From NCBI GenBank assembly GCA_007695115.1, contig REEK01000079.1, positions 1 to 34,046 on the forward strand: DNA of 34,046 bases, in the 5' to 3' direction. The notes beneath the pieces were generated by a model that saw only the letters and a program-made list of their open reading frames with translations, ran no database searches and had not been told where the DNA came from. The translations under genes were made by a program, and so were the position numbers. Within the stretch, counting starts at the first letter, position 1. Each line of letters begins with the position of its first letter. This stretch comes from Sphaerobacteraceae bacterium. GTDB lineage: Bacteria > Chloroflexota > Chloroflexia > Thermomicrobiales > Thermomicrobiaceae. Shown piece after piece: positions 1-34,046 of this stretch.

Positions 1-879
1 ATAGGCGAAATCGAAAACGCTGGAGAAGAGGCCTCTTCGCTGACGTCTGTCTACACCGTTGGATATGACTCTGAGGGCGTTCTACTGTTCGTCGAGCGGG
101 GGTACGCGTCGCGAGACCTCATTCGTTCCGGCAGCCGGTCTCCGTTCTCGATTTCAGTCGACCGGGACGACATCCCTGAACCCGCTGAGATCGAGGTATT
201 CGTTGAAGGATGGGTCGAAGACGACGAAGACGAGGATGAGACCGAAGCTGAGGGCGAGGTACCAGACGAGTTTGCAGGTCAGATCGACGTGCAGGTAGGC
301 CAATACGATCTCTTTCAAACGATCAGCGACTCAATCGAGATCTTCGGCATCCTCGAAAACCACGGTGAAGGGCACGCTGAGATCAGACAGATTCTGGTTA
401 CTCTTCGTGCAGAAGACGGAAGCGTGGCAGATGTGGCTTCGTCCTCTACATACGTCGATGTGATTTCCGGTAATGGTCGGAGCCCGTTCACTGCTCGGTT
501 CAGCGATCCACCAGCAGAGTATGGTGAGATAGAAATCGAATACGAAACACGCGAGCCGCAGGAAGCATGGTTCACATTCATCGAGCGTCACCGGGACTGG
601 AACGTACTTCAAGCCGACTTTCGCACCGAGGAACGCCGACCGTCAGTAGTGGGTGAAATCGAGAATGCTGGGGACGGAGCAGCATCGTTGGTTTCCGTCT
701 ACTCCGTTGGCTACGATGCTGAAGGTACACTCTTGTTTGTTGAACGCGGGTACGCTGACCGTGACCTCATTCGACCTGGCGAAACGTCGCCGTACAGTAA
801 CAGCGTTTCTCGAGATGAAGTTCCCGAACCCGCTGAGATTGAAACGTTCGTTGAAGGATGGGTTGACGACGACGATTAG
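1..879 (+). CDS. Partial exported repeat protein with FxLYD-like domains
   Basis: The frame is open from the first base, so the start and any signal peptide lie upstream; 292 residues are visible. Two copies of one module are easy to see, at residues 1-77 and about 216-292. Each begins GEIENAG, continues with a VGYD.EG.LLFVERGYA strand pattern and ends PEPAEIE.FVEGWV. A more diverged module lies between them (about 97-190). The pattern of a GE(V/I).N.G opening, a Y(D)..G turn and a late PGE/F segment matches FxLYD domains, which are beta-sandwich extracellular modules. A short Asp/Glu-rich linker follows the first copy and the protein ends DDDD. The substrate or partner is unknown. The domain assignment is inference from the pattern; the repetition is seen directly. 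Confidence 0.75.
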   Translation: MGEIENAGEEASSLTSVYTVGYDSEGVLLFVERGYASRDLIRSGSRSPFSISVDRDDIPEPAEIEVFVEGWVEDDEDEDETEAEGEVPDEFAGQIDVQVGQYDLFQTISDSIEIFGILENHGEGHAEIRQILVTLRAEDGSVADVASSSTYVDVISGNGRSPFTARFSDPPAEYGEIEIEYETREPQEAWFTFIERHRDWNVLQADFRTEERRPSVVGEIENAGDGAASLVSVYSVGYDAEGTLLFVERGYADRDLIRPGETSPYSNSVSRDEVPEPAEIETFVEGWVDDDD

Positions 880-891
880 CGTCGCGACTAC

Positions 892-925
892 AATTGTGGG
901 GTCGTCAGTTTTCGACCCCACAATT
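892..925. terminator. Perfect hairpin between convergent genes
   Basis: AATTGTGGGGTCG (892-904) pairs perfectly with 913-925 around an 8-base loop. It lies between the convergent stop codons at 879 and 994. There is no clean T-run on either side, but the A/T base of the stem could serve both strands as a bidirectional terminator. Confidence 0.6.
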
Positions 926-993
926 CTCATTCAGCATCTGTGGTCCAGAGTCAAAGCAATTCACCCCAATAGCAGTACAGGACCCCGCCCACC

Positions 994-2148
994 TCACGCC
1001 CCTTCTGGCCGGGTGAAGACGGTCTCACCGTCGACTTCGATCTGCTCCAGCATTCCGATGGCGATTTCCCGAACTTCGTCTGGCAGCGGCGAGAAGTGGA
1101 GATTGATGGCGTACTCGTCGCCTTCGGTCAATGCCCAGTAGATGAAGTCGATCAGCGCCTGGACTAGCTCACGATCTTCCTGCTCCCGACGCAAGAGCAT
1201 CCAGGTCAGCCCGGAAATCGGGTAGGAATCCTCACCGTCTGGCGGGTCGGTAATCGACACGCGCAGATCATCCGGCAAATCATCGAGATAGCCAGCTGCG
1301 GCAGCCTGAACCGCCTCCAGTGTCGGTGAAACGAAATTGCCCGTCTGGTTCTGAATGGCAATGGTTGGCTTGCCGATCACGAGGGCGTAGATGAGTTCGA
1401 CGTAGCCGATCGAGCCCGGTGTCTGCTGCACCGAGGCCATCACGCCGGCGTTCTTCTCGCCGCCGAATCCCACCGGCCACTGCACCGACGTGCCGGTCCC
1501 GACTCGCTCGGACCAGTCTTCGCTTACCTTGGACAGGAAGTCGGTGAAGATCCAGGTCGTACCGGCCCCATCGGACCGGAAAATCGTGGCGATGTCCTGA
1601 TCCGGGAGTTCGACGTGCGGATTTTCTTCCTGAATTCTCGGATCATCCCAGCTGATGATGTCGCCGAGGTAGATCGCCGCCAGGGTCTCACCAGTCAATT
1701 GCAGATCTTCATACCCCTCGAGGTTGTAGGTCACGGCAACCGCACCGATTACCGTGGGGATGTGCAGCGCATTGGGAACGCGCTCCATCTCTTCATCTGT
1801 CAGGTAGGCATCGCTGCTGCCGAAGTCCGTGACGTTGTTGATGAAATCGCGCTTCCCCTGTCCCGAGCCAACCGACTGGTAGTTGATCGAGACATCGGAG
1901 CGGACGGAGCGAAACTCATCGATCCAGAGCTGGTAGATGGGGTCTGGAAACGTTGCACCGGAGCCCGTGAGGTTGACATCACCGGTCGTCAGGGTATCCG
2001 GATCCTCTTCGGCGTTGGACGATTCACAGGCAGCGATCATCGATGAGGCTGGAATCGCCAGCCCTATCCCTGCTCCGGTGCGCAGCAAGTGCCGACGGGA
2101 AATCTGACGGTCGAGCGAAAACAACGATCGTCGCCGCGGGTGCGACAT
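994..2148 (-). CDS. pstS: Phosphate ABC transporter substrate-binding protein PstS (second copy)
   Basis: This 384-residue PstS-type protein should capture phosphate outside the membrane for PstCAB. The ATG at 2148 is chosen because GGAGGAG lies 7 bases upstream; nine more in-frame codons precede it without a better site. The N-terminus carries SRRHLLRTG (Tat-like), a hydrophobic stretch and a lipobox ending IAAC, so it is probably a lipoprotein. Family landmarks include SGSGATFP-like LTGSGATFP, INYQSVGSGQG, DFGSSDAYL, FRSDGAGTTWIFTDFL and GSIGYVELIYAL. It is clearly paralogous to the PstS at 6105-7460 but lacks that protein's long acidic linker. It is the last gene of the pst/phoU array, separated from phoU by a terminator, so its expression is probably partly independent. 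I see no convincing promoter in the 140 bases between terminator and start. Confidence 0.92.
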   Translation of the reverse strand: MSHPRRRSLFSLDRQISRRHLLRTGAGIGLAIPASSMIAACESSNAEEDPDTLTTGDVNLTGSGATFPDPIYQLWIDEFRSVRSDVSINYQSVGSGQGKRDFINNVTDFGSSDAYLTDEEMERVPNALHIPTVIGAVAVTYNLEGYEDLQLTGETLAAIYLGDIISWDDPRIQEENPHVELPDQDIATIFRSDGAGTTWIFTDFLSKVSEDWSERVGTGTSVQWPVGFGGEKNAGVMASVQQTPGSIGYVELIYALVIGKPTIAIQNQTGNFVSPTLEAVQAAAAGYLDDLPDDLRVSITDPPDGEDSYPISGLTWMLLRREQEDRELVQALIDFIYWALTEGDEYAINLHFSPLPDEVREIAIGMLEQIEVDGETVFTRPEGA

Positions 2149-2287
2149 ACCGGCACTCCTCCAGATTCTTGCCAAAAGGGATCAATATCGATCCCCTGCC
2201 CGTGGCAAGGATACCTGAGAGGCGATGCTTGATCGAAGGGTTCTGCCGTGCTGATCGCGAGAGAACCACGAAGCTGGTCAAAGAGCG

Positions 2288-2356
2288 AAAAAGGGGACCG
2301 CCAGGTGGGTGGAGCCATCGCGCGATGGACACCCGGGCAGGGTACTGGCGGTCCCC
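2288..2356 (-). terminator. Intrinsic terminator downstream of phoU
   Basis: GGGGACCGCCAG (2293-2304) pairs perfectly with CTGGCGGTCCCC (2345-2356). On the minus strand the stem is followed by five T residues (2288-2292). The 40-base loop contains a second perfect 14-bp palindrome (CCATCGCGCGATGG, 2315-2328), so the RNA would form a branched hairpin. It separates phoU from the second pstS; partial readthrough would make pstS2 expression graded. Confidence 0.75.
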
Positions 2357-2386
2357 GTTGAAAGGAATTAGGGGAATTTTCTGAGA

Positions 2387-3073
2387 TCAGTCAGGATCAA
2401 CGCGGCCTGGTAGCGTCTGCGGATCCCCGGTGATCACGTAAGCGGTGCGCTCGCACACGTTGGTCACTCGATCGGCAATGCGTTCCAGGTTATGCGCACA
2501 CCACAGGTAATAGGTGGCCCGCTCGATCGATCCCGGGTCTTGCAACATGTAGGTCAGCAGTTCCCGATACACCTGTACGTACAGCCCGTCAACTTCGTCA
2601 TCGGTGTGCCAGATCTTCCGGCACTCTTCAAGGTCCAGCTCCATGTACGCGGTCAGGCTCCGTTGCAGCATGCTGACCGAGATCTCGGCCATACGTGGAA
2701 TGTCGATCAGCGGCTTGAGTGGCGGGTGCTCGGACACCATGATGGCGATCTTGGCGATTCCTTCAGCGTAATCGCCCATTCGCTCCAGCTCACCCACGAT
2801 GAACAGCGAGGCGGCCAGGCTGCGAAGATCGCCAGCCATCGGCTGCTGGGTAGCGATGATTGTTAGCGTCCGCTCTTCCAGCTCGTACTGCTTGGCATCG
2901 ATAACCTGGTCAGCCGCTACAACCTCCCGGGCTTGCTGAGGGTCACGCTTCTTGAGAGCCTCGACGGCCCCTTCGATCGCCTGCGAAACCATGCTCCCCA
3001 TCATCAGAATCTCGTCACGCACATCCTGCAGCTGTTGCGTGTAGTGGGTTCTCCCGGACCCTGCCGTCGACAT
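2387..3073 (-). CDS. phoU: Phosphate transport system regulatory protein PhoU
   Basis: A 228-residue PhoU-family protein. In characterised bacteria it links the Pst transporter to the PhoR/PhoB sensor system and represses the Pho response when phosphate is plentiful. The sequence shows the two-repeat helical layout: residues about 15-105 and 120-210 each give a long amphipathic three-helix pattern, with the metal-binding style motif ERMGDYAEGIAK in the first half and HNLERIADRVTNV in the second. The length is normal for the family. The ATG at 3073 is preferred to an upstream start because GGAGG precedes it by 9 bases. It lies 55 bases downstream of pstB in the same direction and is followed by an intrinsic terminator, so it probably closes the main pst transcript. 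Confidence 0.93.
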   Translation of the reverse strand: MSTAGSGRTHYTQQLQDVRDEILMMGSMVSQAIEGAVEALKKRDPQQAREVVAADQVIDAKQYELEERTLTIIATQQPMAGDLRSLAASLFIVGELERMGDYAEGIAKIAIMVSEHPPLKPLIDIPRMAEISVSMLQRSLTAYMELDLEECRKIWHTDDEVDGLYVQVYRELLTYMLQDPGSIERATYYLWCAHNLERIADRVTNVCERTAYVITGDPQTLPGRVDPD

Positions 3074-3128
3074 CAGACCATCCCTCCAGCGGCACAATCA
3101 CATGCCACACTGTCACTGTACGTACACA

Positions 3129-3953
3129 TCATCCGAATTTGCCCGTGATATAAGCTTCTGTCTGTTCGTCCTGCGGGTTAGTGAAGATTTGCTGAGTGGG
3201 ACCGTATTCCACGAGCCGACCATAGCGCTCTTCCCCGGATAAAAGAAACGCGGTGAAATCTGATACCCGGGCTGCCTGCTGCATGTTATGTGTCACCAGG
3301 GCAATTGTGTAGCGTTCCTTCAACTCTGCGATGAGCTCTTCGATCTTGAAGGTGGCGATCGGGTCAAGCGCGCTGCACGGTTCGTCCATGAGGATGACTT
3401 CGGGTTCTACGGCAATCGTCCGGGCAATACAGAGTCGCTGTTGCTGTCCACCAGACAGTGATGCTCCGGAGTGATCCAGCTTGTCCTTTACTTCGTCCCA
3501 GAGGGCGGCTCCCCGCAGCGAATGCTCCACGATCTGATCGAGCTCGCCACGGCTCTTACGGGCATTGTTCAGCTTGATACCGGCGATGACGTTGTCGTAG
3601 ATCGACATCATCGGGAACGGATTCGGCTTCTGGAAGACCATGCCGATCACCCGACGAACCTGCACAGGGTCGACGTTGCTGGCATAGATGTCCTGGTCTT
3701 CGAGAAACGCCTGGCCGGAGACTCTGGCGCCCCGAGTGAGCTCATGGAGCCGGTTCAGGCAGCGAATGAATGTCGATTTGCCACAGCCGGATGGACCAAT
3801 CAACGCCGTCACCTTGCCGCGCTCGATCGGCATCGTAATATCCTTGACCGCCTGGAAGTCACCGTAGTAGGCGCTCAGGTTCCGGACTTCCATCCCGGCC
3901 GCAAGCGAGTCATCCTGAATTGTTTGCGTCTGCTCGATCGTTTCCTGACTCAT
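3129..3953 (-). CDS. pstB: Phosphate ABC transporter ATP-binding protein PstB
   Basis: A 274-residue ATPase subunit of the phosphate importer. All nucleotide-binding landmarks are present: Walker [10 protein letters not shown] (about 53-61), Q-loop [11 protein letters not shown] (about 107), ABC signature LSGGQQQR (166), Walker B VILMDEP (186) followed by CSALDP, and the switch histidine in THNM (222). FPMSIYDNV-type and [13 protein letters not shown]-type segments are characteristic of PstB rather than other importers. The ATG at 3953 with AGGGG just upstream is preferred to an in-frame TTG eight codons earlier. It follows pstA by 62 bases and precedes phoU, the classic order. Confidence 0.95.
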
Positions 3954-4015
3954 AATCCCCTGCCTGTTCGTTTTCAAGTAAGGTCGTCTCTCTTTGCTCG
4001 CGTCAAATCCTCCGG

Positions 4016-4948
4016 TTAGCTCTCACCCAGTTTCTGCCCGCGAACCGCCCATCTGGTCAGCAAGCTGAGAGCGCCGATGAGGGCGATCAGCACCAGCGCG
4101 CTACCCCAGGCCTTGGTATGCCAGTCTGCGTAGGGGGCAACCGCGTAGTTATAGATCTGCACCGGCAAAGCGGCCATCGGCTGCATCAGATCGAAGTTGA
4201 AGAACGAGTTGCCGAGCGTCGTCATCAACAGCGGAGCGGTTTCCCCGCCCGCCCGGGCCATCGCCAGCACAACGCCGGTGATGATGCCGCTCTTGGCGGC
4301 CGGAAGCACCACGCGGAGGATCGTCTTCCACATCGGCACTCCGAGCGCCAGCGACGCCTCACGCATACTGTTTGGTACGAGGTTGAGAATCGCCTCCACC
4401 GTTCTGGCAACGATCGGGATCATGATGATCGCCAGAGCAACCGCACCGGCCAGGCCGGAGAAGCTGCCGGTATTGATAACGATCAGCGTCCAGACGAACA
4501 CCCCGACCACAATCGATGGCAACCCGGCCAGGAGATCGATAACGAACCGGACCGCATCTCCGAAACGACCGTGGGAGTACTCAGACAGATAGATCGCGGC
4601 AAGCACCGCCAGTGGCAACCCGATAACACAGGCCACCGCGATGAGATAGAGCGACCCGAGGATCGCCGGGGCAACACCACCGCCGACTTCGCCGTACGGC
4701 ATCGGGCGCTCGGTGAAGAAGGCAAGATCAAGTGCCGGCAATCCGCGAACGAGGACGTACCCGAGAATGATCCAGAGAATCGTCACCCCGAACACGGTAC
4801 AGGCGGCTACCGCGGCGGCCATGATGCCGCTAAACGCTTTTCGAAATCGATAACGCGAGTCACCTTGCAACAGAATCGCGTGTCGAGAGACTCCGGGACT
4901 CGCTTTCGGTGTCGCCAGTTGGGCTGCGGTTTCGTTTCCAGACTGCAT
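4016..4948 (-). CDS. pstA: Phosphate ABC transporter permease PstA
   Basis: A 310-residue inner-membrane permease with about six hydrophobic segments (first at roughly residues 38-65). The typical PstA opening is followed by the binding-protein-dependent permease loop [30 protein letters not shown], where the EAA...G motif contacts Pst[13 protein letters not shown] near the end is a PstA hallmark. The ATG at 4948 has GGAGAGGAG six bases upstream; an in-frame GTG seven codons earlier overlaps that site and is rejected. The gap to pstC is 24 bases, so the two permease genes are very likely cotranscribed. Confidence 0.95.
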
Positions 4949-4972
4949 TGTTCGCTCCTCTCCAGTCACTGG

Positions 4973-5971
4973 CTAGCCGATCCGCGAGCTGTTGCTTTGC
5001 TTACCGACGAGCGAATAGATGAGGATGCGGGCCAGAATATTCACGATCATTGCAATCACCAGCAGAACGAGAGCGATCGCGATGATCGCACTGAGGTAGA
5101 CCTGTGAGTCAGCCTCGCGGAACTGGTTAGCGATGGCGCTCGCCATGGTGTAACCGGGCTCGAACAGTGAACCGGTGATACTCGTCGAGGCGTTACCGAT
5201 CACCATCGTGACGGCCATCGTTTCGCCAAGGGCTCGGGCCAGACCCAGAATCGCCGCTCCAGCGATGCCTGCCCGGGCATACGGAATGACCGCGCCCTGG
5301 ATCATCTCCCATTTAGTGGCGCCCAGCGCGTGCATACCGTCTCGCTGGGTGTCGGGTACCTGCATGATTACTTCGCGGGAGATCGCCATGATCGTTGGAA
5401 GAATCATGATGGCCAGAATGACCCCGGCCGTCAGAATATCCCGGCCAATCGGTGTTCCTTCAAAGAGATTGCCGACAATCGGGATCGGGCCAAACCACGT
5501 CTGCAGGAACGGCTCTATATGGAAGCGCATGACGGGCCCCAGAATGAACACGGCCCAGAGGCCGTAGATGATGCTGGGGATTGCGGCCAGAAGCTCCACC
5601 GTGAACGAGACCGGGCTTCGCAACCACCGGGGCGCGTACTCAACGATGTAAATCGCCGCACCCACCGCCACTGGCGTAGCCAGCAGCAGGCCGATCACCG
5701 AGCTGATCACGGTGCCATAGATGAACGCGAAAACGCCGAACTCCCGGAAAACCGGATCCCAGGTGGTGGTGAAGAGAAACTGTCCGATGCCCTGGTGCCC
5801 GAAGATATTGCGTGACTCGAACAGGAGGAGCAGGATGATGATGGCCAGGAGCGCGAGAATCGCGATCGCCCCAGCTTTTGTGGCTCCTTCGAATATACGG
5901 TCCCCGCGGCCAGCGGCATCGACATCGAGTCTGATGCGTGACGAGCCACGTACCGGTGCTGACTGTTGCAT
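4973..5971 (-). CDS. pstC: Phosphate ABC transporter permease PstC
   Basis: A 332-residue permease partner of PstA with about six membrane spans; the first hydrophobic segment is at residues 33-52. Landmarks are FGVFAFIYGTVISSVIGLLLATPVAVGAAIYIVEYAP, the permease loop DGMHALGATKWEMIQGAVIPYARAGIAGA and LARALGETMAVTMVIGN, all typical of PstC. The ATG at 5971 has GGGAGGT nine bases upstream. It is followed after 24 bases by pstA. The 133 bases between it and the upstream pstS contain a double-hairpin repetitive element that might reduce downstream expression relative to pstS. Confidence 0.95.
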   Translation of the reverse strand: MQQSAPVRGSSRIRLDVDAAGRGDRIFEGATKAGAIAILALLAIIILLLLFESRNIFGHQGIGQFLFTTTWDPVFREFGVFAFIYGTVISSVIGLLLATPVAVGAAIYIVEYAPRWLRSPVSFTVELLAAIPSIIYGLWAVFILGPVMRFHIEPFLQTWFGPIPIVGNLFEGTPIGRDILTAGVILAIMILPTIMAISREVIMQVPDTQRDGMHALGATKWEMIQGAVIPYARAGIAGAAILGLARALGETMAVTMVIGNASTSITGSLFEPGYTMASAIANQFREADSQVYLSAIIAIALVLLVIAMIVNILARILIYSLVGKQSNSSRIG

Positions 5972-6012
5972 ATGGCGTTGAACCTCCCTGCCTGTTGGTT
6001 CGCCATCAAAAT

Positions 6013-6094
6013 GCGGGAGGGCACGGGGCCCTCCCCTACCGTGCTAATCGTCTCCCCTCTCTCGGCATTGGGAGAGGGGCCGGGAGTGAGGGCC
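6013..6094. repeat. Two-hairpin intergenic repeat of the 'LTPGPSP' type
   Basis: Two adjacent hairpins fill the gap between pstS and pstC. The first pairs GGGAGGGC (6015-6022) with GCCCTCCC (6028-6035). The second pairs CCCCTCTC (6054-6061) with GAGAGGGG (6072-6079) and is followed by CCGGGAGTGAGGGC. Read on the minus strand in one frame the second unit gives LTPGPSPNAERGE, the tell-tale peptide of a dispersed intergenic repeat found in many bacterial genomes. It is non-coding here. In position it could attenuate or stabilise the pst transcript between the binding protein and permeases. Confidence 0.7.
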
Positions 6095-6104
6095 TGGACG
6101 GCCG

Positions 6105-7460
6105 CTACTCGCCCGGGAAAATCGGCTCTCCGTCGACCTTGATGTCCTGAATCAGTTCCTTGGCGAGGTCCACGATCTCCTCCGGTACCCGGGCGTAGCC
6201 GAGGCCACTGTTCCAGCGCTGCGCGTCGGTCACGCACCACCAGAGCATTCGTGTCAGGGCAATGCCCTTCTCTTCGTCGTCCATGTTCTCGTAGGCCAGC
6301 AGCCAGGTGAATCCGGAAATTGGGAAGGAATCCTCTCCCGGCGCATTCACGATGCGGTCTCGCAGCTGCGGATCGATCGAGTCGGCAAACGCGGCCGCGG
6401 CTGCGGTTACCGAAGATGTGCTCGGCAGGATGAAGTTCCCGGCCTGGTTTCGAACCTCGCCGACACCCAGGTCGTTCTGCAGGGCGTAGATCAGCTCGAC
6501 GTAGCCGATCGAATACGTGTTCTGCACAACCTCGCCAGCAACACCCTCGTTGCCATTTCCGCCGATACCGGTTGGCCAGTTCACTGAGGTTCCGACACCA
6601 ACGTTTTCGGCCCACTCTTCGCTGACCGCCGCCAGATAGTCGACCCAGATGAATGTCGTGCCAGAACCGTCGGAGCGGTGAACCACCAGAATCGACTGAT
6701 CGATATCTTCGAGCTGCGGGTTGTCTTCAACCAGCGCCGGGTCGTTCCACTCGGTGATTTCGCCCAGGTAGATTCCCGCCAGGGTCTCTGCGGTAAACCG
6801 CAGCGGCTCGGCAATATCGAGATCCGGGATGTTGTAGGTCGGGACAACGGCGCCCATGGCGACCGGGATGTGAAAGATGTTGCCGCCGCTGGCGTTTTCC
6901 AGCTGCTCATCGTTCATCGGGCCGTCGGTTGCGCCGAAGTCGACAGTACCGTCGGAGATACTGGCGATACCACCACCGGAGCCGATCGACTGGTAGTTCA
7001 CGCGAACGCCGGTAACCTGCTCGTACTCGTGGAACCAGCGACTGTAGAGCACGGCCGGGAAGGTAGCCCCGGCACCGTTGAGGGTGTCGGACTCGCCGTC
7101 GTATGGACCTTCGATACGGTCGTCGCCCTCGTATTCCCAGCCGTCGTCTTCGAGGAAAGCGTCTGCCTGCTCGACGTCCAGGTCAGATTCGACCTCATCC
7201 GGGTCGTCGAGATCGTCTTCGCCTTCTTCGTCTTCGTTGTCGTCTTCTTCGACCATTTCTTCAGCGTCGTCGGAAGAGTCGTCAGAATCCGGCTCGGCAG
7301 CTGCCTCGCTGTCGTCGCTGTCATCGTCTTCACAAGCAGCCAGCAGTGCGCTGATGGCCGGAATCGTCAGGCCGAGGGCAAACGCGCGCTTGAGTACCTG
7401 GCGGCGATCCATTTTGCCCGTGATTGCCGCAGCGTAGAGTTCTTCATACCTGGAAACCAT
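6105..7460 (-). CDS. pstS: Phosphate ABC transporter substrate-binding lipoprotein PstS (first copy)
   Basis: A 451-residue PstS with an unusual N-terminal half. Residues 1-43 contain RRQVLKRA, a hydrophobic segment and the lipobox LAAC (lipidated Cys43), a Tat-style lipoprotein leader. Residues 44-105 form a highly acidic Asp/Glu linker. The binding domain starts around 125 (LNGAGATFP) and shows VNYQSIGSGGG, DFGATDGPM, HRSDGSGTTFIWVDYL and YSIGYVELIYAL. The linker makes it about 60 residues longer than the second copy. The ATG directly abuts the TAA of the response regulator (zero-base gap) and GGGAG lies about 11 bases upstream, indicating translational coupling. It is the first transport gene of the operon. 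Confidence 0.95.
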   Translation of the reverse strand: MVSRYEELYAAAITGKMDRRQVLKRAFALGLTIPAISALLAACEDDDSDDSEAAAEPDSDDSSDDAEEMVEEDDNEDEEGEDDLDDPDEVESDLDVEQADAFLEDDGWEYEGDDRIEGPYDGESDTLNGAGATFPAVLYSRWFHEYEQVTGVRVNYQSIGSGGGIASISDGTVDFGATDGPMNDEQLENASGGNIFHIPVAMGAVVPTYNIPDLDIAEPLRFTAETLAGIYLGEITEWNDPALVEDNPQLEDIDQSILVVHRSDGSGTTFIWVDYLAAVSEEWAENVGVGTSVNWPTGIGGNGNEGVAGEVVQNTYSIGYVELIYALQNDLGVGEVRNQAGNFILPSTSSVTAAAAAFADSIDPQLRDRIVNAPGEDSFPISGFTWLLAYENMDDEEKGIALTRMLWWCVTDAQRWNSGLGYARVPEEIVDLAKELIQDIKVDGEPIFPGE

Positions 7461-8225
7461 TTAGACTGTGCTCCCTTCGGAGTCAACTTCATGAACCGGC
7501 GGGTTCGGACCGAGCTCGCCGGAAAATCGATAACCGACACCATGGACGGTCTGAATGAGCCAGGATCCGTCTGGCTCACCTTCGAGTTGCGCGCGAATCA
7601 ATCGAACGTGGACATCCACGTTTCGAGGGTCAACGATTATTCCCTCTCCCCATGCCTCCTTCATCAATTCGGCTCGCGTGCAGACCTTTCCTGCACGGCG
7701 CATCAGAGCAATCAGAATCTGAAATTCTTTGGGCGCAAGTCTCAGCTCGCGATCGGCATATATCGCCCGGTGCTCACCGATCATCACCACCAGGTCGCCA
7801 GCAATCAGGGTGTCGGCTTCCGGCTCCTGTGATCGTTTACGGCGCATGAGCGCGTTCATCCGGGCAATCAGCTCGTTCATCCGGAATGGCTTGGTGACGT
7901 AGTCGTCCGCACCAACCTCCAGCCCGGCGATAACGTCTTCTTCCCGGTCCAGTGCGGTGAGCATGAGAATGGGGGCTTCGGTCCACCCGCGCAGATAGCG
8001 GCAGACTTCGCGGCCATCGATGTTTGGAAGCATGAGATCGAGAAGAATGATGTCGGGGCGGGTGCCACGAGCTACTTTGATACCTTCCAGGCCGTCTTCG
8101 GCAACAGTGACGTGGTGCCCCTGCTTCTGGATGGAGTAGCGCAACGTGGCCACGAGGGTCGGGTCGTCTTCGATAATGAGGACTCGGTACGCGTTAGCTT
8201 GCGAACCGCTTGCCATGGCCTGCAT
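7461..8225 (-). CDS. OmpR/PhoB-family response regulator
   Basis: A 254-residue two-domain regulator. The receiver domain (about 14-128) has the acidic pair D20/D21, phosphoacceptor D63 in LLDLMLP, T90 and K112 in TKPF. The C-terminal winged-helix domain (about 145-240) has LRLAPKEFQILIALMRRAGKVCTRAELMKEAWG, the RNVDVHVRLIRAQL recognition-helix region and VHGVGYRF. Position as the first gene of the pst operon makes a PhoB/PhoP/RegX3-like role in phosphate control the natural inference. No histidine kinase gene is next to it here. The ATG at 8225 has GGGAG eight bases upstream; an in-frame GTG 13 codons earlier is weaker. A four-fold 11-bp repeat upstream suggests autoregulation. Confidence 0.9.
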   Translation of the reverse strand: MQAMASGSQANAYRVLIIEDDPTLVATLRYSIQKQGHHVTVAEDGLEGIKVARGTRPDIILLDLMLPNIDGREVCRYLRGWTEAPILMLTALDREEDVIAGLEVGADDYVTKPFRMNELIARMNALMRRKRSQEPEADTLIAGDLVVMIGEHRAIYADRELRLAPKEFQILIALMRRAGKVCTRAELMKEAWGEGIIVDPRNVDVHVRLIRAQLEGEPDGSWLIQTVHGVGYRFSGELGPNPPVHEVDSEGSTV

Positions 8226-8291
8226 GAGCTTGACTCCCTGTTCCTCCCGGTAGATCACCGTCACGAGCCTGTCGCCGTGAACCTGCCCAGG

Positions 8292-8351
8292 AGTCTAGGA
8301 GCCGTCTGTTATCGCACGGTGATCGCACGATTAACGTTTGGTTATCGAATT
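8292..8351 (-). promoter_or_regulatory. Pho-box-like operator and promoter of the pst operon
   Basis: Four consecutive 11-bp units occupy 8308-8351, read on the plus strand as GTTATCGCACG, GTGATCGCACG, ATTAACGTTTG and GTTATCGAATT. On the transcribed minus orientation they read NNNNCGATAAC-like. Ten bases after the last unit is TAGACT (8297-8292), a plausible -10, and there is no good -35. Tandem 11-bp direct repeats ending about 10 bp before a -10 are the layout of PhoB-family operators. It lies about 65 bases upstream of the regulator start. Confidence 0.65.
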
Positions 8352-8390
8352 ATGAAGATTGTGTTGTCGCGCCGTTTCACACCAGGCCAC

Positions 8391-8430
8391 AAAATGGAAG
8401 ACCCGCCAGAACCAGGGAGGTTCGGCGGGT
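8391..8430 (-). terminator. Intrinsic terminator of map
   Basis: ACCCGCC (8401-8407) pairs with GGCGGGT (8424-8430), and inside it GAACC (8409-8413) pairs with GGTTC (8419-8423), with one bulged A and a five-base loop. On the minus strand the stem is followed by CTTCCATTTT. It ends the map transcript just before the pst operon promoter. Confidence 0.75.
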
Positions 8431-8472
8431 GAGAGGTCAATTTGAACGGAGGAGTGCCGCGAGACGTGACGA

Positions 8473-9228
8473 TCAGTCACCAAGATCGGTGAGGATTTCT
8501 GGGCCATTGTCAGTGATTGCAACGGTATGCTCGAACTGAGCCGAGAGGCTCCCATCGAGTGTCACCACCGTCCAGTTGTCACTGAGCGTCTCCCAGGCGG
8601 GGTCGCCAGCGGCGATCATCGGTTCGATCGTCAGCACCATGCCAGCCCGCAAACGCGGCCCCTGACCGGGACTACCATAGTGCGGCAGCAGGGGCTCTTC
8701 GTGGAGGTTGGTTCCGATTCCATGCCCGTACAGGTCACGAACCACTGAGAAGCCGGCAGATTCAACACAGTTCTGGATCGTTGCCGAGATATCGGTCAGC
8801 CGATTACCTGCCCGGGTCTTGTCGATCCCGGCATACAGAGCCTGCTTGCAAACGTCCATCAGCCGTTGAGCCTCATCGCTCACCGTACCGACGGGAAGGG
8901 AAATCGTTGCATCGCCATGGAACCCCCGGTGTTTGGCTCCAACATCAACGCTGATTATGTCACCTTCTTCGAGCGGCACATCGTTGGGAATCCCGTGAAC
9001 GATGACCGTATTCACCGAAGCACAGACCGTCGCCGGAAAGCCACGGTACCCCTTATAGGATGGCGTAGCGCCATGCTTTCTGATGTTCGCTTCAGCAATC
9101 TCGTCCAGTTGACGAGTGGTGACGCCGGGCGCGACGTGCTGACGCATCAGTTTGAGGGTCTCGGCGACGATCTGTCCGGCTTCACGCATCCGGTCGATCT
9201 GCTCCGGGCGCTTCAATCGCGTTCGCAC
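8473..9228 (-). CDS. map: Type I methionine aminopeptidase
   Basis: A 251-residue cytosolic metalloprotease that removes the initiator methionine from nascent proteins. The five metal ligands are visible: D95 and D106 in ISVDVGAKHRGFHGDA, H169 in GHGIGTNLHEEP, E202 in LTIEPM and E233 in FEHTVAI; the substrate-binding H78 is in IVHGIP. Length and ordering fit type Ia enzymes without extensions. The start is a GTG at 9228, with AAAGGA about ten bases upstream; there is no in-frame ATG nearby. It is monocistronic, divergent from rpiB and closed by its own terminator. Confidence 0.95.
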   Translation of the reverse strand: MRTRLKRPEQIDRMREAGQIVAETLKLMRQHVAPGVTTRQLDEIAEANIRKHGATPSYKGYRGFPATVCASVNTVIVHGIPNDVPLEEGDIISVDVGAKHRGFHGDATISLPVGTVSDEAQRLMDVCKQALYAGIDKTRAGNRLTDISATIQNCVESAGFSVVRDLYGHGIGTNLHEEPLLPHYGSPGQGPRLRAGMVLTIEPMIAAGDPAWETLSDNWTVVTLDGSLSAQFEHTVAITDNGPEILTDLGD

Positions 9229-9347
9229 GATGCGTCAATCCTTTCTGGCATGTCTGGTTCGCAGAGATTCCGGCTGGCGAGGTGTACGTTCTTTTAAAAG
9301 AAGGGCGCGGTCCAACGTCGGAAAGTCTAACACGCTCGATTTGCTGA

Positions 9348-9376
9348 TTGACCCCGTCGACTCGCGTGACTAATCT
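9348..9376 (+). promoter_or_regulatory. Promoter of rpiB
   Basis: TTGACC (9348-9353), a 17-base spacer and TAATCT (9371-9376), about 50 bases before the rpiB start. The -35 is strong and the -10 modest. Confidence 0.5.
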
Positions 9377-9429
9377 GAAATCATGCAGGTTCGATCAACT
9401 GCCCGCCCGGGAAAGAGAGCGAGACAGCG

Positions 9430-9924
9430 ATGAAGCTGATTGTTGGAGCAGATCACGCGGGATACGCGCTGAAAGTGATCGTCGTTGAGGCTCTGCGCGG
9501 CTGGGGCTACGAGGTAGAAGACGTTGGGACCCACTCCGAGGAACCGGTGGACTTCCCGGACATCACTCGCGCCGTATGCGATCCGGTACGACAAGGGAAC
9601 GCCGATCGTGGGATGCTCGTCTGCGGCACCGGGATTGGTGCGTCAATGGCCGCCAACAAGTTTCCGGGGATCCGGGCTGCACTGGCGCACGACATCTACT
9701 CGGCCCACCAGTGCGTGGAGCATGACGATGCCAATGTCCTCTGTCTGGGGGCCCAGATTGTTGGTGATCGGGTGGCGCTCGATCTTATCCGCACGTACCT
9801 GGCGGCGGAGCTGAGACCTGAAGAACAGTTTCAGCGAAGAATTGCCAAAATGGCACAACTTGAAAAAAGTGCAGCGGACGAGTTCAATGTTAGCAGGCAG
9901 AATCCGGACGCCCGGTCCGAATAG
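9430..9924 (+). CDS. rpiB: Ribose-5-phosphate isomerase B (RpiB/LacAB family)
   Basis: A 164-residue sugar-phosphate isomerase interconverting ribose-5-phosphate and ribulose-5-phosphate in the pentose phosphate pathway. The active-site motifs of the RpiB class are intact: GADHAG near the N-terminus (residues 6-11), catalytic C65 in the CGTGIG phosphate/anion-hole loop, and H98 in CVEHDDANVLCLG. The body length is usual, with a short polar tail. It stands alone, transcribed divergently from map. The ATG at 9430 lies behind a GA-rich region (AAAGAGAGCGAG). A LacA/LacB-like or allose-phosphate specificity cannot be excluded from sequence alone. Confidence 0.92.
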   Translation: MKLIVGADHAGYALKVIVVEALRGWGYEVEDVGTHSEEPVDFPDITRAVCDPVRQGNADRGMLVCGTGIGASMAANKFPGIRAALAHDIYSAHQCVEHDDANVLCLGAQIVGDRVALDLIRTYLAAELRPEEQFQRRIAKMAQLEKSAADEFNVSRQNPDARSE

Positions 9925-9983
9925 TGAACCAGGGAACGGATTTTGCTCACACGGATGGGAAACCGGAAGGTTTTCGCAGGAAT

Positions 9984-10000
9984 CGGGGAAGTGTTCCCCG
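9984..10000 (+). terminator. Short perfect hairpin after rpiB
   Basis: CGGGGAA (9984-9990) and TTCCCCG (9994-10000) form a 7-bp stem with a 3-base loop, 60 bases after the rpiB stop. No T-run follows, so a terminator role is uncertain. The rest of the 277-base gap holds only the next promoter. Confidence 0.35.
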
Positions 10001-10065
10001 TCGTACGCAGTACTTCGCGTGATGAGTCGGCAGAAACATACGCAAGGCAACAATCGGGCAAATCG

Positions 10066-10094
10066 TTGACCAGATAGCTACCTTGTGATATTGT
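10066..10094 (+). promoter_or_regulatory. Promoter of the first Asp-rich surface protein gene
   Basis: TTGACC (10066-10071), 17-base spacer, TATTGT (10089-10094). This implies an untranslated leader of about 100 bases before the ATG at 10202, the same geometry as at the two downstream paralogues. Confidence 0.6.
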
Positions 10095-10201
10095 GTCGCC
10101 AATCATGCGGAACTGGTGCGCATAAACGTGGTCTGGACTGTTTCTCAACTGGCGCTGGAGAAACATTGCACCGCAGCTTTTAGAAAGGGTAGGGACCCGA
10201 G

Positions 10202-10945
10202 ATGAAGCGTTTCTGGATTTCGATGATCGCAGCAGGATTGCTGACGATCGCCGCTATCGCTCCGGCCGCCGCCGATGAGCACTCCATGACGATCGACCTG
10301 GACGAGGTCGATGGCTCAGGTGTGTCCGGCACGGCAACAATGACTGAAACAGATGGTGAAACCACCGTCTCAATCGAACTCGATGGCACTCCGGAGGATG
10401 GCGTACACCCGGTTCACATCCACGCCGGAACCTGCGATGACCTCGGCGACGTGGTATTCCCACTCGAGGACGTCGTTGACGGTATGTCCGAATCAACCGT
10501 CGAAGCCTCGATCGATGACATCATGGCCGCCGATCACGCCATCAATGTCCACCTCTCGGAAGACGAGATGGATGTCTATGTCGCGTGTGGAAACATCGGT
10601 ACTGGCGATGAAGAAGACGACGCCGTCATGGATGACGATGCGGTAGCCGAGGACGACGACGATGCCGTGACGGATTATGACGACGACGCGGTAGCCGAGG
10701 ACGACGATGCAGCAGTTGAAGATGACGACGCTGCCGTGACCGATGACGATGACGCCGAAGCAGCCGACGATGCTGATGCGATCGCTGAAGAAGACGACGC
10801 AGCGGACGACGCTGAAGACCTCGTTCCTGCCACTGGTGGCGTTGCTGGATTCGGTGCCGAAGCCGGAATCCTGATGATGACGCTCGCCGCCGGCCTGACG
10901 CTGGGTGCAGGTGTTCTGATCCGCCGACGATCGCTTCAGATCTAG
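10202..10945 (+). CDS. Asp-rich anchored surface protein, paralogue 1
   Basis: A 247-residue exported protein of unrecognised function. Residues 1-24 are a signal peptide (MKRFWIS start, ending PAAA). Residues 25-132 form a small beta-rich domain with VHIHAGTC (H72, H74, C78), INVHLSEDE (H117) and VACG (C129), a His/Cys set that could bind a metal and faintly recalls CHRD or Cu/Zn-SOD-like folds. Residues 137-205 are a DDDDAV-type Asp-rich repeat. The end has VPATGG (208-213), a hydrophobic span (about 217-240) and RRR, a cell-surface anchoring layout reminiscent of LPXTG proteins. AAAGGGTAGGG lies before the ATG. It is first of three tandem paralogues, each with its own promoter. Architecture is seen; surface location and metal binding are inferred. 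Confidence 0.8.
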   Translation: MKRFWISMIAAGLLTIAAIAPAAADEHSMTIDLDEVDGSGVSGTATMTETDGETTVSIELDGTPEDGVHPVHIHAGTCDDLGDVVFPLEDVVDGMSESTVEASIDDIMAADHAINVHLSEDEMDVYVACGNIGTGDEEDDAVMDDDAVAEDDDDAVTDYDDDAVAEDDDAAVEDDDAAVTDDDDAEAADDADAIAEEDDAADDAEDLVPATGGVAGFGAEAGILMMTLAAGLTLGAGVLIRRRSLQI

Positions 10946-10957
10946 CATTCAAAGGCG

Positions 10958-10995
10958 GGTGCGGGGTCGCAGGGAGAGACAGGCGACCTCGCACC
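10958..10995 (+). terminator. Hairpin after Asp-rich paralogue 1
   Basis: GGTGCGGGGTCGC (10958-10970) pairs with GCGACCTCGCACC (10983-10995), 13 bp with one G-U, 12 bases after the stop. No T-run follows. Between it and the next promoter at 11216 I see nothing else supportable in this 411-base gene-free stretch. Confidence 0.5.
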
Positions 10996-11215
10996 ACCTG
11001 TTCAGCGCCAATCTGACAACACAGGGCCAGACACATCGAATGCCATTGACCTCGCAGACTTCTGCGGGGTCCACTTCGTTTATGTCGATATGTTCGAGCC
11101 GAAGGCTTGCCAATACTGCAGAAAGCGGCAGCCAGGCTTGCCCGCGCGGCCTGGGGAATCAGATGGTCGCATCCTGTATCCGCGACGATTTCCACGTCGT
11201 CTACCCGACGCACTA

Positions 11216-11244
11216 TTGCATGACGCGATAGAGCGTGCTAAGTT
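11216..11244 (+). promoter_or_regulatory. Promoter of the second Asp-rich surface protein gene
   Basis: TTGCAT (11216-11221), 17-base spacer, TAAGTT (11239-11244), giving a leader of about 110 bases to the ATG at 11357. Confidence 0.5.
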
Positions 11245-11356
11245 GTCTCCTGACGCGTAGGGAGGTCTGACCGAGGAGGGGCACGGTCAGGCAGGGAGGC
11301 GCGACATCGTTTCGTAATGGCGCCCCATGGATCACCAGGAAAGGGTACGGATCCCG

Positions 11357-12139
11357 ATGAAGCGCATCTGGGTTTCACTAGTAGCTGCCGCATTGCTGAC
11401 AGTTGCAGCGATCGCACCGGCAGCCGGACAGGACACCGTAACGATCGACATGCAGGAAGTTGACGATTCCGGACAGTCCGGAACGGCAAATATCACGTCC
11501 GACGGCGATCAGGTAGTCGTCTCCATCGAAATCGAGCCAGGTCCGGATGGTGAGCCACAGCCGGCTCACATCCACGAAGGCACCTGCCAGGATCTCGGTG
11601 ACGTTGCCTACCCGCTGGAAGATGTTGTTGACGGCGTTTCCGAATCGACTGCAGACGTCAGCATCGCTGACATTATCGCCAGCGACTACGCAATTGCTGT
11701 TCATCTCTCCGAAGATGAGATGGAGGTCATTGTCGCCTGTGGCACCACACCACAGATCGGTGGTGCACCAGCTGACGACGATGAAGCCGATGACGCAGTC
11801 GAAGACGATGATGCTGCCGAAGAAGATGACGATGCTGCCATGGATGACGACGACGACGCAGTCACGGACGACGAAGATGACGCCGTCACTGACGACCAGG
11901 ACGACGCTATGGTCGACGATGAGGACGACGCTGTCGCCGATGACGACGATGACATGGTCGAAGAAGATGACGATGCAGCAGTCGAAGACGATGATGCTGC
12001 TGACGACACCGAAGACCTCGTCCCGGCTACCGGTGGCGCAGGTATGGGTGCCGAGTCTGCTGTCATTCTGATGACCGTTCTCAGTGGCGCTGCCCTCGGT
12101 GGTGGCCTGCTGGTTCGCCGCCGGTTCGCGCAGGTCTAG
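11357..12139 (+). CDS. Asp-rich anchored surface protein, paralogue 2
   Basis: A 260-residue paralogue of the preceding gene with the same order of parts. The signal peptide is residues 1-25. The small domain keeps AHIHEGTC (H71, H73, C77), IAVHLSEDE (H116) and VACG (C128). The Asp-rich region spans about 140-220, and VPATGG, a hydrophobic span and RRR close the protein. The ATG at 11357 is chosen because MKRIWVS matches the paralogues' start and AAAGGGT precedes it; an ATG ten codons earlier would add an unrelated extension in front of the signal peptide. Its last 249 bases are almost identical to the last 249 of paralogue 3, although the N-terminal domains have diverged strongly. Function is not recognised. 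Confidence 0.8.
   Translation: MKRIWVSLVAAALLTVAAIAPAAGQDTVTIDMQEVDDSGQSGTANITSDGDQVVVSIEIEPGPDGEPQPAHIHEGTCQDLGDVAYPLEDVVDGVSESTADVSIADIIASDYAIAVHLSEDEMEVIVACGTTPQIGGAPADDDEADDAVEDDDAAEEDDDAAMDDDDDAVTDDEDDAVTDDQDDAMVDDEDDAVADDDDDMVEEDDDAAVEDDDAADDTEDLVPATGGAGMGAESAVILMTVLSGAALGGGLLVRRRFAQV
11891..12139 (+). repeat. 249-bp direct repeat, copy 1
   Basis: Aligns without gaps to 13054-13302, with nine differences counted by eye, including 130 identical bases in a row. It encodes the last acidic units, the VPATGG motif, the membrane span and the Arg tail. Confidence 0.9.
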
Positions 12140-12211
12140 TAGCGCAGAATCGCGGCACGTCCAGTAGCTGACAAATGTCTGGCAGCTCCCCAACTGGATA
12201 TTTCGAGCTCG

Positions 12212-12247
12212 ACGGCCTCGCATTCGTGCGAGGCCGTTGGCTATTTT
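12212..12247 (+). terminator. Intrinsic terminator of Asp-rich paralogue 2
   Basis: ACGGCCTCGC (12212-12221) pairs perfectly with GCGAGGCCGT (12228-12237), loop of 6, followed by TGGCTATTTT. It lies about 70 bases after the stop. The rest of the 311-base gap to 12451 contains only the next promoter. Confidence 0.75.
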
Positions 12248-12313
12248 CGGCCCCTGGAAACAACGATCTGTGCCAATGAGGCAGTATTCGGAGCAAAATC
12301 CCTCAGATCGGGA

Positions 12314-12342
12314 TTGAACGATTCACGGCGAGGTGTTATCGT
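12314..12342 (+). promoter_or_regulatory. Promoter of the third Asp-rich surface protein gene
   Basis: TTGAAC (12314-12319), 17-base spacer, TATCGT (12337-12342), about 108 bases before the ATG at 12451. Confidence 0.55.
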
Positions 12343-12450
12343 ATCGCGGACGGAGTATCACAAGGGCGGGCGGTGCTCGAGCGCGTACCGGTCTTCCAGA
12401 TGGCGCGGAAGACCGAGCTTCGAGTCGGAGTGAAAGGGTGGGTATTACCC

Positions 12451-13302
12451 ATGAAACGAATCTGGATTTCTCTAGTAGCAGCTGGGCTGCTCACAATTGC
12501 AGCCATTGCGCCGGCTGCTGGTCAGAACATCTTCAGTGTTGCACTGGATAGCGTAGATGATTCTGGCGTAAATGGCGGCGCCTCGATCCGCGGCGTTGAT
12601 GAGGGCGTGGAGATTACCGTCTTCATCAGCGGTGGCGACGAGGGCGGCGTGCACCCGGTAGCAGTGTACGAAGGCACCTGTGACGACCTGGGCGATGTCG
12701 TCTTCGAACTCGACGACATTGAAGATGGTGAGTCCGTCACCACCATTGATGACGTCATGCTTGGCGACATCATGAATGGTGAACACGCAATCAGTGTAGA
12801 CGCATCTGAAGATGATGATGCTGCCGTCATGTGCGGCAACGTCCCGGCCGTCGAAGGTCTTGACACCTCAGACGACGATGATGCAGTCGACGATGATGAC
12901 GCCGCCATGGACGACGATGACGACGCCGCCATGGACGACGATGATGACGCCGTCGTTGATGACGACGACGACGCAGTCACGGACGACGATGATGACGCCG
13001 TCGTTGACGATGACGACGACGCAGTCACGGACGACGATGATGACGCCGTCGTTGACGACCAGGACGACGCCATGGTCGACGATGAGGACGACGCTGTCAC
13101 CGATGACGACGATGACATGGTCGAAGAAGATGACGATACAGCAGTCGAAGACGATGATGCTGCTGACGACACCGAAGACCTCGTCCCGGCTACCGGTGGC
13201 GCAGGTATGGGTGCCGAGTCTGCTGTCATTCTGATGACCGTTCTCAGTGGCGCTGCCCTCGGTGGTGGTCTGCTGGTTCGTCGCCGGTTCTCCCAGGCAT
13301 AG
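12451..13302 (+). CDS. Asp-rich anchored surface protein, paralogue 3 (diverged domain)
   Basis: A 283-residue third member. The signal peptide (1-25) and the anchor (VPATGG, hydrophobic span, RRR-type tail) are conserved, and EGTC (C77) and CG (C128) remain. The HIH pair has become AVY and the later VH has become VD, so the putative metal ligands of the other two copies are lost. Its Asp-rich region is the longest of the three (about 139-250), with clear 8-residue units such as DDDDDAVV and DDDDDAVT encoded by 24-bp repeats. The ATG at 12451 follows AAAGGGTGGG and matches the paralogues; an earlier in-frame start would add 26 unrelated residues. Function is unknown. The repeat length suggests ongoing copy-number change. 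Confidence 0.8.
   Translation: MKRIWISLVAAGLLTIAAIAPAAGQNIFSVALDSVDDSGVNGGASIRGVDEGVEITVFISGGDEGGVHPVAVYEGTCDDLGDVVFELDDIEDGESVTTIDDVMLGDIMNGEHAISVDASEDDDAAVMCGNVPAVEGLDTSDDDDAVDDDDAAMDDDDDAAMDDDDDAVVDDDDDAVTDDDDDAVVDDDDDAVTDDDDDAVVDDQDDAMVDDEDDAVTDDDDDMVEEDDDTAVEDDDAADDTEDLVPATGGAGMGAESAVILMTVLSGAALGGGLLVRRRFSQA
12958..13053 (+). repeat. Tandem 48-bp repeat in the Asp-rich region
   Basis: 12958-13005 and 13006-13053 are adjacent 48-bp units differing at two bases. Each encodes two 8-residue Asp units, one ending AVT and one ending AVV. They lie inside a longer run of 24-bp units starting near 12890. Confidence 0.9.
13054..13302 (+). repeat. 249-bp direct repeat, copy 2
   Basis: Near-identical partner of 11891-12139, in the same frame and ending at the stop codon. 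Confidence 0.9.
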
Positions 13303-13318
13303 ATTCGATCCAGGAGTC

Positions 13319-13349
13319 GGAACGTCGGGTTGAAAATACCCGGCGTTCC
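13319..13349 (+). terminator. Hairpin after Asp-rich paralogue 3
   Basis: GGAACGTCGGGT (13319-13330) pairs with ACCCGGCGTTCC (13338-13349), 12 bp with one G-U. A second stem follows at 13356-13381 (GGGCCTC/GAGGCCC). Neither has a T-run. Confidence 0.55.
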
Positions 13350-13442
13350 AGTCCCGGGCCTCGCGCCAGTTTCTGAGGCCCACACCGTCCCGATCGAACT
13401 CGATGCCACGTCGCACCTTGTCTGAATCAATAACGAACTGCT

Positions 13443-13471
13443 AATGGCCCCGCGTTGCGACAGGGGCCATT
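13443..13471 (+). terminator. Third hairpin of the 13303-13620 gap
   Basis: AATGGCCCC (13443-13451) pairs perfectly with GGGGCCATT (13463-13471), followed by GTCTTGC. With the two stems upstream it makes a run of three hairpins between the surface-protein cluster and the next gene. Confidence 0.5.
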
Positions 13472-13517
13472 GTCTTGCCCGGGTTTCTATCAATCGGATA
13501 CCCGGCAACGCCATCCC

Positions 13518-13546
13518 TGCACAAGTTCTCTCAATCAGGCTACAAT
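13518..13546 (+). promoter_or_regulatory. Promoter of the gene at 13621
   Basis: TGCACA (13518-13523), 17-base spacer, TACAAT (13541-13546), 75 bases upstream of the start. The -10 is strong and the -35 partial. Confidence 0.45.
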
Positions 13547-13620
13547 CTTCTGCGAGCGGATGGATCGACAGCGTCAGCTCCGGCACAGCGCGGCACCCGG
13601 GCCAGGAAGGTTTCAGAGTT

Positions 13621-14028
13621 ATGTCATTTCTGCGACGAAGCACAACGGCGACACCAGACGAGCCACAGCGCACCGGCCCCAGCAAACCGGGAGCGATGCT
13701 ATTCACCCTTCGGTCAGTGCCGAGACACTATCACGCCCTGAAGGCGGCGATCGAATCGACCGGAGAAGCGACCGTGTACTTCGGCGAGGCACTCGCCTAT
13801 ATCCGCGGAAAAGGGATCTCTCTGTTCAGGGTTGAGGCGACGGGAACTGACTTCGTAGACAATCTGTTCGAGACGTGGCGAGAGTTGGAATGGAACGAGG
13901 CGTTCCGATTCGACGTCACCTTCTACATTCACAATACCGAGTATGTCGATAGTCTGCGAGGCTACTCACCAGAGCAGGTGAAAGAGCTGATCAGCAGCAA
14001 GTCACCGACGTTCACCGAGAAAAAGTAA
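13621..14028 (+). CDS. Unknown protein, 135 residues
   Basis: I do not recognise this family. Residues 1-28 are polar and probably disordered. From residue 29 (MLFTLRS) the protein looks like one compact alpha/beta domain: ALKAAIESTGEATVYFGEALAYIRGKGISLFRVE, then FVDNLFETWRELEWNEAFRFDVTFYIHN, ending in a helical VDSLRGYSPEQVKELIS. There is no signal peptide or membrane span. The ATG at 13621 lies behind AGGAAGG and a promoter; an open extension upstream to 13444 reads through a hairpin and is rejected. It converges with the HD-domain gene, with 19 bases between the stops. Coding character is convincing; function is open. Confidence 0.7.
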   Translation: MSFLRRSTTATPDEPQRTGPSKPGAMLFTLRSVPRHYHALKAAIESTGEATVYFGEALAYIRGKGISLFRVEATGTDFVDNLFETWRELEWNEAFRFDVTFYIHNTEYVDSLRGYSPEQVKELISSKSPTFTEKK

Positions 14029-14047
14029 GCTCCTCCGTTGCAGATCG

Positions 14048-15379
14048 TCAGCTGGGCCAGGTCTCCAGTCGCGACATCCCCATGAGCGGAAACAGGAGCG
14101 ACTCCCACCGCTTTGCGACTTCGTCGCGCAGTCGCTCCGTTGTCACGATACGGATCAGTCGACGGTGCTCTTCGTAGCGCTTGAAATCGTCATCCGCCAG
14201 ACCAACCACATCCACCCAGGGCATCAACTCTCGAAATCCGATCGGCGGTCGGTCAAACTGGACCCAGACCGAGGTCTTCCACTTCTCCGGTTTCGGAATG
14301 TCGATCAGCACTTCATGCTCGCCAATCTCCGTGCCGAGCTGGAATGACAACGCAGCGGTCATCGAGAGCTCCAGTCGACGTCGTGCCGCCGGCTGGTAGA
14401 ACAATCCACCCAGATATTCATAGAGATCGGACGCTCTGGCGCTGATCTCAACCGCTCGCTTGTGAATAGCTCGTGATTCCAGGGAATTGACCAGCGCGCG
14501 GGTCTGAGACGGCATGTCGGCCTCACGGAATCGCTGGATCAACGACACATCATCCAGATGGGTCAGCTCCTCGGCAGTAATCGAGCCGAGAATAATCGCC
14601 TCCTGCACCGCTCTGAGCAGCATCACCATGCAGGCACGATTGGTATGGTGCCAGTAGACGTTATCGAACATCTCCTGCCGGGCGTTGATCAACGAATGCA
14701 GCGGGCTGACGCCTTTCTCGCCGACAACAATCTGACGCCTTCCCTCGACCTCTGCCACACGCAACGCATCCATGAGACGTGCCGTGTCGACGCCGCCATA
14801 CGGTACGTTGCACCCCTTCGCATCGCGGGGAAGGTAGTCGAGCTTGTCGACATCGAGCGGACCACTCAGCAGCCCGCGCAGGAGATCGAACTCCGGTTCC
14901 GGATCAACAGTTGGATCGATCAGCTCCATAACGTCGTCCGGATCTACCTGCCAGTCACGCTCAAGTACGCTCGAGACCTCTTCTGAGCCAATCACCTGAC
15001 GGGCGACCGTCTCATGGGGCAGCACCGGATCACCGAGTTCCTCGATGGCGTGGCTGAACGGATAGTGGCCGATATCGTGGAGCAGCGCTGCAGCCGAGGC
15101 AACCCGGATGGATTCATCAGAAATTCCAATCCCCGGGCAGGAGCGCATTAGCGAATCGATCGCCTGACGCATGAGGTGATAGACGCCCAGCGAGTGCTCG
15201 AAGCGGGTGTGTTTGGCGCCCGGCCAGACTTTGCTTACGAACCCAAGCTGTTGAATCCGGTCCAGACGGAGAAATGGCTGCGTACCGATGAGTTGAACCG
15301 TCGGTGCATCGAGTGGGATACGATCATGGAGGGTATCCCGGATCGTGGTGGAGGCGCGCATCGTACCTGACTCGCTCAC
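14048..15379 (-). CDS. HD-domain phosphohydrolase (dNTPase/SAMHD1-like)
   Basis: A 443-residue cytosolic protein of the HD superfamily group that includes dGTPases and SAMHD1-like enzymes. The metal-binding residues are in order: H62 (TRFEHSLGVYHL), H101-D102 (LLHDIGHYPFSH) and D176 in GPLDVDKLDYLPRDA. The opening RDTLHDRIPLD and FLRLDRIQQLG are typical of this branch. Hydrolysis of (deoxy)nucleoside triphosphates is the family expectation, but the actual substrate is not determined by sequence. The GTG at 15379 is chosen because GGGAG lies seven bases upstream; an ATG six codons later is the alternative. It is divergent from proline dehydrogenase. Confidence 0.88.
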   Translation of the reverse strand: MSESGTMRASTTIRDTLHDRIPLDAPTVQLIGTQPFLRLDRIQQLGFVSKVWPGAKHTRFEHSLGVYHLMRQAIDSLMRSCPGIGISDESIRVASAAALLHDIGHYPFSHAIEELGDPVLPHETVARQVIGSEEVSSVLERDWQVDPDDVMELIDPTVDPEPEFDLLRGLLSGPLDVDKLDYLPRDAKGCNVPYGGVDTARLMDALRVAEVEGRRQIVVGEKGVSPLHSLINARQEMFDNVYWHHTNRACMVMLLRAVQEAIILGSITAEELTHLDDVSLIQRFREADMPSQTRALVNSLESRAIHKRAVEISARASDLYEYLGGLFYQPAARRRLELSMTAALSFQLGTEIGEHEVLIDIPKPEKWKTSVWVQFDRPPIGFRELMPWVDVVGLADDDFKRYEEHRRLIRIVTTERLRDEVAKRWESLLFPLMGMSRLETWPS

Positions 15380-15500
15380 TACACTGCTCCCGGGCTCTGA
15401 TTCAAGCGGCAGGTGACGTCGATAAACGTAGCCAGCCGCGTGCTAAACTCCAGTTGGACGCTGGCGTCCTGGTCGGCTCGAAGGATCGAAGGGGAATGAC

Positions 15501-16412
15501 ATGCTCCGCAAGACGATGCTGGCTCTGGCAGATAACGATTTCGTGACCCGAACGGTAACCAGCAATCGCATCTCACGGGATCTGGCCTTTCGCTTCGTGG
15601 CCGGCGAGACCTTCGATGAGTCGCTCGCCTCGAGCAAGGATCTGCTCAACGCCGGAATGATGCTGACCCTCGACCTGCTTGGCGAGAATCTCTCGGAACC
15701 ACATCTGGCCGAACAGGCGGCGACGGAATACTGTACCATGCTCGATCGGATCGCCGAAACCGGCGCCAACAGCACCATCTCGGTCAAATTGACGATGCTC
15801 GGACTCGATATCTCCGATGAGTTCGCCCATGACCTGATGATCCGGGTGCTGGATCGAGCACGGATATATAACAACTTCGTGCGGATCGACATGGAAGGCA
15901 GCGCCTACACCCAGCGAACGCTGGACATCTTCTATGCGTTGCGGGAAACCTACGGAGACACCGTGGGGATCGTTCTACAGTCCTATCTGTACCGGAACGA
16001 CCGCGACGTGGAACAGGCGATCGAACAGGGTGCCAAGGTCCGTCTGGTCAAAGGCGCCTACGCTGAGCCAGAGACGCACGCCTATCCGAAGAAGGCGGAT
16101 GTCGATGCCGCCTTTCGTCGGCAGATGGAGCGCCTGATGGACGACGGCAACTACCCCGCTATCGCCACACAGGACGACGCAATCATCGATGTGGCCCGCG
16201 GATACGCCATGCGCATGGGAATCGACAAATCCCGGTTCGAATTCCAGATGATGTACGGCATCAGAGAAGATATTCAGTACGAGCTCGTCGAAGCCGGCTA
16301 CAACATGCGCGTCTACGTTCCGTTCGGAGAGATGTGGTACCCGTACTTCATGCGCCGAATGGGCGAGCGCCCGGCAAATCTCATGTTTGCGCTGAAGAAC
16401 TTCGTCCGCTGA
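15501..16412 (+). CDS. Proline dehydrogenase
   Basis: A 303-residue monofunctional FAD-dependent proline dehydrogenase, which oxidises proline to pyrroline-5-carboxylate and passes electrons to the membrane. The (beta/alpha)8 barrel landmarks are present: SVKLT (94-98), RIDMEGS, LQSYLYR (159-165), RLVKGAY (181-187), ATQDD and the substrate-carboxylate arginines in the terminal YFMRRMGERPAN (282-293). The length matches the short bacterial and archaeal type lacking the aldehyde dehydrogenase domain of PutA. AAGGGG lies before the ATG at 15501. No P5C dehydrogenase gene is adjacent. The stop is 7 bases from the convergent MFS stop. Confidence 0.93.
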   Translation: MLRKTMLALADNDFVTRTVTSNRISRDLAFRFVAGETFDESLASSKDLLNAGMMLTLDLLGENLSEPHLAEQAATEYCTMLDRIAETGANSTISVKLTMLGLDISDEFAHDLMIRVLDRARIYNNFVRIDMEGSAYTQRTLDIFYALRETYGDTVGIVLQSYLYRNDRDVEQAIEQGAKVRLVKGAYAEPETHAYPKKADVDAAFRRQMERLMDDGNYPAIATQDDAIIDVARGYAMRMGIDKSRFEFQMMYGIREDIQYELVEAGYNMRVYVPFGEMWYPYFMRRMGERPANLMFALKNFVR

Positions 16413-16419
16413 TCAAAGG

Positions 16420-17655
16420 TCAGGCTGGCTGAATCCGGATCACCATGCGTAGTATCCCGGCCAGAGCCAGTAGTCCGAGCATTCCGGCAAACGCAATCGC
16501 GTAGCTCACATTTTCGGCGACCGCGGCGAACATCAGGGGTCCTATAGCCGTGGCGGAGATCATGATCATCATCGCCGATCCCTGCACCTGCCCCAAGCCC
16601 TGACGACCATAGTAGTAGGGCCAGGTATAGCGAACGGCAATCCCCTGCATCCCCATCGCGCTGCCAAGAATGATGGCGTAGATCACCGCAAGAAACCCGG
16701 TGCTGGTGACTTGCAGCATGAGAATCGCAACGCCAAAGATCGCCATGTTGGCCACGAACAACGGCGTAGGCCCGGTGCGCTCGACAACGAACCCGGCCAG
16801 TAACCCGGTAAGCGCAGAAGCAATCGCGAACGGAATAAAGACCCGGGCAGCAACCTCTGCCGTGAGGCCCTGACGCTCGAAGAGTGCGACCTGATGAAAG
16901 ATTAGCGCAGTATCAACCAGCGCCGGGACCGCCATTGGTCCGGCCAGTGCCCAGAAGCTCCAGCTGGTCAGTACCTTGCGCTTCTCTCCGCTCGCCGCAC
17001 GCTGGATTCTGCGAATCTCGTCGTCGGGAAGGGAATCGGCCCCATCGGGGAGCTCGCCGATATCTTCCGGTTTGTTGCGAATGACGAGGATCGCGATCGG
17101 GAGCACGATCGCCCAGACCATCAGCCCGAGCGCGAAGTACGCCCCGCGCCAGCTCAGGATCTCGATGAGGAATTGCCCGAGGTTCGGCATCACTGCGATC
17201 GTAATCGCTCCACCCAGGCCCATGATGGCCATCGCCCGGCCACGACGGACGATGAACCACTGCGACACCAGAAGCGAACCATTGACCGGCATCGCGCCCT
17301 GCCCCAGACCCCGCAGCAATGCCAGCGCGACAGCCATTGCCAGGATCCCGGTGGCGGCGCTCAGCGCGATGCAGGCCAGTCCGAAGATCGAGCCCATGAT
17401 GATCAGCATCAATCGCGGACCAAAACGGTCAGACAGACGACTGACAATCATCACCGCCGCCGCGCTGACCACCGTGCCGGCCGCATAGATACTGGAGAGC
17501 ATCGTTCGGGTGTAGCCGGTATCTTCGATGATCGGATCGATGAACACCGTGAACATGAAGGACTGGCCGGGCCCGGCGGCAAACGTCACCAGCATCGCCG
17601 AGAGTACGATCCACCATCCGTAGAACGGACGAGGATACATCTTCAGCAATGACAC
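16420..17655 (-). CDS. MFS transporter, monocarboxylate/oxalate-formate antiporter-like
   Basis: A 411-residue membrane carrier with about twelve hydrophobic spans. It opens YGWWIVLSAMLVTFAAGPGQSFMFTVF, then has SRLSDRFGPR in the loop after TM2 (the MFS G-x-x-x-D/R-x-G motif). A charged central loop around residues 195-220 separates the halves. The start YGWW and GPGQS region resemble the monocarboxylate/oxalate-formate branch of the MFS, so an organic acid substrate is the best guess, but no residue fixes it. The GTG at 17655 has GGAG six bases upstream; an ATG five codons later is possible. It is probably cotranscribed with the small gene upstream at 17719-17973. Confidence 0.88.
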   Translation of the reverse strand: MSLLKMYPRPFYGWWIVLSAMLVTFAAGPGQSFMFTVFIDPIIEDTGYTRTMLSSIYAAGTVVSAAAVMIVSRLSDRFGPRLMLIIMGSIFGLACIALSAATGILAMAVALALLRGLGQGAMPVNGSLLVSQWFIVRRGRAMAIMGLGGAITIAVMPNLGQFLIEILSWRGAYFALGLMVWAIVLPIAILVIRNKPEDIGELPDGADSLPDDEIRRIQRAASGEKRKVLTSWSFWALAGPMAVPALVDTALIFHQVALFERQGLTAEVAARVFIPFAIASALTGLLAGFVVERTGPTPLFVANMAIFGVAILMLQVTSTGFLAVIYAIILGSAMGMQGIAVRYTWPYYYGRQGLGQVQGSAMMIMISATAIGPLMFAAVAENVSYAIAFAGMLGLLALAGILRMVIRIQPA

Positions 17656-17718
17656 GGTGATCTCCGACCGGGAGCCACGTTCCAGCTCCGAGCAGCGGGG
17701 TGGTCGTTGGTTAGCACC

Positions 17719-17973
17719 CTACCCGCCGAGCTTGTGAATCTTGACACCTTCTCGCTGGAGACGATTAAGCATATGCAGCCGCGTCTCGAGGTCGATCCGA
17801 CCCTCGGGCACGATCATGGAAACGCGCTCGATCTCGGCCTTGGCCGCGACCCAGTCACGAAACTGCTTGCTGCTCATATCGGAGACGGCGAGGTTCGCCG
17901 TTCCGACACCACTGTCGTTCGGAACGAGGATGTAGATCAGATCAAGATCATCAACCGTGAAGTCTGTAACCAT
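17719..17973 (-). CDS. Small unknown protein, 84 residues
   Basis: I do not recognise it. The composition is that of a real soluble protein: an acidic start, a hydrophobic strand LIYILVPND, a helical FRDWVAAKAEIERV, then SMIVPEGRIDLETRLHMLNRLQREGVKIHKLGG. There are no cysteines, signal or membrane span. The ATG at 17973 has only a weak GGAATAG site. It lies 63 bases upstream of the MFS gene on the same strand and may share its transcript. The opposite-strand frames here look non-coding. Confidence 0.55.
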   Translation of the reverse strand: MVTDFTVDDLDLIYILVPNDSGVGTANLAVSDMSSKQFRDWVAAKAEIERVSMIVPEGRIDLETRLHMLNRLQREGVKIHKLGG

Positions 17974-18114
17974 CTGGGGCTATTCCTGTTCTCACTGGCT
18001 TCGTCGGATCCACCCTGCCGTGAAGGATCCGGCCTATGGCAATCGACAGGCTACCACGTCTGCCGGCGATCTGCGACATCCTCAAAGGGCTCACCGATAC
18101 CACAGGCGCTGTGC

Positions 18115-18140
18115 TACTATCGCGCCAACCGGTTGGCGCG
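18115..18140 (+). promoter_or_regulatory. -10 element followed by a 20-bp perfect palindrome
   Basis: TACTAT (18115-18120) is directly followed by the perfect palindrome CGCGCCAACCGGTTGGCGCG (18121-18140), 44 bases before the ATG at 18185. No good -35 is visible at 17 bases. A dimeric repressor site overlapping the transcription start, or a 5'-terminal mRNA hairpin, are the two simple readings. Confidence 0.5.
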
Positions 18141-18184
18141 GGCCAGTCGGGCATGACCGAACCAGAAAGGACATCAGGTTCCAG

Positions 18185-19450
18185 ATGAGCATTGCGGAAA
18201 AGGTACAGGTCAGTGAGGAACTCGATCAGTGGTTGCGTGATACCCGTCGCTACCTGCACATGAACCCGGAGCTCTCCCTGCAGGAGCAGAATACAGCTCG
18301 CGTCGTTGCCGGACAGCTCAGCGAGCTGGGTGTTGAGCACAAGACCGGCGTCGGGGGAGATGGCCGCTCCCTGTATACCCCGAAAGAGGCGCTGGAGCTG
18401 GCTGGCATCAAGACCGGCGCAATCACCGGCGGCACCGGCGTCATCGGCATCATCCATGGCCGGAAACCGGGCAAGACGATTCTGTTGCGTGCCGATATGG
18501 ACGCGCTGCCGATGGACGAGCAGAACGATGTTGAGTACAAGTCGACCAACGCCGGAGCAATGCACTCCTGCGGGCACGATGTTCACACCACCGTCCTGAT
18601 GGGCGTCGCCGAAGTCCTGAACAACATGAAGGATCAGTTCGACGGCACGGTTGTGCTCATGTTCCAGCCCGGCGAAGAAGGCTACGGCGGTGCCGCAGCC
18701 ATGATCAATGATGGCATTCTGGACGATCCAAAGGTTGACGCGGCACTCGCATTGCACGTCGGCGTCGATGGGCGTGCCGGACAGATCAGTGTCAATTCTG
18801 GAGCCAACACCGCGGCGGCAGATGGCCTGCAAATCTTCGTCGAGGGAATCGGTGGCCACGCTGCCCGGCCCCACGTCGGTGTCGACACCACGCTCGTCGC
18901 GGCGCAGATCGTGGTCGCCCTGCAGAGTATTGTCAGCCGGAACGTCGATCCCGGTGAGTCCGCCGTGGTGACGATCGGCAAGCTCCACGCCGGAACAGCA
19001 TCCAACATCATCCCGGCCACGGCTCAGATCGAAGGAACGGTCCGCACCTACAACCAGGACGTTCGCGACCACGTCGAGAAGCGCATCAAGGAGATCGTCG
19101 AAGGCATTGCCGCCAGCATGGGCGCCAAAGCAAGAGTCGCCTACCTGCGTGGTTATCCGCCACTCTTCAACGATCCCGCAATGGTGGAGATCGTCCGCGA
19201 GGCCGGTACAGATGTGCTGGGTGCCGACAACGTGCTGCCATCCAGTCCGAAAATGGCCGGTGAGGACATGGCTTTCGTCGCCGAGCGCGTTCCAACCTGC
19301 ATGTTTGGTCTTGGAGTCTCCGATCCGGACCGCGAGATCATCTACCCGCCGCATCATCCGCGCTTCGATGCAGACGAAGATGCCCTCGCCGTCGGTGTTC
19401 GTGTGATGGCCACCGCTGCACTGAAGTACCTCGGAGCCGACAGCGAGTAG
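18185..19450 (+). CDS. M20-family amidohydrolase (N-acyl amino acid amidase type)
   Basis: A 421-residue metallopeptidase-fold amidohydrolase, the group that removes acyl groups from N-acyl amino acids or hippurate. Metal and catalytic motifs are intact: LRADMDALPM (101-110), HSCGHDVHT (C129, H131, D132), FQPGEEGYGG (E164/E165), LALHVG, the dimer-domain GGHAARPHVGVD and MAGEDMAF near the end. Between residues 62 and 80 there is a short insertion (LYTPKEALELAGIKTGA) before the usual GTGVIG strand. No signal peptide. The ATG at 18185 follows AGAAAGGA at some distance and CAGG closer; the frame is open much further upstream but that part is non-coding in character. A strong terminator follows, so it is monocistronic. 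Confidence 0.9.
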   Translation: MSIAEKVQVSEELDQWLRDTRRYLHMNPELSLQEQNTARVVAGQLSELGVEHKTGVGGDGRSLYTPKEALELAGIKTGAITGGTGVIGIIHGRKPGKTILLRADMDALPMDEQNDVEYKSTNAGAMHSCGHDVHTTVLMGVAEVLNNMKDQFDGTVVLMFQPGEEGYGGAAAMINDGILDDPKVDAALALHVGVDGRAGQISVNSGANTAAADGLQIFVEGIGGHAARPHVGVDTTLVAAQIVVALQSIVSRNVDPGESAVVTIGKLHAGTASNIIPATAQIEGTVRTYNQDVRDHVEKRIKEIVEGIAASMGAKARVAYLRGYPPLFNDPAMVEIVREAGTDVLGADNVLPSSPKMAGEDMAFVAERVPTCMFGLGVSDPDREIIYPPHHPRFDADEDALAVGVRVMATAALKYLGADSE

Positions 19451-19484
19451 GCTCTCTGACAGGTTATCAGGCAATCGTGCGCCT

Positions 19485-19516
19485 CCCGGTCCAGCGTATG
19501 CTGGGCCGGGCTTTTT
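19485..19516 (+). terminator. Intrinsic terminator of the amidohydrolase
   Basis: CCCGGTCCAGC (19485-19495) pairs with GCTGGGCCGGG (19500-19510), tetraloop GTAT, one G-U, followed by CTTTTT. Confidence 0.88.
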
Positions 19517-19542
19517 CGAGCCCCTGGATCATCCCTGGTTGA

Positions 19543-19571
19543 TTACCATGACTGGCTCAGCGCTGTACAAT
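19543..19571 (+). promoter_or_regulatory. Promoter of the sugar dehydrogenase gene
   Basis: TTACCA (19543-19548), 17-base spacer, TACAAT (19566-19571), 55 bases before the ATG. Confidence 0.55.
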
Positions 19572-19626
19572 CTGCCCGGTCGGATGGTCCGACAACTGAC
19601 GTGATGACCCTGGATGGACGCGTTCT

Positions 19627-20907
19627 ATGACTCTCTCCAATCGAATTCTGCGAATCGCCCTGCTGGCGGCTGCCATGGTGCTGGCGCTGGCCGCATGTGA
19701 CGAGTCTGAGCAATCCGAGCCTGACCCGTCGCCTGAACCCGGCCCGACCGCGACCGAAGCGCCCTCGGACACAGAGGATCCCTCAGCGTCCGACGATGAA
19801 GCTGAAGGTCTGATGCCGACTCCGGTTACCGGTGACGAAGACCAGATCGACGATGCAATGCTCGAAGAGGAAACGGAAGACCCCGGCTGGGTCGACTATG
19901 ACTTCGAGGTCCTGGCGACGGATCTCGACATCCCCTGGGAGCTGGTGTTTCTCCCCAACGGAGACATGTTCATCACTGAGCGGCCCGGAACAGTCCGCCT
20001 GATGCGTGATGGTGAACTCCAGGACGACCCGATCTTCGAGTTTGATGACGTGGCCCACGAGCGAGGTGCAGAAGGTGGCTTGCTCGGCATGACACTGCAC
20101 CCCGAGTTCGAGGACAACGGCTGGATCTATTTCTACTACACGTATGAAGACGACGATGAATGGCGAAACAGGGTCGTCCGGTACACCGTCGATGGGACGG
20201 ACTTCAACGATCGTGAGATCATCATCGATGACATGCCTGGCGCGTTTACCCACAACGGCGGCCGCATCAAGTTCGGGCCCGACGACAAGCTGTACGTCAC
20301 CCTCGGTGACGCTCAGCGACAGAACGATGCACAGGACATCGATATTCTGGTATCGAAGATTCTGCGCCTGAACGATGACGGAACCTTCCCTGAAGACAAC
20401 CCGTTCGACGACTCCCCGGTCTACGCCAACGGACTGCGTAATCCGCAGGGGATCTCCTGGCACCCGGAGACCGGCGCACTCTACAGCAACCAGCACGGCC
20501 CCACCGGAAATGACGAAGTCAACCTGATCGAGCCAGGCGCGAACTATGGCTGGCCAGATATGGAGGGCTTCGACGGGGAGGTTCAGGATGACTTCACTCT
20601 GCCGGTAATGGCCAGTGGTGAAAACACCTGGGCGCCGTCCGGATCAACATTCTATGACGGCGATGTCTTCCCCCAGTGGCGCAACGAGTATCTGATGGCG
20701 GGACTGCGCAGCGTCACACTCTATCGCATCAACTTCACAGGTGCCGAGCCGGAGATGGGACCGATCGTCCAGGGTGAGTTCGGACGCCTGCGCACCGTGG
20801 TTCAGGGCCCTGACGGGCTGCTCTATCTGCTCACCAGCAATCGGGATGAGCGTCAGGAGCCACAGGAAGGCGATGATCGTCTGGTCCGGATTATCCCGGT
20901 GGACTAA
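19627..20907 (+). CDS. PQQ-dependent sugar dehydrogenase-like lipoprotein
   Basis: A 426-residue exported lipoprotein of the soluble glucose/sorbosone dehydrogenase family (six-bladed propeller, typically PQQ and calcium). The leader ends LAAC, giving lipidated Cys24. Residues 25-90 are an acidic, Pro/Ser/Thr-rich linker. The propeller starts about residue 97 (LATDLDIPWELVFLPNGDMFITERPG) and shows GGLLGMTLHPEF, FTHNGGRIKFGPDDKLYVTLGD (catalytic-type His followed by GGR), the GLRNPQGISWHPETGALYSNQHGPTGNDEVN metal/cofactor segment and NYGWP. The product is likely a periplasmic or cell-surface sugar oxidase; the sugar and the presence of PQQ biosynthesis are unknown. It has its own promoter and terminator. 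Confidence 0.9.
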   Translation: MTLSNRILRIALLAAAMVLALAACDESEQSEPDPSPEPGPTATEAPSDTEDPSASDDEAEGLMPTPVTGDEDQIDDAMLEEETEDPGWVDYDFEVLATDLDIPWELVFLPNGDMFITERPGTVRLMRDGELQDDPIFEFDDVAHERGAEGGLLGMTLHPEFEDNGWIYFYYTYEDDDEWRNRVVRYTVDGTDFNDREIIIDDMPGAFTHNGGRIKFGPDDKLYVTLGDAQRQNDAQDIDILVSKILRLNDDGTFPEDNPFDDSPVYANGLRNPQGISWHPETGALYSNQHGPTGNDEVNLIEPGANYGWPDMEGFDGEVQDDFTLPVMASGENTWAPSGSTFYDGDVFPQWRNEYLMAGLRSVTLYRINFTGAEPEMGPIVQGEFGRLRTVVQGPDGLLYLLTSNRDERQEPQEGDDRLVRIIPVD

Positions 20908-20974
20908 GCCCGAAACGATTGACAAATCGACAAAGTGGGCACTCGCTATCACCGATGTGTATACTACGCCGTTC

Positions 20975-21006
20975 GTGAAGGTCGGGCTATCCCGGCCTTC
21001 ACTTTT
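20975..21006 (+). terminator. Intrinsic terminator of the sugar dehydrogenase gene
   Basis: GTGAAGGTCGGG (20975-20986) pairs with CCCGGCCTTCAC (20991-21002), loop CTAT, one G-U, followed by TTTT. Confidence 0.85.
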
Positions 21007-21103
21007 AGAACGAAATCGGAAGTTCTGGTTCAAATCTTGCGACAGACGTCGCAACAGGCGGGGTCATGTTTCGAGCGTTTTTTCCAGCACATCGGAGCGC
21101 AGC

Positions 21104-21379
21104 ATGTACAAGCCGAGAATCAAGATCGAACTCTTCGGGACACCAAGGATGGTTGCCGGCACTCGCCGAATCGAAGCCACCGGAGAGGATCTCGGGACAC
21201 TGTTTCAAAATGCCTGCAACAAGGTTCCCTCGCTGAGGGATCATATCGTCAACTCCGAAGGCACCTGGCTCAACGCCGGGTACACGTTTGTGGTTGACGG
21301 ACAGTTCACGAATGACCCGAAACATTATGTTGACCCGGAATCAGACGTGTTGCTGGTCTCCCGGGCCTCTGGCGGATAG
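21104..21379 (+). CDS. MoaD/ThiS-like sulfur carrier protein
   Basis: A 91-residue beta-grasp protein ending in the diagnostic Gly-Gly (SRASGG). In this family the C-terminal glycine is activated and thiocarboxylated to donate sulfur, in the MoaD case for molybdopterin. The pattern IKIELFGTPRMVAG, a central helix LGTLFQNACNKVP, YTFVVDGQFTNDPKHYVDPESDVLLVSRASGG fits MoaD/ThiS. The ATG at 21104 has GGAG six bases upstream; longer upstream frames run through the preceding terminator and are not used. It lies 21 bases before the tungsten/molybdenum oxidoreductase gene, a pairing known from AOR-family operons, so it probably serves that enzyme's pterin cofactor. Confidence 0.85.
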   Translation: MYKPRIKIELFGTPRMVAGTRRIEATGEDLGTLFQNACNKVPSLRDHIVNSEGTWLNAGYTFVVDGQFTNDPKHYVDPESDVLLVSRASGG

Positions 21380-21400
21380 ATCCTCAGTTCAGGAGCGCCA

Positions 21401-23236
21401 TTGCACTCAGTTCATGGTCAGTATCTTCATATCGACCTGAGCCACGGTCGATCGACGATCTATCCGATTGCGGAATCCGTTCAACAAGCATTCCTCGGCG
21501 GCATCGGCCTGGGCACCTGGCTTCTGGACGCCTGGTGCCCTGCCGGCACCGAACCGCTTCACCCCGATGCGCCGCTCATCTTCGTTTCGAGTCCATTTAT
21601 CGGCACAGGCCTGACCACAGCTAGCAAACTCGCGGTGCTGGCCCGCTCTCCACAGACCGGTTTTATCGGCGACTCATTGACATCGAGCTACCTGGCCATC
21701 GCACTCAAGCGGTGCGGAGTCGACGCCATCGTCATCACCGGCCAATGCCCGGAATGGTCGGTGCTGATCGTCGAGAATCAGGAAATCCGGATCGAACCGG
21801 CGCAGGATCTGCTGGGCACCTCGCCCGATTCCACCTCAGAGCACCTGCGCGGCAGGCTCGGCAAGCAGTTTCGCATTGCGGCGATCGGAGAAGCCGGAGA
21901 AAACCTTGTGCGCTTCGCCGCGATCAGCAACGATGGGCGGCTGGCCGGTCGAACTGGACCGGGATGTGTCATGGGCAGCAAGCGGCTGAAGGCGATGGCC
22001 GTGCGAGGTAGCGGTCGACTGCCCGTTGTCGCCGACCCGGAAGCGCTCGGGCAGGCGGCTCGGGCCCTCTCTCGACGGAGTCTGGGGCCGGAGACCGCGA
22101 AGTATCGGGAACTCGGGACCGCCGCCAACCTGGCGTTCTTCAACAAGATGAGCATGCTTCCGAGCCGTAACTTCCAGGCCAGCCAGCTCGATGGACTCGA
22201 AGGGCTCCATGGTGAGGCACTCCACGCGACCCATCGAACCGACAAGAATGCCTGCGCCGCCTGTACCATCGGCTGTGAGCACCACTACGCGCTGCGGTCG
22301 TCCTCGGGTGAAGGCAAGTCGGGCTCAACGGTAAGGCTCGAGTACGAGAGTCTCTACGCCCTCGGTCCGCTCTGCGGCGTCAACGATCCAGACGTCGTGC
22401 TCCAGGCAGCCCGACTATGCGACGATCTCACGATGGACAGCATCACCACGGGCGCAACGATCGCCTGGGCGATGGAATGCCGCGAGAACGGTGTCGACCT
22501 GGGTGTACCGGACCACGAGATTCCGACATTCGGCGACGGAGATGCCCTGTTGCGGGTGATTGGCGAGATCGGCCAGCGTCGCGGCCTCGGTGATTTGCTC
22601 GCCGACGGAAGCCGTGCTGCCGCACGCGGAGTCGGGCAGGGCAGTGAATCATGGACGCTCGACGTCAAGGGGCTGGAATTGCCGGGATACGATCCGCGAA
22701 AGCTGCCAACGCTCGCTCTCGGTCTGGCCGTCGCAACCCGGGGTGCCTGTCATAATCGCTCATCCGCCTACGAAGTCGATCTCTCTGACCAGCTTGCCCC
22801 GGACTCGGAGCTCGAGGCGCGCGTTCAGGCCGCAATCCGGGCGGAGGATCAGGCATCGATTCTCGATTCCCTGAATCTCTGCAAGTTCCTTCGTCATTGC
22901 TTCGATGATCTTCCGGCCGAATCAGCGCATCTTCTGGAGCAGGTGACCGGTGTTCCTGCCGACGGGGAAACCCTTCTGGCAACTGGCGAGCGGATCAATA
23001 CCCTCAAGAGACTCTTCAACATCAGTCACGGCTGGACGCGCGAGGACGACTGGCTTCCGTCCCGGGTTCTGTCGAGCGAAAACGGTCAGTCCCTGCTCTC
23101 TCCAGACTGGCTGACATCGGCGCTGGATATCTACTATCGCCAGCGTGGTTGTGATGCGTACGGAATACCCACGAGCGCATCGCTAAGCCGCCTGCAGCTC
23201 GATCATCTGCGCGAAAGCGCCTCTGCTCCGGCCTGA
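21401..23236 (+). CDS. Aldehyde:ferredoxin oxidoreductase family (tungsten/molybdenum-bis-pterin) enzyme
   Basis: A 611-residue cytosolic oxidoreductase of the AOR family. The N-terminal pterin-binding domain has FLGGIGLGTWLL, SPFIGTGLTTASKLAVLARSPQTGFIGDS and GRTGPGCVMGSKRLKA. The [4Fe-4S] ligands are C285-x2-C288-x3-C292 (NACAACTIGC) with the fourth at C494 (LNLCKF), nearly the spacing of the Pyrococcus enzyme. The usual length is about 600. The start is a TTG at 21401 with AGGAG five bases upstream; no in-frame ATG gives an adequate N-terminus. Family members oxidise aldehydes to acids with ferredoxin (some reduce acids or benzoyl-CoA in other branches). Substrate and metal choice cannot be read here. 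It is coupled with the MoaD-like gene. Confidence 0.92.
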   Translation: MHSVHGQYLHIDLSHGRSTIYPIAESVQQAFLGGIGLGTWLLDAWCPAGTEPLHPDAPLIFVSSPFIGTGLTTASKLAVLARSPQTGFIGDSLTSSYLAIALKRCGVDAIVITGQCPEWSVLIVENQEIRIEPAQDLLGTSPDSTSEHLRGRLGKQFRIAAIGEAGENLVRFAAISNDGRLAGRTGPGCVMGSKRLKAMAVRGSGRLPVVADPEALGQAARALSRRSLGPETAKYRELGTAANLAFFNKMSMLPSRNFQASQLDGLEGLHGEALHATHRTDKNACAACTIGCEHHYALRSSSGEGKSGSTVRLEYESLYALGPLCGVNDPDVVLQAARLCDDLTMDSITTGATIAWAMECRENGVDLGVPDHEIPTFGDGDALLRVIGEIGQRRGLGDLLADGSRAAARGVGQGSESWTLDVKGLELPGYDPRKLPTLALGLAVATRGACHNRSSAYEVDLSDQLAPDSELEARVQAAIRAEDQASILDSLNLCKFLRHCFDDLPAESAHLLEQVTGVPADGETLLATGERINTLKRLFNISHGWTREDDWLPSRVLSSENGQSLLSPDWLTSALDIYYRQRGCDAYGIPTSASLSRLQLDHLRESASAPA

Positions 23237-23346
23237 CACCAGACCGCTCAGCAATCCACAGCTACTCTCCATTCAGTCCTATCGCAATTAATAGTAGTGC
23301 ACGGCACACTTCCTGCGTTTCAGGAATAGGAACAGACGTTCGTGCA

Positions 23347-23375
23347 TTAACAGAAGAGAACGGCAGCATTACTAC
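23347..23375 (+). promoter_or_regulatory. Possible promoter of the 75-residue protein gene
   Basis: TTAACA (23347-23352), 17-base spacer, TACTAC (23370-23375), 28 bases before the ATG. The -10 is weak. A small hairpin (TTCCTG/CAGGAA) sits just upstream at 23311-23327. Confidence 0.3.
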
Positions 23376-23403
23376 CGCGCATTCACAGAAAGGACGTACG
23401 TCA

Positions 23404-23631
23404 ATGTCGACGTATACGGGCGAAATGGATATCCTGGATCTCCAGCCTTACCGACTACCAACCGATATTCTTGCCGAAATCGACGACCTGTCTCGCGAGC
23501 GGCGCACGCTTCTGACGGAGATCTCCAGCTCACCGCTGGACCCGAAGCTGAAGGCTCGCCTGACTGAGATCGATGGACGACTCGAAGAGCTCTGGCTGGC
23601 ACGCCGGATGGAGCTGCGCCGAACGATATAG
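23404..23631 (+). CDS. Small helical unknown protein, 75 residues
   Basis: I do not recognise the family. After MSTYTGEMDILDLQPYRL it is almost wholly helical and charged: two heptad-like segments (DILAEIDDLSRERRTLLTEIS and KLKARLTEIDGRLEELWLARRMELRR) separated by SPLDPK suggest a helical hairpin or short coiled coil. Cytosolic, no cysteine. AAAGGA precedes the ATG by about ten bases, and a strong terminator follows, which supports a real monocistronic gene. Confidence 0.65.
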   Translation: MSTYTGEMDILDLQPYRLPTDILAEIDDLSRERRTLLTEISSSPLDPKLKARLTEIDGRLEELWLARRMELRRTI

Positions 23632-23676
23632 GTTCGTCGATCGGCTTCACACGTTCACGCTTCTGACAGGAAAGAG

Positions 23677-23709
23677 AACCGCCCGGCCACTAGAGGCCGG
23701 GCGGTTTTT
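23677..23709 (+). terminator. Intrinsic terminator, probably bidirectional
   Basis: AACCGCCCGGCC (23677-23688) pairs perfectly with GGCCGGGCGGTT (23695-23706), loop ACTAGA, with TTTTT at 23705-23709. The opposite strand reads TTCTCTTT after the stem, so it could also stop the convergent RidA-like transcript. Confidence 0.88.
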
Positions 23710-23739
23710 CGCATTCTGAGCGAAACGTCCGTGGTGGCT

Positions 23740-24201
23740 CTATACGACCTCGACGATCACTTCGATCTCAACGGTAATACCGTTCGGCAGCGAGCCCATG
23801 CCGACAGCCGAGCGGGCGTGGCGTCCGGCATCGCCGAAAACCTCGACGAACAGATCGGAGCAGCCGTTGATTACCTGTGGCTGCTGTCCAAACTCCGGTA
23901 CGGCATTGACCATACCCAGCACTTTGATGATCTGCTTCACCTTGTCCAGGTCTCCCAGCTCGTCCTTGAGTACGGAGATCAGGGTCAGGCCCACCGAGCG
24001 GGCATGCTGGTAAGCATCCTCGGTACTGACATCACCGCCAACTTTTCCAGTTGGCGCTGGTCCGCCATCTGGATCGAATGGGCCTTTGCCCGAGAGATAC
24101 AGGAGATTTCCGGTGCGGACGGCGTGGACGTAGTTTCCAGCCGGTCCTGGTACTGGCGGAAGCTGGATTCCTTTGTCTTTCAGGGTCTGCTCTGCACTCA
24201 C
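23740..24201 (-). CDS. RidA/YjgF/L-PSP family protein
   Basis: A 153-residue Rid-superfamily protein of the longer, roughly 150-residue kind. RidA itself hydrolyses reactive enamine/imine intermediates; others in the family differ. Landmarks are LLYLSGKGPFDPDG, the DAYQHARSVGLTLISVLKDELGDLDKVKQIIKVLGMVNAVPEF core, then DLFVEVFGDAGRHARSAVGMGSLPNGITVEIEVIVEV, where the Arg before SAVG is the usual carboxylate-binding residue and VEIE the usual end. The start is a GTG at 24201 with AAAGG eight bases upstream. Its transcript converges on the 75-residue gene. Confidence 0.88.
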   Translation of the reverse strand: MSAEQTLKDKGIQLPPVPGPAGNYVHAVRTGNLLYLSGKGPFDPDGGPAPTGKVGGDVSTEDAYQHARSVGLTLISVLKDELGDLDKVKQIIKVLGMVNAVPEFGQQPQVINGCSDLFVEVFGDAGRHARSAVGMGSLPNGITVEIEVIVEVV

Positions 24202-24283
24202 GTTGGATACCTTTCACTGATTTTCAAATGATTCCGTCAGCCGGCATCCTAGAGCCGGTCGGGCAGGTTGTCAACTCGCGATG

Positions 24284-24766
24284 TCAGACCCGCGCGTCTT
24301 CCGGTTCAACGTAAAGCTTTGCCTCCAGATTGGAGTCCGATTGTGGGAAGGCATCGACAAGACGGGTAACGTCCGCACGGATGTCGTCCGGCAGTGTGTT
24401 CACATCCGGATGGTTGATCTCCAGCGTGTTCCCCGCCGGATCCTTGACATAGAGCTGGACATTTCCGTCCGGCAACTCGCAGAGATGATATCCCTGCATC
24501 CGATCATTCAGAATTCCGGTCTCTTTGGCCCGTCGATAAACGGTAACGAAATCATCCACCGTGATTCCGAAATGGTTCAGATTGTTGATCGTCACCTCAC
24601 GCTCGGCCAGATGCAGCTGCTGCGCACCGATTCGCAGCCACTGGACATTCCCACCGAAGTTCGGCGTCGGAATTCGTTCCATTCCCAGAAGCTCTTCATA
24701 GAATCTGGTCGATTCATCAAGGTTTCTGGCACTTACGCTGACGTGGTTCAGATAGATCGCAGGCAT
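24284..24766 (-). CDS. VOC-fold metalloprotein (glyoxalase/extradiol dioxygenase-like)
   Basis: A 160-residue vicinal-oxygen-chelate protein. The paired beta-alpha-beta modules and metal ligands are visible: H8 (LNHVSVSARNLDESTRFYEELLG), H65 (NNLNHFGITVDD) and E116 (DPAGNTLEINHPD). This is the set used by glyoxalase I, fosfomycin resistance and dioxygenase relatives. The C-terminal 35 residues extend beyond the minimal fold. Substrate unknown. The ATG at 24766 has AGGAG about ten bases upstream. It is divergent from the BON-domain gene and codirectional with the RidA-like gene 82 bases downstream. Confidence 0.87.
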   Translation of the reverse strand: MPAIYLNHVSVSARNLDESTRFYEELLGMERIPTPNFGGNVQWLRIGAQQLHLAEREVTINNLNHFGITVDDFVTVYRRAKETGILNDRMQGYHLCELPDGNVQLYVKDPAGNTLEINHPDVNTLPDDIRADVTRLVDAFPQSDSNLEAKLYVEPEDARV

Positions 24767-24901
24767 CCTGAACGGACTCCTTCCGAGTGCAAACGAAGCA
24801 CAATAATTCCAGCATTTTCCCGGGACACCAGTGCCATACTAGCACGTTCTGCACGACATCAAGAAAGCTGGCACACCCATTGCGGCGCACTGAGCATATC
24901 G

Positions 24902-24922
24902 ACGTTGCAACTCGGGCAACGT
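24902..24922. promoter_or_regulatory. Inverted repeat between divergent genes
   Basis: ACGTTGC (24902-24908) and GCAACGT (24916-24922) flank seven bases, in the gap between the divergent VOC and BON genes. It could be an operator; nothing else supports it. Confidence 0.3.
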
Positions 24923-24965
24923 TCAGGCTCTGATTGGAAGATCTAAAGCGCTGGAGGTGACTCTG

Positions 24966-25517
24966 ATGAACTACAACTTTGACCCGCACGATTTCATTCC
25001 GGACGAACGTGGCGCGAGGCGCGGCGGCTTTCTGTGGGGATTGATTATCGGCCTGGTAATCGGCGCGGCGGCGATGTTTGTGCTCGATCCGCAAAATGGG
25101 CGGCGACGGCGATCACTGGCTCGCGACCAGGCGATCAAGGCCCGCAATAGCGTTGATCGCGCAGTTACCGAGGATCTGCCAAAGAAGGCTGACTACCTCT
25201 CCGGCTTCGCCGAAGGTGCCAGGCATCGCGTGAAGGAAATGGCCGATGGCGGATCCGACCGGCGCCCAGAGAATGAAGCAGTGCTTGTTGATCGCGTGCT
25301 GAGCCAGGTATTCCGCGATCCTGAACTGCCAAAGGGCGAGATCAACATTGACGCCAACGGCACCACTATCTATCTGCGTGGTTCTATTGACGATGACGAT
25401 CTGGCCATGGATATCGAGAAGCGCGTACGGGGTGTTGAAGGTGTCGACGACGTGGTAAACCTGATCAATAAACCGGACGCTGACCCGAGCGAGGTCCACG
25501 CCGAGCAGACCCGCTAG
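24966..25517 (+). CDS. Membrane-anchored BON-domain protein
   Basis: A 183-residue protein with a single membrane span (about 21-40, GFLWGLIIGLVIGAAAMFVL) followed by DPQNGRRRR, a positive-inside segment like YtxH-type envelope proteins. A basic helical stretch (51-95) links to a BON domain (about 104-170: LVDRVLSQVFRDPELPKGEINIDANGTTIYLRGSI, then EKRVRGVEGVDDVVNLI), which in other proteins binds membranes or phospholipids. Envelope maintenance or stress is the general expectation. The ATG at 24966 has GGAGGTGA five bases upstream, a very strong site, so three upstream codons starting at a GTG are excluded. The next gene follows after 38 bases. Confidence 0.85.
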   Translation: MNYNFDPHDFIPDERGARRGGFLWGLIIGLVIGAAAMFVLDPQNGRRRRSLARDQAIKARNSVDRAVTEDLPKKADYLSGFAEGARHRVKEMADGGSDRRPENEAVLVDRVLSQVFRDPELPKGEINIDANGTTIYLRGSIDDDDLAMDIEKRVRGVEGVDDVVNLINKPDADPSEVHAEQTR

Positions 25518-25555
25518 TTGACCTGCCGAACCGCAGAAAACGAGGAGCGACCACT

Positions 25556-26239
25556 GTGCTGCCGCAACCGAGACGACGCTGGGCATTCTTTCCGCGCTCT
25601 GTGATCTCGGACCATGACAATCCTTCAGCGCATCTCTATCGGGCAATGGCACACGTGGTCACATCCCGGGATGATGAAGCCCGCTTCTATGAGGAGCGGG
25701 CCAATCCATGGCTTCGCAGGATGTTGCTGAACGAAGGTGCCGACGCCTTTCGCACCTTTCAGCAGCGGTATCCGCACGTATCCTATGTCACCTATGAACC
25801 CCGTTCAGGGCATCGGCTGGCTGAATGGCTGAGCCTGGCCCTCTCCACCGTCGATATCGTAGTGGTCGACCCTGCAGCCCCCTCAACCATCGTTCAGTGG
25901 ATCGGCGAGCTGACTCGACCGAAGCTCCAGACATTTCTTCTGGATGCCGATGGCCAACTCGTCGGGCACGATGAGGTACCAGGGTTCGTGCAGTTATATG
26001 AGGCCCTGTGCGTTCCTGCTCCAGGAGCCGAATCGCTCGGTCACCTTGGCGCGAGACACACGATCACCTACGGCCCCGAGAAGACAGAGTTCGGCACCAA
26101 CGGCAGTGCTGCCCGGCATGTCGAACAGACCGCCGAACAGCTTGTCGAAGAACTAACCGTAACGTTTGATGATAGTGTGGCGCGCGCTTCAACGCACAAC
26201 GTCAAGAAGAACAATGCTCCAGAGCCCGATCAGTCCTGA
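25556..26239 (+). CDS. Unknown protein, 227 residues
   Basis: I do not recognise the family. No signal or membrane span is obvious. Residues 25-75 are helical and polar (LYRAMAHVVTSRDDEARFYEERANPWLRRMLLNEGADAF); 75-145 look like an alpha/beta domain (HVSYVTYEPRSGHRLAEWL, TVDIVVVDPAAPSTIVQWIGEL, KLQTFLLDADGQLVGHDEVPGFVQLYEAL); the last 60 residues are probably disordered. The start is a GTG at 25556 with GAGGAG eight bases upstream. It is probably cotranscribed with the BON gene, so an envelope-related role is possible but not shown. Confidence 0.65.
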   Translation: MLPQPRRRWAFFPRSVISDHDNPSAHLYRAMAHVVTSRDDEARFYEERANPWLRRMLLNEGADAFRTFQQRYPHVSYVTYEPRSGHRLAEWLSLALSTVDIVVVDPAAPSTIVQWIGELTRPKLQTFLLDADGQLVGHDEVPGFVQLYEALCVPAPGAESLGHLGARHTITYGPEKTEFGTNGSAARHVEQTAEQLVEELTVTFDDSVARASTHNVKKNNAPEPDQS

Positions 26240-26277
26240 TCCGGCTCGTTAGGTCGCCTCGACCCTGACCGATTCGA

Positions 26278-26508
26278 TCAGTCAAGCAGTGGGGTAACTC
26301 CACAAGACTCGCCAGCATCGTGCGAGCGACGAATCAGCAGATCGTACTCTTCTTCCTCGAGCGCGAACGTCTCGCCACAATCCGGGCATGTGACAACCCA
26401 GACGCAGTCGTGCCGCATCTCGCACCAGTGCGCGACATCACCGAACAATCCCTTGGAACAGAGATGTTGATGGACTTCGTTAACGAAGGTTTCCGAATGT
26501 GAGAGCAT
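26278..26508 (-). CDS. Small Cys-rich, probably zinc-binding protein
   Basis: A 76-residue protein with CPDCGETF (C41, C44) and further cysteines at 17, 29, 35 and 69 plus several histidines, consistent with a zinc ribbon or knuckle. The rest is acidic (LEEEEYDLLIRRSHDAGESCGV). I do not recognise a named family. GGAGGT immediately precedes the ATG at 26508 and a very good promoter lies upstream, supporting a real gene. Role unknown; DNA, RNA or protein binding are all possible. Confidence 0.6.
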   Translation of the reverse strand: MLSHSETFVNEVHQHLCSKGLFGDVAHWCEMRHDCVWVVTCPDCGETFALEEEEYDLLIRRSHDAGESCGVTPLLD

Positions 26509-26559
26509 AGTGACCTCCGGCTACGCAGTTCTGTTCACTTGTAGAACGGTATTCGGAGT

Positions 26560-26588
26560 ATGATAGCGGGTTTTCACGAACTTCGCAA
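26560..26588 (-). promoter_or_regulatory. Promoter of the small Cys-rich protein gene
   Basis: On the minus strand TTGCGA (26588-26583), 17-base spacer, TATCAT (26565-26560), about 50 bases before the ATG at 26508. Confidence 0.6.
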
Positions 26589-26652
26589 CCCATAGGCCAG
26601 AACGAGTCCTGAAAAGGGCAAAGAAATCGGGGTATGATCCACCGGTGATTGC

Positions 26653-29637
26653 TCAGTCTGGGGGGTCTGGGGGAGTAAACGACTTCAGCCAGGCTAACGT
26701 GGTTGCCGAATCGGTGGGATAGCCGAGGAGAAAGCCCTGAACGCGATCGCAGCCGAGTTCTATCACTCGTTCTCGTTGCGAAACGGTTTCAACGCCCTCG
26801 GCCACGACTTCCAGGCCAATGCCGCGAGTTAGTGCCACAATTACCTGCACCACACGATCCGAGGCGCTATTGCCGGCAAGGTCTCGAGCGAATGCCCGAT
26901 CAATCTTGATCGTGTCCAGTGGTAGTCGTACCAGTTTGCTCAGCGAGGAACTTCCCAGGCCGAAATCATCCATTGCAATCCGCACGCCGATCTCGCGCAA
27001 CCGGGAGAGGCGTTCGATCGAGCGATCCAGCTCAATCGCAACCGCGCTCTCGGTAAGCTCCAGTTCGAGCTGTGACGGAGCCAGTCGATGTCGATCAAGC
27101 GCCGAGGAAACGACGTCGACCAAGTCCTCGCGGTCGAGTTGAGTCGCCGAGATGTTGACCGATACGCCAATACGACGTCCCATCACGTCACTCCAACGAC
27201 TGGCTTCGTGGCACGCCTCATCCAGCACCCAGTTCCCGATCTCATTGATCATTCCGATCTCTTCGGCGATCGGAATCAATCGAGCAGGAGACACACTCCC
27301 GAGCACAGGGTTGAACCAGCGCAGGAGTGCCTCGAACATCTCAACACGATCCTCGCGCACGTTCCATTGCGGCTGAAAATGCACCTGTAACTCATGGTTC
27401 TGAAGCGCGGTGGTCAGTTGCAACGCAATCTCGTGTCGCTCTTCGGCAGCAGCGTTCATTGACGGTGAAAAGAAGCGAATGTCATTCTTGCCGGAGACCT
27501 TCGCCCGATACATTGCAACATCTGAACTGCGCTGAAGTCCGGCGACCGTCTGGGCGTCCTGCGGGTACAACGCCACGCCAATCGATGCACTCAACCGGAT
27601 TGGTCGACCCTCGATCGTGTATGGATCAACGATCGTTCTGAGCAGATCCTGAGCGACTGGCAACGCGTCTTCCGGCGCCAGCAATCCTTCCAGAATTGCA
27701 ATGAACTCGTCTCCACCGTGTCGGGCGAGCGTGTCGTTCCGTCGCAACCGCTCCTGCAGACGACGAGCAACGGTACAGAGTACGGTGTCACCCGCTGCAT
27801 GACCGAACGTGTCATTGACCATCTTGAACCCATCGAGATCCAGGAACACTACCGCGACAATCTTCCCGCTGCGCTCCGCCGAAGCAATCGCGTGCTCCAG
27901 CCTGTCTTCGAAGAGCGTCCGGTTGGGCAGTCCGGTCAGAGAATCATGTTGCGCCTGATGGGCCAGTTCAGCCCGGCTCTCTTCCAGCTCCGCAGTTCGC
28001 TCCCAGACCATCTGCTCCAGATTTTCGGACAGCCGGCGAAGCTCAGACGTTCGGGCCTCGACTTGCTGCTCGAGTGATTCGTTGAGCTGCTGCAGCTGGC
28101 GCGAGAGCTGCGCCTGCTGATGAGCATAGTCTTCCAGCGATTGCTCGATCTCCTTCCGCTCGGTGACATCATGGACGGTGCCGACCATGAGAGACGGTTC
28201 TCCGCTTTCATCTGGAATGAGTTCAGCCAGCGTGTGGATGACCCGTTGCTCCCCATCAGGGCGAATAATCCGATATTCAATGTCGTACTCGCCGAATCCC
28301 TGCTCCATTACCCGGTCTCGCTGAATTCGAACCATTGAGCGATCTTCGGGGTGAATAGCCAGAATGTATGATTCAGCGTTGCACTGATCTGCTGGATCGT
28401 CGGTGCCGAAGATGCGCATATGTTCCGGTGAGCACGAGAATGACCCGGTCTTGACATTGAATTCCCAATTGCCAATTCTGGCAATTCGCTGGGCCTCGGC
28501 CAGGCGGCGTTCGTTATCTTTCATTCGGGCCTCGGCTCGCTTCTGGGGGTCTATATCGGTGCAGGTACCGACCCACTCCAGAATCTTGCCCTCGTCGTCC
28601 TGTACTGGGAACGCCCGTCCAAGAAACCAGCGGTACTCATCCAGCTCGCGCGAATAGAACCGGTACTCGATCTCATACTTCGAGCCATCGCGCAATGCAC
28701 GGTTCCAGATCTGGAGTGTCCGCTCACGATCCTGTGGATGCAGAGCCAGGGAGAACCCGAACCCGAGCGACTCTTCCCTGCTCATTCCAGTGAATTCATA
28801 CCAGCGATCGTTATAGTAAAGATGATATCCACTCGGATCTGTCTGCCAGACCATTTGCGGCATCGCATTGGTCAACGTTCGATAGCGTCGCTCGCTTGCC
28901 AGCAGTTCACGCTGAGCGCGAACACTCTCGCTACTATCTTTGAAATAGACCGAAAGCATTTCCGGCGATGGATGGGCATGGACTTCAAACCAGGTTTCAA
29001 GGGGAGCATAAAAGAATTCGACCGATCGTGGAACAAAATCATCCATCGCCTGACGATAGGTTGGCCAGAGCACCGTCTCGGCTGACTCGGGAAACGCTTC
29101 CCAGACACTTTGCCCAATCAGTTCGTCCCGGTCGCGCATTAGCAACTCGGCTGCACGCCGGTTTACGTAGGTGAACCGGAAATCCGGATCGAGCGCGTAG
29201 AACGCGTCCGTAATGCTCTCCAGGATATCGCTCAGCTGCTCGTTGACATTCTGGAGATCACTGATGTCCCGAGATGTGCCGACGACCCAGGCACCCCCAT
29301 CATGGTCATAGCGGCGAAGAATGTATTCGAAAACACCGCTCCGTCCGGTGGGGCTGGTATAGGGTGTCGTTGCCCTGACGATTTCCCCGGTCTTCAGGAC
29401 GGAATCAATCTGTTGCTCGAGGATGTCTGCGAGGTCATCGTCCGCCACCAGTTCACGCATCGCGTGACCAACAACGTCATCGGATTCAACGCCCCACAGG
29501 TCGAGCATAGACTGATTAGCGTACACGAAAAAATAGTGGTCATCATAAATGAACACTAGATCGTTCACAGACGATAATGCCGCAAGAATTGCTTGCTGCC
29601 TGCGATCATATTGATTTCGGGCGAACTCGGTTGGCAC
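26653..29637 (-). CDS. Multi-PAS diguanylate cyclase/phosphodiesterase (GGDEF-EAL)
   Basis: A 994-residue cytosolic signalling protein controlling cyclic-di-GMP. Domains in order: four PAS domains at about 12-125, 135-245, 250-370 and 375-498 (the last two ending in PAC-type EWVGTCTDI and LMVGTVHDVTERK), a coiled coil at 498-560 (QLSRQLQQLNESLEQQVEARTSELRR), GGDEF at 565-725 and EAL at 735-985. GGDEF is intact (RHGGDEF, 641-645) with an RxxD inhibitory site RRND five residues before it. The EAL site is complete by eye: EALLRW, VNISATQL, LELTES, DDFGLGSSSL, KIDRAF, EGVET and QGFLLGYP. No membrane span, so it senses internal cues. The GTG at 29637 with GGAAGGG upstream is preferred to a TTG 12 codons earlier that has no ribosome site. 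Confidence 0.93.
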   Translation of the reverse strand: MPTEFARNQYDRRQQAILAALSSVNDLVFIYDDHYFFVYANQSMLDLWGVESDDVVGHAMRELVADDDLADILEQQIDSVLKTGEIVRATTPYTSPTGRSGVFEYILRRYDHDGGAWVVGTSRDISDLQNVNEQLSDILESITDAFYALDPDFRFTYVNRRAAELLMRDRDELIGQSVWEAFPESAETVLWPTYRQAMDDFVPRSVEFFYAPLETWFEVHAHPSPEMLSVYFKDSSESVRAQRELLASERRYRTLTNAMPQMVWQTDPSGYHLYYNDRWYEFTGMSREESLGFGFSLALHPQDRERTLQIWNRALRDGSKYEIEYRFYSRELDEYRWFLGRAFPVQDDEGKILEWVGTCTDIDPQKRAEARMKDNERRLAEAQRIARIGNWEFNVKTGSFSCSPEHMRIFGTDDPADQCNAESYILAIHPEDRSMVRIQRDRVMEQGFGEYDIEYRIIRPDGEQRVIHTLAELIPDESGEPSLMVGTVHDVTERKEIEQSLEDYAHQQAQLSRQLQQLNESLEQQVEARTSELRRLSENLEQMVWERTAELEESRAELAHQAQHDSLTGLPNRTLFEDRLEHAIASAERSGKIVAVVFLDLDGFKMVNDTFGHAAGDTVLCTVARRLQERLRRNDTLARHGGDEFIAILEGLLAPEDALPVAQDLLRTIVDPYTIEGRPIRLSASIGVALYPQDAQTVAGLQRSSDVAMYRAKVSGKNDIRFFSPSMNAAAEERHEIALQLTTALQNHELQVHFQPQWNVREDRVEMFEALLRWFNPVLGSVSPARLIPIAEEIGMINEIGNWVLDEACHEASRWSDVMGRRIGVSVNISATQLDREDLVDVVSSALDRHRLAPSQLELELTESAVAIELDRSIERLSRLREIGVRIAMDDFGLGSSSLSKLVRLPLDTIKIDRAFARDLAGNSASDRVVQVIVALTRGIGLEVVAEGVETVSQRERVIELGCDRVQGFLLGYPTDSATTLAWLKSFTPPDPPD

Positions 29638-29758
29638 CTGTTCGAACCCTTCCGCAAAAGTGAAACCAGACAATCAGGGATCTACAGCCACCGAGTCAGC
29701 GGTACTCAGTCAGGACGACACGTGCGTCTTTACGGCAATTCAGCACTCCACAAGACAT

Positions 29759-29786
29759 ATTCTACCGTATGCCTTGCACCGCGCAA
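29759..29786 (-). promoter_or_regulatory. Possible promoter of the GGDEF-EAL gene
   Basis: On the minus strand TTGCGC (29786-29781), 16-base spacer, TAGAAT (29764-29759), about 120 bases before the start. Nothing else is supportable in the 352-base gap 29638-29989. Confidence 0.4.
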
Positions 29787-29989
29787 ACCGCCAGAATTGC
29801 GAGGCCAAATTGACAGACTTGCCATCCTGATATGCGAAATCCGAGAGGGTTCACCATTTGCGCAAAAAATCAGAATTCCTGGGTCAATGGATAATCTGAG
29901 GGACTGCACCCACGATAGACCTTACCCGCAATTCATGCGAGCCATCACGGGTGGCAATCTATTACGGAGCTGAACCACGCGAGATGGCT

Positions 29990-31486
29990 CTACTGTTCGA
30001 CCTGGCCAAACTGGCCAGAGGTAGGCTCTGCTCAGCAGAACCATGACTCGGACAGTCTGGGCGGTCGTCGCCAGCGCCGGCGTGGACGCTCGGGACGATC
30101 CGGTGGAGATTCGTCGGCTAACCGGTAGGTCGCATCCCGGATCAATGCGAAGGTCTCGTGCGGATCCGCATCACAGCTGGACGCCTCTTCCGAGATCCGG
30201 GCGATCTCGCGCTGGAGCTCGTCCACTCGTGGATCGGAGTGGGTCCAACGGTAGGTATAGGCAGCTTCGTCGAGCTCGCCAACCCAGGTCTCAGCATCGG
30301 GCTCGTCCAGCAACGCTGAACCTGGTGGAACCAGCAACCGGATCGAGAGATGCACCGGGTCGATATTCTCGATCATGTCGTGTTCGTCGATGAACTCCAG
30401 CAGTTCGATGTAGTCCTCGATGGTTGTCCATGGCGTAAACGGAAGCAATGACGGCCGCATCGCAATGCCGGCACGGTCGAGAATCCGGAGCGCTTCGACC
30501 ACATCTTCCTTGGTGTGTCCTTTATCGATCTTCTGCAGAACGAGTTCGCTGATCGATTCCACCGCAGAGATCACGAAGACACACCCGAGTTCGGCGAACT
30601 CCGGGAAGTGCTCCTGGTTCTCAATGATGTGCTCCACGCGCGTCGTCATGTCGAACGTCACGTGCGGAAATTCCTCGTGGAGTGCCCGGCAGATTCGCAA
30701 CGCGTGGGTTGGACCATTCAGAAAATCAGGATCACCAAATGTGATGTGGCCCACTCCAGCCTGAACCTGCTGTCGGATATCACTCATCACGATGTCCCGA
30801 GGTACGGCGAAGAATCGGCCCTTGTACACCGGAACGACCGGGCAATGCAGACAGGTATGGGCGCAGCCTCGGGTCGTCTCGGCGTACCCGGCAGGTACTG
30901 CCTTCCCATCGATCAACAGGTGCGCATACTCCTGCATCGGCGGCAGGGAGCTTCGATCAGGCTCGGGAAACGCAATCCGGATGATCGAGGGATCGGCTTT
31001 ACGTCCAGCCTCACCTACGCCTTCGATCAGCTCATTGGTTCCCCGCTCCGTGCGCTGGATGAGTTCGAGCAGCGGCTTTTCGTACTCGCCGCCGATTACG
31101 GCATCAGCGTAGTTTCGAAGCAGGTAGTCCGCGTTCATCCAGGCGTACATCCCGTAGAAGCAGATGAATGCCTTCGGGTTGAGTGCCCTGATTCGCTGGA
31201 CTACTGCTTCCCCCAACCGCAAAGCGGTGTGCATCGGCACGGAGATACCGACAAAGCGTGCCCGCCGGATCGCCGCTTCGCTCAAATCCTGGACACTGGT
31301 GTCAATTGCGTGCGGCTGATAACCAGCGCTCTGAACATAGGAGAGCGGAAATGCCAGGTTCAGGGGCTGATGGCCGAGTTCGTAGGTAGAGATCAACAAC
31401 ACCCCACCAGGGTCGCGAACGCCATCCCCATCGGTTCGAGTCGCCGCCTGCGCCGTTTCTGATTGCGTCACCATGTCGTCCGGCAT
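29990..31486 (-). CDS. B12-binding radical SAM selenoprotein with CUAEP tail
   Basis: The frame runs 498 residues if the in-frame TGA at 30034-30032 is read as selenocysteine (Sec485); otherwise it stops at 484. An N-terminal cobalamin-binding-like Rossmann domain (about 28-143; LLISTYELGHQPLNLAFPLSYVQSAGY, FVGISVPMHTAL) precedes the radical SAM core with C208-x3-C212-x2-C215 (TRGCAHTCLHC), the [4Fe-4S]/SAM site. The protein ends SWFC, then TGA, then Ala-Glu-Pro and ten further residues to a TAG. The Cys-Sec-Ala-Glu-Pro end matches the known CUAEP/CCAEP-tail radical SAM proteins, in which Sec or Cys occupies that site. A hairpin sits just after the TGA. The ATG at 31486 follows GGGGGT; a TTG 17 codons upstream lies before the likely -10 element. 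The reaction is unknown. Confidence 0.82.
30002..30034 (-). promoter_or_regulatory. SECIS-like hairpin downstream of the UGA
   Basis: On the minus strand, CTGGCCA (30018-30012) pairs perfectly with TGGCCAG (30008-30002) around loop GTT. The loop lies 21-23 bases after the TGA, the distance expected for a bacterial SECIS read by SelB, and it contains G-U as in known loops. It is inside the coding extension. Confidence 0.55.
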
Positions 31487-31522
31487 AGCACCCCCGGATT
31501 CGCGAGCCTGTTTCCAAACCTT

Positions 31523-31528
31523 ATTGTA
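31523..31528 (-). promoter_or_regulatory. -10 element of the radical SAM gene
   Basis: On the minus strand TACAAT, 37 bases upstream of the ATG at 31486. No convincing -35 at 17 bases. Its position argues against the more distal TTG start. Confidence 0.35.
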
Positions 31529-31610
31529 TCGAAACAAGGGCGATCGTTACTGTGCTGCGTCACCACTTCGGCCGTTCAGCGTGTGGAGTCTGGTGGAAGC
31601 ATCGCTCTGA

Positions 31611-31784
31611 CATCATAGCGCGCCAGCCAACAGCTCTCGAGCAGGATCATCGTATCTCGATGCGGACGTTGTCGAGCCGGGAGACATTGTCGAAGGCGTT
31701 CTCGACTGGCTACCGATCGATTTGGAAGAACCAGCGGAAATCCGGGGATGGATTCAGGCATTCAGCGTCCTGGAGTCAGCGTAG
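31611..31784 (+). pseudogene. Coding-like fragment without a start codon
   Basis: A 57-codon stretch ending at TAG (31782-31784) reads as a convincing protein tail (YLDADVVEPGDIVEGVLDWLP, then IDLEEPAEIRGWIQAFSVLES) but has no in-frame start codon and begins right after a TGA. Another frame just upstream (TSAVQRVESGGSIALTS) also looks coding, as if one gene had been broken by a frameshift. I do not recognise the family. It lies in an otherwise empty 346-base gap. Confidence 0.35.
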
Positions 31785-31791
31785 TGACCTG

Positions 31792-31820
31792 ACCCGGAGC
31801 GGGGTAAGCCCGCTCCGGGT
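31792..31820. terminator. Strong hairpin downstream of ggt
   Basis: ACCCGGAGCGGG (31792-31803) pairs perfectly with CCCGCTCCGGGT (31809-31820), loop of five. On the plus strand TTCCCTTTC follows, which suits termination of a plus-strand transcript; for ggt on the minus strand there is no T-run, though the stem lies 12 bases after its stop. Confidence 0.6.
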
Positions 31821-31832
31821 TCCCTTTCATCG

Positions 31833-33509
31833 CTAGACCGGCACCCCCGCCTCGAACGAATCCTCATCGACCAGGGCATCACCGCCGGAGAAGCCCATGG
31901 GAACTCCATCTGCTCTCCAGCAGGCAGCCCCGTGCAACATCGCCGTTTCGGGATCCCGGAGAATTCCGTTCATTCCGCCAGCGACCTTCAAAGGAGTCTC
32001 GACCGTGTGACCCATCGACTCGAGTCTGGCTTTGAGTTCCTCGACGCCATCGAAGCCTTTCTCGATCTCCAGCACCGGGCCACGATCCCACAACCTCGGC
32101 GCCTCAACGGCCTGTTGCAGCGACATTCCGTGATCGATCACATTGATGATCGCCTGCATCACCGAGCCGAAGATCCGGACCCCGCCGGGCGTCCCGATGG
32201 CCAGGAACGGTTGTTCATCCTTCATGACGAGGGTTGGCGACATCGATGACAGAATCCGCTTGCCCGGCGCGATCGAGTTCGTTCGGCCCGGTGTCGGATC
32301 CATAAGGTGCATGCAATTGTTCAGCAACATTCCGGTGCCCGGCACTGTCACGCGAGAACCGAACGCGTTGTTGAGCGTCTGGGTGGTGGTCACGATGTTC
32401 CCATCGGCATCGGCCGCACAGCAATGCGTCGTGCAATCGCCCTCGCCATCAGATGGAGTCGCAGCCTGGTAGTCCTGCGCCCTGGCGGGATCGATCTGCG
32501 ATTGCCGCTCGGCCGCATACTCCTTCGAGGTCAGCCAGTCCACCGGTACATCGAACATCTCCGGATCAGCCATATGCTGAAACCGATCGGCAAAGGCGAT
32601 CTTCATCGCCTCAGCGATGACATGAATCGTCTCGGCAGTGCCGAACCCTGACTTCTGCAGATCGAAGCCTTCCAGAATATTCAGCATCTGGATGATGTGA
32701 GTTCCTCCGGATGAAGCCGGAGCCATCGAGACGATCTCGTGCCCGCGATAGGTGCCTCGCACCGGCTCTCGCTCAACTATTCGATAGTTCTCGAGATCCA
32801 CCTGGCTGATCAGTCCACCGTTGCGCTGCATATCTTCCACGATCGCTTCGCCTAGTGGCCCCCGGTAGAGGTAGTCAGGCCCGTGGATTCCGATCTGCTC
32901 CAGCGTGTCGGCGTAGTCAGAACGAACCATGAGATCGCCCGCGCGGGGAGGTTCTCCGTTTGGAAGAAACACCTCGGCCGATGCGGGAAAGCGAGCCAGC
33001 TGATCCTGACACTGAATGATCATCGCCCGGAGATACGGACTGACCCGGAACCCCTGACGTCCGGCCCGAACCGCCGGGGCGATCACTTTATCGAGTGACA
33101 GATTGCCGTACTTCTCGATCGCTGTAGCCCAGCCGAGAAGCGTACCACCGGTGGCGACTGCCAGATAACCGGTGTTGTTGAGATCATCGACAACGTCGTT
33201 CTCCAGCGATCCCGCAATCGGCTCGAACATGTCTTTTCGTGCCGCAACCGGAACGGTCGCGTAGTTGTCGATCGTCGTTACCGTTCCGTCGGCCAACCGG
33301 ATATTGATGAACCCGGCACCGAAGATGGTCGTCATCATCGGTTCGACCATCGACAGGGTGAACATCGAACTGATGGCCGCATCGACGGCGTTACCGCCAT
33401 TCATCAACATCTCGGTTCCGGCCAGCGATGCCAGCGGATGGTTAGATGTGACCATCCCTTTACCGGCGATCGCTTCCTGCTTGAATGTGTGGCGTTGAAC
33501 TGTAGACAT
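31833..33509 (-). CDS. ggt: Gamma-glutamyltransferase family protein
   Basis: A 558-residue Ntn hydrolase that autocleaves into two subunits. The new N-terminal nucleophile is Thr360 in GDCTTHCCAADADGNIV, matching the TTH..V.D..GN consensus. Other landmarks are GMVTSNHPLAS near the start, GGNAVDAAI, GAGFINIR, MAPASSGGTHIIQML, NNAFGSRV, MSPTLV and GTPGG. Such enzymes cleave the gamma-glutamyl bond of glutathione or gamma-glutamyl compounds; some in this broader family act on acylated or polyglutamate substrates. There is no recognisable signal peptide, unlike many secreted GGTs, so it may be cytosolic. The ATG at 33509 has GAGGAAG eight bases upstream. Confidence 0.92.
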   Translation of the reverse strand: MSTVQRHTFKQEAIAGKGMVTSNHPLASLAGTEMLMNGGNAVDAAISSMFTLSMVEPMMTTIFGAGFINIRLADGTVTTIDNYATVPVAARKDMFEPIAGSLENDVVDDLNNTGYLAVATGGTLLGWATAIEKYGNLSLDKVIAPAVRAGRQGFRVSPYLRAMIIQCQDQLARFPASAEVFLPNGEPPRAGDLMVRSDYADTLEQIGIHGPDYLYRGPLGEAIVEDMQRNGGLISQVDLENYRIVEREPVRGTYRGHEIVSMAPASSGGTHIIQMLNILEGFDLQKSGFGTAETIHVIAEAMKIAFADRFQHMADPEMFDVPVDWLTSKEYAAERQSQIDPARAQDYQAATPSDGEGDCTTHCCAADADGNIVTTTQTLNNAFGSRVTVPGTGMLLNNCMHLMDPTPGRTNSIAPGKRILSSMSPTLVMKDEQPFLAIGTPGGVRIFGSVMQAIINVIDHGMSLQQAVEAPRLWDRGPVLEIEKGFDGVEELKARLESMGHTVETPLKVAGGMNGILRDPETAMLHGAACWRADGVPMGFSGGDALVDEDSFEAGVPV

Positions 33510-33670
33510 GGATCACTTCCTCAGGTAGTAATCGAGCGAGTGGTCTTCGTGTCCTGCCACCTTAGCCCGGCCTGATTCATGCGGCAATACGCTCATCGGG
33601 CATTGACGAACCACCTTCCACCAGAATCACCCGGCACGCAGCTACACCGCCGCTGAGAGGAGCACACGAC

Positions 33671-34046
33671 ATGGCACGGGCTTCACGGGAAATGCAGGCA
33701 TCCAGCAGGGCGAGCCAGCTTCCCGCTTCACCGATTCGACGACTGGCGCCACTGGCTGAAGCGGCCAAAGAGCGCGGCATTCATGTTCACCATCTCAACA
33801 TCGGGCAACCAGATCTGGCGCCGCCAGAGAGCATCACTCGTCTGCTGGAGCGCGCCAGCGGAGAAGAGCTCGTCTATGCTCCAGCGCGAGGCGCGTCCGA
33901 TGCCGTCAGCGCCTGGCAGATCTACTATTCACATCACAGTGTGGATCTGGAGCGGGAGGACATGCTGGTAACGGCCGGAGCCAGTGAGGCGCTCATGCTG
34001 GCACTGCTGACAACCTGTGATCCGGGCGATGATGTCTTGCTCCCCG
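33671..34046 (+). CDS. PLP-dependent aminotransferase, class I/II (partial)
   Basis: The frame is open to the end of the window, giving 125 residues of an N-terminal part. SPIRRLAPLAEAAKERGIHVHHLNIGQPDLAPPESI, LVYAPARGASDAVSAWQIYYS and MLVTAGASEALMLALLTTCDPGDDVLLP are standard aspartate aminotransferase-fold (fold type I) landmarks, with TAGASEA forming part of the phosphate-binding region. The lysine that binds PLP lies beyond the window. GAGGAG lies eight bases before the ATG at 33671. Substrate is not predictable from this portion. Confidence 0.88.
   Translation, partial: MARASREMQASSRASQLPASPIRRLAPLAEAAKERGIHVHHLNIGQPDLAPPESITRLLERASGEELVYAPARGASDAVSAWQIYYSHHSVDLEREDMLVTAGASEALMLALLTTCDPGDDVLLP

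Follow-up and report, generated by a model that had tools for sequence, protein, structure and literature searches.

Tandem genes and their products

The analysed window, i.e., the whole stretch of 34,046 nucleotides of DNA, harbours three adjacent same-strand paralogous genes (Table 1), as had been read by the earlier note. Proteins 2 and 3 share 57–62 % sequence identity with protein 1, and all three have the same order of parts: the N-terminus is hydrophobic and followed by an Ala-rich cleavage region, then come a domain of ~105 amino acids, an acidic stalk and VPATGG, and the C-terminal end consists of a hydrophobic segment with RRR tail. The hydrophobic core and the Ala-rich cleavage region, recognized by reading the sequence, probably represent a signal peptide. 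Start codons of genes 2 and 3 were set at ATG 11357 (over 11327) and ATG 12451 (over GTG 12373), respectively. The stalk units of gene 3 are encoded by a 24/48-bp tandem DNA repeat, and the sorting-signal DNA of genes 2 and 3 shares 96 % identity as compared to 57 % for their N-terminal parts. Opposite the stalks, long Ser-rich or Arg-rich ORFs on the antisense strand were rejected as by-products of the GAC/GAT repeats.

Table 1 Features of the three tandem genes (aa, amino acids; D+E, share of Asp and Glu; TM, hydrophobic membrane segment)
Feature	Position	Strand	Description	Basis
Gene 1	10202..10945	+	247 aa; signal peptide (predicted), CHRD/SOD-fold domain (HIHAGTC, INVH, ACG), acidic stalk, VPATGG, TM, RRR	
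Gene 1, CHRD/SOD-like domain	10274..10597	+	aa 25–132; H72, H74, H117, C78/C129	AlphaFold, Foldseek, VIA-align, SodC profile alignment
Gene 1, acidic stalk	10598..10822	+	75 aa, 55 % D+E	
Gene 1, sorting signal (very likely)	10823..10945	+	VPATGG 10823–10840, hydrophobic segment, RRR tail, stop	Sequence; aligned with sortase-adjacent tails
Gene 2	11357..12139	+	260 aa; layout of gene 1; HIHEGTC, IAVH, ACG kept	
Gene 2, acidic stalk	11750..12019	+	90 aa, 58 % D+E	
Gene 2, sorting signal (very likely)	12020..12139	+	VPATGG 12020–12037, TM, RRR, stop	
Gene 3	12451..13302	+	283 aa; layout of gene 1; without His motif (VAVYEGTC, SVDASED), but with both cysteines	
Gene 3, acidic stalk	12844..13182	+	113 aa, 59 % D+E; 8-residue DDDDDAVx units	
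Gene 3, sorting signal (very likely)	13183..13302	+	VPATGG 13183–13200, TM, RRR, stop	Sequence; aligned with sortase-adjacent tails

Numbering of H72, H74, C78, H117 and C129 in the earlier note is correct for protein 1. Its claim that all three proteins share HIHxGTC and VH holds for genes 1 (HIHAGTC/INVH) and 2 (HIHEGTC/IAVH), but not for gene 3, which encodes HPVAVYEGTC and SVDASED, so that of the motif residues only the two cysteines remain in protein 3. A second (L008) and a third genome (G134:C75) have three tandem homologues at the corresponding location, and a near-identical counterpart of gene 3 is present in L009; the array is therefore not a product of chance. The gene 3 orthologue of L008 still encodes HIHEGTC. 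A fourth copy in the same genome, located outside the window on contig C80 and hence absent from the earlier note, encodes NIYEGTC, an acidic stalk and VVPAAG, and like gene 3 has lost the His motif. Of 37 domains, 76–86 % conserve the histidines and 97 % the cysteines.

Domain fold and candidate metal site

The domain was modelled from seven close sequences (AlphaFold, pLDDT 88). Its best structural matches are all Cu/Zn superoxide dismutases (SODs; Foldseek, VIA-align; Z 12–13 over 100–105 residues), the top solved match being SodC of M. tuberculosis (1pzs; Z 13.3, 105 residues, 2.3 Å, 31 % identity). In the whole-protein model of protein 3, the domain still folds, with stalk and tail at low confidence. 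Against the Pfam CHRD profile (PF07452; cut-off 24.1 bits), the domain of gene 1 alone scored 24.9 bits, the whole protein 22.6 and gene 2 15.8, while gene 3 gave no match to this profile; among 15 family members, 12 reach E ≤ 0.1. Searching solved structures with a single sequence retrieved nothing significant, and the 15-member profile yielded weak SOD matches (E 0.29 and 0.79) together with a methyltransferase match taken as chance. The SOD relation of the domain shows through fold and profile–profile comparison. Weak Pfam/NCBIfam matches to D-Glu_cyclase, hydro-lyase and SepX were discarded as chance or low complexity.

According to model and profile alignment, the domain is a SOD-like β-barrel of ~110 residues without metal loops, i.e., as judged from the predicted structure, the already known short CHRD domain with Cu/Zn-SOD fold. 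Since, in addition, the stalkless counterpart in Thermomicrobium roseum is annotated as CHRD domain-containing, the domain is not novel, and the earlier statement that no characterised system with this layout is known is not supported for it. This protein of T. roseum DSM 5159 (WP_012642595.1, NC_011961) likewise comprises an exported domain (HIHEGTC, INVH, ACG) and an APATG-TM-Arg tail, with a map gene nearby, but it is encoded by a single copy followed by a cupredoxin gene and has a neutral 6-aa linker without acidic stalk.

In the profile alignment to SodC, HIHxGTC falls on HIHETGTC, INVH on LVIH and ACG on ACG. Genes 1 and 2 retain three of the four SOD copper histidines (equivalents of H46, H48 and H120) as well as the disulfide cysteines, and gene 3 none of these histidines. 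The bridging His (His63, the fourth Cu ligand), the Zn loop, the electrostatic loop and the active-site Arg (Tyr in gene 1) are all absent in the alignment. Because C78 and C129 correspond to the cysteines that form the disulfide in SodC, a SOD disulfide is likelier for them than a metal site. Of the residues H72/H74/C78/H117/C129 envisaged previously for such a site, the histidines align with the SOD copper position. Domain II of CCS, likewise with three of four Cu histidines, is unable to bind Cu, the missing His differing from the one missing here (PMC13017621).

The proteins resemble Cu/Zn and Cu-only SODs (SodC 1pzs; fungal SOD5) in fold, in the disulfide cysteines and, for most copies, in three of the four Cu histidines, but differ by the lack of bridging His, Zn site, electrostatic loop and active-site Arg. 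A true extracellular copper-only SOD with putative activity shielding the cell surface would agree with the SOD fold, with the Mycobacterium SodC as top structural match, with the Cu-only SOD that mycobacteria are said to possess (PMC13017621) and with the 18 listed family genomes, none of which yielded a SodC. However, the absent ligand, loops and Arg, and gene 3 without even three histidines, render this highly improbable, and SOD activity of the domain appears unlikely from its residues.

Probable sorting signal and acidic stalk

The VPATGG-TM-RRR ends of proteins 1–3 align with tails encoded beside sortase genes, and have the C-terminal layout of LPXTG-type proteins; they are very likely sortase signals. 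Searching the genome for a sortase retrieved seven above cut-off, six of which are closest to class F and one to class E (with scores below the NCBIfam class cut-offs throughout), and two adjoin the gene for another poly-Asp protein, with VPAAGAGG. Tail layout and these genes argue for the export and LPXTG-type sorting suspected in the earlier note. Of 21 family genomes, 20 encode sortases. Pfam Gram_pos_anchor had no match in proteins 1–3 up to E 10, and matched the fusion protein of L065 with E 1.3e-4. For calling a sorting signal, such a profile match is helpful but not necessary. Substrates of class E/F sortases, among them the chaplins of Streptomyces, share LPXTG-like motif, TM, basic tail and the signal peptide that is probable here (PMC5148588), but carry LAXTG in place of VPATG, and the present proteins are candidate substrates by sequence.

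None of the seven sortases is encoded on the window's own contig, and a C-terminal TM is able to anchor exported proteins (PMC10924467), which would suit plain tail-anchored membrane proteins with a C-terminal helix staying in the membrane and no sortase action. This is very unlikely in view of the [LVA]PxTG-like motif, rightly placed in nearly every relative, of sortases in nearly every family genome, and of sortase genes that adjoin those for similarly tailed proteins of this genome and, in one case (L038), lie near a CHRD gene.

The acidic stalk is restricted to the soda-lake genus g1 (57–115 aa, D+E 0.53–0.64), other family members having a neutral linker of 6–10 aa in its place. Net charge of the domain per 100 aa amounts to –23.7 in this genus versus –3.8 in the remaining family members, and that of the neighbouring cytoplasmic MAP is barely shifted. 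Stalk and acidified domain point to salt adaptation; the stalk as a charged spacer, proposed before, finds support as a reading. Elsewhere in the window, a binding-protein-like lipoprotein (6105–7460) also has an acidic stretch.

Alternatively, the polyanionic stalk may be the working part, binding Ca/Mg or controlling carbonate minerals at the cell surface, with the domain being secondary. Length and acidity of the stalk would be in accord with this, as would the names of close MAGs, which contain CSSed, the label of datasets from soda-lake sediment (PMC6146748), carbonate being high there. Still, such a role is distinctly unlikely: an overall adaptation of exported proteins to salt is sufficient as explanation, given the acidified domain next to the unadapted cytoplasmic neighbour and the acidic stretch of the lipoprotein, and Pfam yielded no RTX or EF-hand match. 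Within the family, stalked and stalkless forms of one surface protein lend themselves to comparison, offering a natural test of how exported proteins adapt to salt where cytoplasmic ones stay unadapted.

Electron-carrier neighbours and possible surface function

A cupredoxin lipoprotein gene is located directly downstream in all 12 other Thermomicrobiaceae genomes with the gene, and in T. roseum. The Thermomicrobiaceae cases represent one inherited synteny, map included. Gene order in L038 is CHRD-cupredoxin-sortase, and the distant relative L065 encodes a one-protein fusion, cupredoxin-CHRD-LPNTG-TM-RRR. Cytochrome c neighbours occur in four genomes of three families. At 29 control sortase loci there were none; CxxCH matches there were read as RNA-methyltransferase-like proteins or non-coding frames. 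By family, electron-carrier neighbours were found for a minority, namely 6 of 18 sampled CHRD families, as compared to 0 of 11 controls (Fisher p 0.058). The window's locus contains no cupredoxin gene. Five cupredoxins are encoded elsewhere in the genome, with profile matches of E ≥ 7e-5 as compared to 1e-34 to 1e-46 for the orthologues, i.e., none is a clear orthologue.

Position beside, or fusion to, copper electron carriers in relatives hints at a role in copper or redox chemistry without proving it; together with the SOD fold, this context lends weight to the metal or redox function considered possible in the earlier note. Literature search found no paper linking CHRD with cupredoxin and none on CHRD function in this bacterial group, CHRD domains occurring in many environmental bacteria. 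The conserved neighbour and the fusion are a concrete, testable lead to surface copper or redox chemistry.

Based on computed fold, residue correspondence, tail layout, genome sortases, gene neighbourhoods, fusion and acidification, we tentatively favour, at somewhat less than an even chance, a surface-displayed SOD-derived domain acting in copper/redox chemistry, anchored by sortase and amplified and partly decayed in this genome, with putative metal binding. Following export, the minimal SOD-type β-barrel (CHRD) would fold and be closed by a disulfide (C78–C129 in protein 1). A class F/E-like sortase would cleave between VPAT and GG and join the protein to the envelope, the disordered polyanionic stalk presumably holding the barrel off the cell. 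The three-His site of the family barrel (H72, H74, H117) at the SOD copper position may bind Cu, or Cu or electrons may be exchanged with a cupredoxin or cytochrome c encoded nearby, on the outer side of the membrane. In the salt-lake genus, amplification would have raised the gene to three or four copies, with the cupredoxin partner lost from the locus, histidines lost in some copies, and the linker grown into an acidic stalk as salt-adapted spacer. Arguing against this reading are the absence of the fourth Cu ligand and the active-site Arg, the Cu-free domain II of CCS and the metal-free human CHRD domains, the lack of cupredoxin at the window's locus, the His loss in gene 3 and the fourth copy, the minority of CHRD families with electron-carrier neighbours, the single inherited synteny behind the Thermomicrobiaceae cases, and the missing Gram_pos_anchor matches of proteins 1–3.

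Human chordin invites a different view, since its CHRD domains (PF07452) are short SOD-like Greek-key barrels without metal loops or metal, and bind sulfated glycans such as heparin (PMC13382577). The barrel could correspondingly be a metal-free scaffold repurposed for adhesion to glycans, minerals or cells, with the stalk as mere spacer from the wall; several copies without histidines yet with cysteines kept, as well as tandem paralogues and repeat-length change as in surface-display proteins, are compatible with this. We consider it somewhat unlikely, because the three histidines persist through most of the family, cupredoxin neighbours and fusion are hard to reconcile with a pure adhesin, and the heparin site of chordin is a basic patch as opposed to the strongly acidic domain here. 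Chordin moreover differs in combining four domains in one extracellular regulator and in not conserving the SOD copper histidines.

Extending the favoured copper/redox reading, one may speculate, though this is unlikely, about an undescribed outer-surface copper redox module across Chloroflexota/Thermomicrobiota, in which a sortase-displayed minimal three-His SOD-fold domain and a dedicated cupredoxin, encoded by the adjacent gene or fused to the domain, would move copper or electrons across the envelope, forming a multi-copy array on polyanionic stalks in one salt-lake genus.

Amplified extracellular SOD-like domains with loss of the Cu site in some are also known from SOD-like repeat proteins (PMC13017621). 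There, however, the repeats reside in one polypeptide, many with an intact four-His site, whereas the window encodes separate proteins with one domain each on a stalk.

Layout and divergence of the tandem genes

Proteins 1-3, encoded by three tandem genes whose flanking genes have no apparent relation to them, are ordinary in kind, each combining a sortase signal with a CHRD domain (a short domain of the Cu/Zn superoxide dismutase fold); what is unusual is their form, namely the acidic stalk, the tandem copies and the partial loss of the histidine site. Each protein starts with a hydrophobic stretch and an Ala-rich putative cleavage region. The domain (~105 residues) comes next, then the stalk (75, 90 and 113 residues in proteins 1, 2 and 3, respectively; 55-59 % Asp+Glu), and the C-terminal part consists of VPATGG, a hydrophobic segment and RRR. 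A 24/48-bp tandem repeat in the DNA encodes the stalk in DDDDDAVx-type units.

Coordinates of the tandem genes and of related or neighbouring features
Feature	Locus	Coordinates	Strand	Remark
Gene 1	window	10202-10945		same strand as genes 2 and 3
Gene 2	window	11357-12139		same strand as genes 1 and 3
Gene 3	window	12451-13302		same strand as genes 1 and 2
Homogenised tail, gene 2	window	11750-12139
Homogenised tail, gene 3	window	12844-13302
Acidic lipoprotein	window	6105-7460	-	binding-protein-like
Poly-Asp protein	L014	840-1310	+	157 aa
Beta-propeller-like protein	L057	175-1737	+	521 aa
SpaA-repeat protein	L008	6971-10459	-	1162 aa
Cupredoxin-CHRD fusion	L065	1030-1956	+	309 aa
Thermomicrobium roseum locus	L096	415422-431742		NC_011961

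The earlier note numbered the putative site residues correctly for protein 1 (H72, H74, C78, H117, C129), but the HIHxGTC and VH motifs that it ascribed to all three proteins do not extend to protein 3, which reads VAVYEGTC and SVDASED instead. Since the orthologue of protein 3 in the sister genome (L008) keeps HIHEGTC, the motif was most simply lost rather than never present, judging from these sequences. A fourth copy on a separate contig also lacks HIH (NIYEGTC).

Genes 2 and 3 share 57 % DNA identity in their N-terminal parts and 96 % in their tails (64 and 93 % in L008), while orthologues of the two genomes share 68-78 and 72-75 %, respectively. Tails are thus closer within a genome than between orthologues and have been homogenised in each genome while the domains diverged; gene conversion would most simply account for this concerted evolution.

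A superoxide dismutase fold with part of the copper-histidine set

Pfam yielded a CHRD match at the edge of the cut-off and a weak Sod_Cu match on the HIH half of the domain. The AlphaFold model (seven-sequence input; mean pLDDT 88) matched Cu/Zn superoxide dismutases throughout in Foldseek and VIA-align, best Mycobacterium tuberculosis SodC (1pzs; Z 13.3, 105 residues, 2.3 A, 31 % identity). Profile-profile alignment with same-class SodC places HIHA-GTC on HIHETGTC, INVH on LVIH and VACGNI on IACGAI; therefore, three of four copper histidines and both disulfide cysteines are present, while the bridging histidine, zinc loop, electrostatic loop and active-site arginine are absent from the domain. 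The SOD1 counterparts are H46, H48 and H120 as well as C57 and C146 (general knowledge plus PMC13017621). Across 37 related domains, conservation amounts to 97 % for the cysteines and 76-86 % for the histidines. In the model of whole protein 3 the domain is folded, and the low-confidence stalk and tail are probably disordered.

A copper or redox function is the leading reading, held tentatively. It is weakened by domain II of CCS, where three of four copper ligands did not suffice, the missing ligand differing from the one absent here (PMC13017621). The main rival, a somewhat less likely one, is a metal-free binding scaffold: the CHRD domains of human chordin, as seen in crystal structures, are metal-free, heparin-binding SOD-like barrels (PMC13382577), in agreement with the fold lacking metal loops. 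In two loci (L040, L041), large exported proteins carry the same domain at the close of a ~500-residue N-terminal region.

Electron-carrier neighbours

In T. roseum, a gene for a cupredoxin lipoprotein begins 13 bases 3' of the orthologue (WP_012642595.1, CHRD domain-containing), and map (methionine aminopeptidase), which also lies near the window genes, flanks the orthologue. The CHRD-cupredoxin pair recurs in 12/12 other Thermomicrobiaceae genomes holding the gene, with map on the other side (direct succession in L027-L037 and L039, as in L096 of T. roseum), and, in another family, in L038, where a sortase follows. The paired cupredoxins match Pfam Cupredoxin_1 and Copper-bind. In a distant family of the phylum both domains form one protein ending in LPNTG-TM-RRR (L065), which gives the best clue to function within the family. 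Cytochrome c genes adjoin CHRD genes in four further genomes of three families (L044, L061, L072, L076). None of 29 control sortase loci contained either carrier. By hand-counted families, carriers neighbour 6/18 CHRD vs 0/11 control (Fisher p 0.058), so that the tight conserved pair and the fusion carry more of the case than the count does. Cupredoxin is missing from the window locus, and no SodC was found in the 18 family genomes listed. No published description of the CHRD-cupredoxin link was found; the link is testable.

Acidic stalk, habitat and sortases

Isolates CSSed165cm and CSSed162cmB, both Thermomicrobiaceae MAGs, are the nearest named relatives and group with the window genome in one genus; the same loci occur in G000, G033 and G047. 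Soda-lake sediment datasets bear CSSed names (PMC6146748), and we take the labels to denote the Cock Soda Lake sediment series. Within the family comparison, stalks of 57-115 residues with 53-64 % D+E are confined to this genus; linkers before PxTG in other members comprise 6-10 nearly uncharged residues. Net charge of the folded domain per 100 residues is -23.7 in this genus vs -3.8 elsewhere in the family, and that of the cytoplasmic neighbour methionine aminopeptidase is scarcely shifted. Most simply, exported proteins have adapted to salt, although the stalk may conceivably serve specifically in cation binding or in dealing with mineral. In a lipoprotein of the window, phosphate-binding-like as named from its sequence, an N-terminal stretch is likewise strongly acidic (D+E 0.22, net charge -78).

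Sortases occur in 20 of 21 family genomes. The window's genome encodes seven, fitting best class F (six) and class E (one), all below the NCBIfam class cut-offs. Several adjoin proteins with the tail type of proteins 1-3: the L014 poly-Asp protein, with DDQDDAMV units as in the stalks, a VPAAGAGG-TM-RR tail and no recognised domain, is encoded immediately 5' of two class F-like sortases, and tails encoded beside sortases read VPTTGAGG (L013), LPKTGSGG (L016) and VPAGTGS (L017). We infer that proteins 1-3 are cleaved by sortase. The L057 protein (weak YncE-like beta-propeller match, acidic stretch, LVPATGS-TM tail) is likely another substrate in this genome. Just 3' of the tandem genes of the sister genome lies a SpaA-repeat protein gene whose product ends in LPATG-TM-RSRK.

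What the first reader, a model, noticed from the sequence alone, without database searches (positions are those of the whole stretch)
29990..30060. In-frame UGA gives a CUAEP tail: a probable selenoprotein that standard annotation would truncate
The radical SAM frame ends SWFC then TGA; reading through gives Cys-Sec-Ala-Glu-Pro and ten more residues to a TAG at 29992-29990. The motif C-U/C-A-E-P at the C-terminus of B12-binding radical SAM proteins is, to my knowledge, an annotated family signature (CUAEP/CCAEP tail). Seeing it reproduced exactly after an in-frame UGA is hard to explain by chance. The enzyme's reaction appears to be undescribed.
Basis: partly seen in the sequence, partly recalled or inferred. 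Interest (0 to 1): 0.9.

Follow-up and report, generated by a model that had tools for sequence, protein, structure and literature searches.

The report
Selenocysteine-tailed radical SAM enzyme
A bacterial gene that looks cut short really continues through a "stop" codon read as the rare amino acid selenocysteine; this makes it a genuine member of an already catalogued but functionally unexplained enzyme family, which here turns out to travel with a small, recurring set of partner genes.

Summary
A radical SAM frame (window 31486-29990, minus strand) reads ...SESWFC-UGA-AEP-TSGQFGQVEQ-TAG. It is selenocysteine (Sec): the genome holds selA, selB, selD and tRNA-Sec(UCA). All 75 named homologues scored for the motif end in C-[UGA/UGC/UGU]-AEP (53 UGA, 22 Cys). 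A hairpin fixed about 20 nt after UGA covaries strongly in 80 Sec forms and is degraded in 36 Cys forms. The protein exceeds NCBI's curated cut-off for NF040546, "CUAEP/CCAEP-tail radical SAM (seleno)protein", so the family and its selenoprotein status are already known. Its reaction is not described in any text I could search.

New here: (1) the nearest characterised relative is arsinothricin enzyme ArsL, whose own tail (RCCLKC) carries a vicinal Cys pair alignable with Cys-Sec; 47 of 73 near-invariant residues are shared; (2) the gene travels with an ATP-grasp amino-acid ligase, a formyltransferase-like protein and an iron/Fe-S helper (YggX or NfuA). In the window's genome the three partners sit together on another contig, beside metK and ahcY.

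I infer an ArsL-like enzyme with a mobile Cys-Sec arm making an amino-acid-derived product. The selenoprotein claim is near-certain (0.97); the chemistry is a hypothesis (about 0.35).

The parts
29990..31486 (-). CUAEP-tail radical SAM selenoprotein gene, read through TGA (498 residues)
   Evidence: NF040546 739.9 bits, cut-off 500; alternative in-frame starts exist upstream (TTG 31537)
30032..30034 (-). in-frame TGA = selenocysteine codon (residue 485)
   Evidence: homologues have TGA or Cys codons here
29993..30031 (-). post-UGA tail AEP-TSGQFGQVEQ; AEP conserved, changed to SEP in three of 78 readable named homologues
30001..30019 (-). bacterial SECIS hairpin (8 base pairs with a GUU loop, or 7 pairs with an AGUUU loop), loop about 20 nt after UGA, inside the coding frame
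29990..29992 (-). true stop codon TAG
30842..30865 (-). radical SAM CX3CX2C motif (C208, C212, C215)
   Evidence: invariant in 76 sequences; PF04055 E=6e-14
31061..31399 (-). N-terminal Rossmann (B12-binding-like) domain, residues 30-142
   Evidence: PF02310 27.7 bits, below the cut-off of 32.1; fold matches to AprD4, OxsB, TsrM, MgmA

Best explanation
The gene encodes a genuine selenoprotein of the NF040546 family. SelB and tRNA-Sec decode UGA 30034-30032 as Sec, directed by the in-frame hairpin at 30019-30001, giving a C-terminal Cys-Sec-Ala-Glu-Pro arm. SHOWN by computation: family membership, complete Sec machinery, Sec/Cys interchange in homologues, Sec-specific covarying SECIS, B12-type radical SAM fold, kinship to ArsL, recurrent partner genes. 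INFERRED (about 0.35): like its nearest characterised relative ArsL, the enzyme cleaves SAM and joins a SAM-derived amino-acid fragment (3-amino-3-carboxypropyl) to a soft or heteroatom substrate. The mobile vicinal Cys-Sec pair would hold or reduce that substrate in the active site, as the terminal RCC pair of ArsL may. The amino-acid product would then be coupled by the ATP-grasp ligase and formylated by the formyltransferase-like partner, while YggX or NfuA keeps the Fe-S cluster intact.
For: Selenoprotein: selA 524 bits, selB 361 bits, selD, itself with an in-frame TGA, tRNA-Sec with anticodon TCA; NF040546; tails 53 TGA / 13 TGC / 9 TGT; 50 of 52 UGA-bearing genomes of the Chloroflexota set have selA, the other two being fragmentary; at least 11 Sec/Cys changes on the tree. 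SECIS: one register only, z=13.5 in 80 Sec forms against 2.0 in 36 Cys forms, pair types C-G/T-A/G-C and G-C/A-T exchanged; it fits the published bacterial SECIS rules (PMC13188914). Fold: pLDDT 93.6, AprD4 Z 27.2, MgmA 25.9, OxsB 25.6, TsrM 25.0. ArsL kinship: NF040542 E=1.6e-100; 47 of 73 near-invariant residues shared, C484/C485 aligned with the ArsL tail. Partners.
Against: No peptide or 75Se data exist. The single-sequence fold of the hairpin is not unusual (z=-0.9), so the SECIS claim rests on covariation. The protein fails the ArsL cut-off (337 against 450 bits), lacks the RCCLKC tail, and its loci show no recurrent arsenic genes. Several substrate-side residues differ (PMHTA against PLFDS). 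Alignment of a five-residue tail across a long gap is weak evidence of homology. No model coordinates were available to test whether the tail reaches the cluster. Neighbour genes differ between phyla, and ATP-grasp+YggX+Fmt-like occur without the rSAM in G318, G142 and G380 (G142 and G380 match Fmt only over a short stretch).
Confidence: 0.55

Rival explanations
1. A true selenoprotein of NF040546, but a cobalamin-dependent radical SAM methylase or a 5'-deoxyadenosyl-radical enzyme (as TsrM, MgmA or AprD4), with Cys-Sec as a thiol/selenol redox pair that resets the enzyme after turnover.
For: Best solved folds are AprD4 (Z 27.2), MgmA, OxsB and TsrM; Rossmann domain present; in the window's genome the partner genes lie beside metK and ahcY, and ahcY recycles the SAH left by methyl transfer.
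Against: PF02310 score is below its cut-off; the nearest characterised relative by sequence is ArsL, not a methylase (337 bits against 45 or less for the rest).
Confidence: 0.35
2. The Cys-Sec arm is a metal(loid) or soft-ligand binder (arsenite, selenide, mercury or similar) in a resistance or organometal(loid) pathway parallel to arsinothricin.
For: ArsL ends in a vicinal Cys pair and acts on As(III) (PMC8552651); the A. acidocaldarius ArsL-type cluster also holds an ATP-grasp protein related to those near CUAEP genes (E 1e-23).
Against: No arsR/arsM/arsB-type genes recur among CUAEP neighbours. The ATP-grasp family is broad.
Confidence: 0.2
3. TGA 30034-30032 is an ordinary stop; the AEP continuation is chance or a relic.
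For: Default gene calling ends there, as does the T. roseum CDS.
Against: Conserved tail in Sec and Cys forms, full Sec machinery, Sec-specific covarying hairpin.
Confidence: 0.02

Closest known systems
NF040546 rSAM_CUAEP, CUAEP/CCAEP-tail radical SAM (seleno)protein (NCBIfam equivalog)
   Same: Whole length (profile 1-467 of 468), tail motif, UGA/Cys alternation
   Different: Nothing defining differs; it is a member. The family has no described reaction in the texts searched
ArsL, arsinothricin biosynthesis radical SAM (NF040542; B. gladioli)
   Same: Core family; 47 of 73 near-invariant positions; C-terminal vicinal Cys pair
   Different: Below the ArsL cut-off; tail CUAEP-x10 on a longer linker rather than RCCLKC-COOH; Cys replaced by Sec; no arsenic gene cluster
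B12-type radical SAM enzymes AprD4, OxsB, TsrM, MgmA
   Same: Rossmann plus radical SAM fold
   Different: About 15-19% identity over the structural alignments; no CUAEP family signature by sequence profile; B12 binding untested here

Membership tests
NF040546 CUAEP/CCAEP-tail radical SAM (seleno)protein | score over the curated equivalog cut-off | tested here: met
   739.9 bits against 500
NF040546 CUAEP/CCAEP-tail radical SAM (seleno)protein | C-terminal C-[U/C]-A-E-P | tested here: met
Bacterial selenoprotein | selA, selB, selD and tRNA-Sec in the same genome | tested here: met
Bacterial selenoprotein | Cys-containing homologues at the UGA position, conserved on both sides | tested here: met
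Bacterial selenoprotein | SECIS: stem 4-16 bp, loop 3-9 nt, G in the first two loop positions, spacing 16-37 nt, MFE at most -7.5 (PMC13188914) | tested here: met
   8 bp, loop GUU (or 7 bp, AGUUU), spacing 19-20 nt, -14.6 kcal/mol for the 43-nt stretch; covariation
Bacterial selenoprotein | Sec found in the protein | not testable with these tools
   needs mass spectrometry or 75Se
ArsL (NF040542) | score over the curated cut-off | tested here: not met
   337.3 against 450 bits
ArsL (NF040542) | RCCLKC tail | tested here: not met
   tail is CUAEP-x10; only the vicinal pair corresponds
ArsL (NF040542) | arsenic gene cluster | tested here: not met
   no recurrent ars genes near CUAEP loci; rare or unrecognised cases not excluded
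Radical SAM superfamily | CX3CX2C and PF04055 | tested here: met
   53 bits against 29.5; Cys 208, 212, 215 invariant
Cobalamin-binding radical SAM | functional B12-binding domain | tested here: inconclusive
   PF02310 27.7 bits against 32.1; fold resembles both B12 binders and AprD4, which to my knowledge does not bind B12

The most novel reading that the evidence does not exclude
CUAEP proteins are the radical SAM core of an undescribed conserved pathway: Sec/Cys-armed radical SAM enzyme + ATP-grasp L-amino-acid ligase + formyltransferase-like enzyme + Fe-S helper (YggX or NfuA). It builds a small heteroatom-bearing amino acid or peptide by ArsL-type SAM cleavage, with selenocysteine as a substrate-handling arm.
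Probability: 0.3. Interest if true: 0.8.

Novelty: new member of a known kind. Interest (0 to 1): 0.48.

Why it matters
The gene is a clean, checkable case of a selenoprotein whose default gene model loses its conserved tail. The family is widespread (92 of 400 Chloroflexota genomes over the cut-off, and about a dozen phyla) and has no described reaction in the texts I could search. The ArsL kinship and the recurring partner genes turn "unknown radical SAM selenoprotein" into a specific hypothesis (ACP-type SAM cleavage, amino-acid ligation, formylation) with partners to co-express, and natural Sec/Cys pairs in close relatives allow a direct test of what selenium buys.

Tried and rejected
Chance or ordinary stop: rejected. 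ArsL membership: rejected on score and tail, kept as a functional lead. Literature: no paper in the held library contains CUAEP, CCAEP, RCCLKC or NF040546, none joins at least four of YggX, radical SAM, selenoprotein, ATP-grasp and formyltransferase, and a 2026 selenoproteome review has no hit for CUAEP, CCAEP or NF040546. Two NCBI papers on novel selenoproteins (J Bacteriol 2023; mSystems 2025) are not held, so a published note on this family cannot be excluded. Single-sequence folding as SECIS evidence: uninformative. Structure: no coordinates were returned, so the tail-to-cluster distance was not measured. Another radical SAM gene near the rSAM-less cassettes of G318, G142 and G380: none found with CX3CX2C in an ORF over 200 aa. 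YggX alone is not specific: three control genomes have it without the other genes. The 128-aa minus-strand neighbour family (cluster 6) lies at the place YggX occupies in other loci and is probably an antisense artefact.

Full report
WHAT IS THERE. The minus strand from ATG 31486 encodes a radical SAM frame that reaches TGC 30037-30035, TGA 30034-30032, GCA-GAG-CCT, ten further sense codons and TAG 29992-29990.

IS IT SELENOCYSTEINE? The window's genome (G000, 98.5% complete) has selA (524 bits), selB (361 bits), selD (367 bits, itself with an in-frame TGA) and a tRNA-Sec with anticodon TCA. All 30 best Chloroflexota homologues end in C-[TGA/TGC/TGT]-AEP. Among 80 named loci from about a dozen phyla, 53 have TGA, 13 TGC and 9 TGT in that motif. 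Of the other five, three have AEP changed to SEP (two with TGA, one Cys) and two run off their contigs. Codons were read in loci; no protein evidence exists.

CONTROLS. Of 52 genomes of the Chloroflexota set with the UGA form, 50 have selA; the two without are fragmentary assemblies. Of 44 with the Cys form, 42 also have selA, so selA alone does not predict Sec. On a tree of 103 family members and two ArsL-type proteins, Sec and Cys forms interchange at least 11 times (quick tree, 32 of 102 inner branches unresolved, and 6 changes forced by well-supported branches).

SECIS. Pairing after the UGA was scored on gap-free 54-nt tails. In 80 Sec forms one register stands out (sum 54; 81% paired against 66% when shuffled, z=13.5); no other register exceeds z of about 2.4. 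In 36 Cys forms the same register gives z=2.0, and the number of pairs differs between the sets at p=5e-14. Pairs exchange by double changes (C-G 37, T-A 16, G-C 6 at one position; G-C 30, A-T 29 at the next). Related sequences are not independent, so the z value overstates significance; the contrast with Cys homologues of the same family is the safer evidence. Published bacterial SECIS rules (PMC13188914) are met by the window: loop 3-5 nt, G in the first two loop positions, spacing 19-20 nt, -14.6 kcal/mol for the 43-nt stretch. Folding the one sequence alone is not remarkable (z=-0.9).

FAMILY AND FOLD. NCBIfam NF040546 (CUAEP/CCAEP-tail radical SAM (seleno)protein) scores 739.9 bits against 500, over the full length. 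The next family is ArsL, NF040542 (337 bits, E=1.6e-100, below its cut-off of 450). An AlphaFold model from 76 window and locus sequences has pLDDT 93.6; its closest solved folds are AprD4, MgmA, OxsB and TsrM. Whether B12 is bound is open: the Pfam domain is under its cut-off. Of 73 near-invariant family positions, 47 are identical in two ArsL-type proteins, including the radical SAM cysteines, and the aligner places C484/U485 on the vicinal Cys pair of the ArsL tail (...RCCLKC). That last step rests on five terminal residues across a long gap and is a lead only.

PARTNER GENES. Around 108 non-redundant loci, crude gene calling and clustering found an ATP-grasp ligase with an L-amino-acid-ligase C-terminal domain in 35, a formyltransferase-like protein in 29, YggX (Fe(II) trafficking) in 22, and DUF169 in 13. 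By phylum among the 80 named loci, YggX occurs beside the gene in Chloroflexota, Latescibacterota, Gemmatimonadota and one Pseudomonadota MAG; NfuA-like proteins take that place in Rokuibacteriota, Poribacteria, Ignavibacteriota, Bacteroidota, Acidobacteriota and SAR324; the ATP-grasp gene is near it in Chloroflexota, Nitrospirota, Rokuibacteriota and Ignavibacteriota. Across 401 genomes (400 of the Chloroflexota set plus the window's), strong YggX hits (E at most about 1e-27) and the main CUAEP clade co-occur in 66, with 4 and 9 discordant. That split into main clade and strong YggX was made after seeing the results, and shared ancestry inflates the p value. G246 and G370 have both while the listed genomes of their genera lack both.

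IN THE WINDOW'S OWN GENOME the partners are not beside the radical SAM gene, but they are together: ATP-grasp C64:103906-105135 (59% identical to a CUAEP neighbour elsewhere, E=1e-154), YggX 105247-105507, formyltransferase-like 105618-106418, followed by an epimerase, S-adenosylmethionine synthetase and adenosylhomocysteinase (these three products named from sequence by eye). The same set, with metK and ahcY, holds in nine further Thermomicrobiaceae genomes, and all four genes including the radical SAM lie together in G013 and G118. G318, G142 and G380 have ATP-grasp and YggX with a formyltransferase-like match (short in G142 and G380) without a CUAEP gene over the cut-off, and three control genomes have YggX alone.

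HOW IT MAY WORK. Shown: a Sec-bearing C-terminal arm on an ArsL-related radical SAM core, with partners whose families ligate amino acids, transfer formyl groups and service iron or iron-sulfur clusters. Inferred: ArsL transfers 3-amino-3-carboxypropyl from SAM to As(III) (PMC8552651); a relative with a Cys-Sec arm may do the same to another soft or heteroatom substrate, and the ligase and formyltransferase would finish the product. The methylase and metalloid alternatives are not excluded. No step of the chemistry was tested.

NOVELTY. The protein family and its selenoprotein nature are catalogued, so this is a new member of a known kind. The partner module and the ArsL tail correspondence were not found in the texts I could search, but two directly relevant NCBI papers were not held.

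Noticed in passing
L190 4874-7515 (genome contig C64:103873-106514): ATP-grasp ligase, YggX and formyltransferase-like genes clustered with metK and ahcY in Thermomicrobiaceae, unlinked to the radical SAM gene in the window's genome.
   Followed up: yes
L011 1501-2427 (genome C39:27511-28437): The genome's selD has an in-frame TGA and is itself probably a selenoprotein.
   Followed up: partly
L179 2430-3662: The ArsL-type cluster on an Alicyclobacillus plasmid also holds an ATP-grasp protein, distantly related to those near CUAEP genes.
   Followed up: partly
window 33671-34046: A pyridoxal-phosphate aminotransferase start lies two genes from the radical SAM gene; an aminotransferase near it recurs in nine loci, seven of them Thermomicrobiaceae-type.
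   Followed up: partly
L047 around 2866-2883: A Ktedonobacter-type homologue has a TAG shortly after the Sec UGA (CUAEPA then stop), so the tail after AEP is dispensable there.
   Followed up: no
L177 5950-7386: The T. roseum CDS named CUAEP/CCAEP-tail ends at the TGA, so the annotated protein lacks the tail it is named for.
   Followed up: yes
window 26653-29673: Large multi-PAS GGDEF-EAL protein (named by eye) directly downstream of the selenoprotein gene; no sign of functional linkage seen.
   Followed up: no
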